From contig NC_049994.1 of NCBI RefSeq assembly GCF_000003815.2, positions 12,587,996-12,651,995 of the forward strand: a stretch of 64,000 nucleotides of DNA. The letters are read 5' to 3'. This DNA is from Branchiostoma floridae. Its lineage: Eukaryota > Chordata > Leptocardii > Amphioxiformes > Branchiostomatidae. The stretch's first letter is position 1. Each line of letters starts with the position of its first letter. The translations under genes and the position numbers were made by a program. The notes below the pieces were generated by a model that saw only the letters and a program-made list of their open reading frames with translations, was not told the origin of the DNA and ran no database searches. Positions 1 through 64,000 of this stretch are shown here, in pieces.

Positions 1-11
1 ATTGTACAATT

Positions 12-469
12 GAAACAACCAGAGGGGCGAGTAAGAACAGAAAGAAACAACACCCCGACTCCCGGGATTCGAACCCGCGCCGAACCCGGGCAGCCGGATC
101 ACAAATCGAACGTGCAAACCGTTCGGCCATAAAGGCTTAAGCCGTTAGGCGTCTTCGGTTTAGCAGTCCTTGAACACCACTGTTACACTACTCCCCCTTT
201 TCTTTTCAAGATTCGTCCTCGAATCTCCGAGATCGACATCCCTGTGTGGCACATACTAGCCTGTTAATCACAGGGCCGGCGTGGGAACCAGTGAAACAAC
301 CAGAGGGGCGAGTAAGAACAGAAAGAAACAACACCCCGACTCCCGGGATTCGAACCCGCGCCAAACCCGGGCAGCCGGATCACAAATCGAACGTGCAAAC
401 CGTTCGGCCATAAAGGCTTAAGCCGTTAGGCGTCTTCGGTTTAGCAGTCCTTGAACACCACTGTTACAC
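12..469 (-). repeat. 281-bp tandem repeat with tRNA-like core (two copies)
   Basis: A 178-bp block at 11-188 recurs at 292-469 almost unchanged (one visible difference, cgccgaac against cgccaaac), a period of 281 bp. Read on the minus strand, each block holds a tRNA-like segment (about 53-136 and 334-417) with an A-box match TGGCCGAACGG and a B-box match GGTTCGAATCC, and a long spacing like type II (Ser/Leu) tRNAs. The ends that should form the acceptor stem do not pair, so this is more likely a tRNA-derived SINE head or a decayed tRNA than a working tRNA. The array may continue past the left edge. Confidence 0.7.
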
Positions 470-3400
470 AATGATAAAATAATGGAAGCAGGATGGATGA
501 AAACTTGGTGCGTGAGTAGAGGGCTGGAGGTGTGGTTGGAGGCCTCAGGGCTTGAATACTATCTTTGAAAGTTGATAACAATTCAGTAAGGCAAAATTTC
601 ACCACTTTCGAGTCTTCACTATAGTGTATAGTGACTCTAACATTAGTTGTAGTCACAATTTCAGGCTTTTTACAGCTTTTCGCAACATAGAGAAAGGTGG
701 AATTGCAGGTGTGGAAAGAACCCCAAACAAGCAAAATTTCCAAATTTTTAAAAATGACAAGATTATACTGAGACCGAGACTTCACATTACCCATTGCTTT
801 AATATAGGGATAGTCCTGCTATTTATATATATATAGGTTATTTTCCTGGTTATGTTTGCCATAGATGAAGTTCTTTCAACATCTCTTCTGTCTGCAGTCC
901 TCAGTTCTTCTTTGTCAAAACCACACACAGATGTGCAATGATTTATCATCAGTCCAACCAGACAAAACTCTTCACCAAACAGAAGTTGTTCCAATTAAAA
1001 TCCCTAATTTTGCCACCACAGTTGGCCAGCGCCAGGTGACACCCAGGTAATGCGCATCACCTGCTCAGCCCTTGGGCAAAACTCCCCGACAACAAAGACT
1101 CCTCTCTGCCTACGCTCCCCACTGTTCCAGGCAAAATAAGGGACCCAGGAGTTTTGTTTGCCAAAACTAATGTCTCCGATTGTAGAAATAGACAAAGCTT
1201 TGATGGGCGGCTTAGCGCCCTGCCAGGGAAGTGCATCATGGGATAATCCGCTGGCACATGGGATTTAAAGAGAGTATTCAGGAGTCGCTGTATATAGTGG
1301 CGGCACATATAGCCTGTTTGTTGGCTTAAACGGGAAGTTCAATGTAGACTTTAAAAAGGACAGGTGGTCTTTTGTACAAGGGAACAGACACTGCTGTCTT
1401 GTTTTTAAATATAGTTCAAACAGATGTCAGAGAAAAAGATGGGTTAAATGTATTTCACCTACAGGTGATAGCTAGGTTGAACTGATGTATTTGCTATATT
1501 CTATTGATTATTAACAATAACTTTGAGATAGTTTTCAAATATGCCATGTTATCAGTCTCACTATCAATTTCTCCTTGAATGCCACATCCTGCCATAGCAA
1601 ATAGGTTCAAACAAAATCATAATCACCATGAAGAACGTAACCTAGGAGCCATTCTTCTATATCTGAGCACAACTTTGTACCACTTAATCTAAATATAAGA
1701 GTAACGTTCTTCATACGTGTGACTATTAGAACAAATTGTCCAAATTTAGTTCTTTTCATCATAAAGTACCTTGTTTTCACAACATGGCATTCCATTAATG
1801 TCCCTTGCCCAAACCAAGGCTGGCACTTCCCGTCAACTCTCAAAAGAAACTCAACATAAACTAGACGTTCCCACGGTTGAAACATTCTTGCCTTTTTCTC
1901 AAGACGACCTCTTCAGCCCTTGAGTGGCCATTATCATGTTCTCCTTTAATGAAAAGTTTGCTTCAGGGAGCAGAGTGCACATCTTCAACTCACAAGTGGC
2001 ACCTATCTCACCCCGTAACAATGAACCAAAGTGTTACAGAACAAGGTTAGTTCAACCTTCAATGTACGCAAACTCCCACCTGAAAAAACACACGACTTTG
2101 AAATTGTTGTCGCACTTCCACTGAACCAATTGACTTGGCACAAAATATGACTTTTTCAAGACGCTACTTCAACAGAAGACAATGCAGTATGACACACTAA
2201 ATTGAAAGACTTTCAGCTTGAATAACAGTGGTATTACAAAGACAACTCGGGCTTGTGAAGAGGTGTGGCTTGGTAACATTCCTGTTTTCGTAGTTGGTTC
2301 AACCCACAACCTGAAAACCTTGCCCACCAGAGAGATATGTATGCTCGAATTAGTCACCAAACAAGCATTGCTTGCTTATGACTTTCCTGCAAGATTGAAA
2401 AATGATACCTCCTATTTTCACAAATGTACTGATTTGGGTCTTTGACCATCCAATTGTCACAGCTCAATTAACTTTATTATTTTTCTCAAATCTAGTTCAT
2501 TTGCAACTTTTTCTTGATAGCACATGCCCATTTAACCTTCTTCCTTCTACCTAACCAACCCTGCGACCAATACAAACTTAGTTAGAGCACATGATCTGCC
2601 TTAGTAGCAAAAAGGTTAAACACTGAAAGCTTTATGAAGTCCTAATATCAGGGGTGTTAGAGGGATTCCCTATCAAAACAGGAATCCCGAAAGCCAGCCC
2701 AACTGAGCAGAAATATGCAATATCAGATGTGGTAGCCCCTAAGGCACGAACAGCAGCTTGGACGATCACGGTCGCCTTATCACAGTTCAATACACTCTGC
2801 CGCTGATGTGCGTGATAACAACGTGCCAAAAATATCACACGACAAACTGGTAGTGAACCAGACATATGGCAAATATGTCCCCCACAGCTACCGTATGTTT
2901 TTGCAAAAATTATCACATGGTAGTCGATATCATGAACTGCGTGAGATATTGGCTACCTCATGACTGCTGACTTAATATTGAACTTCTGATATCAAAGTTT
3001 GCTGATTATCGGCGTATCTAGAATATGTCCGAGCTAAAATCGATATGGTCCTAATGGATACATAATTGCCTGTACATAATGGTTTGATCCGCAAGATTCT
3101 GCGACATTTTTTGCAATGAGCATTCCGCGGATTCCGAAGCAAAAGGGACATGTTGTCATGGCAACCAGAGGGCTAAGTAGGACTGACAACTCTGGTTCGG
3201 ACAAAGGCGAAAGCAAGGTTTGGCACCGAAAATGAAAGGACTACGTTGATACTTTTCGATGGGGTCCTGCAAGGTCAAGAAGCTCTTATGTGATAACCTA
3301 TAATCAATATCAGGCGCCAATGCCTCCCTGCCATGCTGTACAAGAGAGAGGGACCATGGGACCATGTGCAATTTTGACCAGAACAAAGGATATACCAAAG

Positions 3401-3540
3401 GGTCAGTCCAGAAAACTGGGCAAAGATTACTGGCATAAAACTGCAAAGAAATACATTTAAAAAATTCACGAGTTAAGCGTTGCAGTAACAAAGTTAGGTG
3501 GTAGAAATGTCAAGAAAGTTTAAAGTGCCAGAGATAAAAC
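470..3540. other. Gene-free stretch, probably cdk4/6 intron 1
   Basis: This lies 3' of the cdk4/6 first exon on the minus strand. I looked for the next CDK exon (the region with LFDVC and HRDLKPQN motifs) and found none in any frame, so it is most simply intron 1. Short open frames here have no recognisable domain. The only low-complexity feature is a short TA run near 825-837. Confidence 0.5.
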
Positions 3541-3703
3541 GTGCGATTTTATTGCATCACTTGTTGTTGTGGATAAATGGTTGGTCCCGCGGGACGGAGG
3601 GAGGGCAAGGCAAGACATGACAAAGACAGGAGGGGTACATAAAAGGGAAAGACTCGGGGAAAACCCTTGATTTTGTGGGTTATACAAGTTTTGTCTGGCT
3701 TAC

Positions 3704-3933
3704 CTGACAACGTTTGGATGCTCGAAACTCTCCAATTGTCTGAGGAGGGCGATCTCTCGAATGGTGGACATCGGCATGCCTTCTTCACCAGTCTGAACCC
3801 TCACCCTTTTCAAGGCTACGAACTCTCCCCCATTTTTCAAGTCTCTAGCTTTGTAGACAGTCCCGTAGGCTCCAGTACCGATCTTGGCAACTTTTTCGTA
3901 CTGTTCAGTGCCTGGGTCCGGGTCCGTCTCCAT
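3704..3933 (-). CDS. cdk4/6: Cyclin-dependent kinase 4/6, first coding exon (partial)
   Basis: This exon encodes the N-terminal lobe of the D-cyclin-dependent kinase that phosphorylates Rb in G1. It reads from [19 protein letters not shown] and covers the glycine loop [13 protein letters not shown], the beta-3 segment with its lysine ([15 protein letters not shown]), the PSTIRE-type helix as [15 protein letters not shown], and FEHPNVVR at the exon end. Wording such as [16 protein letters not shown] is specific to CDK4/6 and separates it from CDK2 (PSTAIRE). The ATG has a strong context (A at -3, G at +4). The exon ends CAG followed by GTAAGCC at 3699-3703, a good donor, within the codon for the final Arg. 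The remaining exons lie to the left of the window. One gene equally like CDK4 and CDK6 is what a pre-duplication chordate should have. Confidence 0.93.
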
Positions 3934-5340
3934 GCTCGGGAGTGAGTGCGCCCTGTCCCGAGAGATCTGCAGCTACCACGCGGTGACTGGCGGCGAGCCC
4001 TTGTGAAACAGTATCCGGCGGCGCACGAGGCCACACACACTGAAAACCCGCTGCAGAACCGGCCGGTCTACACTGCAGCCCACGCCGCGAACAGACGACC
4101 CCGCAAGCTTTCTGTCATGTAAATTTAAATCTCAAATCAAAATATGCAGGAATTTTCGTCCCTTTTTTCCCAAACGGGCCCCCGCAATACAAGATTCACA
4201 ACTTCAACTCTTTGTGAGAACAAAGTTTTTGAAGCATGTGTCAGCTTTAGGCCGATAGGGCAGGTTTACATATATTTTGGTTTCTCTGGGGATTCCCAAA
4301 TCGAATGTTTCCGCATTCCAGGTAAAATTTTGAAGGCTTTCTTTGGTTGAACGGGCCGACCTGGAACCGACCCAAACCCGATCAGCTGATCTGGAAACTG
4401 CCCCGGTCACCACGGAAATTACACCAGCCTTGGACTCGGAAAAATTCCCATTCATAAAATCTCCGCAATGCATTCAGTCTTCATTCATTCATCACAGCCA
4501 TTTGTTGACATCCTCCCCGAACGGCCCCTTTCCGAAGTCCCAGAGCATGCTCTCCGGCGAAGTCGATCTTTTCCGGGGCAAAGAACGACAAAGAAGTTGC
4601 CAGACTCTTCCTCCAAAGTGTCCTGAATATACTTGCCAGCTCCTGAGGCTGTCGTCTGACGGCTAACTTTGTCTTGCTTGGGCGGTGATCGGATCCCTTT
4701 GGCCGACTTGTGTCCTGAAAAAGTGAGTCAAATCAGAGAATCTGCGAAGAAAGAAGTCGGCATATCAAAGGCAATCCTTTCTTCGCAATGTAAACAGACA
4801 TTTTGTAGTGCGACCGCTCGCAAACTTCCCCTCACCGTGTCCTTACGAGCCGCTAAAACTAAACAAAAACACTTTAAAGCAGTAGAACAAATATTCAACT
4901 TACCGTGGGGCGCAAATTTTACCACTTTTACCTCGCGCGCGATTTTTTTCAAATATTTTAAAGGTTTTCTTGCTCGCGAGAACGCTGTAGGTAGGGAGCT
5001 AATTATGACTTTGAAAAGCCCACGTGGATTTTTCTCTTGACCCCTGTCCGCTGTGATTGGTCGAGCCTAACACGTCAGATAATACAAATGATTTATGTCG
5101 CTAGGGGAGGTGTTTCCCGTCGTGCTACAGGAACAGGAGTTTCCCTCCAAACAAAAACATTGCTGACGCCGGAATCCTGATCAGAAAAGCACCTAGCATG
5201 GCCCAAAACTTCAGCATAAGTGCGAGTGCGACAGAAAAGGGAACTTTAGACTGAGTATAAAGAATCGCGGGGGTGGTAGTTTACCTCAGACTCCACCCCT
5301 TTGTCGTCTGTAGACTTTCCCGCCACCCCCGGCCAAGGGG
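3934..5340 (-). promoter_or_regulatory. Upstream region of cdk4/6, CpG-rich near the start codon
   Basis: About 3934-4110 is rich in CG dinucleotides (for example cggcggcgcacg and cacgccgcgaac), unlike the AT-rich surroundings, as expected for a CpG-type promoter and 5' UTR of a housekeeping cell-cycle gene. I see no TATA box at a suitable place. An inverted CCAAT box (ctgtgattggtcg) lies at about 5049-5061. The 123-codon plus-strand frame at 4669-5040 has no recognisable domain and I do not call it a gene. Confidence 0.4.
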
Positions 5341-6390
5341 TCAACGGTCACGCCTCAATTGGTACATATTGGTATGCAGCAACACAAAGACAACTTGTGA
5401 TGCCCAACTTGTAGTTTATTAACTTCCTTGCAAGTTCTGATTCCCGGGTTTATTGGAACCACATGTACTTGTTCGAGAGTAATAGGCACTGCGTGAGTCT
5501 TGCGGTCAAACTGGGTGTGTGCTTGCTTGCGAAACTTTTCCGTTTCGTGGGTTGTTCTTGAAGCGAAGGCCGCGGGTTTTGACCCCATTGTACTTCACAA
5601 ATATTGGAACATTCTTAACACCTGTGTGCCACAGTCCGACACTGTGTCGACGGTAACGTGGTGACCAAGAGGGGCCACAGAAATCAGGATGCAATTTATC
5701 AGAGCCTGTGTCGAGCTCTAGTCCCTCGGCGCTTTGATCAGTTCGTGCGACTGACACATTTGCTTTGAATCAAGTCCAAAGTAATGTGCCCAGAAATTTT
5801 GGGATCGTGTGTCCAGATGGTCTGACCGATAACGAACTCCCGCTGAAGGGTAGGTAACGGATGTTTTCTCTGCCGTCCTGGGTGGCACAGCGGCCACGGC
5901 CCCACTACTCTCCTGCTACCCACTGGTCATGCCGCAAGGTCGACAGGTGGATAGAGTAGAATGATAAATTATGATGTCAGGTAGCCTAAGACCCGGGCCT
6001 ATAAATAACAAAGAAGACAGACCCAGGACAGCCTCCTTCGCAAACTTCCAGAGCGGTTTTCTTTTCAGCGCTCTCCAACTGAGAAAAAAAACGCTTCCGC
6101 TCCAGAAATCTGCAACGAAGTATACTCTTCAGTTTNNNNNNNNNNNNNNNNNNNNNNNNNNNNNNNNNNNNNNNNNNNNNNNNNNNNNNNNNNNNNNNNN
6201 NNNNNNNNNNNNNNNNNNNNNNNNNNNNNNNNNNNAGTAATGACTGCTCGTATTGTCTTCAAGTACCGCAAAGTAAATTGAGTTTCAAATATTTGCGGAG
6301 GAATGGCGTGTTTCTCCAGGATCATGAGGATGGACGAGAGACATTTACTGAGTGACATTTCTGTTGTACATTTTTGTTTTCGATCTCCTT
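5341..6390. other. Gene-free stretch containing the assembly gap
   Basis: I see no exon, RNA gene or clear repeat in the readable sequence on either side of the N run. Open frames that cross the Ns are artefacts. Confidence 0.4.
6136..6235. other. Assembly gap of 100 N
   Basis: Exactly 100 N, the conventional length for a gap of unknown size. Sequence may be missing here, so the distance between cdk4/6 and the LINE is not certain. Confidence 0.99.
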
Positions 6391-8242
6391 CAATCAATCA
6401 ATCAATCAATCAATCAAATGGTTTATTCAGAATAAAAACAAGGCACTGGCAACCAGAGGTTGAATTACGGCCTTGTTGTACAGCACCTCTGTGCTACAAA
6501 TACAATAAAATCACGTTACATATATACGATACAATACAGTTGCATTGTTAACATTAATTTCCATTATTTTTGTTCAGCAGGCATATCATATATGGGATTG
6601 CACTTTTTTTGTAGCGCTCAGTTCTGGGTTTGACAGTGTCTAGTTGGTTGCTGGCCCTTGTGGCTCTCCCAGTGATAGCCCCCCGGGTTTGTGGTAGCCA
6701 GTGACGGAAGTCCGGTGACTGGAGGAGTTTCTGGGCGAACTGCAGGCAGAGGTGGTCTCTCCTTTGATCTAGGGTAGACAAGTTCAGAATCCGGCACGCC
6801 TCTGGGTATGAAGTGTAGGCAGAGCGGAGTATTATCCGACATGCGCGTTTCTGGATGAATTCGATCCTTCGTCGCTGTCTAGCAGTTAGTCCAGGATGCC
6901 AGGCAGGCGCTGCGTACTCACAGCTTGGACGGACGAATGTTTTGTAGCAGGTAAGTATGTCATCCCTAGACAGATCGAACTGGTTGAGTTGTTTAAGCAT
7001 AAATAGCTTTCGGTTGCCTTGTTTGACAATGTGGTCTACATGTGCGTTCCAACCAAGGTCAGCCTGGATGAACAAGCCGAGGAGTTTAACTATCTTGACC
7101 TCCTCTAACGGTTGGCCAGCAATAGACAGGGGTGGCAGTGGAAGGACTGTTCTCGTAAAGACCACGTGCATGGCTTTGCATTTTTGGGGGTGAAGTTTCA
7201 TCTTTCTTGTGGATGCCCATTGGTCGAGGCTGTTGAGGTCCGTTTGAATTGTTGAGGTGTCCCGGATCAACCTGCTCTCAGCTAAGTTAAGATCATCCAC
7301 GAACTTCCACCTCCTAGCAAGGGAATCCTCACTTGCACTGTTGATTAGAGCAAGGAAGATTAAGGGGCCTAACACTGTTCCTTGTGGTAGGCCACAGGTC
7401 GTCTCCCTCCAATCTGAATACGTTCCCTTGTACATCACTCTCTGCTTTCTAGTGGACAGGAACGAACATACCCATTTGGCGAGCGAGCTTCGTAGACCTG
7501 CTCCAAGTAGGCTTGAAATGGCTATGCTGTGGTCCACAAGGTCGAACGCCTTGGCAAAATCCGTAGTTATCAGCGTTGTTATTGTCTCCCTCTTATCTGC
7601 TGTTCTAGCCAGTTGGTCAATTAAATCAACGAGGCAGTGTGTCGTAGAACGACCTGGTATGCAACCAAACTGGTTTGGGTCAATGCTGTGCTTGATGTCA
7701 GAGTACAGATGTTTCGAGATGAAAGTTTCCGCTACTTTTGCTAGGGTAGGTGTCAGGGATATGGGTCTAAGTTCGCTGATCGACGGCGGGCGCGTTTTAG
7801 GTAGTGGTATGATATTTGCCTGTCGCCATTGTTCTGGGACGACCCCCTCCGATAGTGAGGCATTCAATATGGACGTTACTGGTGTAGAAATCTCATAGGC
7901 AAAGCACTTGATGATTCTGTTGGAAAGACCGTCCGGTCCTGCGGCTTTGTTCACTTTGACGTGTTTCAACTTTTCGTACACTTGCCACGGCTGCACCTCG
8001 TCCAAAGGCCTAGCTGGGAGAAATGTTGGTAGTCTAGTGTTGTCCAGTGGGTCGAGTGAGCAGGTTATTGTGCACAGAGCATTGTTTACTGCGTCAGCGA
8101 CAGCCTTGTTGTCTCCTGGTGGTGCACCTTCAACGTGGAGGGTGAGACCTGTTCCTGACGTGTTCGTCATGACCTTGATCTGCTGGTACCATGTCCTTAA
8201 GCTCCGTCTCTGACAAATCACCTTTTGAATCCAATAAAGGCT
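6391..8242 (-). mobile_element. 5'-truncated non-LTR retrotransposon (LINE, CR1/L2-like)
   Basis: On the minus strand the element runs from a 5' break near 8242 (in-frame stop at 8243-8245) through a long RT frame and a short 3' UTR to a simple-sequence tail at 6391-6417, seven or so units of (TTGA)n. A microsatellite tail in place of poly(A) and the reverse-transcriptase wording point to the CR1/L2 group. No apurinic-endonuclease domain is present, so the copy is 5'-truncated as usual for target-primed insertion. I could not identify a target-site duplication because the 5' boundary is unclear. Confidence 0.88.
6554..8221 (-). CDS. LINE reverse transcriptase, 5'-truncated but open frame
   Basis: A 555-codon frame without stops encodes a non-LTR reverse transcriptase. 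Visible in order: KVNKAAGPDGLSNRIIK, the LRPISLTP segment, the QFGCIPGRSTTHCLVDL motif, the first catalytic Asp in TTDFAKAFDLVDH, GLPQGTVLGPLIF, and the catalytic pair in WKFVDDLNL (FVDD in place of the commoner YADD/FADD). After these comes a C-terminal region with YKTFVRPSCEYAAPAWHPGL, typical of CR1/L2/jockey-type elements. The listed start is GTG inside the truncated frame, not a true start; the frame stays open seven codons further upstream. The absence of stops or frameshifts over 1.7 kb suggests a fairly recent insertion. It lacks the endonuclease, so it cannot act on its own. Confidence 0.9.
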   Translation of the reverse strand: MICQRRSLRTWYQQIKVMTNTSGTGLTLHVEGAPPGDNKAVADAVNNALCTITCSLDPLDNTRLPTFLPARPLDEVQPWQVYEKLKHVKVNKAAGPDGLSNRIIKCFAYEISTPVTSILNASLSEGVVPEQWRQANIIPLPKTRPPSISELRPISLTPTLAKVAETFISKHLYSDIKHSIDPNQFGCIPGRSTTHCLVDLIDQLARTADKRETITTLITTDFAKAFDLVDHSIAISSLLGAGLRSSLAKWVCSFLSTRKQRVMYKGTYSDWRETTCGLPQGTVLGPLIFLALINSASEDSLARRWKFVDDLNLAESRLIRDTSTIQTDLNSLDQWASTRKMKLHPQKCKAMHVVFTRTVLPLPPLSIAGQPLEEVKIVKLLGLFIQADLGWNAHVDHIVKQGNRKLFMLKQLNQFDLSRDDILTCYKTFVRPSCEYAAPAWHPGLTARQRRRIEFIQKRACRIILRSAYTSYPEACRILNLSTLDQRRDHLCLQFAQKLLQSPDFRHWLPQTRGAITGRATRASNQLDTVKPRTERYKKSAIPYMICLLNKNNGN

Positions 8243-9121
8243 TCAAAAACGATAATTGAATCTAACTGAAATAATTGTAATACATCGAAAGAAGGTTAGA
8301 CATCCAGGTAACAGATACAACAAACAGCAGTTGCTCGATCAACTGGATAACCTAAATCATGTCAAGAGTTGCTTGAGTAGTATAGCTACTGCTATGTGGC
8401 GAACAATAATAAGATCTAAAAGTAAAAGTGTGTACAAATTCATGGAGGTGGTTGTCTCTTCAGTTCCACCGCTTCTTTTCAAGCAGCAGCAAGCTATAAA
8501 AGGCGACCATAATTAGGAAAACCTTGGACCAAGGCAATGCCATTAAGCGGGATGGACGAATAGGGACTGAAGTTGTTGTACAAAAAAATAAAACAATAAT
8601 ACAGACTCAATGAGGCGGTTCTAAACAAATAAACAGATCAACCACTCATAAATGTTCTCATCAGACATCACAGGTAAACGATAGGAAAAATTACAGGAAT
8701 GGCTGTGTATAGACTTCCCAACAAAAAAGGCGAAGGGATTTACATGTATTCTTTGTCGGATTGTCGGATACGTCGTCTTACGCGAAAAATTCCGGCCTGC
8801 AATCGCGACTTTTCTAACGGGTTACCATTTTCGAGGTTGTCATTAATTTCAATATAAATTTCTTATTTCATTAACATTGCAGACATGCGATGTTTGATGC
8901 TTAACTGCTACAAGCGTATTGCACAGAGTGATATAGTTACATGTCCCAACTTTGTACAATCCGAAGCCCTCCAAAAAGTACTTTTCGATGAGCACGGACG
9001 CTCACATATGTTGAGATGGACGATATACGACTGTCCACAAATCGCGCCTTCAAGATGACGTACCATATCATTCCTTCCCAACAAGTACCAGCCTAGCAAT
9101 CAGCAATGTATTTAGTTACTC

Positions 9122-9145
9122 CAAGGAGGTTCAAAAACCTCCTTG
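9122..9145. mobile_element. CAAGG palindromic micro-element, copy 1
   Basis: CAAGGAGGTT and its inverse AACCTCCTTG form a foldback of 24 bp. The 7-bp flanks are identical direct repeats (GTTACTC at 9115-9121 and 9146-9152), which is the mark of an insertion. The same ends recur at 38820, 50028, 52579 and 61401. Confidence 0.7.
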
Positions 9146-10066
9146 GTTACTCAAAAGATTGCAATTTTCCCGCCGCATTTTGCGGTGCTTCAACTTCAAG
9201 ATTACAACACTGCGCCAAGCATCGTTCGCTCGACCAATATATTTTAGCTTTATCTGTTTTTTCTACTACAATACTAAATGACCTGGTGTCGCGTGAATAC
9301 AACCATCTGCTTTTCTCCAAGCAGATATAAGGCTATGGAGTCCGGCAATCCTTTTTTGCAACATTTATCGTTTCTAGTATGACACGACGTTTTTCAAGGG
9401 CTCGCGGAGGCTGAGACTGACAAGAGTCTGAGACAGTCTATGGTGTTTCCCGCATTTGAGTCCGATAGACCACCAGTATCGTTTATGAACTATATATATG
9501 GGGCATGTACTTTATATATACGTATATGACCATATATATGATATACTTGTATCAAGGGACTTTTAGTATGGCAGACATCCAAGAAAACTAAACTCTTCCG
9601 AAGTTCCAATTAAGTTCCCCTTCCAGTTGCAGGCTGTTATTTCCTGTGATACGAGTCTATCTTTTCGCTTTGCCATGTCTTTCAATCCACGTCTCCACCG
9701 GATTCCATAAGTTACTGGAAATAGTAGACATGTGGCAGAAATTGGCCAAATAAACTGAATGATGATGATATGTCAAAGGAGTACATCTGTAACTCCAGAG
9801 GCCTGTAGTCCTGTAGACACCATGGTAGAGACTATTACTATCCTACGCGTTATCCTACGCGTTACGGAATCTTACGGGAATTGAATCGAAGTGGTTGATG
9901 GACGAAGTGAGTCAGTGAAAGTGGGCAGGGATGGGGTGTGGTCACCGTAGGTGGCCGACAGGGGGCGTTGTTAATTACAGCTCTCCCTGAAAGTCACTAG
10001 GATAAAAGAGGGCGTGTCGCGCGGTTTGGAACGTACGTCAGCCGCGTGGGCCGGCGATGATTAAAC

Positions 10067-10088
10067 CAAGGAGGTTACACCCCTCTTG
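10067..10088. mobile_element. Possible decayed CAAGG micro-element
   Basis: CAAGGAGGTTACAC is followed by CCCTCTTG, an imperfect inverse of the left arm. The flanks ATTAAAC and ATTGAAA agree at 5 of 7 positions. It could be an old member of the family or chance. Confidence 0.3.
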
Positions 10089-10157
10089 ATTGAAAACAAG
10101 GACTCAGTATAATTCTCCAACAAATCGCATTGTGAAAGACACCACTGTGTCCTTACA

Positions 10158-10223
10158 ATACAATACAATTAGATACAATACAATACAATACAATACAATA
10201 CAATACAATATAATACAATATTC
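10158..10223. repeat. Pentanucleotide microsatellite (AATAC)n
   Basis: About a dozen units of caata/aatac with a few interruptions, followed shortly by a (CA)n run at 10236-10247. Confidence 0.9.
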
Positions 10224-10251
10224 CATATGTAAACATACACACACACACTCC

Positions 10252-10320
10252 TAGCCTGGTATCCAGCCGTAATATAAATTTAGCTCCCGAGTCTCTTCTC
10301 TCCTCTTGGATACCAGGCTA
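10252..10320. mobile_element. TAGCC foldback element, copy A
   Basis: The ends are TAGCCTGGTATCCA and its inverse TGGATACCAGGCTA. The 9-bp flanks ACACACTCC and GCATACTCT agree at 6 of 9 positions, all differences being transitions, consistent with an aged target-site duplication. Related copies lie at 25737 and 38176. Confidence 0.6.
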
Positions 10321-10684
10321 GCATACTCTATCATGTAGTATTACAGTATATGGTAGTATTGTTGGTACCACAATAAAAAAATAAATAAAAAAAAACTCGC
10401 ATCAGTGGAACTAAGGCTGCACGTTAGACTCCATGTGAAAAGACCTCCTACCTTATTTAGTGATGTGTTGCACTGAAAATTCCAACGACTTCCCTGTCAA
10501 GTCAAAATTAATCGTCATTTATACATACATACATACGGACTAGCTCAGCTACAGGAAGAACTCTCAATATGTTACAAGGACAGGATCAGGAAGTGGTGCG
10601 TCCCCCATCCTCTCAGCTCGTGCCATGTGCAGAACGTGTATTGGACGTGGCCGAGCCTATATCTACATTGGCGTGGTTTGATAG

Positions 10685-10898
10685 TAGCCTCCATAGCAGG
10701 CTCTCTGTGGCCCTTTTTTTGTGTGTTCACAATACACTTTTGCTGGCCATTTCTTTTTGTACTGGGTCGCTGACTGCTGGGCCGCGGGACCGGCAACCAG
10801 CGCCAAGGCCAGCAATCAGCGACCCAGCCAGCAAGAAATGGCCAGCAAAAGTGTATTATGAGCCAAAAAAGACCCCAGAGAGCCTGCTATGGAGGCTA
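10685..10898. mobile_element. TAGCC foldback element with ~100-bp arms
   Basis: This 214-bp element is one long imperfect inverted repeat: TAGCCTCCATAGCAGGCTCT at the left end matches the inverse of AGAGCCTGCTATGGAGGCTA at the right, and the pairing continues through ACACTTTTGCTGGCCATTTC to a GC-rich centre near 10780-10800. It is flanked by a perfect 9-bp duplication GTTTGATAG (10676-10684 and 10899-10907). The open frames on both strands here come from the inverted repeat and are not genes. Confidence 0.8.
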
Positions 10899-13390
10899 GT
10901 TTGATAGGGAGACCCTCCCAGCCATCCGGCTTCCGACGAGTCATGTTACAACCGCCGGAAAAGTTGACTTTGGCAGTTCAGTCGAGGTCATTTTAAAAGT
11001 TTGCCTCATGACCCAGAACCGTGCGAGTCATTGTGGTCGCCCACACGTCACGAGAATATACTGGGACAATGTCTCATTGGGGCTAGAAAACAGGGGGTAT
11101 ACAGGTTTTATTTTTTGGAAACAGAAACGTTGAACGTACATCATACTCATAGAGGGCCATAGAGAAAGAGAAAGAGAATAGGAATTAGGATAATTCTCTG
11201 AAGTGGTCCCAGAAGTTTTTTGAAGAGCTCTAATTCTTCGTGGATATAAGTAAGTAAGGCATGTAAAAAGAAAATGATTCAACCAAGGACAACGCCCTTG
11301 ATTCAACCAAATTCTGTACACCTTTTTAAAGTCTATTAGAGTCTAACTTACTCTAAGTCGCTACCCGAAAAGATGATATGGATAACACGGACGGTGAAAG
11401 ACTTACAAAGACCGCCAGGTGTCGTCATTTTGCTACGGAACTGATCTATCGACAACAATGTACCTGTTACTATTGTCGTACTCTCCCAGTAGAGGTTCGG
11501 CTGTGGCTATTTTATGGCGTGTTTTATGTGTTTTTGTCGGGCTTTCTATTTTGTCCTGTCCACCGGTCATGTCCACCGGTCATGCCGAAAAAATCCGAAT
11601 CTCTGCTTGGATAATTGTCACGCAATAAAGTTGTGTCTGCCTGTATCATTATATGTCGTCCTCAATTAAATAGACGTTGTACCATAGTTCCAACATAGAG
11701 GATGTTGATGCATTTTTTGTGCATTATAAAACTTTTTGTAACCGGCAAGAAAAGAATCTGCGCCGTGCGTTTGAGGGCATTCAAAAGAGAGATGGCTATG
11801 GAAAGTCAGCATTGCAACTTTTTCTTCTCATTTCAGTTCTCTAGGCCCCGCGGACACCAACATGGAGATGACTTTGCTTTATTATTCGTGGGTTCCCTTG
11901 CATTTCCTGATCCTCTATCTGTGTAATTATAGCATCCGTACAACATATGATTACGCAAGGGATCCTCAAGTTAGAATATTAACCGGGGCCGTATGTAATA
12001 TCATGACATCTTTTTTAAAAGAAAAGAAGGGATATATTATAAAATGTAACTGACCGACACGTAACAGGTAAAATGGAGAGGAAGGGGGTTGAACCCAAAA
12101 TATGACGTATTAAAACATTCCCGTTTATCTATCAATGTATCGCAAATCAATTTGTGAACTGTTGGAAAATGTTGAGTAGGTAAGAATTTCAGAGCAATAT
12201 ACGGGTCAAAATTGCCATTAGAATCCATCGGAATTTCAAGTGCAAGTATTAACAAATCAAATACAAACCTCGAGTGTTTGCTTGAGTCACACAGGCAGAC
12301 ATGCCAAAATTATGAACTGAAAGAAATTGGGGAAAGTATTCATAATTTTGCGACATGATGTTTGCAGCAAGTTTCGGCTTGAAATGTTATGCAACTTCCG
12401 TTTGAAACACTAGCATATCTGAAATTCAGATTTGAAGAATGCAATGTGCTCGTATTGGTAGCAATTTGATTAACACACTGTTCCACTGACGCCATATTCA
12501 AAGTTTAGAATCGTCATTGGAGAAATCACAACTACTGGATCAAAGGCACACATTCAGTTACCGCAATACTAATATAGTACTAGCAGTCCGGTTCAGTGAA
12601 TCCAAACCGGAAAAAGTGGAGGTAAATTCTCCTGGAGATTATTCCCGCGCCCTGTTCGTTGATCTAGTTACAATTTAGTCGTCACGAAGTGAAATGGAGG
12701 ATTCATCATTTAGGTAAACTTACCGACGGTAAAAGCTCGTGCCCCGTCACTACTGGGTTCCCGTCACCGTGCACGAAAAGCTTGAGAAGGCGTGTGCACT
12801 ACCACGAGTCGTTCTAACAATTACTAGTGAGTTAATAACCAACATGCAGCGCGGCGGTTATCGAAAGTGAAAGCAAGCCTAGCCGGAATAAAAGTTATAA
12901 GTCCGCTCTTACGTCGCTTTCAATACTGAAGTGTAAACTTTCAGGGGTACTATGTGATTGTCCAGAGAAATATCAAAGTTTGGTATATATACCCAAAGTT
13001 TTATGTTAACCGCTGACAAGTTGCAATTGGCAATTGATCGCCGTATCCTGAAAACTTCTTGTACTACCAACAAGCTCAGTAACAGCATTTGACAGTTAAG
13101 TTACGCCACCTTCAGCTGAGCGACGTCTTGTTAAAGTGCACCTAACACTAAACATACCACAATGTGTGTCGTTTAAAACTACCAATTACAACCCGTTAGT
13201 GTTACAGGTGCAACCGCACTGTTGTACGCGTACCTTTGCTATGTAAGAACAGCTCATTCCTACCAGAAGCCAACATCCATTTAGAAATGGTACAATTTCA
13301 ATAGAATTATTCTGCATAAGTAACAGTTAAATAAGATATACTACATCTTGTTGCGTCTTTGCTGATGACAAACTATTACGTTGATGAAGG

Positions 13391-13565
13391 TTACACATCC
13401 AAGCAGATCCTACAATGGCATAAGATAGTACCAAACTAGCCAAGGAGTGTAGTCAGCCAAGAGGTGTCCATTTGCCATGTAGCGAAACATACTCCTTAGC
13501 CGGCTACACGCCCCTGTCAGCCTTTGATACTATCTTATGCTACCGTAGGATCTGCTTGGAGATTA
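13391..13565. mobile_element. MITE-like foldback with CTCCAAGCAGAT ends
   Basis: The left arm (CCAAGCAGATCCTAC, then TAAGATAGTA) matches the inverse of the right arm (TACTATCTTA, then GTAGGATCTGCTTGG), about 33 bp each, around a centre that itself folds (ccaaggagtgtag against ctacac and actccttagcc). The same terminus occurs at 15639-15770. I see no clear target-site duplication. Confidence 0.6.
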
Positions 13566-13745
13566 GTTTTTTTTGTCCTCCCAGTTCATTATAGCGACGC
13601 TGAAGAAGAGAGACGGATATCACTCGACTTGTCTAGAAGTAATCTCCGTATGATTTTGTCCAGTTGCAGGGATTGAACGTCTTTAAAAAGTAAAGTTATT
13701 CTAATCTTTAACATGTGACATTGTGACTATTTCTCCTGTGCCAGG

Positions 13746-13800
13746 TGAGTCAGCTACCACGCCCACCTCCTGACGATTACGTCAGGATCACATGACGTCA
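13746..13800 (+). promoter_or_regulatory. AP-1 and CRE sites upstream of ALIX
   Basis: 220-275 bp before the ALIX start codon are a TGAGTCA (13746-13752), a GC-box-like ccacgcccacc, an 8-bp foldback tcctgacg/cgtcagga (13769-13788) and a full palindromic CRE, TGACGTCA (13793-13800). Clustering of exact AP-1 and CRE consensus matches next to a start codon suggests a promoter, but the transcription start is not known. Confidence 0.4.
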
Positions 13801-14019
13801 GTCAATACATTCACCGCATGAGTACGCCATAGGCATAACATACACGATAATACCACTTTTTCTATTTAGGATACATCTAGGAGTACTTTGCATAATCTTT
13901 TATACGTCTTATCATAATATTGACTTTTTGCCCTAAGTAGGAGCATTAGATCACCGGACGTAATATCCTTGAACAGTTTTGTTTATTTTGGTAGCATTTG
14001 ACTGCGGTTAAAATCCATC

Positions 14020-17000
14020 ATGGCGTCGTCTTTTTTGTCCGTACCACTGAAGAAGTCGTCAGAAGTAGACCTGGTAAAACCCCCGGAAAAATTCATCAAG
14101 AACACTTACTCCGGGCCAGGAGGGACCCAAGATGACTTTGTACCCATGCTGAAGGAACTGGACAAGTTGCGAGACTCTGCAACCTGCAAGACGCTGGACA
14201 GACATGACAGTTCCTTGGAGCTCATCCAGAAGTGAGCCGATTTTCTTTCTCAGGAATTTTGTTGCAGACAAAGCTTTCAATTCGTGTTTTGTCGTATTCA
14301 TTAACGTACTGTAGAAGTGTGACAACGATTGGTAATGTTTAGATCTGTATTTTGCGTAATATATGTCTGATTATTCTTAAAATGTCAAAGTATCAACTGT
14401 TTTTATAGCCGTGACAATGATACAATTTGCATACAAGTACAACGCAGTGTTAAAATATTAAAGATATACCTTTGAGCTTCGTGGCATCATGTTATTTTTT
14501 GCAGCAACAACTAAGATCTTTCCTTGCAACAACATGAGCATTATTTCATTAGTTCTGATATCAAAGTGCATTTATGTACCAAAATCGTTTCGCTAGGAAG
14601 GCCCAGAGCCTCTCCTACAATTTTTGAATGTCACACCCGGAAGTGAGAAGCGCCTCTGGTTATACACTGACGTCATTGTCACAAGTGCTCCGAAGTACCT
14701 TGCACAGTCGATGTGCAAATTTGATCAGCATCAATATAGCAAAAAAATCTTTGTGGGCATGAGCAAAAATGGAAACAAATAATCAGAAATACAAAATAAT
14801 ATCGGTGGGCAGTTTGTCAAAATCACTCAAAACTTGCCAGTGGGAAATTTTAATTTTTTAAAGATATGTATTTCTGTGATATTTTCTTGTGCACAGTTTT
14901 TGCAGCGAGCATTGCATTTGTACCGTAGTATGTTGCCATGGTTGCGCTGTTTCTGCAAACCACGTCTCTTCGCATACCTGTGAACTTGATTAATTTACAG
15001 TTTCTACCTTTTCCTCCGATCCTCAGGTACTATGATCAGCTCTGTGCAATTGAAGCCAAGCTCCCAATCACAGAGAACCAGGTATGCAGATATGTCGTAG
15101 TGTTAAATGATACACAGTATATAAGGTATAACATCATAGTATAGGCATATAGTATTGTGGTCTTGAACATGTACCTAGACTACATGTATGTCACATTTTG
15201 TCTTTGCCTTCATCAAATTTATGACCATGGAAAACTTACTCCAAAAGTTGGAATTATCTAGAGCATGTAGATGGAATCTCTGTGATTACATGCATAGATA
15301 TTGCAATGGATCCCATTGCCTGCTAAAACTATGGGAAATGCCAGAGGTAAACAACATTATTACCATGACAACATGGTATAATTGTTACTTGCTAGCATAT
15401 ATCCTAGCAGTATAGACTTTAAGAACAGGAAGCGAAGAAAATGAAGCTGAAATTTGCTGTTGTTGCTTTCTTGCACTCTGCTGACACTGCACATTTTACC
15501 CTCCTCCTCTGTCTGTCACACCTGTTTCTCAATCTACCTTCCTGTAACCTCTGACCTTCCTGTGACATCTGACCTCCCTTCAGGAAGATGAACCCCCTAC
15601 CCCCTACCAGGTAAGGTCAGGGAAGTTCACTCGCACTTAATCTCCAAGCAGATGGAGGTTGTTATGTTACACAGCTATCCCATTGTTTTTACCCATAACA
15701 TTAAACTTAAAGCACTCAGTAAAGTGCAAGTCAATGTTATAACCTCCCAACATCTACTTGGAGATTACTTTCGCAAACTGTCTGTTACCTGTACGTGTAT
15801 AGCTCTTGTTTTTCTTTTGTCTTTCTTAACATCTAATGCTTGTGTTTTGCATATTTGATAACTTTCCATTGTTTCCATAGAAAAATCATACAATAATCTG
15901 CCTTCTCATAAATGTCTCTTTACAGTGTTATGGTTAAATACCTGTTCACCATCTTAACACTGAAAAATCTAACCTAGTCTGTTTATGTGACATTTGTGCT
16001 GTGTCTGCCGCCATATTGTTATCCCTTTTTGCTGCATATGTACAATTAATGAAACCATGAAAACATTGAATTGAATTCTATGAATAATTATAGTTTTCAT
16101 AGTAAATCATACAACATTAATAATATAATGTCTAATAACATACAAGGAGACATCTGTGCCGTTGGGCCAGTTTTTTTTTATAAGATGCCGTAGACATGAC
16201 TAATAAGTCAGTATGAGAACTGCTAATTAACGGCTATTTTCCAACTGGTTCAACAAGGTACTTGTGAGGTATTGGTAAGTTTTTGTATGAATAATAAAAT
16301 TTGGAATCATCTGCATTGTATGTTGTGTACTTCAGATGAGGAAAACCTCAGATGTACTGTAAAAGCATTTAAGTTCACAGGGATTTTATTTAGCAGTAGC
16401 GGAAAAAGAACTTTTTGCGGTGGATTTAATTTCGCGGTAGCACCATGCACTGTAGCATCTTACTGCCATGGGAAAATGTTCGCGGTGGTTTTAAATTTGC
16501 GGTGGAGGCCACCGCAAAAAACGCGAACATTAAACCACCGCGAAAGTTTCTGCATTTACAGTATACTAAAGATATTTTGTCTTACGGCCATACACAGAAG
16601 TCAGAGCTGAATGTTATAAACCTTATTGTTGTTCCTGTAGATCCGAGTCAACTTCACCTGGTACGATGCCTTCGACCAGGGCATGCTGTTTCTGGGAAAG
16701 ATGAAGAAGAGTAAGTTATTAGGATATTATTGTTTTTGGTGTGTCTTTGTGTGTACAGATTTTTGTAGTCAGCATAACTCAAGAACCTCTTGATGGATTA
16801 AGATGATATTTGCTATTTGGGTATTTAGGTCTCTGGATTTGGGACACTGCCGCACCACTGCCGCACCAACTGCAAACATAAAACCACCACGAAAATTTCT
16901 GCATTATATTTCTAATTTTATATAATTCATCTCTGTTTTAAGCCATGTCATCTGGAGACTATGAGAGGATGTGTGTCCTGTTCAACATCGGAGCACTGAT

Positions 17001-20000
17001 GAGCCAAATAGCTGCTGCACAGAACCTGGGCGCCGACGACGGCCTGAAAAATGCTGCCAAATATCTGCAGGTATCTAAAGAAAAATAAATGGAAATAACA
17101 GCACTGTTCATTGCATATACATTACCTGTAATATGTTGTTAAGGTCAGGGTAGAGATTGGGATCTGGTACAATCAGCAGTTTCACCTCTAGAGATACTTA
17201 TCAGAACCTCTGCTACAATCAGGATGATAGAAATTCATTAGGGTGGTCTCCAATTTATAAATCCTCCATATGTAAATCCAAGTCAATCTATCGATGTGAA
17301 ATGACTCATGAGTCAAAATCAAAAACTGTCTTTTTAAGGCCCTGCTTGGATATCTTTGATTTTGCCATATGGTAGTCTCTACATGATATAATGATTTGTA
17401 CATGTTTGGTCTGCATAACCAGTCAAATGAGTAATTTTTTTGCAGTTCTTATATTTAATATGTTTATTTCAGCAAGCGGCTGGTGTGTTCACACACATCA
17501 AGGAGTCCATGGCAGGGCCCTTCCAACAGGTGGTGACCCCTGACCTCTCCCTGGAGATGCTGAGCACCCTGTCTGTTGTCATGTTGGCCCAGGCACAGGA
17601 GGCCATCCTGCTCAAGTCTATACAAGGTATGTACACAGCCAGGGAATGGGTTCTTGAATAGTTTCATCAGGTTGGTACGTCCAGGGAATGGATTTTTTTT
17701 TTGTGATGACTCTGAGGCAGAGCTGTTTTCTCAGATCTGAACTTTTTTTTGAAGGAGTTATAGCCAGTTGCTATGTTACAATGTGGGGCCGCGTAGCACA
17801 GTGGTAGTGTATTCAGCCTGTGACTGAGAGGTCGTCGGTTCGAATCCGCCTGCCGTGTTGCCGGTCTTGTGCCCTTGGGAAAGGCACTTTACACGACTTT
17901 TCTCACTTTACTCAAGTGAAAAATGAGTCGTCCCTCGGACAGGACGTTAAATGGAGGTCCCGTGTATGGGGAGATCCATACCCCATGCACGTTAAAGAAC
18001 CCCCACACGTGCGATGGTGCAGTGTGCGTTGGTGCAAATCCTTCTGTTGGAAGTTGGTGATTCACTTCAAATCACCCGGACGGGTGTGTCACCCCGTAAG
18101 GGGCGGTATAACCCGTCATTGTGCGAACATGTGCGAACATGTATATAGGGCTCCCTTGGAAATCAGTTACTACGTTAACTGAAGGGACTACCCCAAAGAT
18201 CAATAAATAAATAAATGAATAAAAAACAATGAGGGAGCTTCAGGTGTGCCCAACTGGCCGAGGCTTTTACAAGGCCAGGCCTCAGCTAGTTGGGCGACCT
18301 TGGCTGCCTGTATTGCCAGCCAAACAAATAGGTAACGTGCCCGTTAGATAAATAAATAGATAAGCTTCAGGTATGAAACTTCTCAACTGGATTATTCTTA
18401 GCGGGAGGTATAGAGGAGACCCGGTGAGCTTAGCTAAAAACATGAGCCGTAATGAAGCTGCATCAAGTAGACAGTATTTTTTTTCCTCTGGATTATTCTG
18501 GTGAGGTAAAGCAGTATGTAGTGAAAGAAAAGTCTGAACTGGACAGTGATGTAACACAGAAGCTTCAATTCCATGGTTGAATTTTATGTTGTTCTTTTGC
18601 AGACAAGATGAAGGAAGTCATCATCGCAAAGTTGTCCATGCAGGCGTCTGACTTGTACTCTGATGCCATGAAACAGGCACAGAACCCACACTTTGGAGAC
18701 TTACTCCCAAAGGTAACAACAATACCATTGTCTTAGATAATAACTGCCCAAGGCTATGGAGGATAGGGAAGGATGGAGGAAGAGAGTCATGGCCATCCGT
18801 GCAACCAGCACGTCCGGATGATGATGATGAGATAATGATGTGTTTTTGAAGTACTTAAAAGCAGAGGTGTCAAAGTTTAATTGTAACATGTGACACTGTT
18901 TGTGATAACAAGGGTTGTTTCAGACGTGTACAGTTTTCAATCTTAACTACATATGGTTGTCCCTTTAGATGTATAGGAGAGTTTTAGATATCCAATATCG
19001 GTATTCAATGTGATGATTTTACTGTCTCTATCCTTCAGGAGTGGATCCCAACCCTAGCTGGTAAACAGGCCATGTACCATGCCCAGGCTGAGTTCTACAT
19101 GTCACTTCTGGCCAAGAAGAACAAGAGCATTGGGGAGGAAATAGCCAGGCTCAAGGTAGGGTCCATTTAATCAAGGAGACAGAAACTTTGTCTTTAGAGA
19201 CAGTTAAACTTGAGAGACAGCAAATTCATATAACATATCAAATTCAATAGATCCAGAAGGCAGAGGTTTGAATGCAGGAATTGTACATGGGTATTGTATG
19301 AGGGATAGAAAAAAAAGTACTTGTCTCAAGCATTATGTTTCGAGTTGGCGAGTTGGACCTGCCTGTGTGTGTGTGCTGTTTGTTGGTATTTAAGTGTCAC
19401 GTAAATATTTTTGTATATATGATGATTTTGGAAACAGTCAGATGTTTCAGACATCATCCATTATCTTTCGTCAGTGACACTGAAGATATCTTGTTGGAGA
19501 GCATCTTTTATATGCTAACGCTAAATCCCAAGTACTATTTGGCATATCTTATTACCTGAATGCATAACCTTCATAAACGTTTTCTCCATTTATCTTCTCA
19601 GCATGCCCTAGAGCTGGCAAAGACCGGTAGCAGCAGAGCAGGTTCGACCATGGACATGAAAGACTTCATCGGTAAACTCCAGCGTGCGCACGACTCTGCC
19701 GACAAGGACAACAACTTCATCTACCATGACCGCGTACCGGAACTCAGCAACCTGCCTGCCATTGGTCGAGCTGTTGTGGCCAAGGCTTTGCCTCTCTCCA
19801 AACCCATGAATCCCAAGTTTACTGGTACTGGTCTAGTTCCAGATCATTCTTTATTGATAATCATATCTTTGGTCATATGTTGAAAATTAAAATCCAGTTC
19901 ATGCCAGCTATGTTCCTGGTCATTTTACCCGAACATAGGGGCGTTGTCCAGTAAATTTTCAGATCTAAATCCAAATAACATTGTGGTATATGAAATTGAC

Positions 20001-23000
20001 CTCTAATAAGATTATGAAAAGAAGGACTGCATCTTAAACTATTCTTAAAATATCCCCACCATATCAATATTACCACTCGGGGGACATGTCAAGTACAACT
20101 GTGTGATTTGGGGGTTGTGAACTGGTGAACTGTCAAATCGTTAACTATATCTGAATGCTCTCAATGTTTTCTGACATGAATCATGGTATTGCAATGCTGT
20201 GATGTAAATACTTCCTCTAGGTTCTTATCAATTGCATTTCTTCACTACCTTTTTTTCTGTACTGTGTGTAGTAAACAATGTTCCTGTTATGAACAGTCTT
20301 AGGAGTCTGTTGTATGTTTTGTTGACAATTTTTGTGCATCTTGTGTTTTTTCCTGACTGCAGACTTGTTTGAAAAGCTGGTTCCCCTTGCGGTACACTTG
20401 TGTGTGTGTGTGTGTGTGGATGCAGGTGTACATTCATTTCCAATGTTTCACAATGTGTGTTTTCTGTGTTTCCTGACTGCAGACCTGTTTGAGAAGCTGG
20501 TTCCCCTGGCGGTACACCAGGCTCTGACTGGTTACGAGGCCCGTAAGGCGGATGTGGTGAACAGGGAGGTGGGGCGGCTGAGGGAAGCAACGCAGCTTAT
20601 GAACAGGTGTGTGTGCGTTTACGCGTGTGCATCTTACACATCTCTTACACAGGCAGGTGGGGCTACTGAGGGAAGCCACAAGGCCTATAAAGAGGTTTAT
20701 GAGGTTTATGTGTGTGTGGTGGGTATGTATGTGTATAAGTGTCTTACACAGGGAAGTGGGACTGCTGAGGGAGGCAACAGGTATGAACAGGTGTGTTTGA
20801 GTGGGGAACATGTGTCTTAAGCAGAAGTTTGAACAAAACAGCTGTTAAGGTTTCTTCTCTGCCTAAATTGTCATTTTGTCCTTCCATTGTGCTCTCATTA
20901 ATGAATCAAGAAAGAACTGTGCTACCATCGACCATTGATAGCTTGTTATGAAAGAATTATGTTTTTAGACCATATGAATGATGTCATGAAATTTATTGCC
21001 CATAATGTAATTCTTTCCAAGAGAAAATACAGCACATACCACTGCAATAAAGCTACAAACATACTTTCGCACATCTTTATATCAATTAATCGTCTGTACT
21101 TCATCATCATCAGTCTACCAAAGCTAGGTAACTGCTGAGGCAGCCTGTCTGCCTCAAATGTTCTTCACTTCTGATGGTGTCTGTAGTTATTGAAAAATAA
21201 CTGCATCTGAAAGTGTGCCTGTGGCATTAAGTCCATCCCCCCCCCATGTACAGTGTGCTGGCATCCCTGAATCTGCCAGCTGCGATTGAGGACCTGTCAG
21301 GTGACAACGTCCCCCAGTCTATCCTGGAGAAGGGCACTGCCATCAAGGAGAGGGGAGGCATCGATAAGATCAACCAGCTCATCCAAGACTTACCCGAGCT
21401 GCTGCAGAGGAACAAGGAGGTTCTAGATGAGGTTTGTCAGAACTCTTGTTGTATATGGCTTCACTGTAGTAAGACATACTGAAGGTCTGCAAAAGAGCTA
21501 CAATTTCCAAACTCTAGTACAGTTGTAGCGCAAAGCCTTTTATAATCCTAGTTTCTAGAGTACTTAATAATATTCTGTAATTATCGTGTTAAAAGAACTC
21601 ATCATCTTCTGATACAGACTCAGTGTCATCAATGATTAAAGGTTTCACTATGTTAGTAACCAAAAATAAAAAAGGATTCATACTTTGTATAAGTCTAAAT
21701 CAATTCCATGGAACTTTTCTGTTTGTTGTTTATCTCTCTCTATATAACCTCCTTGATTGAATCAAATGCGCTCTTGCTATCAGGCAAATCGTGTCCTAGA
21801 CGAGGAGGAAAAAACAGACAGCGAATTGCGGGCGAACTTCAAAGAGAGGTGGACGCGCACGGCGTCTGCTCAGCTGTACAGTCCGCTGAGGGCGGAAGGT
21901 GGGAAGTACCAGTCTATCCTGGATAACGCCATCCATGCAGATACCATTGTACGGGAGAAGTACAACAAGCATGCTGAGAACATCACCCTACTGTGTAAGC
22001 CTGAGGTGAGGGTCACATTTGTACTGGCAGATTCAATTTTGTTTCTTTATTGCACCTTATTGATGATAATTGCACCCTTTTCTTTATTGTCCCTTTGGGA
22101 TGGAAATGTGCTTGTTGGGACAGGCCAAAAATGTCACCCATCTCCAAAAATCTGTACTTCTTGAAATCTAACTGATGAAACTGTATTTATGTAATCTTGA
22201 AATGACAGATTCAACAAGGAGATTTAACAGCATGCCTTCCAAACAATGAGTGGGATATTTAAAATGTAAAAGCTAGAGACACAACATTTGATTTTCTTTC
22301 TGAATAACTGCAATACATCAATGTTTAAATTGCATTGTTATTACATGTATAACATATCTCATTATCTTTATCAGGATCTGCCAGGGAAGATTCCCTCATC
22401 CAGCCCAGCAGCAGCCTTACAAGGGAGCAAGGTACTGTAAGTTTTTTTTAGAAGGGAAAGGAAGCTGTAGCAATGCGTTGCATAGCAGGTACGTGTTCAC
22501 AGTGTGATGTGTGTTAACAGGGAATGTAAAAGACCACTGCATATATTTTGCAATTTATGGTAAAACTTTCCTCAGCTTGAAATATAGTGATTATGTTTTG
22601 TTTAGAAGGGCCAAGCCTAAGAAAAAGAAAAACTAATTAAATTTCTTGCCCCCTTGCGGTTTTCCTAATACCGTTGAATACGAGAGTGCATGTAAACCTA
22701 TGAAGAAATAAATGACTGCACTTTGAGTGATTTTTGCTATTTCTTGTGTTCTCTCAGTGTGTGACAGACCTGCGCCAGTTGATGGAGGAAGTAGAGACTA
22801 TCAAGGCAGAGAGAGATGTCATCGAGTCTGAGATCAAGGAGGCCAAGACTGACATCTGTAAGTTCATTGTACTGAGAACATTCCCCCAGCTCTTTTTGAC
22901 AAGCTCAAAGAACAATGGACCAAAGCTGAATGTCCCGTCTAAGGAATGCAACCCTTTCCTTTATCATGCATGTTGGGTGATGAGCGACAACAACAGGATC

Positions 23001-26000
23001 CTGCCTCTTAGTCCAGAGGCAGGGTCGCTAGACACTAGACTATGCATGATACTAAGGAATAGTGCAAAATTATTTGTGGGGACGTAACCATGGTAGACGT
23101 TTATTTTTCATCATCAGTGTTTGTTTTAAGCTTGTGAAAGCAACTTTCTGTAACTCTAACGCAATGCAAGACAGCAGTGTGATGAGTTTGCGCCTTTGCG
23201 GTGAAAAAAAAAGTCCCAAACATGAACATGAAATCACCCTAAATATTTCACAATTTACAGTACTTGGCTCACGTAAGTCATCATCATGCCAACACCATGA
23301 CTATCATTTGTCTGACATCTTTAATTAATCTTTATTTAGCGTCCAAGTTCTTGTCAGCGCTGGCACAGGACGGTGTGGTGAACGAGGAGAACCTGTCGGT
23401 GGGAGAGCTGGACAGGATGTTTGGTCCCCTCCAAAAACAGGTCACAGAAAGTGTGTCCAGACAGGAGGGTCTCATGAACAAGATTCAGGTAGGTCAACGG
23501 TTAGAGTTTACCCTGCAAATGAGCTGGCATTGTGGTTAGAGATGCTAATCTAAAGGGATCCTGGTTTAAATTTCAGGGTTGTGCCCGTAGAATCCAAAGG
23601 TTATGGGTTTGAATCCCAATATTGTGACTTTGGGAAGGCACTTTACACCATTCCTCACTTGACCATGCCGTTGTTGCACTAGTTCTGTGAGTAACATTTG
23701 TATTGTAAGACTAGACTTTTGTGTAAAATGCCGTTGATACCAGTTTATTTCCCCCCATACAGACCGCCAACACAGAGTTCTGCCAGCAGAAACAGGCGAG
23801 TGGATCGGCCAATCAGAGGGAAGAGAAGCTGAAAGACCTGGCCGCCGCACATGACGCCTTCATGGAGCTGCTGGGTAATCTGGAAGAAGGGACCAAGGTA
23901 AGGTTGCATTGTGGGTAGTGAGATTCTGTGGGGACAAGGTGTGAGTGACCTTGAAGATGTCAAGCACAAGTTGGAAGCTCCATATTTAGAGTTACCTGAC
24001 TACATATTGGTTTGTTTTCAATTCAGTAAAAAGTTACCTTTGTGTTTCAGCAATAATGCTAGATTACTGTAATAACACTGTGTAATCAATTTGCTAACCA
24101 GTCTAGAAACAGAGTATTCAAAGTAAAATCTTAACAGCAGCTTCAAGATATTGAACTTCATGATTAGATTGTCTTTTCATCTATATTTCAGTTCTACAAT
24201 GAGCTTCTGCTGCTTTTAGTCAAGTTCCAGACAAAGTGTAACGACATTGTCTTTGCTCGAAAGACGGAGAAAGATGAGCACCTGAAGTAAGTATAATATC
24301 TGAATTCTTCATCTGTCTGTAATTATGGTATTTCACAGACTTAAAGCAGATTTTGAGCTGCTCTATTGTAATTTTCTGAACTTTCCTTCTATTGACATCC
24401 TGATGTATAATGACTTGAACTTTAAACAGGATGGAAGGCTTAGATTTTTTTCTGCCCCAGCAAATGTCCATCCTGGGATGAACAGACAGGTGCTGAAGAG
24501 AACCCTGGTTCCAGTTTGATAAAAAAAACTATGTTGTGTGTTAATGTATAAATGATTATACATCTATAAGACTAATATCTTGTGCTCCAATCACAGAGAG
24601 TTACAGGAGAACATTGCCAAGCAGGAAAAAGATTGAGCCAGAAGTTACAATGGAGGATGGTACCTACATTATAGGCTAGGAGAGATAGGTTTTGAAGAGA
24701 AAGAAACCATGTTGTGTGAATGTATAAAAAGATAGTATGACCAATGCCTTGTGCCCCACTCATAGAGACTTACAGGAGAACATTGCCAAGCAGGAAAAAG
24801 ATTGAGCCAGCAGTTACTATGGAGGATGGCACCTACATTATAGGCTAGGAGAGGTTCTGGAGAGAAAGAAACCATGTTGTGTGTCAATGTATAAAAGATT
24901 GTATGACCAACATCTTGTACTCTACTCACAGAGACCTACAGGAGAACATTGCCAAGCAGGAAAAAGATGTAGCCAGCAGTTACTATGGAGGATGGTACCT
25001 ACATTATAGGCTAGGAGAGGTTCTGGAGAGAAAGAAACCATGTTGTGTGTCAATGTATAAAAGATTGTATGACCAACATCTTGTACTCTACTCACAGAGA
25101 CCTACAGGAGAACATTGCCAAGCAGGAAAAAGATGTAGCCAGCAGTTACTATGGAGGATGGTACCTACATTATAGGCTAGGAGAGGTTCTGGAGAGAAAG
25201 AAACCATGTTGTGTGTCAATGTATAAAAGATTGTATGACCAACATCTTGTACTCTACTCACAGAGACCTACAGGAGAACATTGCCAAGCAGCCGTCCCAG
25301 TCTGCCCCCACCCCTCCAGCCTACCAGGCCTCGGGTTAGTCATGCTTCCTTACATGTAACATTTAACCCTTACCAGCCTGATGTGTTTTTGTTAACCCCC
25401 CAACAGGGATATACAGGACAGCATTCTTCAGCAGCCAACCTCCAGTATCCCTAATACACCGGAGTATCAAAAAACTGGTTTGTGATGAAATAAACTGGTG
25501 AATACTCTTTCGTTGGGTTAAAGAGCTTGAGTGGAACTGCTTACTTTGGTTTGTTCTAACCTCAACTGGTTGTTCTATAGCAGTTTCAATGGGAAGTTAG
25601 CTAAATGCACTGTAAGCTGTGTTTCCTTAAGCATTGTGCATGTTGCACAGGAACTAGCTTGTACACAGACTGCACTTGATTGGTGACAATGGTAGCTGCT
25701 TCTGCAGTAGAGTTAGAAGTGTTGTTTGGCCAGAATTAGCCTGGTATCCAACCGTATTATAGCTCCCAGGTCTCCTCTGTCCTCTCTGCATTCTCTTCTG
25801 TATAATACGGCTGGATACCAGGCTGGGCCAGAATAGCCTACAACTTAGCATGTACGTGGTGTAGCCTTTTTAACAGGCATGTGCTTTCTTGGGATTGCTA
25901 CAATGTATGTAGTTTTGCATAGCAGTTTTGCTAACTTAACTGAATGTGTGCACCTTTAATTACAGGACCTGGTGGAGCCAAGCCACCGCCACCTGCTCGC

Positions 26001-26390
26001 CCCCCTCCCCCTCAAGTGCAGCCACAACAACAACAACAACAACAGCAGCCACCTGCACAGCAAGCAGCTGCAGGCTCCCAGCCCCCACAGCTGAACATGC
26101 CCCAGGCAGGACAGCCCCAGTACGGCTACAACAACCCCCAGTACTACAGCCCTCCCCCCATGCCTACCAGCTACAACCCCTATGCAACCATGCAGTACCA
26201 GCCTCCTCCACAGCAGGGCGCTGCTGCACCGTATGGACAGCAGCCTGGAGCCCCACCGTATCCCCAGCAACAGCAGGCTGCCCCGCCCTACCCACAGCAA
26301 CAGTACGCCCCCCAGTACCCCCAACCTGCCTATAATCCATACGCACCCCCCTCCCAGTACAACCCATATCAACAACAGCAGCAACGTTGA
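14020..26390 (+). CDS. pdcd6ip: ALIX / programmed cell death 6-interacting protein (18 coding exons)
   Basis: ALIX is the ESCRT adaptor that binds CHMP4, TSG101 and YPxL cargo in multivesicular-body sorting, cytokinesis and membrane repair. Exons as read: 14020-14231, 15027-15081, 16641-16710, 16943-17070, 17473-17626, 18603-18712, 19039-19155, 19602-19824, 20483-20606, 21254-21431, 21784-22005, 22375-22431, 22758-22857, 23340-23488, 23763-23897, 24192-24286, 25264-25334 (or 25407-25477), 25966-26390. All junctions are GT/AG and the sum is 2625 nt, giving 874 aa (human 868). Bro1 domain about 1-356 (NFTWYDAFDQG, LMLAQAQEA-like VVMLAQAQEAILLKS, NFIYHDRVPEL with the conserved Tyr); coiled V domain about 357-709 (LASLNLPAAIEDLSGD, LPELLQRNKEVLDE, FLSALAQDGVVNEENLSV, IVFARKTEKDEHLK); Pro/Gln/Tyr-rich tail from about 710 with KPPPPARPPPP and APPYP repeats. 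The start lies in the only ATG-led frame matching the family N-terminus. Confidence 0.97.
15584..15610 (+). CDS. Candidate 27-nt cassette microexon of ALIX
   Basis: Between exons 2 and 3 a polypyrimidine-rich tract ends in cttcag, followed by 27 nt encoding EDEPPTPYQ and then gtaagg, a strong donor. Exon 2 ends and exon 3 begins at phase 0, so including it adds nine residues in frame within the Bro1 domain after the KLPITENQ segment. Nothing in the sequence proves it is used. Confidence 0.4.
15639..15770. mobile_element. MITE-like element with TAATCTCCAAGCAGATG ends
   Basis: Left end TAATCTCCAAGCAGATG and right end CATCTACTTGGAGATTA are inverse repeats with one mismatch, continued inside by GGAGGTTGTTATGTTA against an inverse copy (AACATTATAACCTCC-like, with indels). 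It lies in ALIX intron 2 beside the candidate microexon. Single ends of the same family occur near 28686 and 37829. Confidence 0.55.
16355..16563. mobile_element. MITE-like element with TACTGTAA ends, copy 1
   Basis: It starts TACTGTAAAAGCATTTAAGTT and ends with TTTCTGCATTTACAGTA, with inner GCGGTGGATTTAATTTCGCG phrases. The same layout recurs at 58169-58320, and a diverged relative at 41757-41967. A degenerate right arm (ccaccacgaaaatttctgcat) is near 16883-16905. It lies in ALIX intron 2. Confidence 0.65.
17787..18220 (+). mobile_element. tRNA-derived SINE in ALIX intron 5
   Basis: It begins with a tRNA-like head: A-box TAGCACAGTGG (17794-17804) and B-box GGTTCGAATCC (17837-17847) at the usual spacing. 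A body of about 330 bp follows (phrases ggcactttacacgactttt, ggtcccgtgtatgggga, ccatgcacgttaaagaaccc) and then an (AAAT)n tail at 18203-18220. Diverged pieces of the same body occur at about 23525-23665 and 42735-42905. The 120-codon frame over it is not a gene. Confidence 0.85.
18248..18295. repeat. Short foldback GCCCAACT...AGTTGGGC
   Basis: GCCCAACTGGCCGAGGC at the left pairs with the inverse of GCCTCAGCTAGTTGGGC at the right, with two mismatches over 17 bp, separated by about 14 bp. It sits just after the SINE tail and could be a separate small element. I saw no flanking duplication. Confidence 0.5.
20351..20398 (+). repeat. Partial duplicate of ALIX exon 9 acceptor and 5' end
   Basis: tcctgactgcag followed by ACTTGTTTGAAAAGCTGG and about 18 more exonic bases repeats the true acceptor and exon start at 20471-20518 with a few changes. 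It is followed by a (GT)n run, not by the rest of the exon, so it is a decoy acceptor. The coding exon must be the complete one at 20483-20606. Confidence 0.8.
20640..20800 (+). repeat. Two partial duplicates of the ALIX exon 9 3' end
   Basis: The exon 9 tail (gggaggtggggcggctgagggaagcaacg, then tatgaacaggtgtgtg) is echoed at about 20649-20690 and 20751-20795 with changes, in phase with GT-rich intron sequence. The second copy keeps a tatgaacag/gtgtgt junction and so could act as a competing donor. Confidence 0.75.
23525..23665 (+). mobile_element. Decayed SINE fragment
   Basis: It has a B-box-like gggtttgaatccc followed by ctttgggaaggcactttacac, matching the head-to-body junction of the SINE at 17787-18220. 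It lies in ALIX intron 14. Confidence 0.55.
24528..25293 (+). repeat. 166-bp tandem repeat spanning an ALIX acceptor and exon start
   Basis: About 4.5 units with a period of 166 bp; the units around 24880 and 25046 are almost identical. Each unit carries intron sequence (gttgtgtgtcaatgtataaaag), a 3' splice site and the first bases of exon 17 (agacctacaggagaacattg). Only the last unit goes on into real exon sequence (ccgtcccagtctgcc); the others run on into gaaaaagat. In the first two units the exon frame meets TGA just after; in the next two it stays open. The open frames at 24879-25359 are products of this repeat. Confidence 0.9.
25264..25334 (+). CDS. ALIX exon 17a (one of two alternative 71-nt exons)
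   Basis: This encodes KDLQENIAKQPSQSAPTPP and AYQASG across the junctions, the segment joining the V domain to the proline-rich tail. It has acceptor ctcacag and donor gttagt. Length and phase are the same as exon 17b at 25407-25477. Confidence 0.85.
25407..25477 (+). CDS. ALIX exon 17b (alternative to 17a)
   Basis: After ccaacag come 71 nt encoding KDIQDSILQQPTSSIPNTP and EYQKTG, then donor gtttgt. It aligns residue for residue with exon 17a (KDxQxxIxxQP...P.YQ..G) and with the human segment, and has the same splice phases. Because 71 is not a multiple of three, joining both exons would shift the frame of exon 18, so a productive mRNA can hold only one. Confidence 0.75.
25737..25825. mobile_element. 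TAGCC foldback element, copy B
   Basis: TAGCCTGGTATCCAACCGTA at the left and its inverse (TACGGCTGGATACCAGGCTG) at the right enclose a pyrimidine-rich centre. It is flanked by a perfect 9-bp duplication, GGCCAGAAT (25728-25736 and 25826-25834). It lies in the last ALIX intron. Confidence 0.75.
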
Positions 26391-28038
26391 ATGGGTACTA
26401 CAAATGTATATTTCTGAACACAGAAATTTCTTTCTGTCTATAATACATATATCCTATCCAAGCCTACTAAAACCCTGTTAGATATTTTATAACACAGTGA
26501 CAAAGGCAATGGTAAAACCAATAGTAAAAACACATGTACAATACATTTGTATTATCGACATCTCAAAAATGTATATCCTGCTTATGGTGTATGAATAGTG
26601 TCAGATACATGATGAAGAAAGCATTTTGTTTGAGATGATATTTTTCAGAAGATGAAATTTCCTTCTTTCAGTTTGATGTATAAATGAAAGTGCCTCAAAG
26701 GCTACTTCTTAAAACAGAGCACTTTTTTTTTTCTTAGAAGAAAATGTTTTGGTCTTTGCAATGTCAACTGCTGTTTTGCTTGGAAAATGGCTGGCTTTGT
26801 TGTTAAAAAGCAAACTGAGGACCTATTGCTGGGTATGGATTGACTTTCATAAAACAACAGTATTTTCACACACTTTAATGGTGTTATATATATATAATTA
26901 GTGTGTTATTGAGTCTGTATTTTTCCCACGCAAGCACATATCTGTCTATCTTAGCAAAAAAATGAAATGAAATTACTGTTGTGATTAGATAGACTGTTGA
27001 GCTTCATGCATTTTGTCAAAATATGTCAACAGAAATGATAAATGAATTGTGTGTGTTTCAGTTAGCATAAGCTTTTGTTCTTGTGTAGAACTGTGGAATA
27101 AGTCATTGAATTAGATTTTGTATATCTCCGGGGAACAGTTCAACAAGTAGGAGAAAAATAACAGAATGGATTATTACTAACCAAATTATTGATTATAGCT
27201 TGTGCCTTGTGGTATTTGGTTGAGACAGAAATCCCAAATTGTACTTTCTAAGAAGTCACTGGTTATGATAAAAGTTTGCCAGCTCTTGTTTGATATATTT
27301 AAGGTGGGAGGGTAGAAAGTCTTCAAATGGTAATTGTGCTAAGTTTGAGGATTACAATATGTTGAATGAACTTAGAGCATGGAGAGGGGGCTGTAGGTAA
27401 CTGCTCATGCCATTCCTTAAAGTCTCAATCACTTTGTTTTTGTGTGTTGGAAGGGGATTTAATATGCTGATGAATAAAGATAATATCATTGTGTTTTTTT
27501 TTTACTATAATAATGATAATGTTTCATTCAATGTCCTGTTATGTACAATTTTATGTTACAAAAACTGCAAGAAAAGTGCTGAAGTTCTTTGTATGCATGC
27601 TGTAGGCTGTTGATTAGCTCCCATGATTTTGTAGAGATGAAGAGTCTGAACATACTAGTAGCTGTATACCTTGAAGGGAAGGAGAAACTTGTACAAAAGA
27701 GGAGAATGGAGAAATGTAGATTTTGCATGTTTGCTATATTTTGATAATATTTTGACACCAATGATAAACTAGATGCAGATGTCCAACATCATTAAGGAAA
27801 GTGATATGTATACATTCTGGTATTACTATACAATTAGAACAGAAGTATTATGTACAAAGTTAGGAATGTTGTACTTTTTGTGATATTTTGTTCAATTTGA
27901 ACCCCTGTCAAAAAAAAAACTCTGAAACTTCCTTATGTTAGAACTTGATATACATGTACTGTGTAACAATATCTCTGTATCCATGAATTGTTCCTATACT
28001 TCTGATTGACCATCATTAAAAGCTTTCTGCTCAATAAA
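26391..28038 (+). other. ALIX 3' UTR and poly(A) signal
   Basis: AT-rich sequence without coding potential follows the ALIX stop. An AATAAA at 28033-28038 in tcaataaatgtctc is the best poly(A) signal; earlier candidates exist (27474-27479 in gatgaataaagat). Long 3' UTRs are usual for ALIX orthologues. No repeat element is obvious here. Confidence 0.55.
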
Positions 28039-28769
28039 TGTCTCTTGTGTAAGATTTAAGATGACAAAGACTTTATTTTCTTGGCTGCACTTTTTGTAGT
28101 AGAGATGTTTAACAGGAACATGGTTTATCTCAACAAGTCCCAAAACAAGTAGAAATGCATTCAAGCCACCTAGCACTGGAGAAAACAAGCCTGCAATAAG
28201 ATAATCAAAGAGACGTTATCTGCTATCTGCTGTATAAGTTTTTGAATGAGCTCTTTGTACAGTTTGAACTGCCCAAATAGCGTAGCATATGGCATGAAGA
28301 AGGTCTAGAAAAGAAACTGCATTGTTTAAAAGCTTTTTAGGAGGGAAAATGACAAATTGAAGAAAGTTTCCTTTCTGGAATACATTTGGGTGATGGTAGT
28401 CTCAACTACCCTCAAATAATCATCTGGTGTATCTTCCTGTTGAAACACATAACAATATACATGATGACGATAACGTAACATCTATTTGTCAGAATCTCAA
28501 GGTTTCAACCAACCAATGATATTGTGAAGACAAAGTTACTGAAGTTGGCTAGTACTTGGCCGTCAGTGAAAAACATTAGATGCTAGAAAGTCAAGGATAG
28601 GAGCAAAAAGTACACTACTTAAATGACTAGTACCGTACTAAATGCTGCGACAAAACGCGAAGTTTTAAGGGTCAGAACGTTACATCTGCTTGGAGATGAA
28701 AAATCACTTTCCACATCTCGCGTTTATTTCTTACCACGAGAAAACACGAGATTTAGTTTGACTTCCAAC
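28039..28769. other. Intergenic region between ALIX and hibadh
   Basis: It holds the presumed hibadh promoter. There is no TATA box at a suitable distance. A single end of the CTCCAAGCAGAT repeat family (catctgcttggagat) is at 28684-28698. Nothing else stands out. Confidence 0.4.
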
Positions 28770-31700
28770 ATGGCGGCCGCGTGGTTCAGATTTGCTCGTA
28801 GGAGCTCTCCTTTTTCTGTTGCTTTCAGAGCCTTTTCAGGTCAGTGTGCTCACGTTAATGTTGCCATGGTAACACGAAATCTTGAGGAATCTATAGCAAC
28901 TACTTGACATATTCACAGAGCCAGGGAACTTGTACAGTTGTTGAACAAAATCGCTGCATGTCGTCGTAAACTCTTCACCTCAGACATACCAAACGTAGCT
29001 CCAAAACGTGGACGTTTTTAACACAAAACTTTGGCGTAAGTCTGTTCTTTGAAGCTTCAAGACATGTTGTTTATTGCTTACCCTTACCCTTACGTATCCT
29101 AATTTATATGCTATGTAATTTTATAAAGAAGGGTAAACAACTTCACATATTTCAGCTGTTGTATGAGCTTGTCTGTGATTGGTCAGTTAGGAGGTGTGAC
29201 CAGGGAGGGGACGAACATGCAAATATAGTGCACCTGTCAGCTGAGCTAGAGTGGAAATTCATTGTGATTTTCATACTTCGTCATTTTCAGTGGTGAATTC
29301 CACGGCTTTGAAGGGAATTACAAGTTATTATCAAATTCCTTGGATGTGGGGTTCATACTTTAAGTAACAAATATGGCTTCTAAAAGTAAAAGTAAAAGTG
29401 ATGAAGTACTTCACAGCAGTGGAATTTGCATGTGACATATTGTTATAGCGTTATCATTATCTTAGCTCAGATTGAAAGATGTATTAATGAATAATTGTTT
29501 CTCTGTCGTTTTACAGTATCAGTATCTCACCAGGTATGTATATTTTGCCTTGATAGATATTTAGTTGAGTTGTCAATATCTTTTCACACATATAATGATT
29601 ATAATTTAGAAAATAGGGCTGTGGACTTAAATACACAATCAGTCACAGATACTAAGATAGTGGTTTTGATCCATTTATACCTAAACTAGCTTGGTCAATT
29701 AAGTATTTGTAAGTTAAACACATCTGCAATTGTCTTTTCTGTTGTGATCTTTGCAAAAGTAGTTACTTCTTTATAATCTCAAAGTAGGAGAGAAGTGTAT
29801 TTTATAGTTTTCAAATGCATGATTGTAAATTCTAGCCTATAAGAAAACATTGTCTCTTTCCTCGTCAGGCCTCGAGAACACCTGTGGGTTTCATTGGCCT
29901 GGGGAACATGGGAGGACCAATGGCAAAGCACCTCATTGATAACGGACACCCCGTCATTGTCCATGACGTGTATCCTGAAGCTATGACGTCATTAGAGGTG
30001 TGTATTCTAGTTTTGGTCCTTGGTGAGAAGGCTTCGTACTTATACTGGCATTAACAGCAAGTTAAAAGAATTTATTATTATTCTATCGGAAAAAGTAGGG
30101 AAAAAAGTATGTGAAAGATTGACGCTTTGATACAACATGGTTCCAGATTTCTTGTGCAGTTTACTATCATAATCGTAATACATGTGTAGATATTTTAGAA
30201 CTTCAAATGATATGATCCATATTTTTGTTTGACCCTTACCTCTTCCCTCCTGACCTCAATCATAAGCGGTTTGCAGGTCTTCTCTTGAATGACTAATGGT
30301 TCAAAGAAAGCAAATAAACAAACATGTAATCGTACATTGCACTACTTTGGTTGTATCAACACAAACTTACTGTAACTGCAAATACTTCCAAATAGTCCTA
30401 TATCCTTCTGCTGTAGAATGAAGTCTCTGCAAACTTGAATGAATTTGCAGTAACAGTTGTCTCATAACAATGTTAGGATGCAGGAGCGATCAAGGCCAGT
30501 TCCCCAGCAGAGGTGGCCAGTAAGGCTGACAGAATCATCACCATGCTGCCGTCCAGCCCTAATGTACAGGAGGTGTACTGTGGGGAGCAGGGTATCCTCA
30601 GGTTTGTATACTCAACATCATGCGTTTCAGTTACATTTCCAAGCTGATGCCTCACTGAGTAGTTATAAGGCTCTTTTTTCCACTTTTGGGTGGGGGCCTT
30701 GTGGAACTCCTTCAATTTGTATTCTGTATCTGTGTCGATATAGCCCTTTGGCATAACACACCAGCAGGTGGCATAGCAGCAGCTGGTTATATTATACTGA
30801 ACTTGAATTGTCATGCCAAACCTTAGCACACCTGACTGCAAATGTTGTTTATCTCATAGCCTGGGCAAAAATATGCTGGATTTGAATGGTAATTTAATTG
30901 TGAAAACATCCACATGTCCTGCTTACAAATTTAAGTGATAGAATATTGATATAAGTTTGTGTACATTTCTTACAGCAAGGTGAAAGCCGGCAGTCTTTTG
31001 ATTGACAGCAGCACGATCGACCCCGCTGTCTCCAAGGAGATGGCCGAGGTCGCTGCCAAGAAGGGCGGAGTCTACATGGACGCACCTGTGTCTGGGGGTA
31101 TGGTATTTATCATTTTTAAGCAGTGTGGGGCAGTTAAGGTTTCTCTCCACGTGGTTGTACCTAAACTATTTGGGCTACCCTAGTTATCTGAAACTTTTGA
31201 GTATGAAATTGATCTTACTTTGTGGTAGATTGTCAACTTGGTATAAAAATTTACATACACTTTACTTCAATCTCAAAACAAGAGTATTGATAAGTTTTCA
31301 TAATTTTCAGCCACTGTTACGTCAAATTTGTCACCTTTGTGATGGACTTTATTTAATTAAATCTAAACAATGGTATTCACAAGTCCGTAATGATGATGGT
31401 GTCTGATAGACATCGAAACATGGGAAGTAAGTACTCCCTGGTTGTGCCTAAAGAACCTTACTATATGGATATTCACAAGTGTATTGGTTTGTTCAGGTAC
31501 AAGTACACAAATGTTCAGGTCTTGAGCTGTACAGCTGTACCTAAACAATCTTACAGGTACAGGTACAGGTACACAGCCCTACACACAAATTATGTGGTTT
31601 AACCCCTCCCCCTCTACACATTACAGGTATTAAGGCAGCTGCTGCAGCCACACTAACCTTCATGGTGGGTGGTAAGCAGGAGGAGTTTGAGGCTGCTAAA

Positions 31701-33522
31701 GAACTCCTGCAGTTCATGGGGAAGAACGTGGTGTACTGCGGGGATGTTGGTTCAGGACAGGTAGACGTTTAGATTATAATCTTGGATTATATGATATTGA
31801 TTCATTGACAAGCTAGAATACTAGTATGCAGTACAGGTTAAAGTACTTCGCTTGTGCTATCGAAATTAGGGAAGGTTTATCAACGTCTTGGCATTTGCTA
31901 TACATATCACTGTAAATCTGAAAATCTTTGCATTAGTTTTATGTTTGCGATTTTGGAATTTGACGATGGAACTGAACACTGACACTGAACACTGACACTG
32001 AACATCTGCTCCATATATATATAAGGCCAAATAGATTTTAGAAAAACTACCGCATTATTTCAATTTAAAACCCTGAAAATGTCTCCTTTGCCTTCCTACT
32101 GTAAAATTATGTAGCCCCCAAACTCAAAATGATGTATAGTTTTTGTAATAAGCATCTAGCTTTGAAGATTTAAATATTGTATTTTTTTTTCCAGGCAGTG
32201 AAGATCTGTAACAACATGCTGCTAGCCATTGAGATGATCGGCACATCAGAAACCATGAACTTGGGCATGAGGTCAGCTATTGTAATGACAAAGACTTCTT
32301 ATCAGATTATTGAAATTGAACTGCTAAGAAGAAGAAAAAATAGAACTACTTGTACATGTATACTATTGTGTGTCGAAATTTGTCTGGACAAAATACCATT
32401 AGGTACTCTGCAATATTACTTGTTTTCTATGTAGATTTGTGTATTTTGAAACATGAAAAAAGGTTGCTATTTTATTTGGCCCTTTTTTTATTGTTCCCTT
32501 TTCTCTTTTTTTCTGTCTCCAGACTTGGTTTGGACCCAAAGTTGTTAGCCAGTGTGATCAACATGAGTACTGGTAGATGTTGGGCCAGTGACACCTACAA
32601 CCCTGTCCCAGGGGTCATGGAAGGTGTGCCCTCCTCCAACAACTACCAGGGAGGGTTCGGAACTGCTCTCATGACAAAGGTACGGCAATAAGCTTCGTCA
32701 AAGTTTCAGTGCCACCGGATTGTGGGTAAGGTCAGAGGTCCCTCAGAAGTAAACAATGAAAAAGTACAAAGCAGGGTTGTAGCCAACCAGAAGTCATTTT
32801 CCGTCCCCTCGATTTTGAATGGCTTTGGTGCAGCATTCCTAGGGGTTCCCAAGGAAAAGTTTGAAATGTAGACCCTCTGAAACGCTATTTTCCGCATTTT
32901 GAGGGTTAAATTTTGCTCCCAGAGGACAGAATGGGCAAAATTTTCTTCCGTCCCCAGCTGAAAAATTCTGTCAAAGGACGGAAGGACTAGTGCTGGCTAC
33001 AACCTGGTACAAAGTCTTTATTTCTTTCGTTCGATATATGAATAGTAGTCAGTTGATTTTTTTTCTCAGCATGTACCTTGCATATGTAGAGGTATAAGTT
33101 TCGCCAATTTATGGTTACAAGAAAGTTAAAGTTAACACAGCTGTAGACAAAACATTCAAAAATAATTTCATCAGGTTTGCAGAACATAGTATATTGGAGT
33201 TTTCTTTTACACAAAGCATTGTTTAGTCCACAATGTATTGCAACTGCATGTGTGTATTTACAACTGTAAAAGTAGCTATAGTAGGATTCTTTCAAGCTGT
33301 TGCAAACAGTAGACAACTGTGCAAATAAAGCTAACTTTTTTTCCTTTGATCACCCCATTCTAGGATCTTGGACTTGCCCAGAACGCTGCAACGGCCACGA
33401 AATCACCGACGCCCCTTGGCTCCCTCGCCCACCAGATCTACAGAATTCTTTGTAACAAGGGCTATCCACTTAAGGATTTCTCTTCTGTCTTTCACTATCT
33501 CAGTGAAGAAGAAAAGAAATAG
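28770..33522 (+). CDS. hibadh: 3-hydroxyisobutyrate dehydrogenase, mitochondrial (9 exons)
   Basis: HIBADH oxidises 3-hydroxyisobutyrate to methylmalonate semialdehyde with NAD+ in valine breakdown in the mitochondrial matrix. Exons: 28770-28839, 29517-29533, 29869-29997, 30477-30601, 30976-31097, 31627-31760, 32195-32271, 32523-32679, 33364-33522; sum 990 nt, 329 aa (human 336). The N-terminus [20 protein letters not shown] is basic and lacks acids, a mitochondrial presequence. Then come the Rossmann motif GFIGLGNMG (36-44), [29 protein letters not shown], the substrate motif DAPVSGG (about 148-154), the catalytic Lys in [12 protein letters not shown] (Lys 202), [16 protein letters not shown] and a C-terminal LGLAQNAA helix. 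Exon 2 is only 17 nt but is required, since exon 1 ends at phase 1 and exon 3 starts at phase 0. After DAPVSGG the usual small-residue/Gly stretch reads [15 protein letters not shown], which lacks the Arg-Ser-Gly seen in the human protein. Confidence 0.97.
29517..29533 (+). CDS. 17-nt microexon of hibadh
   Basis: gttttacag, then TATCAGTATCTCACCAG, then gtatgt. With the last G of exon 1 it encodes VSVSHQ near the end of the targeting presequence. The phases of exons 1 and 3 cannot be joined directly, so this short exon restores the frame. Confidence 0.8.
31970..32001. repeat. Short tandem repeat (tgaacactgacac)
   Basis: Between two and three units of a 13-bp phrase in hibadh intron 6. A similar short run of acaggt units (ttacaggtacaggtacaggtac) is at 31550-31572 in intron 5. 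Confidence 0.7.
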
Positions 33523-35095
33523 GTAGCAAACTAGAAATTTAACTGTAACTGTAGGATACAAAGAAGTTTCTTGGTATGGGAGGGGGGTATTTTCCATCTA
33601 AGTGCTCAACCTGTCATAAAATGAAAAAAAGGCTTATTGCAGCAAACTTCTCTCTAATCATGTTTTCAAATTTCTTCCCAATAATTGAAATGTATGCAAC
33701 TGATATGAAAAACGTATTCACCTTTATCGGGACACTTGATGGGAAACTTATTTTGACTCAGAACTTTCATCACCTGCCAGAGGTTCTAGATGTTATTCAG
33801 CTGCCTTCATCATATCAGAACCAAAAATAAATTTTTGAATACAAACATCCACATGTTATTGTTGCGGATGTACAGTACCATGCTGATATGATAGGCTTAC
33901 TATAGATCCATACAAACATTTCACACCTAATATACATATAGAAGTGCTGAACAGAGAACAACCATACCTAACATGGATGTACATTTCTGTTCATACCTGA
34001 AATGGAAATGTTGAATGTCCACAGTACAAATCTTGTGCCTCACTGGCATTTATGTTGTAAAAGCTGGTGTTAATAAAAGATACAATGGTGAACTATTGTG
34101 TATAGATAAGCAAAAAAATATGTTTGAAGTAACCATTAGGAGAAGCTCAAATGAAAGATTAAAAAAATATCATACCATGTCATCTTGCTGTAGTGAAAGA
34201 TAGCTGAAGTGAGTTTAGAAGCTTTTTGAATAATCATGCTATCATGATGTGTTGTACAGTACTTAACAGGGAAAAAGTTGGTCTGGTTAAGGATTAGTTT
34301 TCCAAAGATACTAGATATGTTAGATTGGTGGATTGTTGTGTCAGCATTTTAAGCATTGTTATCTCCAGGATAATTTTTGATTGTACCTCACATTACATCC
34401 TACTTCATGAATACATTAAACTTAAAACTATATGGTTTTACAATAAAATGGTGAAAATTATTTGACTTCTGTAATTTGATTTTTATGTAGGAAAAAATAT
34501 TTTGTTTAGCAAACATACTTTAAAGTTCATCATTTCAATACTTTCCAACATGATTACTTTTTGAATGAATTTCACTGTAACCTTAATGACCTTAATTATA
34601 ATGTGGGGCTGGTGTACTTTAATCTGGCAGTGTACTTATAATTAAATTCGTCATACTTGCAGCAGCAAGACACAAAACAACATAAACTTGAAACAAAAAG
34701 ACCATTCCCTTTGCTGGTTCATTGCAATCATTCAGCAATGGTTTTGAAATACATTTTATAGCTGTGAGTCAAAGATCGGGTCATATAAAGTGCTTTGAAC
34801 TTGGCGGAGTTGAAAGGTATCAAGACAAGATGCTTTGCGATCCTAAGGGGAGTCTCTAATAGGGAGTTCGTGTATCCGGTGTAAATGCGCTTGGGGAAAT
34901 ATCTTTAAGAATGTCAATTCCTCCGATACATTTTCTAATTTTCAGATTACTGTACAGTACAAGAATATCACTAATTGTTTCCTTTTAGTATATTTCGCTT
35001 TAATTTAAATGCATGACACTGAAAACCCCCTTCCACGCCCCATACCGGAAGTGTTCGCACACATGGCACTGAGCTGCTGACTCACTTGCTACAAC
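33523..35095. other. hibadh 3' UTR and hibadh-psmd10 intergenic region
   Basis: A poly(A) signal AATAAA is at 33826-33831, about 300 bp after the hibadh stop; other AATAAA matches are at 34073 and 34441. The rest is AT-rich without exons or recognisable repeats. The last 200 bp should hold the psmd10 promoter; no TATA box is clear. Confidence 0.45.
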
Positions 35096-35794
35096 ATGGC
35101 CGCCGTGAACGGTTCGCAAACCGTGTCTGATGTAGAAGTCTGTAACCTGGCCTTCCAAGGCAACGCTGGCCGTCTGAAGGAGAAAATCACGGAGAACAGA
35201 AACTTGGTGAACGTTACAGACCAGGACCGACGCATCCCTCTTCACTGGGCGGCGTCCGCGGGGCAGAAAGAGGTGGTCGACTTGCTGTTGGAATATCAAG
35301 CCGACGTCCAGGCTCGAGACGATGTCAACTGGACGCCTCTACACATCGCAGCCTCTGCTGGTCACCGGGATATCTGCACGGCTTTCATCGCACACGGGGC
35401 GCAAGTCAACGCCGTCAACAACACCGGACAGACTCCACTGCACTACGCCTCCTCACGCAACAGGATTGAGATCGCCGACAGCTTGCTGACCCAAGGCGCT
35501 GACCCCAACGCTGCTGACCAGTACGGGGCAACGCCACTTCACCGTGCAGCGTCCAGAGGGAACGTGAGAGTTCTGACCATGCTGCTTGACCATCAGGGTC
35601 AGGTCAATGCCAAGGATGGCCAAGGAAACACCCCCTTGCACCTAGCGTGCGAAGAGAACTTGCCCGAGGTCGCCAAGTTGCTGGTTGAGAACCACGCGAG
35701 TCTTCACGTCAAGAACAAAGAGGAGCGCACCCCTCTGGATCTCGCAGAAAAGTCTTTTGGAAGGTTGCTAGAAAGAATGAGTAATGAACAATAG
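35096..35794 (+). CDS. psmd10: Gankyrin / 26S proteasome non-ATPase subunit 10 (single exon)
   Basis: Gankyrin is an assembly chaperone of the 26S proteasome base (it holds the Rpt3 ATPase) and in vertebrates binds CDK4, Rb and MDM2. The 232-aa product (human 226) consists of about seven ankyrin repeats from residue 12 to the end: DQDRRIPLHWAASAGQKEVV, NWTPLHIAASAGHRDI, GQTPLHYASSRNRIEI, GATPLHRAASRGNVRV and GNTPLHLACEENLPEV. The Rb-binding LxCxE motif is present as LACEE (183-187). The start ATG is in a strong context (acaacATGG). Human and other animal genes have several introns, while this frame is uninterrupted, so the copy may come from an old retroposition or wholesale intron loss. There are no disabling changes. 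AATAAA at 36171-36176 is a likely poly(A) signal. Confidence 0.96.
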   Translation: MAAVNGSQTVSDVEVCNLAFQGNAGRLKEKITENRNLVNVTDQDRRIPLHWAASAGQKEVVDLLLEYQADVQARDDVNWTPLHIAASAGHRDICTAFIAHGAQVNAVNNTGQTPLHYASSRNRIEIADSLLTQGADPNAADQYGATPLHRAASRGNVRVLTMLLDHQGQVNAKDGQGNTPLHLACEENLPEVAKLLVENHASLHVKNKEERTPLDLAEKSFGRLLERMSNEQ

Positions 35795-38175
35795 GAACTT
35801 GTTGCCATACTAGTCCCGGATTTTTGCCATCGCATTGAACTTGTTTACATCAATTTGGCAATTAGACTGGTGTTTCAATATTTGTTATCATTCCCTTCTG
35901 TATTGAAGTTCACGTTATATGATTCTTCTTTCATACAGTATAATTCCAATCAAACTGTTCCGACATGGGTAGCAAACATGTAACGTTAACTAGTTACAAT
36001 GTAGATTATCAAAGTGGCAAACAAAGAAAACAACAACAACATGTTAAGCTACTAGAAGCAAATGGCCAGCAACTCTACATCTACATCACAGCAAAGAAAT
36101 AAGGTTCATTTCTGTATCGAGAAGCCTTTTGATTATCTAACGTTACCCTCTGGATGCAAAGATGGGATGCAATAAATGAGTTTGATCTTATGAATGTCTT
36201 TGATGTCTGTATATGCATATAGTTGTATATAGTTAAGAGATGGTAATAATAGGCACAAACAAGATCAAACAACGCTCTGAAGTTGACCATGTACGTCTCT
36301 GAGTAAATGCTCCGCTTTAGCTAAAACAGTTGCAAGTTCGCTACGGATTAGTTACTTGGAATGACATACCCATTTGCCCACGACTTGTGGGAGATTATAA
36401 TACAACCGTACTTGAATTCAGAATAGCTTGCGGACACTTAAGAAGAAAAATGGTTCGTCAATTCAGGCGCCAATTGCGCTTTACATTTGAGACTTTTGAT
36501 TAAATACTGAAAAAATCAGTTATGATTTTCGAAGTACGTTTGGAATTCACCGAATTCGCTTTGAATTTGAGCGGTCTGGTTCGCGACGTGGGGCAATGAA
36601 TCACGTTCTACGTAAGAAGGTATGCAGGTCTCTGTTGAACGATGAACCTCAATCATAACGCTAACATGTTGTCCAACGTTACCTGACGTTACGTTACGTT
36701 AAGCTCCAAGCAGAGGTGCAAAGGCACGGTCGACCGTACACGAAGGCCAACTTTTTGGGTTAACCTAGTCCTTTGACATCACCGGGTCGCTGGGGGGAAA
36801 GGTAGACATGGACCAAAGAACTGTTTCCAGGCTCGTCTCTCTCTCACTGTAGTTATTCATTCGATCAGGTTTAGGGACGTCCACTCTGTCATAATTTTCT
36901 GCAAATCCCTGCATCATATTCAATTCCTAGCGGCAAGTGTCCTGCTAGTGTATGTGCAGTACTGCAAAGTTCCAGTAGGCAGCGCTCGTGATCAGGCCTT
37001 CGAACCTGCGCGATGACTCACGGGATAGCAGTCTGAGCTGTGACGAGACAGGGTGACAACCCAGAAGATTGTTGCGGTCTTGGGAGCTGTAAAAACGGCA
37101 GTTTTTCACTCAAATTTAGACTCCGGTGGGTACCTATCGACTTGTAGAATGTTAATGATGATATATAGATATGATTCATGTACAGAAAGGGGTTTTAGGC
37201 TTCGCAAATGACTCTGGATCGCCTCCGAACTGGGTTGCTGTCAGGAAGACCTCGACTGAAAAACAGACATGGCCGCTCTAGCTCAGTGGGGGCGAATTTT
37301 TGTGTCTCAGAGTTCACTGCCTGCTACTTTACAGCCTGTTTTAAATGTTTTCAAGGATGGTGTTGTGTATTGGTGGTGTGGGTTTGGTGCTGGTTGCATC
37401 ATTAATGTCTCTTGCACCTTCTAGCTTGAATTATGAGAATGTTTTTGTGAGTCTTTTAGTGTGTGTTTAGAGCAACATATCGAAACCACAGTATAGTAGA
37501 GAAACATCAGAGAAGAGGGAAAGCTTTGTTGTGTTGAAGTCTTTCTTCCAGTACGATTGCATACTCGTCTTCCTGAGCTAAAGATGAATATATAGACAGG
37601 TGTGCACCTCACCTGTTACCTGTCACACACATCACACTTACCAGGGGGCAGCATTCTGGAATTATGATGGGAGCAATCAGATTTGGTCAGAAGTACATGA
37701 GCCTGGATTGCTCAAAATAAACCCAGTTTTCCAGGTAGGCTTCTCTGACAATCACAGGTGAGAGACTTCTGTGAGTATCAGACAAGCTAGGCTGTCAGAA
37801 AATGTTGTGCTACCCCAACATCTGCTTGGAGATCATACATTGCATAGAATTTTAGTAGCTGTTTAGTTACTAACTGTAACGTTATCTCCCCTTATTTTGT
37901 TCCCTCTCTGGGTTTCTTAGCATGGCCAAAAGTAGTATGAATTTGGAAAGGTTTACGGTGTTCTAAGTCTTACATTCGCCTCTGAAAAACTGTTGATTTT
38001 CACTATGCTATTAGGTGCAGCGAGCTCAAATGTTTTGTGCAACATGTGACTCATTTTTAGTCATATTGCCTGGCCAGTGGCCTACATTCTTTTAGCTCAC
38101 CAAATGGCAAGTTGTATATGCTGCTTTCAGCTGGGAATTTGGGGGAACGTTAATATGCCAGTAATGAAAAAATCT

Positions 38176-38284
38176 TATCCTGGATACCAGACCCCATCTT
38201 GATCTCAAAAATATCTATCATGAATCATGTGTTATAGATATATAGATATTCTTGAGATTGGGCTGGGGTTTGGTATCCAGGCTA
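38176..38284. mobile_element. TAGCC-family foldback element, copy C
   Basis: The left arm TATCCTGGATACCAGACCCC and following (atcttgatctcaaaaatatctat) pair with the right arm (atagatattcttgagat, then GGGGTTTGGTATCCAGGCTA), about 48 bp per arm. The flanks gaaaaaatct and gaagaactct match at 8 of 10 positions, suggesting an aged duplication. Confidence 0.6.
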
Positions 38285-38819
38285 GAAGAACTCTCAGAGT
38301 TCTGTGTCTATCCTTCTGTCCCTGGACAAGCAAAAATTCCAACCATTCTGTGCCGATTGAAGGATGAAAATTGAAACTTTATGACATTGTTGAGATTTCT
38401 TGTGCCTTTGACATTTAGATACACTGACAGCTCTTTGCTCTGTCGAACAAAACTTACGATACGGACGGAGAAAAAATCAAGGGCTGGAAGAAGTCTTGCC
38501 TTTAGAATATAAAACATACAATATCTGTTGTCACATGGTGTGGTGTAGTGACCCATTTTTGGTCTTAATTCGGAAACTGCTTTTGAGAAGAATGTCAGAT
38601 TCAAAGTCTGAGTGTCAAATATAGGGAATTCCATTTGAGAGACTGCAAGCTTTGCCTGTAACCTTTTAACCCTTGACCTTCTTCTATAGAACTTCTTAGA
38701 AGTGTCTTGGCAACTAGGCCATCTCAGCTTGCACAACCTTTGACCAGATCAAACACTTTCATTGTCAGAAATCTTTAAAAGTTTTCATGCATACTCTGTT
38801 TTGCCAAACTGCCTGTACC

Positions 38820-38854
38820 CAAGGAGGTTAAAAAAATCCTTTTTAACCTCCTTG
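38820..38854. mobile_element. CAAGG palindromic micro-element, copy 2
   Basis: CAAGGAGGTTAAAAA and its inverse TTTTTAACCTCCTTG enclose a few bases. The flanks CTGTACC (38813-38819) and CTGTACT (38855-38861) agree at 6 of 7 positions. Confidence 0.7.
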
Positions 38855-40674
38855 CTGTACTTAAACAATGGTCCAGATGGAGTCAATACTGGAATAGGGT
38901 TCATGTCAGGTTAGAAGAGTCTGCTTGAGGTACTTAAATTTGGGACAGACTCAGATAGTTCAAGGGTAGATGTAAAAAAGGTGAAGCATGTTGAACCTCA
39001 AAGTCAGACTGAGGAGGAATCATGACACTTCTTTGTTAACTATTAGTGCAATGCAGCTTTCCTATATGGCTCATGTACAAGTGAAGACAATTCAACCTAT
39101 ACAACTGGGTGAGAAATTCATTAAAGATTACTGGTACTAGTACAGTGGTACTTCTGTATGTTTTTGAGTGAAATCCATCACTCATCTTACACTTCACTAA
39201 AGAACAGTGACACATGTCGAATGAAATGTCCAGAAATAATCTTCAAATCTTTCGTCCATTTGTAGAAATTGAATTGTCCTTAGATTTTGTTGTTTACCTG
39301 GATCTTTGACCTTCATCAACGAGTCCTTGGTACCGCTTACCCTTTGACCTCAGCATAGAGCCATCATCAAAGTTCAGCCCTGCACCCCAGGCTATGTCAA
39401 GGTCATGTCCACCAGCACTCCAGGGTGTCAACAGTTGTTTTCAATCGGCAGCTAGCCTTAAGAAATAGCTAGCAGCTGTATTGTGAAGCACCATTCTTTA
39501 TGGCGATCAAAGGAATGAAAGCAGGATGGTGTTAAACCTGGTAGACATGGCTTTTGGTAACCTCTCTCGTTTTTTTGTTCTTTTTATCAGCACTGGTATG
39601 TGTATAGCACCAGAGATCTAGCCATATGTTTAACAAGTGAAAACATTGAGCCATAGGTTACTACGGGTTATTGTACCCAGGCTACAGAGTTTGACATACT
39701 TTTTTTAAAGCCAGGTTGTGCAAAAACGTATTCCATCACCATTTCAATTTGCCAGGCCACAGTTCCAGTTGGGCAAACTGGTAAATACTTGTATAGGGCC
39801 AGGCACCAAAACAAGGTTCTAATCTAAGGTTGAGGTATAGATTGTTTTTAATCCCTTCTGTTTCCTAAACTTGTCATCCATGATTTCCACCAAGCAAAAA
39901 TCGGTTGTACTGCAAAACTATGTTTCAGTACATGTATTTTGAACCCTCTCAAAGAGCACTTATGACTATTCGCAACTTCACAAGGCTTCTCCCTGCACAG
40001 CTTTTTTCCTGATCCATCCCATGCTATGGTAGAGTGAAGTAGGTGGCAATGAAGTCACTACAAACGAACACAAGTACCTGTTCAGTACTCTTGACCCAGG
40101 AGGAAACTGATTGTGCACCACTTCGGCTCTCTGGTTACATGATTTCTGAATGAAGAATCAGTCATGTGGGGCGAAGAATCACTGAGGCAGGATTTTATTT
40201 AAAATTCTGACGAAGGTGAAGGTTTGTGACATACAATGATTGTCATAAGGTACAGATAAAAACAAAATAGAATTGAAAACATGTCCACAAGGGTGTAAAA
40301 AGTATCATGCACAAAACTAAATGTTTGGTGCCACAAAGACCTTTTCAACCCTTTCATGTATGGTTTTAACGTATATAAATACTGCTGCTCCACAAAGTGT
40401 AGGTAGTTACATTTATGAAAAGAGTGGTGAAGATAACATATTTACTTTCAGCATAGTCATAAGTCGGGAAACAATTATCTTTACATTTGCTTGTAGTTTT
40501 ACACACTCCTGTATTGCATGTAGTTAGATATTTAATAAGCCATAAGTTAAGCTATAGAACTGTAGTTATGTAGATGCCATACTTTAGATGCCATACTTTG
40601 TACCTTGTACAATTGTTGTGCAATAAAGTTATTATGTTTTACATCATGTCTTTTATGACTCCAGGTGTTTGAAG

Positions 40675-43600
40675 ATGAGCCGACAGACGATAAGCGGGAA
40701 GCCGAACCGGCACACGCCCACGAGCAGCGCCACATCGACCCAGGACCTGGCGGGGCTGTTTGAGTGTCCGGTGTGCTTCGACTACGTCCTCCCCCCCATC
40801 CTACAGTGCCAGAGTGGACATCTGGTGTGTTCCAGCTGCAGACCTAAACTCTCATGCTGTCCAACATGCAGAGGACCACTGGGTAGGGGGCCTTGGATTT
40901 TTTGTATTGTTTATTCTGGTATTTTGATGAACAAGACAAGTGAATAGGAAGTCTTGGACTTCTTTCCCTCTTTTCATAAATATTGCTTTCAGATTGTAGT
41001 GTTCAAATATGCAAAATACCAGAGGGTCAAAGGCAACGATCAGCACCCGCTTCCACTAGATGGCAATTTACCACTGAACCACCAAACATATGACAAGTTG
41101 CACATGGAATTTTATGGATAAAGAGCTTATCTTTTTTGGTTTCTTGTCTTATTTAGATCATATTCCAATTATAAAATCACGCAAATTTTGGGTTCAACGG
41201 TTGTTGATTATGGTTGCAGCAATTACTGTCAATTACCATGGATGATTGTTTAAAAGTGGCTTTTCTATGGTGGTTATCATCATCAAATTATCAAGGTTTT
41301 TATTATTAAATATAAGACTTAGAGGCATATGAATTGTTTTCATAATCGTTGTTCTTGATGCCACCGTTTCCACCTTCTGTAAACTGTAAGTTGCCTTTTT
41401 GCTACTTTACAATTGCTCATGTTTTCACATGTTCTTCTTGTACTTCTAGGCAACATCAGAAACCTGGCCATGGAGAAGGTAGCGAGCACAGTCATGTTCC
41501 CCTGCAAGTACGCGTCGGCAGGGTGTCCTGTTACATTGTTGCACACAGGTAAGGTCACAGGTCAGCAGTAGGATGATGCATTCTTGGCAACACCACAAGG
41601 GCTTAGCCTTTATTGGTCCTTACTCCATTGTATTTGGATTGGATTTACAGGGCTGGAAATACCACATGCATGTGCAGGTAAAATTGGAGCTGTGCAGGTA
41701 TTTCTGATGTCTACCTGCACTTAACCTGCACTGGTCCATGTACTGGGTTTTATACATACTGTAATTCACTTTATCTTCACGGTACCAAATTTTCACGGTC
41801 TGAGAAAATTGAACTTGTTCTCGGAACTAAATGTTCACTGTCGAGGCAAGTGCGCATGAAAAAAGTCTGTGAATTATTTTTTATCGGTAATGATAAGTTC
41901 ACGTTAAAGTCGTCACCGTGAAAACCGTGAACATAACATTACAGTGAAAAAATCAGGAATTACAGTAAATGTCCTGTGATGTAGGTGCATGTGGATTGTT
42001 ATTAACTGCACTGACTGTTACCATCTATGAAGTATAAGAAAAAATGAATGAATTTGGTATGATCCATACTTAAATAAATTCAAAGTGGTGCAGGTAATTT
42101 TAATGTTACCTGCAAGCCCTGATTTATGATAAAAGAAATAACTCAATTTTGTGTTGTACACTTAAAATGTGTATGGAAGACATGTATTCATTTTGTATCA
42201 AAATATGTATCCTCAATACTGTAATAGAAAGGATATGGTCTGGCTGTATGTCTGGATGACTTACTTGAATGTCACAGAATCCGTCTGTGGTAAGTTGATA
42301 AGTTCTAAAGCCACTGTTTCTGCTTTCACTTGTATTCTTCAGAAACAACACTAGAGCTGTAAAATTCATCTTTTTAACTTTCATCTAGCCAAAGGATTCG
42401 TCTGCTATGCTTAGTCTTGACTTGTTATGCAGGTAGTCTCATACTCTGATTTAGAAATAGGACAATCGATACATGTATTGATGGTTGTTTTTCTCCCCTA
42501 ACAGAAAAGCCAGACCACGAGGAGATCTGTGACTTCAGACCGTACTCGTGCCCGTGTCCGGGGTCCTCCTGTAAGTGGCAGGGTTCACTGGACGCAGTCA
42601 TGCCACACCTGACACACGCACACAAGTCCATAACAACACTACAAGGTTAGTCACTGTTTCCTTTTTTACCTAACTCTTGTGTGGTACTGTTTTTGGTTCG
42701 CCTGCTTGTCTGTATGGGATCATGTGGTGTAATTAGCTCAGGAGAAATTGTTTGGCTCTGGAATAGGTTCTGGGTTCGAAATTTTAAGGGTTAAGGCACA
42801 TAACAATACTTTCCTTACTTCACTCAGGTGAAAATGAGTACCTATCTTCGGTTAGGATCGTCCCTCAGATAAGACGTAAAAAGGAGGTATTCCGTACACC
42901 ACTTACTTACTTTCTAATTAGCCTTCAGGCATGATCGCTTGCAATAAAGTTGTTATAATTATTATGTGAATTAAGAACCCCTATCAAACATTTCCACACC
43001 TGTTCCCTACAGGAGAGGACATCGTGTTCCTGGCCACAGACATCAACCTGCCTGGGGCTGTGGACTGGGTCATGATGCAGTCCTGCTTCGGACACAACTT
43101 CATGTTAGTCCTGGAGAAACAGGAGAAGTATGATGGGCACCAGCAGTTCTTCGCTATCGTACAGCTAATAGGTACCAGAAAACAGGCTGAGAACTTTGCC
43201 TACAGGTAACTACCACCAGCAGTTCTTCGCTATCGTACAGCTAATAGGTACCAGAAAACAGGCCGAGAACTTTGCCTACAGGTAACTACATGTACTACCA
43301 GTAGTTCTTTGCTATCGTACAGATAATTATAGGTACCAGAAAACAGGCCGAGAACTTCGCCTACAGGTAACTACCACCAGCAGTTCTTCGCTATCGTACA
43401 GCTAATTATAGGTACCAGAAAACAGGCCGAGAACTTTGCCTACAGGTAACTACCACCAGCAGTTCTTCGCTATCGTACAGCTAATAGGTACCAGAAAACA
43501 GGCTGAGAACTTTGCCTACAGGTAACTACCACCAGCAGTTCTTCGCTATCGTACAGCTAATTATAGGTACCAGAAAACAGGCCGAGAACTTTGCCTACAG

Positions 43601-44369
43601 GTAACTACATGTACTACCTGTAGTTCTTCGCTATCGTACAGCTATTAGGTACCAGAAAACAGGCCGAGAACTTTGCCTACAGGTAACTACACGTACTACC
43701 TGTAGTTCTTCGCTATCGTACAGCTATTAGGTACCAGAAAACAGGCCGAGAACTGTACTGCATCCTCATTCTCTTACCACACACCCCTATACCCAGGGGA
43801 CAGATTTTCTGACAAGCATAGTATTTTGATTCACCAGGTATGCTACTTCTTTGATGTCTTCAACTGTATCCTCTCTGGCAGTAATCCCCCTTAAGAAGCA
43901 TTAAAATGCAGTTCTTCACTATCGTGCAGCTAATAGGTACCAGAAAACAGGCCAAGAACTTTGCCTACAGGTGACTACCACTAGCGGTTGGTTGTTTTGC
44001 AGCATGTTGTATTAGCTATGCCATGGGTTATGTAGTTGGGTAACTTGGAAAAGGTTCAGTAAGACAGAGAGATCACTGAAAAAAACCTCAAACATAAACC
44101 ACTGCAACTCTCAAGTTTTTCTGCAGTCATCAACTCAGGTGGATGTGTACCCATATCACCATGGTAACCACGATTGTCCTTCCCCTTCCAGACTGGAGTT
44201 GAACGGCCACCGGCGAAGACTGACATGGGAAGCCACGCCCAGGTCAATCCACGAGGGCGTGGCGTCCGCCATCAGCAGTAGCGACTGCCTGGTGTTCGAC
44301 ACCAACATCGCCAGACTCTTCGCAGATAACGGGAACCTAGGAATCAATGTCACCATCTCTACCTGCTGA
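40675..44369 (+). CDS. siah: SIAH-type RING E3 ubiquitin ligase (5 coding exons)
   Basis: SIAH (seven in absentia homolog) transfers ubiquitin from an E2 to substrates that bind its TRAF-like domain. Exons: 40665-40882 (ATG at 40675), 41450-41548, 42505-42645, 43013-43205, 44192-44369; 819 nt, 272 aa (human SIAH1 282). The RING domain occupies about 31-66: [40 protein letters not shown], with all eight zinc ligands. Two SIAH zinc fingers follow ([30 protein letters not shown]). The substrate-binding domain includes [40 protein letters not shown] and [12 protein letters not shown] at the end. MSRQ at the start matches the SIAH1 N-terminus; the upstream in-frame TTG is not a start. Exon 4 is followed by a minisatellite built from its own 3' end. 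Confidence 0.97.
41757..41967. mobile_element. Diverged TACTGTAA-ended MITE-like element
   Basis: It starts TACTGTAATTCACTTTATC and ends GGAATTACAGTA; inner phrases ttttcacggtctgag and ccgtgaaaaccgtgaac form imperfect inverse arms. It lies in SIAH intron 2. Confidence 0.5.
42735..42905 (+). mobile_element. Decayed SINE fragment
   Basis: gggttcgaa, gttaaggcacataac, ctcaggtgaaaatgagtacc and ggatcgtccctcagataagacgt follow the order of the SINE at 17787-18220 at clearly lower identity. It lies in SIAH intron 3. Confidence 0.5.
43138..43760 (+). repeat. 74-82 bp minisatellite built from the SIAH exon 4 end and its donor
   Basis: The last ~68 bp of exon 4 plus the first bases of the intron (from caccagcagttcttcgctat through tttgcctacaggtaactac) are repeated. 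Counting the exon itself there are eight units to 43760, with an isolated ninth at about 43909-43983. Two unit types alternate, one with gctaatagg and one with gctaattatagg. Most units keep the tacag|gtaact donor. Reading through the first donor gives an immediate TAA. Confidence 0.9.
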
Positions 44370-47300
44370 GATGTGTGTTAGTAGCCAGGCCGTAGGCCTA
44401 GGAAAAAAATGTTGTGTTTCCTGTTTCCCTAGAGAAAAACCTGCCAACCCTAGACTTTTTTGGTTGGGCTGTGGAGTCACATAGCTTCCAGTTGGAATTT
44501 TTATTCAGCCTGCTTCCTATTGAAGTAAAAACACTGTTTGGCCTATCTAATGAAGGATGAAAGTGCAAAATGGCACAAAAGTTTCACATTGAATGAAAGA
44601 CAAGTGTCGCATTTCAGCTTACTTTGTTCAACTGTTTTGGCCAGCCTAAGAAAATCGCCAGAAAAAGAAAAAGGATAATCCTTAGCCCTACCTACCGACC
44701 CTAATTTATTCTGGACTGAAACAGGAAACACATTTTTTCCCAGGCCTTACCAGTTCTCTCTTTGGTTCTCGGAGTCTGCCACCTCTAAATGTGCAATTAG
44801 AAATAAAAAAGAGAGAGACAGCTGACGTGTTGTCAAGCATAAATGTAATTTTACATCTCAATGGTCTAGTTATGTACAGAAAGACTTCCAAGAACCAGGA
44901 GTTTGAGCTTGGTGTGGCCGACATGTTTCTTTCTGTTGTTTCTTTTGTGTATGATCTGAAGAATGATAGCATAAGAGCCTACTACAGACAGTGAGTATAC
45001 CTGATTATTGTGTACTATATAAATGCCATTCAAATAACTGTTATGTGCCTAAACTTCTCTTACTGTATCTGACCAGCTTTTCAAGCTAGAGTAATGCTTA
45101 TATGCTATAAATGATGCAAACAGAACTTATTTAAACTATAAAAGACTAAATTAAAAGGAAATATGTCAAATTTGTGTGTAAGTATGATTTTGTACTATCG
45201 GGACTTCCAATTCAGAAAGTTTTAATGATACCGGGTCTTTTGGTAAAGTTCTGTTTCAAAGATGACCAGTTGTGACTTGCAAATATCCTGTTCAAGTCTA
45301 ACACAGGAAAAGAGACGTTTTGTTTTTGCCTTTCTGGGACAAGAGAAGATGTTGCTGACAGAGAGACATATCATGGACTGATTTCAAAAGAAATCTACAT
45401 CCCCGCACAAGAGTTAGAGCCAGTAGACCATCCCTAGTTAGATGGCAGCAATATCGCTTGTTCTGGCCAGTATTGTGTGAACTTCTCACTGAAGAAGTTT
45501 CAGCCACAGTTTGGATATATGGCAGGAGACACACACACAGTCTCTTATGTTGTGTAGAAATGTGTAAATGATTTTTAAGCTGTCAGACATAGGCTATATC
45601 TAATAAGACATTGTATTAATTAGCATTTCTTATATCTTTGATACATATGGATATTGTCACTGTTGCAGAGCCTTTGTTGTTTCAGAAGGAAAAGTGTGGA
45701 CTTTGATAGGGCTGTTCCATTGAAAGTATGTGTGGGGGAATCAAAATGAAAGCGTTTTGGTTAAGCAATATATTCTATGTTGGTAAATGGTAGTCCAGAG
45801 TCTTTGCCTCTCATCCTTTTCAATGGAATAGTCCTCAGAACGCTATTATACATTATGCTGGTTTAATGCTGTATAAAAAGAGGACTACTATGACAAAAAT
45901 ATGCTGTAAATTGCCACACTAGGACCATTTTAGCAATAGCAAGGAAACTGGCACAACTATGTTCGCTTGCATCATATTTTTCCAATATGTATCTGTATGT
46001 ATGTATTCATAATTGAACTATGAACTTTGCCCAAGCAGAACACTCGCCAATTTTGTATGTTTTACCTTGAAGCAGGAATAAGGAAATAAAAACATTGACT
46101 AATTTAACATTTTGGTGCACAAACTTGCAACAAATACATCATACTTGACTCTGCTAACTTTAATATCTTTGACATATCCTTTCCAAAATGCAAGTTTGGT
46201 CAAATATTTGCACTTCTGAAAAGAAAAATAGTTGGATACAAAGACTTTCTATGGCCTACTCTATGTTTTGTTTATTTGCTGTTCCAGATTCAGTGCCATC
46301 TCTTGTATCAATGAATTGTCGAAACCCCAAAAGTTGAACATATTATCTTATTTTTTGCTTCCTCCGCTGTATGGTAACAAATCTGTACAGCAAAAAGTGT
46401 AGATTTATTGAAACAAAAAACCATATTAAAGGGATAGTCAACCCCAGAAGCAAGTGTTCTGTTTCTTCAGATACTAATAAATAGAAAAAAGTAATATTGG
46501 CCACTTAACATTTAGTATAAACTATGGCAGTCAGTTGTGCAAGAATATTACAAGAATGTGCAAAAGTATAGGACGAATGTCAGCAGAGAATCTTAGGTTG
46601 GTCTCAAACATCATTTTTGCCTTGGGTTTCTTAAAGCTTGTTTGTCAATCAGCCATAGCAACTTCATCTTTTACTTCCTTTGGGCCCAAAATTGACAGTC
46701 ATATTAAAGGTTGAAATCTTAGATCTTGAAAATACTGTCTGTATGAATTGCTCATCAGATTTGCAACCTTGCAAACTTAATTCTCCTCTTGCTTTGGTCC
46801 CCCCCAAAAATTGACCTGAATTATATTGGGTGTCACACTGAGAGAATGTTGTGGGCCTTTTTTCGGGGCACTATTAAGTTATTTGGCTATCTCTGACAAA
46901 AGTTGGTTGATTTTTTTCATTCGTTAATGTAGTATCTTTGGAAAGAACATGTGCTTCATGGGTTGAGTTCCCTTTGAATAGTAACACATAAATTCTGTTT
47001 TATTGAATATGCTTGAATGACATTGTCCATGTGGTGCATTTGTGGTGAATGCCAGCTATAACATGCTGCCTATAGACTATCTACTGTTTATACAATGTAT
47101 ACAATGTTGATATCATTGTTATGCAGATAGTGGCCATACAGATGCTGGGAGGAAAGATGATAATTTTCCATGAGGTCCCAAGCAATAGAGAAAAATGTAG
47201 CAGGAGAAAAGTCACAATCTTTCCTCCCGATATCTGGTTGGAGATTGCAAACATGAGCACTGAGTGATAAGCGTGGGTATGAGCAACTGATGATTTGCCT

Positions 47301-48600
47301 TGTGCTTTACACAAACTCGGTGTTGGCCAAATGTGTTTATGAGGTCAAAACCTAAGCAATAGTGATACCAAGGAGCGCCTCTTTAAAAGAGCGCATCCTT
47401 GATATGCAAGTTTGTTCACTTGGGCCACACTTGTTTAATTTCTTTGTTTCTGATGGAACTAGCTGTGTAATTTACCTGGAAGTTATACATTTATTTTGTC
47501 AATGTACTGGTTCATTTATGTTATAGTATTAGTACTTCACATCGCCTTTATGAAATCAGTACTTCTGTCTACAGTAGCATATACAAATGTAGTTTTTTTT
47601 TTCTTGAAATTTCTTTCTGACAAAATCAGAAATCTGTGGAATTAGATAGGTGTGGCCGTAATGTTACCAAGCCATTGCAGAAATGTATGTGCATGTATGT
47701 AGCAGCCACATGATTGCATGATACTAGCATGAGTGATAGAGAGAAGAATGTATATTATTATTGCTTATATTTCCGTTTCTCCCCTTACCTACCACAGAAT
47801 GTGCTGGGATAGGTGCTGCAAATTATAATGTTAGCAACTTCGGAATTTTGAAGTAGTCCTTTGAGTCACAGCTTTATGTTAGGACAATAAGACCAACACT
47901 TTATGAATCATAGACTGTACTTTTATGTGTTACAAAAACTCCCCCTCCCCAAGAATGACTAATTGACAGTAGTTCAGCCACAGGAATAACATGGACCACT
48001 TGTCAAGGAAACAAGAAAACCTTTTCAGTTAAGTGATTGTTAACAATATCTAGTGTCCTCCATATATGTACTAGATATCATTAACAATCGCTTATATGAA
48101 AACAAGTTGATATCTTTCTGTAAAAAAAAACATATAAATATATGTACAAATGCCAATGGACCCTTAGTGATCAGTGGTTTACTGATGGGACACAGTATTT
48201 TGTTGATCATAATTATGAAGAAGCCATTTAAGTCCTAACATTCTAAAGTGTTACCTATTAATTCAAAATAGCTGCAAATGTTTAGATAAAAAAGAGCCCA
48301 GCATCTCTGTGGAGAGTGAGGATGGAGTACCGGTATTCCTGATCAGCTGCAACACTTCTTTTAATATTAGAAAAATTATTTATATCAAAAGTAGAATTGC
48401 TATAGACCGAGCACTATCCTCTTAGTTTATGTGCATTGGTTGCGAGTGAGTGAGAAAGCATAAACTATGAGGATGGCACCCAAACAAAGATTAGGGACAG
48501 ATGACTCTAAATGTATAAACATTGTATGTATATATTGTTGCTTTACTAAACAGAGAAAGCATCAAAGTTCTGCTTTAGTGTTTCAATAAAGTTTGTTGTA
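44370..48600 (+). other. Probable long 3' UTR of the SIAH gene
   Basis: More than 4 kb of AT-rich sequence with no coding exon, containing T-rich and ATTTA-like tracts and no clear transposon, ends in poly(A) signals at 48595-48600 and 48713-48718 (both tcaataaag). Vertebrate SIAH genes also have long 3' UTRs. An earlier AATAAA is at 46084. Where the mRNA really ends is an inference. Confidence 0.45.
48022..48102 (+). other. miRNA-precursor-like hairpin in the SIAH 3' UTR region
   Basis: taagtgattgttaac/aatatctagt (48030-48054) pairs with actagatatc/attaacaatcgctta (48070-48094) at 22 of 25 positions around a 15-nt loop. After a 2-nt internal loop the stem goes on for about six pairs (ttttca with tgaaaa). 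A stem of about 33 bp with a few mismatches and a 15-nt loop fits a pre-miRNA; it could equally be a small foldback element. I do not recognise a known miRNA seed. Confidence 0.3.
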
Positions 48601-49751
48601 CTTTCATTTCATGTGGTCTTGTTACTGTTTCTAGTCCTAAGAACTCTAGGTGTATACTTGCATGTAATCTTCATTTCTGTAAATAATAGAAAAAATGGTC
48701 CTTCAAATGTTCAATAAAGCACATCAGTGTTCAAGTTAAATACTTCGACAAGCCTTCCTTTGCCAGTCCATTCACATTCATGTATTTCTTGCTTTGTCAG
48801 AATTTGGTACCAGTGCTTTAGTTTAAGTAGTAAAACATTTTATAGAAGATAAAACAAAAGTCAAAGGACTGCATCGATGTTTTATCAAACCATCCATGTT
48901 TAATTAGTGAAGCCATTTCCAATATCAATCCAGTTGATTGAAACTTACAATGAATATGGTAAATGATACATTCCATTCACACTACAAGACAGTCATATGT
49001 TCGTTAGATAACTGTTAATCTTCATTTGATCTCTGTAAAGAAAATGGGAATTGGACCTATATTGTACAGTACATCTGTGGAAAGATTCTTTCCTTCCCTA
49101 TTGGGCTACCTTGTCATATGATGATAATATCTGATGACATGCAAGCTGCCTACTATCTTTCAAACATGTAGGTTATTACTACATCAAATAAGTTAACATG
49201 AATTCTGAATCTTGCTCCACATGTTGTATCATCTTCATATCACTAAGACACAATGTTAGCAAAGTTGCACTAGCTACAGTCTTAGGCATGAGAGTCACAT
49301 TTAACGTTCAAAGATAGCTCTTACAATGTCCTTCACAGAAAGAATCAAGAACTGACTGTTCTTATCCATCTACTCAAATTACATCACAGGTTAATAACTC
49401 AGTGGTTATCTACAACTAATTACTAATCGTACTCTTGTTCATTTCCAGAACACTAAATTAACTACTAACCAATGGTCAAAACACCATCACTTAATGTTGC
49501 ATTGCAACATAGTCAGAAACTGTATACACTACAGGTAAAACCGGACATACACAAATTTCTAGATATACTGAACTTCTTTTGTCTCTTGTGTTCCTCCGAC
49601 ACCGATCCTCCAAGAGGTGGCTCCCGTGATACGGTACCTGAGGACCTGGTGTCAATTTTCATTTCAGTGTCTACACCATTTTACATTGAGACAGATACCT
49701 TCAAAGATGGCAGAGCCATCCTTCTCAGCAGCCATCATCCTACGTTCAGAC

Positions 49752-49815
49752 ACCCCTATGTTCCCACACCCCTACGTACATGTACATACATGTAGGGGCG
49801 TGGGAACATAGGGGT
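49752..49815. repeat. 24-bp stem hairpin
   Basis: ACCCCTATGTTCCCAC pairs with GTGGGAACATAGGGGT (16 bp, perfect), then one A/C mismatch, then CCCCTAC with GTAGGGG (7 bp), around a 16-nt loop of GTACAT repeats. The stem is more GC-rich and more perfect than its surroundings. It may be a foldback element or a small-RNA precursor; I see no flanking duplication. Confidence 0.6.
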
Positions 49816-50027
49816 ATAACTTCATTAGTGCTGGTATCACGTGTCCGTAAGGTCACGTGTCAAAAGAATTTGGTCATTCACACCGTACGAAGGCCAGAAT
49901 GATGTTAAAAAATTCAGCTAGTGAACACTTTTGTTGAAAATCGGCAAGTCAAGCTTAGTTCACATCCAACGTTACCTCAGAACTAGCTTCAACCTGTTGA
50001 TAATAGAACAATGGGCATCGGTTGGAG

Positions 50028-50063
50028 CAAGGAGGTTAAAAAAGGGAGTTTTTAACCTCCTTG
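50028..50063. mobile_element. CAAGG palindromic micro-element, copy 3
   Basis: CAAGGAGGTTAAAAA and TTTTTAACCTCCTTG flank a short centre (36 bp in all). It has a perfect 7-bp flanking duplication GTTGGAG (50021-50027 and 50064-50070). Confidence 0.75.
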
Positions 50064-50129
50064 GTTGGAGACAAAAGAAAGTTCACTATATCTTTAAATC
50101 TCGTATATGAACCCGTACATCCTCGCACA

Positions 50130-53100
50130 TTACGGGATGTCGCATGTGGAGCGGACCAGCCTGTTGAACTGGTGATGCACGTCCGTCACCACGCGCTCGA
50201 AGTCCCGGATGAGCAGGTAATGCCTGACGTCAGTGTCCATCCCGGGGTCGGCGGTAGGGATGGGGCTGGGCGGGGTGCTGTTACTGTGTTCTAGTGTGAT
50301 ACCCAGCATGGTGGCCTGTGGAGGGATTTCAAAGACTTTATGACAACTGCTATCTCCTTGTATGATATTGCCGACTTCTTAGTTCATTGCCTTGAAGTCG
50401 TCTAAAGACCTTGCTCTGAACGATCTCGTTAAGAAAATGAGTAAACAAACACCCATAACTTGAGCAATACGCATTCACTGTAGCAACATCACTCATCATC
50501 AAAAACGTTTGTTAACATTGGTCGTGAATGGAGTTGTTCGCTTATAGTGTTAAAGAAACTCTTTGCAACGTCGCTAAAGTCTACTAGTATGTTCATTTTT
50601 CGTAAAGAACTCTCGAACAACATATTAGACTGACCCCTCAACTCATATTGACAACGCTGTGAGTTGTGTGAACATACCTAGGATTAGGTCTTTTCCAAAT
50701 AGGTTGTCCAGATTCTGTTTGAGTAGATACCACCTTTACTTATTACCGGTACCGCGGTATGCGTAAAGTTTCGGCAATTTTCGAACGCATACACTCACTA
50801 GACTAGCCTATATCAAAATTCGTGTTATTCGGTCGAAGTAGTGACAGATAGAATAAATGAAAACTACCCAATGGATTACCAATGGAATCTAATATGTTGA
50901 CAGGTGATCACTATAGACAGAGTTCTTAATGCTTCAACGAGAAACATATGTTTAATAGTGACCACCGTCAAGTTGTGACGCGTACAGGTTTGATAGTATG
51001 GTTATCTCGTCCATCTGTCCTTACCGCTACTCTCACAGCAAGGATGATCTTCCTGGTGTAGTCAATGACCCTCTGTAGTTTCCTCATCAGCTCGGGGTCC
51101 CAGCCACCCTCTGCCCGGGACGAGACCAGCAGCTCACGGAACATCATCAGCTGGTTCTCTACCCACACCAACCTGCCCTCGTCCTGTAACACAACACACG
51201 CAGCGTTAGAAACACTGACATTTTTTACCTTTGCCAAGAAGGTTGTGTTTTCTGTAGCGTCTGTGTGACTGTGTACATGTGTGCGCGCGTGTGGTGTGTG
51301 TGTGTGTGTGTGGATGGACAGCATAAATTGAGAATGCTTTGATGGATTGTGTTCATGTTTCGTATGTGAGTAGGTCTTCATGAGATCTTGAAATGATTAG
51401 ATTTTGCACCCCTTAACGGTTTGTTACAGTATATACAGGGTGAATGTTGTGTTAGGTAATGTAACTAGTAAACTTCCCAATATATATATGAGCAAATGTT
51501 AGTGAAGGTTTAATCAGCTTACCGTTAGATTGTCTCGCTGGTTGAAGGTCTGTGAGAGGCTGGGAAACAGCGTGGGGAGGTCCTGGTCATCTGGGTCCAC
51601 CTGGATACAGGCAAGTAATGAAGATATAATTACGATTTTGCTGCAAAGTGCGCATGCGACGACATCAGGGAATGGACAGGTACATCACTAGCTGACTGTA
51701 CTCAGAAGGCGATCGCGAAGAACAGGGAAGTACGGAGAGGATAGTGCTGGAGGCAACCATGGTCCCCTCAGCCCTCTAGATGAGGGTGAGACGAGGTGAG
51801 GTGAGGCTAACGGACATTGGTAATATCAAATAGTCCGACAACCCACACATCCTTGAACATATGAGGATCTAGAGACCTACCGGAATGGAGTCGCGAAGAC
51901 GAGTGACACACCCCCGAAATCTGATGGCCAGCTGACTGTTGATCTCCATCTGCCTGCAGGGTGTTCTGTCCCGCTTGTGTCTGACCGGCACAGCGTCGGC
52001 CTGCACCGCTACCAGCAGGCAGAGCGCCGCACAAAGAGCCACGGTGGAAACTGTGGGGCATAGAACATCGGTCAAGCTTAGGATGCGTAAGATTGGGGGA
52101 AAACGATGATCCCGACTGAAACTCGTGAAGAGACAAGTCGTCTTCCGAAGTACATTTTTCATGTACACAACATGAAAACTGTAAACGCGCAAGAGTAGGG
52201 AAGACACGACTTTGTTTCGAGATGATTGCGATTAAAGCTTGTGAACGGACAAGCCCTCTTACTAGGCTAGCACTATGGCAGCAAGTCCATCTGCCTTATG
52301 CCACGATCAAAGTGAAAGTCTTCTATATATAAAAAAGGATAGGGAAAACACAGCAAAATGTGTATAAACATGTTAGAAAATTACGTAGATGTGATGCATG
52401 TGAATGGCTATGCGTCATAAATTCCTATCGTATTGAGATATCACACTTCATGTATGTGGTTGCAACGTCGGGGAAGTGTTCCGCAAGGATTTATTCTCGG
52501 CCCTAATTATCATCGGAATGTCGCCAGCACTGTTTATTTTGTAAACTTACAAACTATATCATTTCTGTTTGGTACATTCAAGGACGTTATAAAAAGATTT
52601 ATATAACGTCCTTGGTACATTCTTGTGATGCTGTATTCATAGAGACCCTCAACATCAGTTTTATATCTAGTTAACGTGAAGACATTCTTGGTCGGACAAA
52701 CCTCATTCTTTGTGCTACCCAGGCCAGATGCACCATTCCTCGCTAGCGCGCTTTTGAATCTATTCTGCCCTACTCAGATTTCAATCGATTTTGATGGTAA
52801 GAAGTGCAAAAGCAAGTTCCGTCTCCGAAATGGATGTGCAAAAGGAAAGAGTAATTTCTATATTGAGAAGGGACAATGACGACCATATTCTCCAGCGTAC
52901 AGAAGCCACAATAAATGTACTTTTTTTCATAAGCGTTTGATATACAAAGGTGACTGACAGTTAAGAACCAGCGATGATGTCATAATGGAATTTGTGACTC
53001 ATCGTGATGCGTCACTGAGGAAACGTTGAGCAGAAAAAAGAGAACACAGAAGAGATAATTTTGTTATGTATTGTTTTAAACAATTGAATTAACCTTTTCA

Positions 53101-53500
53101 GAATGTTTTGTTGCTGTTGATCGTTAATGTTAGATTACTCCTGCGACTGTTGAAAACTCGAAACACACAATTGAATGATCACCATAGCGATCTGCGGATA
53201 CTTATGAAATGCAAAAACATCACATAATCTGTTTTGAATGCCGTAAAGCATATATATTCATACAAACGTCTTCAGTATATCATAAAGATGACAGGCGACT
53301 GACACATTTTTTCTGTCCTAACTTTTTTTGTTGATGCGTATATATGTGCATCTCGTAAAGCAAAGTGTCTCAGTAGGTTAACACATGCACAACGCATTAA
53401 AAGAGACACCTGTATGTTTAAAAGGTAGATATTTTCGATGCACCGCTACGAGGATTAAGGCACATTTTAAAGAAGGATTCCTACCTTGTCCTTGCTGCAT
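50130..53500 (-). CDS. Secreted four-helix protein, candidate long-chain class I cytokine (5 exons)
   Basis: Exons on the minus strand: 53500-53485, 52050-51881, 51600-51523, 51183-51025, 50315-50130. They total 609 nt and 202 aa, all with GT/AG junctions and intron phases 1, 0, 0, 0. Residues 1-25 form a signal peptide (hydrophobic STVALCAALCLLVAVQADA), followed by a dibasic KR at 31-32. I predict helix A at about 38-61, helix B at 90-112 (LVWVENQLMMFRELLVSSRA), helix C at 118-149 (ELMRKLQRVIDYTRKIILAV) and helix D at 168-196 (YLLIRDFERVVTDVHHQF). The loops hold N-glycosylation sites NLT (86-88) and NST (153-155). Mature cysteines are 37, 53 and 199; a 37-199 bond would join the start of A to the end of D as in EPO and TPO. 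A tiny first exon, A on exon 2, the AB loop on exon 3, B and C on exon 4 and D on exon 5 is the GH/IL-6/G-CSF/EPO plan. The helix D wording resembles IL-6 and IL-23A (LxxRxF). Family assignment is inference from architecture; overall sequence identity is low. Confidence 0.75.
51290..51313. repeat. (GT)n microsatellite
   Basis: A gtgtggtgtgtgtgtgtgtg run in intron 3 of the cytokine-like gene. Confidence 0.85.
52579..52614. mobile_element. CAAGG palindromic micro-element, copy 4 (CAAGGACG subtype)
   Basis: CAAGGACGTTATA and its inverse TATAACGTCCTTG enclose ten bases. It is flanked by a perfect GTACATT duplication (52572-52578 and 52615-52621); counting shared end bases the duplication reads 9 bp, GGTACATTC. 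It lies in intron 1 of the cytokine-like gene. Confidence 0.75.
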
Positions 53501-53565
53501 GATGCTGCTTGAAGACGATCGACAACAGGTGTTGGGTTGAGTGCACAGAGAGCGAGTTGGCCATC

Positions 53566-53571
53566 TTTATA
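53566..53571 (-). promoter_or_regulatory. TATA box of the cytokine-like gene
   Basis: GGGTATAAAGATGG on the minus strand places TATAAA 66 bp before the start codon, leaving room for a transcription start near 53540 and a 5' UTR of about 40 nt. A TATA promoter is typical of inducible secreted-factor genes. The out-of-frame ATG three bases past the TATA box would lie upstream of the transcript. Confidence 0.6.
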
Positions 53572-55661
53572 CCCTAACATGATGCTATTTCTAGATAAAA
53601 TCCACAATTGTCATGATCACCTGCTCCAAAAGTAGATAATGCGTATTTTCCACGGATATAGACACTGTCCAGTGTCGTTTCCTGTTTGTATATGTTTTAA
53701 CTAGCTTTCGGTGGGTTGGGCAGACGGTGATTAAACATAAAGAAATTGAAGAGGTGATGCATTTAGGTCTTTTAAGTTTAAAAGCAATTTCACTTGACCA
53801 TTAACGTTAATATTTGTACAAATGTACATTTTTTTCTTGTTGTTGTGGCAAATGTATATTTTCCGCAGTACTTTTGCGTCCAGTTTTCCTTTCGGCAACT
53901 TTCTCTCCGTCCGCCCACTTTCCTACCTGCTTCTGCGCATCATTGTCCCGGGTCGGTCTGCCGTGACAGGTTTCCGTCGTCTGGTGTTGTCATTCCATCA
54001 ACAGTTCGCGTTCTTTACATTCCTAATTACCATGACATACTAGCGGCTCCTGTTCATCGCACAAACCGCTACCGCGAAATGGCCGTCGTCTTCGGACCGA
54101 ATTTTACCTCTCAGAGCCACTAAAAAGTTGTTCAAAGACTTTTTGTATGTGTTAAATGAAGGAATCTGGTATGTATTCATTTGATTAAACTTCTGAAGCC
54201 TCTGTGTCTATTCTTGACGTATTGTTTGTGAACACTGTTACGAGTTTTTGTTAGAATTCCTGAAATGTGCCCTTTACGGTTCATTTACGGTTAGGTTGAA
54301 GCTGCGTAGGCGACAGGGATTTGTTGTGTTACGGAAATCCTCCAAATTTCTAGGAATTATCCATGGAAATCCTGCAAGTCACAAAGACTCAAAATCCACC
54401 TGCGACGCATGGGAAAGCTTTTAAGCGGCTAATTAGTTTAGGGGACAAAAGACAAGGTGAAACACCAGGCCTTTTGTAGCCAGTGTTTTTGTAGCCAGTG
54501 TCATCGTGTGTGCCTGTCACTGTGTGGAAGACTTATTGAAAGTCATGCTGCCTCTACAGGTGACGAGTAGCTACCGGACTGGTGAGGTGAGATGTGTCAC
54601 CATAACCTCATTGTCATAACCTACTTGTTGGTTACTATTGAGAAAACAAAGTCAGTACAAGACACAATGAAAAATAACCGGAAAATAGAATTTAATCATA
54701 GAAAGAATACCGTTCTACATACTCACAGAAACAGCAAGTAACGGTGTGAAATTTTCCGACCATTCATTTCTTGAGTGTTCTTGTTGTTTGATGACGTAAG
54801 TTGAAAACTCATTCTTGCCGTGATTTTAAAATTCATAAAATCGAATAAAATCCATGCATCTTGGGTAAACCAATAAAATGCCAGATTTACTCTAAGATTT
54901 ATAATTTCAGTCTGGCATCACACTTTTGTGGAACAATTAAAACATCAAAATGTTCTCTCTGCCTAACAACAATTTTGCTACCTTTGCTAACAGCCACAAT
55001 TTCACAACAATCATTTTCCCCCTATCTGTCTAGCCACAATTTTGCTATCTTCTACATTTTCCTCTATCTAACAATAATTTTGCTACCTTTGCTAATGCGA
55101 CAATTTCACAACATTCAATTTCCCCAATGTTTGCTATCTTCTACATTTTCCTCTATCTGATAACATTTTGCTACATTCAGTTATTCAGTTTTCTCTTCTA
55201 TCTAGCCATAGTTGATACCCTCAATTTTCACCCTATCTAGCCACAATTTTGCTATAGTCAACCTTTCCTACATGTAAGAGAAGTTTGTGACATGTTTGAG
55301 TTATTCTGTATTATGACGGTGCCTCTAATAAATTAATAAAATTGCCAGAAATACAGACAGATTTCACTCTGGCACCATGCTTTTAAAAGAAAAAACAAGA
55401 AGAACTTATATCACTATCATATCTAGATCATTAAAATTCTGTTACAGCCAATGTTTCCTGAACATATAGACAAAGTTATGCCAAATTCAGATTTTTCAAT
55501 ACATATAAGACACAATATTTTGCTACACTGATTTTTGCTAACACCTAGACACAAATTTGCTTCTCAATTTTCTCCAATATCTATTCAAGTACTCTCTATC
55601 TAGCCACATATTTGCTACATCCAGTCTTCCCTAGTTTGTGACATGTGTGAGTTCCTCTGTG
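53572..55661. other. Region between the cytokine-like gene and pctp
   Basis: No coding exon seen. The 109-codon plus frame at 53794-54123 has no domain. The right half (about 54860-55660) is filled by degenerate repeats (listed separately) that probably include the pctp 3' UTR. Confidence 0.45.
54860..55660. repeat. Degenerate duplicated segments beside the pctp 3' end
   Basis: The phrases tagccacaattttgctat, cttctacattttcctctatc and aattttgctacctttgctaa recur several times. A segment beginning aataaaat(t)gccaga and ending ctggca(c/t)ca(t/c) occurs at about 54872-54922 and 55332-55377. gtttgtgacatgtttgagtt at 55288 recurs as gtttgtgacatgtgtgagtt at 55635, reaching the stop codon of pctp. This suggests old tandem duplication of the gene's 3' end. 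Confidence 0.6.
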
Positions 55662-58600
55662 TTATGATGTGGCAGTTTTCCTTTTGCTGCAGAATTCTGG
55701 GTATTTCCTGCAGGCTTTCTGCATAGAAGTCAGGAAGCCTGGAACACCAGTCTGTGGAAACAATACATCATGTTAGATCAAGGACAGAAACCAAGTCAGA
55801 TAGGCTCCTTGTAGTTTATTTTACAGTGAACACCTCCATCATGGAAACCTTCATTTTAACTTGGAATGCGAAAAATGGGTAAGAAAATAAAGGCACTGTA
55901 AATATCTTTAGATTTACTGTGATTTGATTACATAGTAGGAAGAAACTGTAGTGTCTGTGATGGTTTTATGTTCGCAGTTCAAACAAGGGGGTAGGTGGGC
56001 TGAAGAAAGAATAGGCATTTTTATGGTGGTTTCAAGTTTGCGTTTGAAGAGGCATTTCAATATTGTTCTGATATCTTCCTGTCGATTATTTGTTTAATTA
56101 GATGTAGAAGTCCAAATGATGAAATAGTGTCATACTACAAGGATAAATGTGACTAATGCAAACAGCAGTTCCTGGCAAAGTCACTAGGACCAAGGCAGAA
56201 AGTAAGAGGCACTGCACTCACCTTGGCTGCCCAGTTGATGATAAAGGTTGGAATCATCCCTTTTGGGTTGTCATAGTAATACATGAAGGCTGAAACAAGA
56301 AAGGATAACGATGGACATAAGAAAAGTGACCACAGCTTAAAGTTATGTTATCATTTATATTGTATGTAAATGGGGTATAGATACAATGCTAAACTTTCAG
56401 GGTATAATGTTAAATGTTCAGACAGTGGACCTGTGACATTTGGAAAGTTGCTGTAATATGCAAATTGATTGACATTTTGTAACAATATATGCATAGCTTT
56501 GTAGGATATGGGGCCAGCTCTTGCAGTTACAGGACATGCATGACATCATTTTTTACTTAAACAACACAAAGCTAAATAATGAATAGTGCTATCAGGTTTA
56601 CATGATTACCTACAAATTTTGCTTCCTCTAACAGTGTGAAGTTAAAAATCAGCTTTTCAGTAAGTGTATTCTGGGAATAACCTAATACATTGAGGTACCT
56701 TTTGTTCCTTGTTTACCATCTGACGCAAAGACAAGCGAACACTTGTAGTCGTCCACGCGGATGACGCCATCTTTCTCAGGAACGTCTCCTAAGGTTGTAC
56801 TCTGGGCCAACACAGCCCACACATGGCCACAGTCCACATCAAACTCACGCAGTTCACGCATGTACACATACTGTGGTGTAGTCAAGGATGCTGTGCGATC
56901 TTAGAAAAGGAACTTAACAACAAAGACAGAAAGAGAAAGATTTTCTCATCCAATAACTTGAATTGGTCGATATCAATTTACAGTGCAGAAAAGAATAGAC
57001 TGTTTTCAGGATGCTGTGCGATCTTAGAAAAGAAACTTAATGACAAAACAAAAGACTTCCTTATACAATATATTGAATTGTTTGATAGCAATTCACAGTA
57101 CTTAGAAGAATAGCATGGATGCCAGACTGTTTCCAGGGCCTACACAGACCAACTCTTTGGCTCTAGAGTCAACATGCCCCCTTGAAATTCAACTACAGAC
57201 CCCTTGAGTTAGACCCTGATTAACACAATACATAGTACATTGTACTAAGATTGGAGGTCTGGCATCTAGGCTAATATTGAGAGGAAGGCAGTTGAGTGAG
57301 CATTTATGAATGCTAATTGTTCTTGGTCATTAGTTCAGCCATGCTATACAAAATGTATTTCTGGTAGGAAATGAACACTGATCTCAAATCTGTTTAGCTC
57401 AGCTCAGAGCTGGTTGTGAAGACAGATGCTAAGTGTATGTACAGTGACGGTGTGTAAAGTCCATTTACAAGATCATTAGTTCTCTAGCTTTTTTGAACAA
57501 ACAATGGACCACAGTGTAATGTCCCATCCTAAGGACTGTGGCCCTTTTCAGTGGCGTGCAAGTCGGTGAGCTAAGGTTCAGACTCTTGACCCTCAAGTCA
57601 AGAGTGAGGGTCACCAACCACTGTAGCATGCATAGTGGAAGGTAAGGCATAATCATGATCGAGTAACATTATAAGTTTAGAAGTTAATAACATTATATCA
57701 TATGAGGAAGTAATCATAGAGGAACATCATAAGTTTAGGAGTTCATAACTTAATATTATGTGAGAAAAGAAAGGTGATTGAAGTCCTGAAAGGATACATC
57801 TCTGTTGGACATGAACATGGGGAAGTTGACGTGCCAGTAGATGACTTTCTTCCCTTCCACCTCCCTCTCATACAGCTCTGTACACAAGAAACAGAAAAAT
57901 GGGCATCAAAATTAATTTTGATATAGTGTTTCAAAAGATAAAAAGCATGTAATCTTCATATTGATGTGCAGACAAACAAGATCCATGACAACTTGAGTAA
58001 TATTTTTATAATATAAAGAACCACCATGAATATCCTTGAGACAGACATACATGTAGAGCATGATGTGTAAGACCCTGTGAATTCTATATGAGAATTGAAT
58101 ACTTTTCTTACTGTACTTTATAATAAATAGTATGGAATTGTTGATTTCATACTCCCAACTGAACACAATACTGTAAATGCATTTAAGTTTGCGGTGATTT
58201 AATTTCGCGTTAGCGGAAAAAGGACTTTTCGCGGTGGATTTAATTTCGCGGTAGCACCATGCACTGTAGTATCTTAATGCTCTGAAAAAATCCACCGCGA
58301 ACATTTCTGCATTTACAGTATATGCACTGATGGTCTCCTGAGACTGGATTGCCAAAGTTGATTTCTCTTTCAATACACTGTAGTAGATGTACTAACTGTG
58401 GAAAGTTTCCCCCTGCAGTTTGCAAAAAGCTGCAAGAGGGTCTAAACATAAACCACTTCTGTCACACCAAAATCATCACGACCATAGAATGGAATCAAAT
58501 ACATGTACATGTAGCATGAAGAAGGTTCCATCTCTAAGACATTACCAAAAATTATACACACTGAAACTAATAGACCCTTACCATTGACATAACTGTCCCA

Positions 58601-59888
58601 TTGTTTCCTATACTCCAGGTCCATGTAGACATCAGCACAGACTTGGGGAGAGACGTCACTTAACGTTCCCAGGACTTTGTACTCGTACAGACCTGACTCC
58701 TGTGTGGTACAAATCACACAAATGTGTAAGTTACATATGTGGGTAAGAACAATAACATTTACAGGTTGTTTTGAATTCGAAATGACACTAGAATCTCAAT
58801 GTATGATAGAGTTGAATGGCTCTATTTGTAAATGTATATGTTTCATGTTATGATGTGTGATAGAAATAAAAAAGCCATAATGTAGGGAAATGTATGATGT
58901 GTTAAGATGGTGTATGCTTTATGTATCTTATAAAAAACATACAAGATGTTAACCATACAAGGTGCATAACTCCAACTTTAGGAGTAGAACAGTTTATCAT
59001 AACATATGGTATAAAGTGTGAGGTCCTCATCGATAAACGATGGACAAACAATGTCACCATGAAAGTCTAATACTGCTGTTTAGAAAAGATGAAATGTTTG
59101 CTTTCCAATACCGTCATGTCATCATACTATATATATGTACAGCTTGACAAAGTGACAAGAAAACATTGTGCAACTGTTTTAACACAATATGTACATCTTC
59201 ACCTGTATATTATCCTTCTCCCAAGTATTTTTCACTGATTTTTTTTTATGATACTCCCTGTTTAAAAGTTAAAAATACAAACAATTCTCCACCACCAGAC
59301 CAGTTTCATGGACTTATGTCATACCACAAATTGTACCTGTCAAAGTTGTCCATATTCTTCCTGTCTTTATCATTTTCTTCCGCTGTTTCTTCCGAGAAAA
59401 AACAACTAAGACTTTAGATGAAACGTCCCACCACCAGACTTGACCCTTGTACCTTCAACCTGACCTTCAACTTAACCCCATAATTTGGCCTTGACTTTCA
59501 ACCTCACCTTCACCTTTAACCCCAAATTTCAGAAGCAGATATCACCTTGGTCTGTTTATAGACAATACACGATATATAGCTATGTAACAAATTTTTTTTC
59601 ACAGTACAGTACAAGCATATCAAGGTTTGCTGCAGTTCACACCAAACCTGCATGGTGTCCCCACTACACAGCACAATAAAAAGCTTCCACAGCCACACCT
59701 GCAAAGCCCAGAGCATCACCTCTACATTTAATCATCACCCAGCCATGACCACTTACCTCCCTGTATAATCTGTGGATCTGCACGTCATGTGACTCTGTGA
59801 AGAACTCCCATCCTCCGTCTAGCTGGGGACTTTGTAGCTCCTTACACACGTTTTCAAACTCCTGGTCTTCAAATGTAACCACTGCCAT
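55662..59888 (-). CDS. pctp: Phosphatidylcholine transfer protein, StAR-related lipid transfer 2 (6 exons)
   Basis: PCTP is a cytosolic START-domain carrier that binds and moves phosphatidylcholine between membranes. Exons on the minus strand: 59888-59757, 58699-58582, 57877-57798, 56870-56699, 56289-56222, 55751-55662; 660 nt, 219 aa (human 214). The START domain fills the protein: FENVCKELQSPQLDGGWEFF, GLYEYKVLGTLSDVSP, ADVYMDLEYRKQWDSYV (with the Arg and Asp that in human PCTP contact the lipid head), VIYWHVNFPMFMSNRD, YVYMRELREFDVD, DGVIRVDDYKCSLVF, and the C-terminal lid helix MIPTFIINWAAKTGVPGFL. The start ATG begins MAVVTFEDQEF; an acceptor-like caaacacag lies 16-25 bp upstream, so a non-coding first exon may exist further right. 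The human C-terminus NYLKKT is replaced by a longer Lys/Arg-rich tail. Confidence 0.95.
58169..58320. mobile_element. MITE-like element with TACTGTAA ends, copy 2
   Basis: TACTGTAAATGCATTTAAGTT at the left and its inverse-like TTTCTGCATTTACAGTA at the right; the body shares tttcgcggtggatttaattt and gcaccatgcactgtag with the copy at 16355-16563. It lies in pctp intron 2. Confidence 0.7.
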
Positions 59889-61500
59889 CGGTAGAGATGC
59901 TGATCTGTGTTTGATAACAATAATCAATAATCAATAGGGGAGTGATATCTGAAATGTTACATGTACAAGCTTCAAGTATGCCAAAGGTCATTTGAACACC
60001 CTTAAGCATATTTCCTAACTAAAGTTAAATTCCATACATATTTCCATCTATAAGGGCAGTGATTATCTCCATTTCTATATAGCACTTGGGCAGCAAGCAG
60101 AGAAAGCAAGACGTACACTCTAATGTTACCCCTAAGTCTTTGCAACAGTGTGATCTCCCTAATCAAGGACTAGTAAAATTGAAAAGATGGGAGTAAAAAA
60201 GATTTCTTGGTATCTTCCCCCTAATCAAGTAAGCAGGCAACAATAATAGGGTTACTCAGTGTTAAGTCAATTAGCCTGTCTGTTTCCAGCTTGTGTCCTA
60301 GGTGCTAAGCTGGTCAACAACTCGATGAAGATTAGACATCAAGGAAATAGGATATGCCAAACAGCAGTACAAGTAACTTAAGCAATGGGATATGTAAGCA
60401 AGGGGATATAATATCATATATATCCAGTTGCTTGAATAACTGCTATTTGGTGTAAGCTTAGTGAAGCTGTAATACATCTGCATTAACCTGCATAGCACCC
60501 TGCAGGTGTAATGACTATTGTCTCCCACACCTACACACCTGATACAATACCTGGGCAAGGTGTGGTCATCACTCAATCACACCTGAAACCATCATGTCCT
60601 CCGTGGGTAGTAACGTTAGTTCACCTTTATCCGCCTTAAACCTATATCCGTTGTGTAGCTAAACAGGGTATCCAGGGATATTAAGTTGATGTACTGTGGA
60701 CGTAGTTTCAAATTGTACTATTGTATATTGTAAATTACCATCTAGCGACTTGATATCCCTAAATACATTGTTCTTAAAAAGAACTGATAAAGGTTCCCTA
60801 TGGATAAAGTTGAACTAGCGTTATATTTGTAATTATGGCTTCATAAAAATAAACACACTTAGTCTAAATCATCTGGCACAACACCTGTGAAAGGTGTGGT
60901 CCCAACCTATTGGACTAAACACCTCTCACCACACCTACAACAATGTAGGTAAAGGTGTGTGCACAGATCTACAGGGGCTGATAGACCCTGCATACCTGCA
61001 TATCATCTTCAGTCCAGGGACTCTATTATAAACATACACCTATACACTTATAGTACCCATACAGGTGTGATCACCAATGTTTCAGCTCTTCAAACCACCT
61101 GGTACGAGAATAACACGGTGGCACCTGTAAAGGTGTCTCTCCTTTAATATAGCAGTACACCTGTCCCAGTACCTGGGCAATGTGTGTTCACTAGATTTGC
61201 ATACCTGAAAGGGGCGACTTTAACAAAGGGAGGGAGAAAGGTTCGCCTCTGTCATCTAGGAAAGACGTGTGATTCTCTGAAGAAGTCTAAAATGCCCCAA
61301 TGTTACATGCAAATTCTGGCTTTGTTCAGTCACATTTGTGGTCATATGATGCTGCATGCTGCGATCTCCCAATCCCCCTAGACACGAAAGACGGCCATAG
61401 CAAGGAGGTTAACCTCCTTGGCCATAGCAAGCAAATTTTGCTGCTACAAAGAACCCTATCTCATTTTATGACTCTCCCACTCCAAAACCTCTCCCTCCTT
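59889..61500. promoter_or_regulatory. 5' flank of pctp with an AGGTGT/ACACCT motif cluster
   Basis: No coding exon seen. Between about 60505 and 61160 there are some 14 copies of AGGTGT or ACACCT in both orientations, several extended to the T-box half-site form TCACACCT/AGGTGTGA (60577-60584, 61064-61071) or to CAGGTG (ZEB/Snail-type). Outside this stretch the motif is sparse. It is either a regulatory cluster for pctp or a decayed repeat. Confidence 0.35.
61401..61420. mobile_element. CAAGG palindromic micro-element, copy 5 (perfect 20-bp palindrome)
   Basis: CAAGGAGGTTAACCTCCTTG, a perfect palindrome with no loop, is flanked by perfect GCCATAG repeats (61394-61400 and 61421-61427; 9 bp, GGCCATAGC, if end bases are counted). 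It is the shortest member of the family in the window. Confidence 0.8.
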
Positions 61501-61501
61501 T

Positions 61502-61588
61502 TTCAGCACTGGAACCCAGTGCTGAAGATGGCGTCAGCACTGGAAAACGAGTGCTGACGAATATTCAGCACTGGAAACCGAGTGCTGA
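61502..61588. repeat. Palindromic CAGCACTGG repeats, left block (3 units)
   Basis: Units at 61502-61526, 61534-61558 and 61564-61588, each CAGCACTGG, three to five bases, then (C/G)AGTGCTG with TT/AA or T/A extensions. Spacers are 5-7 bp. Confidence 0.9.
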
Positions 61589-61768
61589 GAGATCGGGAGA
61601 CTCTGAGATATACAGTAATTTGCAATTACGATACGTCCTTTGCTCTACTACTAAAACTTAAGACTGGATTATAAACGTCACCTATGGCAGACCTCATCCT
61701 TTTGGAAGTTCAGCGGCGCCTCTTCATCGACAACAACAACAACAACGAGGAGGCACTCACAGCACCCC

Positions 61769-61789
61769 GGCCCTTTTCAGGGCCACCCA
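61769..61789 (+). other. Histone-type mRNA 3' stem-loop without a histone gene
   Basis: A six-base stem GGCCCT/AGGGCC with loop TTTC, followed directly by ACCCA, matches the consensus bound by SLBP at the end of replication-dependent histone mRNAs. The frame before it (from ATG 61684, MADLILLEVQRRLFIDNNNN) is not a histone. Confidence 0.45.
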
Positions 61790-62027
61790 AATCTTTCCCA
61801 AAAGGGCTATATCTATCACAATCACACAATAAAGTTGCTTATTGTTATAATGACAGCTATCCCTTAAACACCTCTTACACATATACATATATCTACCTTT
61901 CAATTACACATGTACAACGAATAAAATACACAACTTTACACGAAGTTTTCTTTGCACGAAGTAACTTTAGTCAAATTTGCGTCCTTTTACTAGTACCGCT
62001 ATCAGTACTTTATAAAAAATGTGCAAT

Positions 62028-62057
62028 AAAGGTCTTCATTCATTCATTCATTCATTT
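62028..62057. repeat. (ATTC)n microsatellite
   Basis: cattcattcattcattcatt run, five units. The surrounding sequence ttttctttgcacgaa(g/a)taact occurs on both sides (61946 and 62130), so a segment of about 185 bp may be duplicated. Confidence 0.8.
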
Positions 62058-62184
62058 TATAAATGATATATATCCCTTATACAGAATACATATATTCAAT
62101 TAAATAATGAATGGATAGCACAACTACAATTTTCTTTGCACGAAATAACTTATCTTTCCTTCGAATTTACGTCTTGTACCTCTC

Positions 62185-62691
62185 TCAGCACTGGGAGATT
62201 CCAGTGCTGGAAGGACGTTAGCACTGGTTCGCACATCGTTCCAGTCCTTTAAAGACGTCAGCACTCGTTTTCCAGTGCTGAAGATTTCATAGCACTGGTT
62301 TTCCAGTGCTGAAGTGTCCTCGCGCACTGGTAAATCCAGTGCGGAAGGCGAGGTTTTTGTATATCAGCACTCGGTTCCAGTGCTGACGGCAGTTTCAGCA
62401 CTGGGTAACCAGTGCTGAATGATCTTTGACCTGACCCGACCCGGATTTCAGCACTGGTAACCGAGTGCTGGCGGCAGTTCAGCACTGGAAAACGAGTGCT
62501 GACAGAAGTTCAGCACTGGAAAACGAGTGCTGAAAGAAATTCAGCACTGGAAAACCAGTGCTGAGGGAGTTTCAGCACTCGAACAAGGCCGATCAGCACT
62601 GGAAAACTAGTGCTGAAAGAATTTCAGCACTGGAAAACCAGTGCTGAGGCCGTTCAGACAATTGATTCAGCACTGGAACACCAGTGCGGAA
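62185..62691. repeat. Palindromic CAGCACTGG repeats, main array (about 15 units)
   Basis: Units near 62185, 62219 (degenerate), 62258, 62288, 62322, 62364, 62394, 62447, 62478, 62509, 62540, 62571 (half only), 62592, 62623 and 62666. Consensus arms are TTCAGCACTGG and CCAGTGCTGAA around AAAA. Many units carry CGAGTG in one arm, a single mismatch that gives the palindrome a direction; units at 62258, 62288 and 62364 face the other way from those at 62478-62623. Spacers of about 5-27 bp differ from each other, except that gcggaaggcgaggtttt follows both 62322 and 62666. Confidence 0.9.
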
Positions 62692-62870
62692 GGCGAGGTT
62701 TTCGTAGACTTGCCTCCCACTAGTCCCAGGTCGATTGAGTGAGTATCAAATCGTATGGAATTGGAGAAAGACTTACTGACTGGAGGTTTATCTTTTGTGA
62801 CACCGGTGCACACCCAGCTGATCTTTGTCAGGTCATGACCCGTCTACTACTATAGTAACTGTTCCCAAAC

Positions 62871-62960
62871 ATGCTAATAAGGTAATCCTATATATTCAAA
62901 TTAGAAGTAGCCAAGATGCCAATAAGGTAATCCTAGATATTTAAATTAGAATTCACCAAG
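62871..62960. repeat. 45-bp tandem duplication
   Basis: atgctaataaggtaatccta and the following 25 bp (62871-62915) recur at 62916-62960 with about six differences. Confidence 0.85.
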
Positions 62961-63880
62961 ATACGCATTTTGCTTTAGAGGTACTCGGTGGTCTTATGTC
63001 GAGGTTTTCTACATTGGCTGTACAAGATTATGTTGATATCCGCATATATGTAGGATTCTTAACAACCGTCGTATGATTTGAATACCCGATTCTAATTTGA
63101 AGCTTTATGGTAACAGGTTAGAGTAAATCTAGTCTGTGTAACACAAACTCCGCTGTCCAGGGCTCTAACTGGCCGGCGGATGTTTGGCGGGCTGCTATAA
63201 GCGAGATTTAATCGGGCTAGAGTAAATCATGTCAGTCATACACTGACTGAATCGTTGATCTATTGAGGGATTGATGAAATAAAATGAAAACTGAAGTCAA
63301 AGATAACATCATGAACGAGAGAAATACTCTAGTTGACAATGAACGATATCATACTGATGTTTTGGGTCGGAGCCAGTTAAAATCTGACCGGGGCGGAAGG
63401 GCGCGGTAATACGCCGGAAGTGCATGGTTGTACCCCATATATCACTTGGTGATCTTTTAATATAATATAGCTGAGCATTTCTTTTTCTTAAATTTCCTTA
63501 GAAGTCCGTGAGTTGTATTTATGTGCATGGGGCAGTTGGTTGGCAATTGACGCCCTTTTTGTATCAGTCCGCGACAACGGTGATGCGTTTTTTCGCCTAA
63601 GGACCCAAATAACACGTTTATTATGCAGTTTCAATCAATTTGCGCCATCGAAAATTGCACACAAAAAAAATAACGCATGGATTTTCAAAAATTTTCATTT
63701 TTCTCAGAAGGGACGTACTAATCTTCTCCAGCATGTTAGCCGCCATCCATGGATTTTTTTTCATATCCAAGCAGCTTCGGACATAAACGTGTAAAAAAAA
63801 ATATACTCGGTCTATGGTATCAGGCTGGAGTTTATTTTACGATATCTGAGATAGCTGGACACGTTAAGGCCGAAGGGCTA
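62961..63880. other. Gene-free right flank
   Basis: No exon or RNA gene recognised. A phrase (t/g)agagtaaatc occurs at 63119 and 63219. The 93-codon frame at 63513 has no domain. Confidence 0.4.
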
Positions 63881-63892
63881 CAATTCCTAGCC

Positions 63893-64000
63893 CAGGGGCG
63901 GATCCAGGATTTTGCAAAGGGGGGGCGCGTATGCTGTTGCACCTGAGGTCGTGGCCGAAGGCCACGAATGCGCAGCGTAGCTGCGCGGGGGGAGAGCACG
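63893..64000 (+). repeat. Start of a GC-rich repeat cut by the window edge
   Basis: ccaggggcggatccaggatt followed by a G run and two foldbacks, gtggcc/ggccac and gcgcagc/gctgcgc. The ggggcggatccaggatttt phrase is, from general knowledge, common in transposon-derived repeats of many animals. It continues beyond the window. Confidence 0.5.

What the first reader, a model, noticed from the sequence alone, without database searches (positions are those of the whole stretch)
50130..53500. A likely long-chain class I helical cytokine gene
Seen directly: signal peptide, 202 aa, five exons with phases 1-0-0-0, a 16-nt coding first exon, a TATA box, two N-glycosylation sites, and sequence compatible with four amphipathic helices split among exons as A / AB loop / B+C / D. 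Known: IL-6, G-CSF, GH, EPO and TPO genes share this exon and phase plan, and their sequences diverge too fast for ordinary searches. Inference: this is a four-helix cytokine, closest in helix D wording (LLIRDFERVV) to the IL-6/IL-23A group. Such ligands are poorly documented outside vertebrates.
Basis: partly seen in the sequence, partly recalled or inferred. Interest (0 to 1): 0.93.

Follow-up and report, generated by a model that had tools for sequence, protein, structure and literature searches.

The report
Amphioxus IL-6/IL-12-type cytokine gene
A small gene near the Hox cluster of what looks like an amphioxus genome encodes a probably secreted helical protein that resembles, distantly, the vertebrate IL-6/IL-12 family of immune messengers, whose ligands have been reported mainly from vertebrates.

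Summary
The gene model holds: minus strand, five exons (16/170/78/159/186 nt), phases 1-0-0-0, four GT-AG introns, 202 aa, a signal-peptide-like start, an RHKR site, a TATA box 71 nt before the ATG. In exons 2-5 the annotated frame has the best codon score of the three sense frames, 4 of 4. The window is C16:12.59-12.65 Mb of a 513-Mb genome with one Hox-like and one ParaHox-like cluster: an amphioxus, probably B. floridae (inferred).

The cytokine reading holds in the parts tested. Exon 4 alone is predicted as a helical hairpin (pLDDT 91.9); exon 5 as a loop and one long helix. Among 23 typed proteins the best matches are human IL-27A and IL-11, within the range of true family pairs; five control proteins stay at z 1.30 or below. 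A helix-B pattern is shared with IL-6, G-CSF, IL-12A, IL-23A, IL-27A and IL-11 (post hoc). The gene lies 2 Mb from the Hox cluster.

Against: no Pfam or PDB sequence match; hhalign probabilities are low (9% at best). The whole bundle was not folded, receptors could not be searched, no transcript was seen. Verdict: probable IL-6/IL-12-superfamily ligand outside vertebrates.

The parts
53485..53500 (-). coding exon 1 (16 nt, MQQGQ + first base of codon 6); intron 1 phase 1
51881..52050 (-). exon 2 (residues 6-62): rest of signal peptide (cleavage likely after A25, by eye), RHKR furin-type site (29-32), C37, proposed helix A (about 38-61, C53)
   Evidence: helix A not folded, its amphipathicity not above shuffles
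51523..51600 (-). exon 3 (residues 63-88): AB loop with N-glycosylation motif N86
51025..51183 (-). exon 4 (residues 89-141): predicted helices B (90-112) and C (118-140); helix-B pattern L..[ILV]...L..[FY]...[LFVM] at residues 93-107
   Evidence: AlphaFold2 of this exon alone: hairpin, mean pLDDT 91.9, pTM 0.69; pattern
50130..50315 (-). exon 5 (residues 142-202 and stop): CD loop with N153 motif, predicted helix D (165-199), C199
   Evidence: AlphaFold2 of this exon alone: loop then helix, mean pLDDT 74.9, pTM 0.39, ten-residue blocks of 88 and 96 in the helix
53566..53571 (-). TATAAA, starts 71 nt upstream of the ATG
   Evidence: given there as distance from the ATG

Best explanation
The gene encodes a secreted four-helix cytokine of the long-chain class I kind, belonging to or very near the IL-6/IL-12 superfamily, in a cephalochordate. 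Mechanism: a TATA promoter drives a short mRNA; the product enters the secretory pathway through its signal peptide, may be trimmed at RHKR, is N-glycosylated at N86, and folds as an up-up-down-down bundle (long AB and CD loops, short BC turn), possibly closed by a C37-C199 disulfide. It then binds gp130-like class I receptors on other cells and signals through JAK-STAT. Shown here: gene model, coding frame, predicted helices in exons 4 and 5, similarity to IL-27A/IL-11 above shuffles, Hox linkage. Inferred: species, whole fold, disulfide, cleavage, glycosylation, receptor and pathway.
For: Coding frame and gene model. Exon 4 hairpin and exon 5 helix: a short B-C turn (5 residues) and a long C-D loop (24). 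Pairwise shuffles: IL-27A z 6.3-7.3 with 0 of 1000 shuffles reaching it under each of three scoring schemes; IL-11 z 4.5-6.4 with 3, 0 and 0 of 1000; five controls (ferritin, myoglobin, apoA-I and the class II cytokines IFN-alpha2 and IL-10) never above 1.30. Shuffles keeping regional composition: IL-27A 1 of 400, IL-11 0 of 400 (global). Calibration: 55 pairs within the IL-6/12 family have median z 1.64 and reach 15; 55 family-versus-control pairs reach at most 2.5. Profile comparison with the IL-27A pair: E 0.0036, 0 of 60 shuffles. BLASTP of the two mature sequences alone: E 4e-4. 2.0 Mb from the Hox cluster on a 19.2-Mb chromosome, 3.7% of the genome.
Against: No Pfam cytokine model matches and no cytokine chain appears in a PDB sequence search. 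hhalign's own probability is low: 9.0% for the IL-27A pair, 3.0% for the 11-member superfamily (E 0.015, 1 of 60 shuffles), and the IL-11 pair, the CNTF group and the IL6/GCSF/IL23A/IL12A group are at shuffle level (9, 15 and 12 of 60). The IL-27A match is confined to 42-43 residues. The IL-6 score (58-61 under BLOSUM45) is no better than that of the reversed candidate (57-60). TPO reaches z 2.7 and 3.06 (global). A genome-wide search with human IL-27A does not return this gene; its 8 hits (E 0.26-4.1) all cover query residues 83-156, which hold the poly-Glu stretch. The cysteines (C37, C53, C199) do not match the IL-6/G-CSF pairs as I recall them. The helix-B pattern was written after looking at these sequences. 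Foldseek matches to the exon-4 hairpin are unspecific. Moments of helices A and B are not above shuffles.
Confidence: 0.7

Rival explanations
1. A long-chain class I helical cytokine that belongs to no named vertebrate subfamily: a cephalochordate-specific branch, with the IL-27A/IL-11 similarity reflecting only the shared superfamily fold.
For: No paralogue found in the genome (E up to 10); different scoring schemes favour different relatives; cysteine set unlike the named families (recalled); PMC9010856 (passages) says several divergent type-I helical cytokine-related genes exist in amphioxus; low hhalign probabilities.
Against: IL-27A and IL-11 scores are above the median of true within-family pairs, while GH/EPO/TPO/leptin/PRL stay at z 2.7 or below (TPO 3.06 in the global run).
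Confidence: 0.17
2. It is the amphioxus GH-like hormone (GHl) or a close copy of it.
For: GHl is a 208-aa type-I helical cytokine of amphioxus (PMC9010856, passages); similar size; vertebrate GH genes share the exon plan (recalled).
Against: Published B. japonicum GHl primers P19/P20 (PMC5376476, table passage) have no match with up to 3 mismatches in the window, and their best match in this CDS is at shuffle level (13 of 25 and 14 of 23). GH1 z at most 1.97, PRL 1.38. The GHl locus itself could not be placed in this genome: that search did not complete.
Confidence: 0.03
3. A secreted helical protein that is not a cytokine (hormone-binding, antimicrobial or structural) and resembles one by composition.
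For: Only weak similarity; a helical hairpin is a generic fold; Pfam's only hit is a sub-threshold defensin propeptide over residues 8-37 (E 0.022, 15.5 bits against a cut-off of 23.6).
Against: Residue-level scores beat composition shuffles; exon/phase plan, loop pattern, helix-B pattern and Hox linkage agree.
Confidence: 0.08
4. Not a gene: a chance set of open exons.
Against: Four of four exons in the best sense codon frame, GC contrast, GT-AG at all four introns, hydrophobic leader continuing across intron 1, TATA box.
Confidence: 0.02

Closest known systems
IL-27A (p28), vertebrate IL-12/IL-6 superfamily
   Same: Best pairwise and profile match; 33% identity over 43 residues of the AB loop and helix B; helix-B pattern; helix D aligns
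   Different: No poly-Glu CD loop; different cysteines; 22% identity overall in a multiple alignment; no partner EBI3-like chain was sought
IL-11
   Same: Second-best match, from the end of helix A through the AB loop to the Pro-rich CD loop
   Different: Profile comparison at shuffle level (9 of 60); the mature human sequence used has no Cys, this protein has three
IL-6 / G-CSF (CSF3) / IL-23A
   Same: Helix-B pattern and helix D wording; linkage to Hox (HOXA/HOXB/HOXC linkage of these human genes is recalled, not from a call)
   Different: Pairwise z only 2.9-3.2 (IL-6, no better than the reversed sequence), 0.7-2.6 (G-CSF), -0.7 to 0.3 (IL-23A); lacks their disulfide pattern (recalled)
Amphioxus GH-like hormone GHl
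   Same: Amphioxus, type-I helical cytokine, about 200 aa (PMC9010856, passages)
   Different: Primer sequences do not match; GH1/PRL similarity weak
Drosophila Unpaired ligands / Domeless (abstracts in the listing)
   Same: An invertebrate secreted ligand acting through a gp130-like receptor and JAK-STAT is the same proposed mechanism
   Different: No sequence comparison made here

Membership tests
Long-chain class I helical cytokine | Secreted: N-terminal signal peptide, no other membrane segment | tested here: inconclusive
   Hydrophobic leader read by eye in exons 1-2; no signal-peptide or membrane program was run
Long-chain class I helical cytokine | Five coding exons with phases 1-0-0-0 (as in GH, IL-6, G-CSF, EPO; recalled) | tested here: met
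   the reference plan is recalled (a paper search for it gave nothing used)
Long-chain class I helical cytokine | Four-helix up-up-down-down bundle | tested here: inconclusive
   Helices B, C and D predicted in separate folds of exons 4 and 5; helix A and the assembled bundle not folded
Long-chain class I helical cytokine | Binds a class I (WSXWS) receptor and signals by JAK-STAT | not testable with these tools
   Needs experiment; the genome search for receptors (PF09240) did not complete
IL-6/IL-12 superfamily | Pairwise sequence similarity above shuffles and controls | tested here: met
   IL-27A and IL-11; not met for LIF, CNTF and IL-23A taken singly
IL-6/IL-12 superfamily | Profile similarity | tested here: inconclusive
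   IL-27A pair E 0.0036, 0 of 60 shuffles, but probability 9%; 11-member profile E 0.015, 1 of 60, probability 3%
IL-6/IL-12 superfamily | Recognised by the curated family models (Pfam) | tested here: not met
   no cytokine family up to E 10 (HMMER filters hide most matches above about 0.1)
IL-6/IL-12 superfamily | Helix-B pattern L..[ILV]...L..[FY]...[LFVM] | tested here: met
   candidate and 6 of 6 of IL-6/G-CSF/IL-12A/IL-23A/IL-27A/IL-11, but 0 of 5 of CLCF1/CNTF/CTF1/LIF/OSM; pattern is post hoc; 4 matches in 41,054 residues of window frames, this gene included
IL-6/G-CSF/IL-23A ohnologue group | Linkage to a Hox cluster (recalled for the human genes) | tested here: met
IL-6/G-CSF/IL-23A ohnologue group | Two conserved disulfides in the A-B region (recalled for IL-6 and G-CSF) | tested here: not met
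   Only C37, C53, C199 outside the signal peptide
Amphioxus GHl | Contains published GHl primer sites | tested here: not met
   primers are from another species, B. japonicum

The most novel reading that the evidence does not exclude
This is the single amphioxus descendant of the pre-duplication gene that gave the Hox-linked IL-6, G-CSF and IL-23A genes (and, further out, IL-27A and IL-11) to vertebrates: an IL-6/IL-12-superfamily ligand outside vertebrates, still beside Hox and CDK4/6, and the missing ligand for invertebrate-chordate gp130-like receptors.
Probability: 0.28. Interest if true: 0.85.

Novelty: new member of a known kind. Interest (0 to 1): 0.67.

Why it matters
gp130-like receptors are reported in invertebrate chordates (Ciona, PMC1963337; amphioxus IL6R-type receptors are implied by PMC13203501; passages read in both), but a 2026 BLAST survey found IL-6 only in vertebrates (PMC13203501, passages). 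A ligand gene in amphioxus, at a fixed address near the Hox cluster, would make the origin of the IL-6/IL-12 system directly testable: fold, receptor pairing and expression on infection can be checked in an animal that, to common knowledge, lacks vertebrate-type adaptive immunity and the vertebrate whole-genome duplications. It also suggests that exon/phase plan, single-exon folding and paralogon position can find cytokines that family models miss.

Tried and rejected
Protein database search: switched off for this query, so that search could not be made. Pfam and PDB by sequence: no cytokine. Foldseek of the exon-4 hairpin: 87 matches up to E 10 (50 shown), none at or below 0.001, unspecific. 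Reverse search with human IL-27A: 8 hits, all over the part with poly-Glu. Two of the 8 were read: L006 is a TTC run that reads poly-Glu on the matched strand, and L008 has the same flank and a Phe run on the strand translated (its check failed because the file was not held). The apparent global IL-6 match is an offset artefact and was not used. Identity with GHl: rejected on primers, though the GHl locus was not found in the genome. First impression of a CLCF1/CNTF affinity: dropped (CLCF1 z 0.9-2.4, CNTF below 0). EPO/TPO affinity suggested by the C37-C199 pair: EPO z at most 1.7, TPO -0.06 to 2.7. Papers: nine searches; I saw capped listings (for example 20 of 36, 30 of 1,080, 20 of 159), and none of the listed titles or abstract starts named such an amphioxus gene. 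The library lacks most subscription papers. PMC9010856 mentions unnamed further helical-cytokine genes in amphioxus, which may include this one.

Full report
What is there. Codon scores trained on 585 codons of neighbouring conserved genes put the annotated frame first among the three sense frames in 4 of 4 of exons 2-5; in exon 3 one antisense frame is slightly higher (0.49 against 0.47). The mean of 0.45 bits per codon lies between the 95th (0.37) and 99th (0.54) percentile of 1095 stop-free 50-codon stretches of the window. Exons 2-5 are 58-62% GC, introns 39-49%. A TATAAA starts 71 nt before the ATG. The signal peptide (likely to A25), the RHKR site (29-32), N86 and N153 are read by eye or by pattern. 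N153 is followed by Pro and may be unused.

Where it is. The window is C16:12,587,996-12,651,995 of a 513,431,437-base genome in 431 contigs. An Antp-class homeodomain gives 43 listed hits in that genome (a lower bound by the tool's own words): 14 lie on C16 between 10.16 and 10.64 Mb, with the four best at 10.46-10.58 Mb; three lie on C7 at 10.65-10.69 Mb and look like ParaHox; others lie on C1, C4, C8 and C13 and elsewhere on C16. Naming the clusters Hox and ParaHox is my inference from identity and clustering. One of each and a genome of this size mean an amphioxus, probably B. floridae. The species name is inferred and the size match is recalled; PMC7269912 (passages) gives 19 chromosomes for B. 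floridae and says Hox lies on CLGB, and the number 513 does not occur in its held text. The candidate is 2.0 Mb from the Hox cluster on a chromosome of 19.15 Mb, 3.7% of the genome. Human IL6, CSF3 and IL23A lie on HOXA, HOXB and HOXC chromosomes, and CDK4 near IL23A (all recalled). Here a CDK4/6 exon (best PDB match CDK6, E 4.3e-34) is in the same window. Other neighbours: a BRO1-domain exon, Alix-like (E 1.2e-8, just under Pfam's cut-off), PSMD10, a Sina-type E3, a PCTP-like exon (E 0.0016). A paper search for the IL6/CSF3/IL23A-Hox linkage found nothing usable.

Paralogues. The whole protein searched against the genome at E up to 10 returns only its own four larger exons.

Fold evidence. 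Predicted alone and without an alignment, exon 4 is a helical hairpin, pLDDT 91.9, pTM 0.69, helices at residues 90-112 and 118-140. Exon 5 is a loop and then one helix at 165-199, mean pLDDT 74.9, pTM 0.39, with ten-residue means of 88 and 96 in the helix. So the B-C turn is 5 residues and the C-D loop 24, as expected of an up-up-down-down bundle. Helix A and the assembled bundle were not tested. Amphipathic moments are at shuffle level for proposed helix A (460 of 2000) and B (1702 of 2000) and above it for C (121 of 2000) and D (12 of 2000). A hairpin is too generic for a fold search: 87 Foldseek matches, none at E 0.001 or better.

Relatives. I compared the mature protein with 23 typed proteins, two of which (human IL-27A, IL-11) were confirmed against PDB chains. 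Over three scoring schemes with 1000 shuffles each, human IL-27A gives z 6.68, 7.31, 6.31 (0, 0, 0 shuffles reach it; reversed candidate 33, 47, 50 against 59, 90, 98), mouse IL-27A 6.32, 6.76, 6.21, human IL-11 4.52, 5.58, 6.41 (3, 0, 0), mouse IL-11 3.05-4.16, CT-1 3.42-4.22, IL-6 2.91-3.18. For IL-6 the reversed candidate scores almost the same (38, 57, 60 against 42, 58, 61), so that match carries no weight. G-CSF is 0.73-2.57, CLCF1 0.88-2.43, IL-12A 1.22-2.40, OSM 1.04-1.84; IL-23A, LIF and CNTF are at or below 0.72. TPO reaches 2.70, GH1 1.97, EPO 1.66, PRL 1.38, leptin stays below 0. The five controls (three unrelated helical proteins and two class II cytokines) stay at or below 1.30. 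In the global run TPO reaches 3.06. Shuffling within 10-residue blocks leaves IL-11 at 0 of 400 and IL-27A at 1 of 400 (global). For calibration, 55 pairs within the IL-6/12 family have median z 1.64 and range up to 15; 55 family-control pairs reach at most 2.5; 55 pairs of that family with GH/PRL/EPO/TPO/leptin reach at most 3.5. Profile comparison: IL-27A pair E 0.0036, 0 of 60 shuffles, probability 9.0%; 11-member superfamily E 0.015, 1 of 60, probability 3.0%; LIF/OSM 1 of 60; IFN-alpha2 5 of 60; the IL-11 pair (9 of 60), CNTF group (15), IL6/GCSF/IL23A/IL12A (12), GH/PRL (45), EPO/TPO (16), leptin (29), IL-10 (23), ferritin (51), apoA-I (43) and myoglobin (24) at shuffle level. BLASTP of single pairs: E 4e-4 for IL-27A over 43 residues, 0.011 for IL-11 over 28. 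In a six-sequence alignment helix D lines up with IL-27A, IL-6 and IL-23A. A helix-B pattern occurs in IL-6, G-CSF, IL-12A, IL-23A, IL-27A and IL-11 (mouse IL-27A and IL-11 too) and in the candidate, and in none of the other 15 typed proteins; 24 of 5000 shuffles contain it, and it occurs 4 times in 41,054 residues of the window's open frames, this gene included. I wrote the pattern after seeing these sequences, so it is a description and not an independent test.

Against. No curated family model and no PDB sequence search sees it. Human IL-27A used as a genome-wide query does not return it; the similarity spans the exon 3/4 junction, which an exon-by-exon search cuts, so this is weak evidence either way. 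The cysteine set differs from IL-6/G-CSF as recalled. No transcript was available. The receptor search in the genome did not complete.

Known or new. Amphioxus GHl, a 208-aa type-I helical cytokine with GH-like activity, is known (PMC9010856, PMC5376476; passages read). Its primers do not fit this gene. PMC9010856 also says several other genes related to type-I helical cytokines exist in amphioxus; the passage names none. PMC13203501 (passages) reports IL6 only in vertebrates by BLAST at 30% identity and E 1e-5, a threshold that this gene, at E 4e-4 with its best relative, would not pass; it also implies amphioxus IL6R-type receptors. PMC1963337 (passages) reports a gp130-like receptor in Ciona. 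So the kind is known; a ligand of the IL-6/IL-12 side in amphioxus was not named in the capped listings I saw.

Verdict. Coding gene: nearly certain (0.98, all readings but the chance one). Long-chain class I cytokine: likely (0.90, the 0.70, 0.17 and 0.03 readings together). Within or beside the IL-6/IL-12 superfamily: 0.70. Direct descendant of the pre-duplication IL-6/G-CSF/IL-23A gene: 0.28.

Noticed in passing
window 6557-8242 (-): Reverse transcriptase frame of 562 codons (RVT_1 E 2.9e-27), a LINE-type element; a 100-base run of N (6136-6235) lies some 320 bases away.
   Followed up: partly
window 35096-35791 (+): PSMD10 (gankyrin) homologue as one uninterrupted frame of 232 codons from the ATG; the human gene has introns (recalled), so this may be an intron-poor or retroposed copy.
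   Followed up: partly
window 40693-43203 (+): Sina/SIAH-type E3 ligase exons (Sina_RING E 1.2e-17, Sina_TRAF E 6.5e-16); a similar end of the TRAF part recurs at 43706-43891 (by eye), perhaps a partial duplication.
   Followed up: partly
window 49750-49815: Near-perfect inverted repeat, MITE-like, 3' of the cytokine gene (read by eye).
   Followed up: no
window 17787-17858 (+): Rfam tRNA match (37.2 bits) that ARAGORN, run with the bacterial code, does not call; tRNA-like, possibly a SINE head.
   Followed up: no
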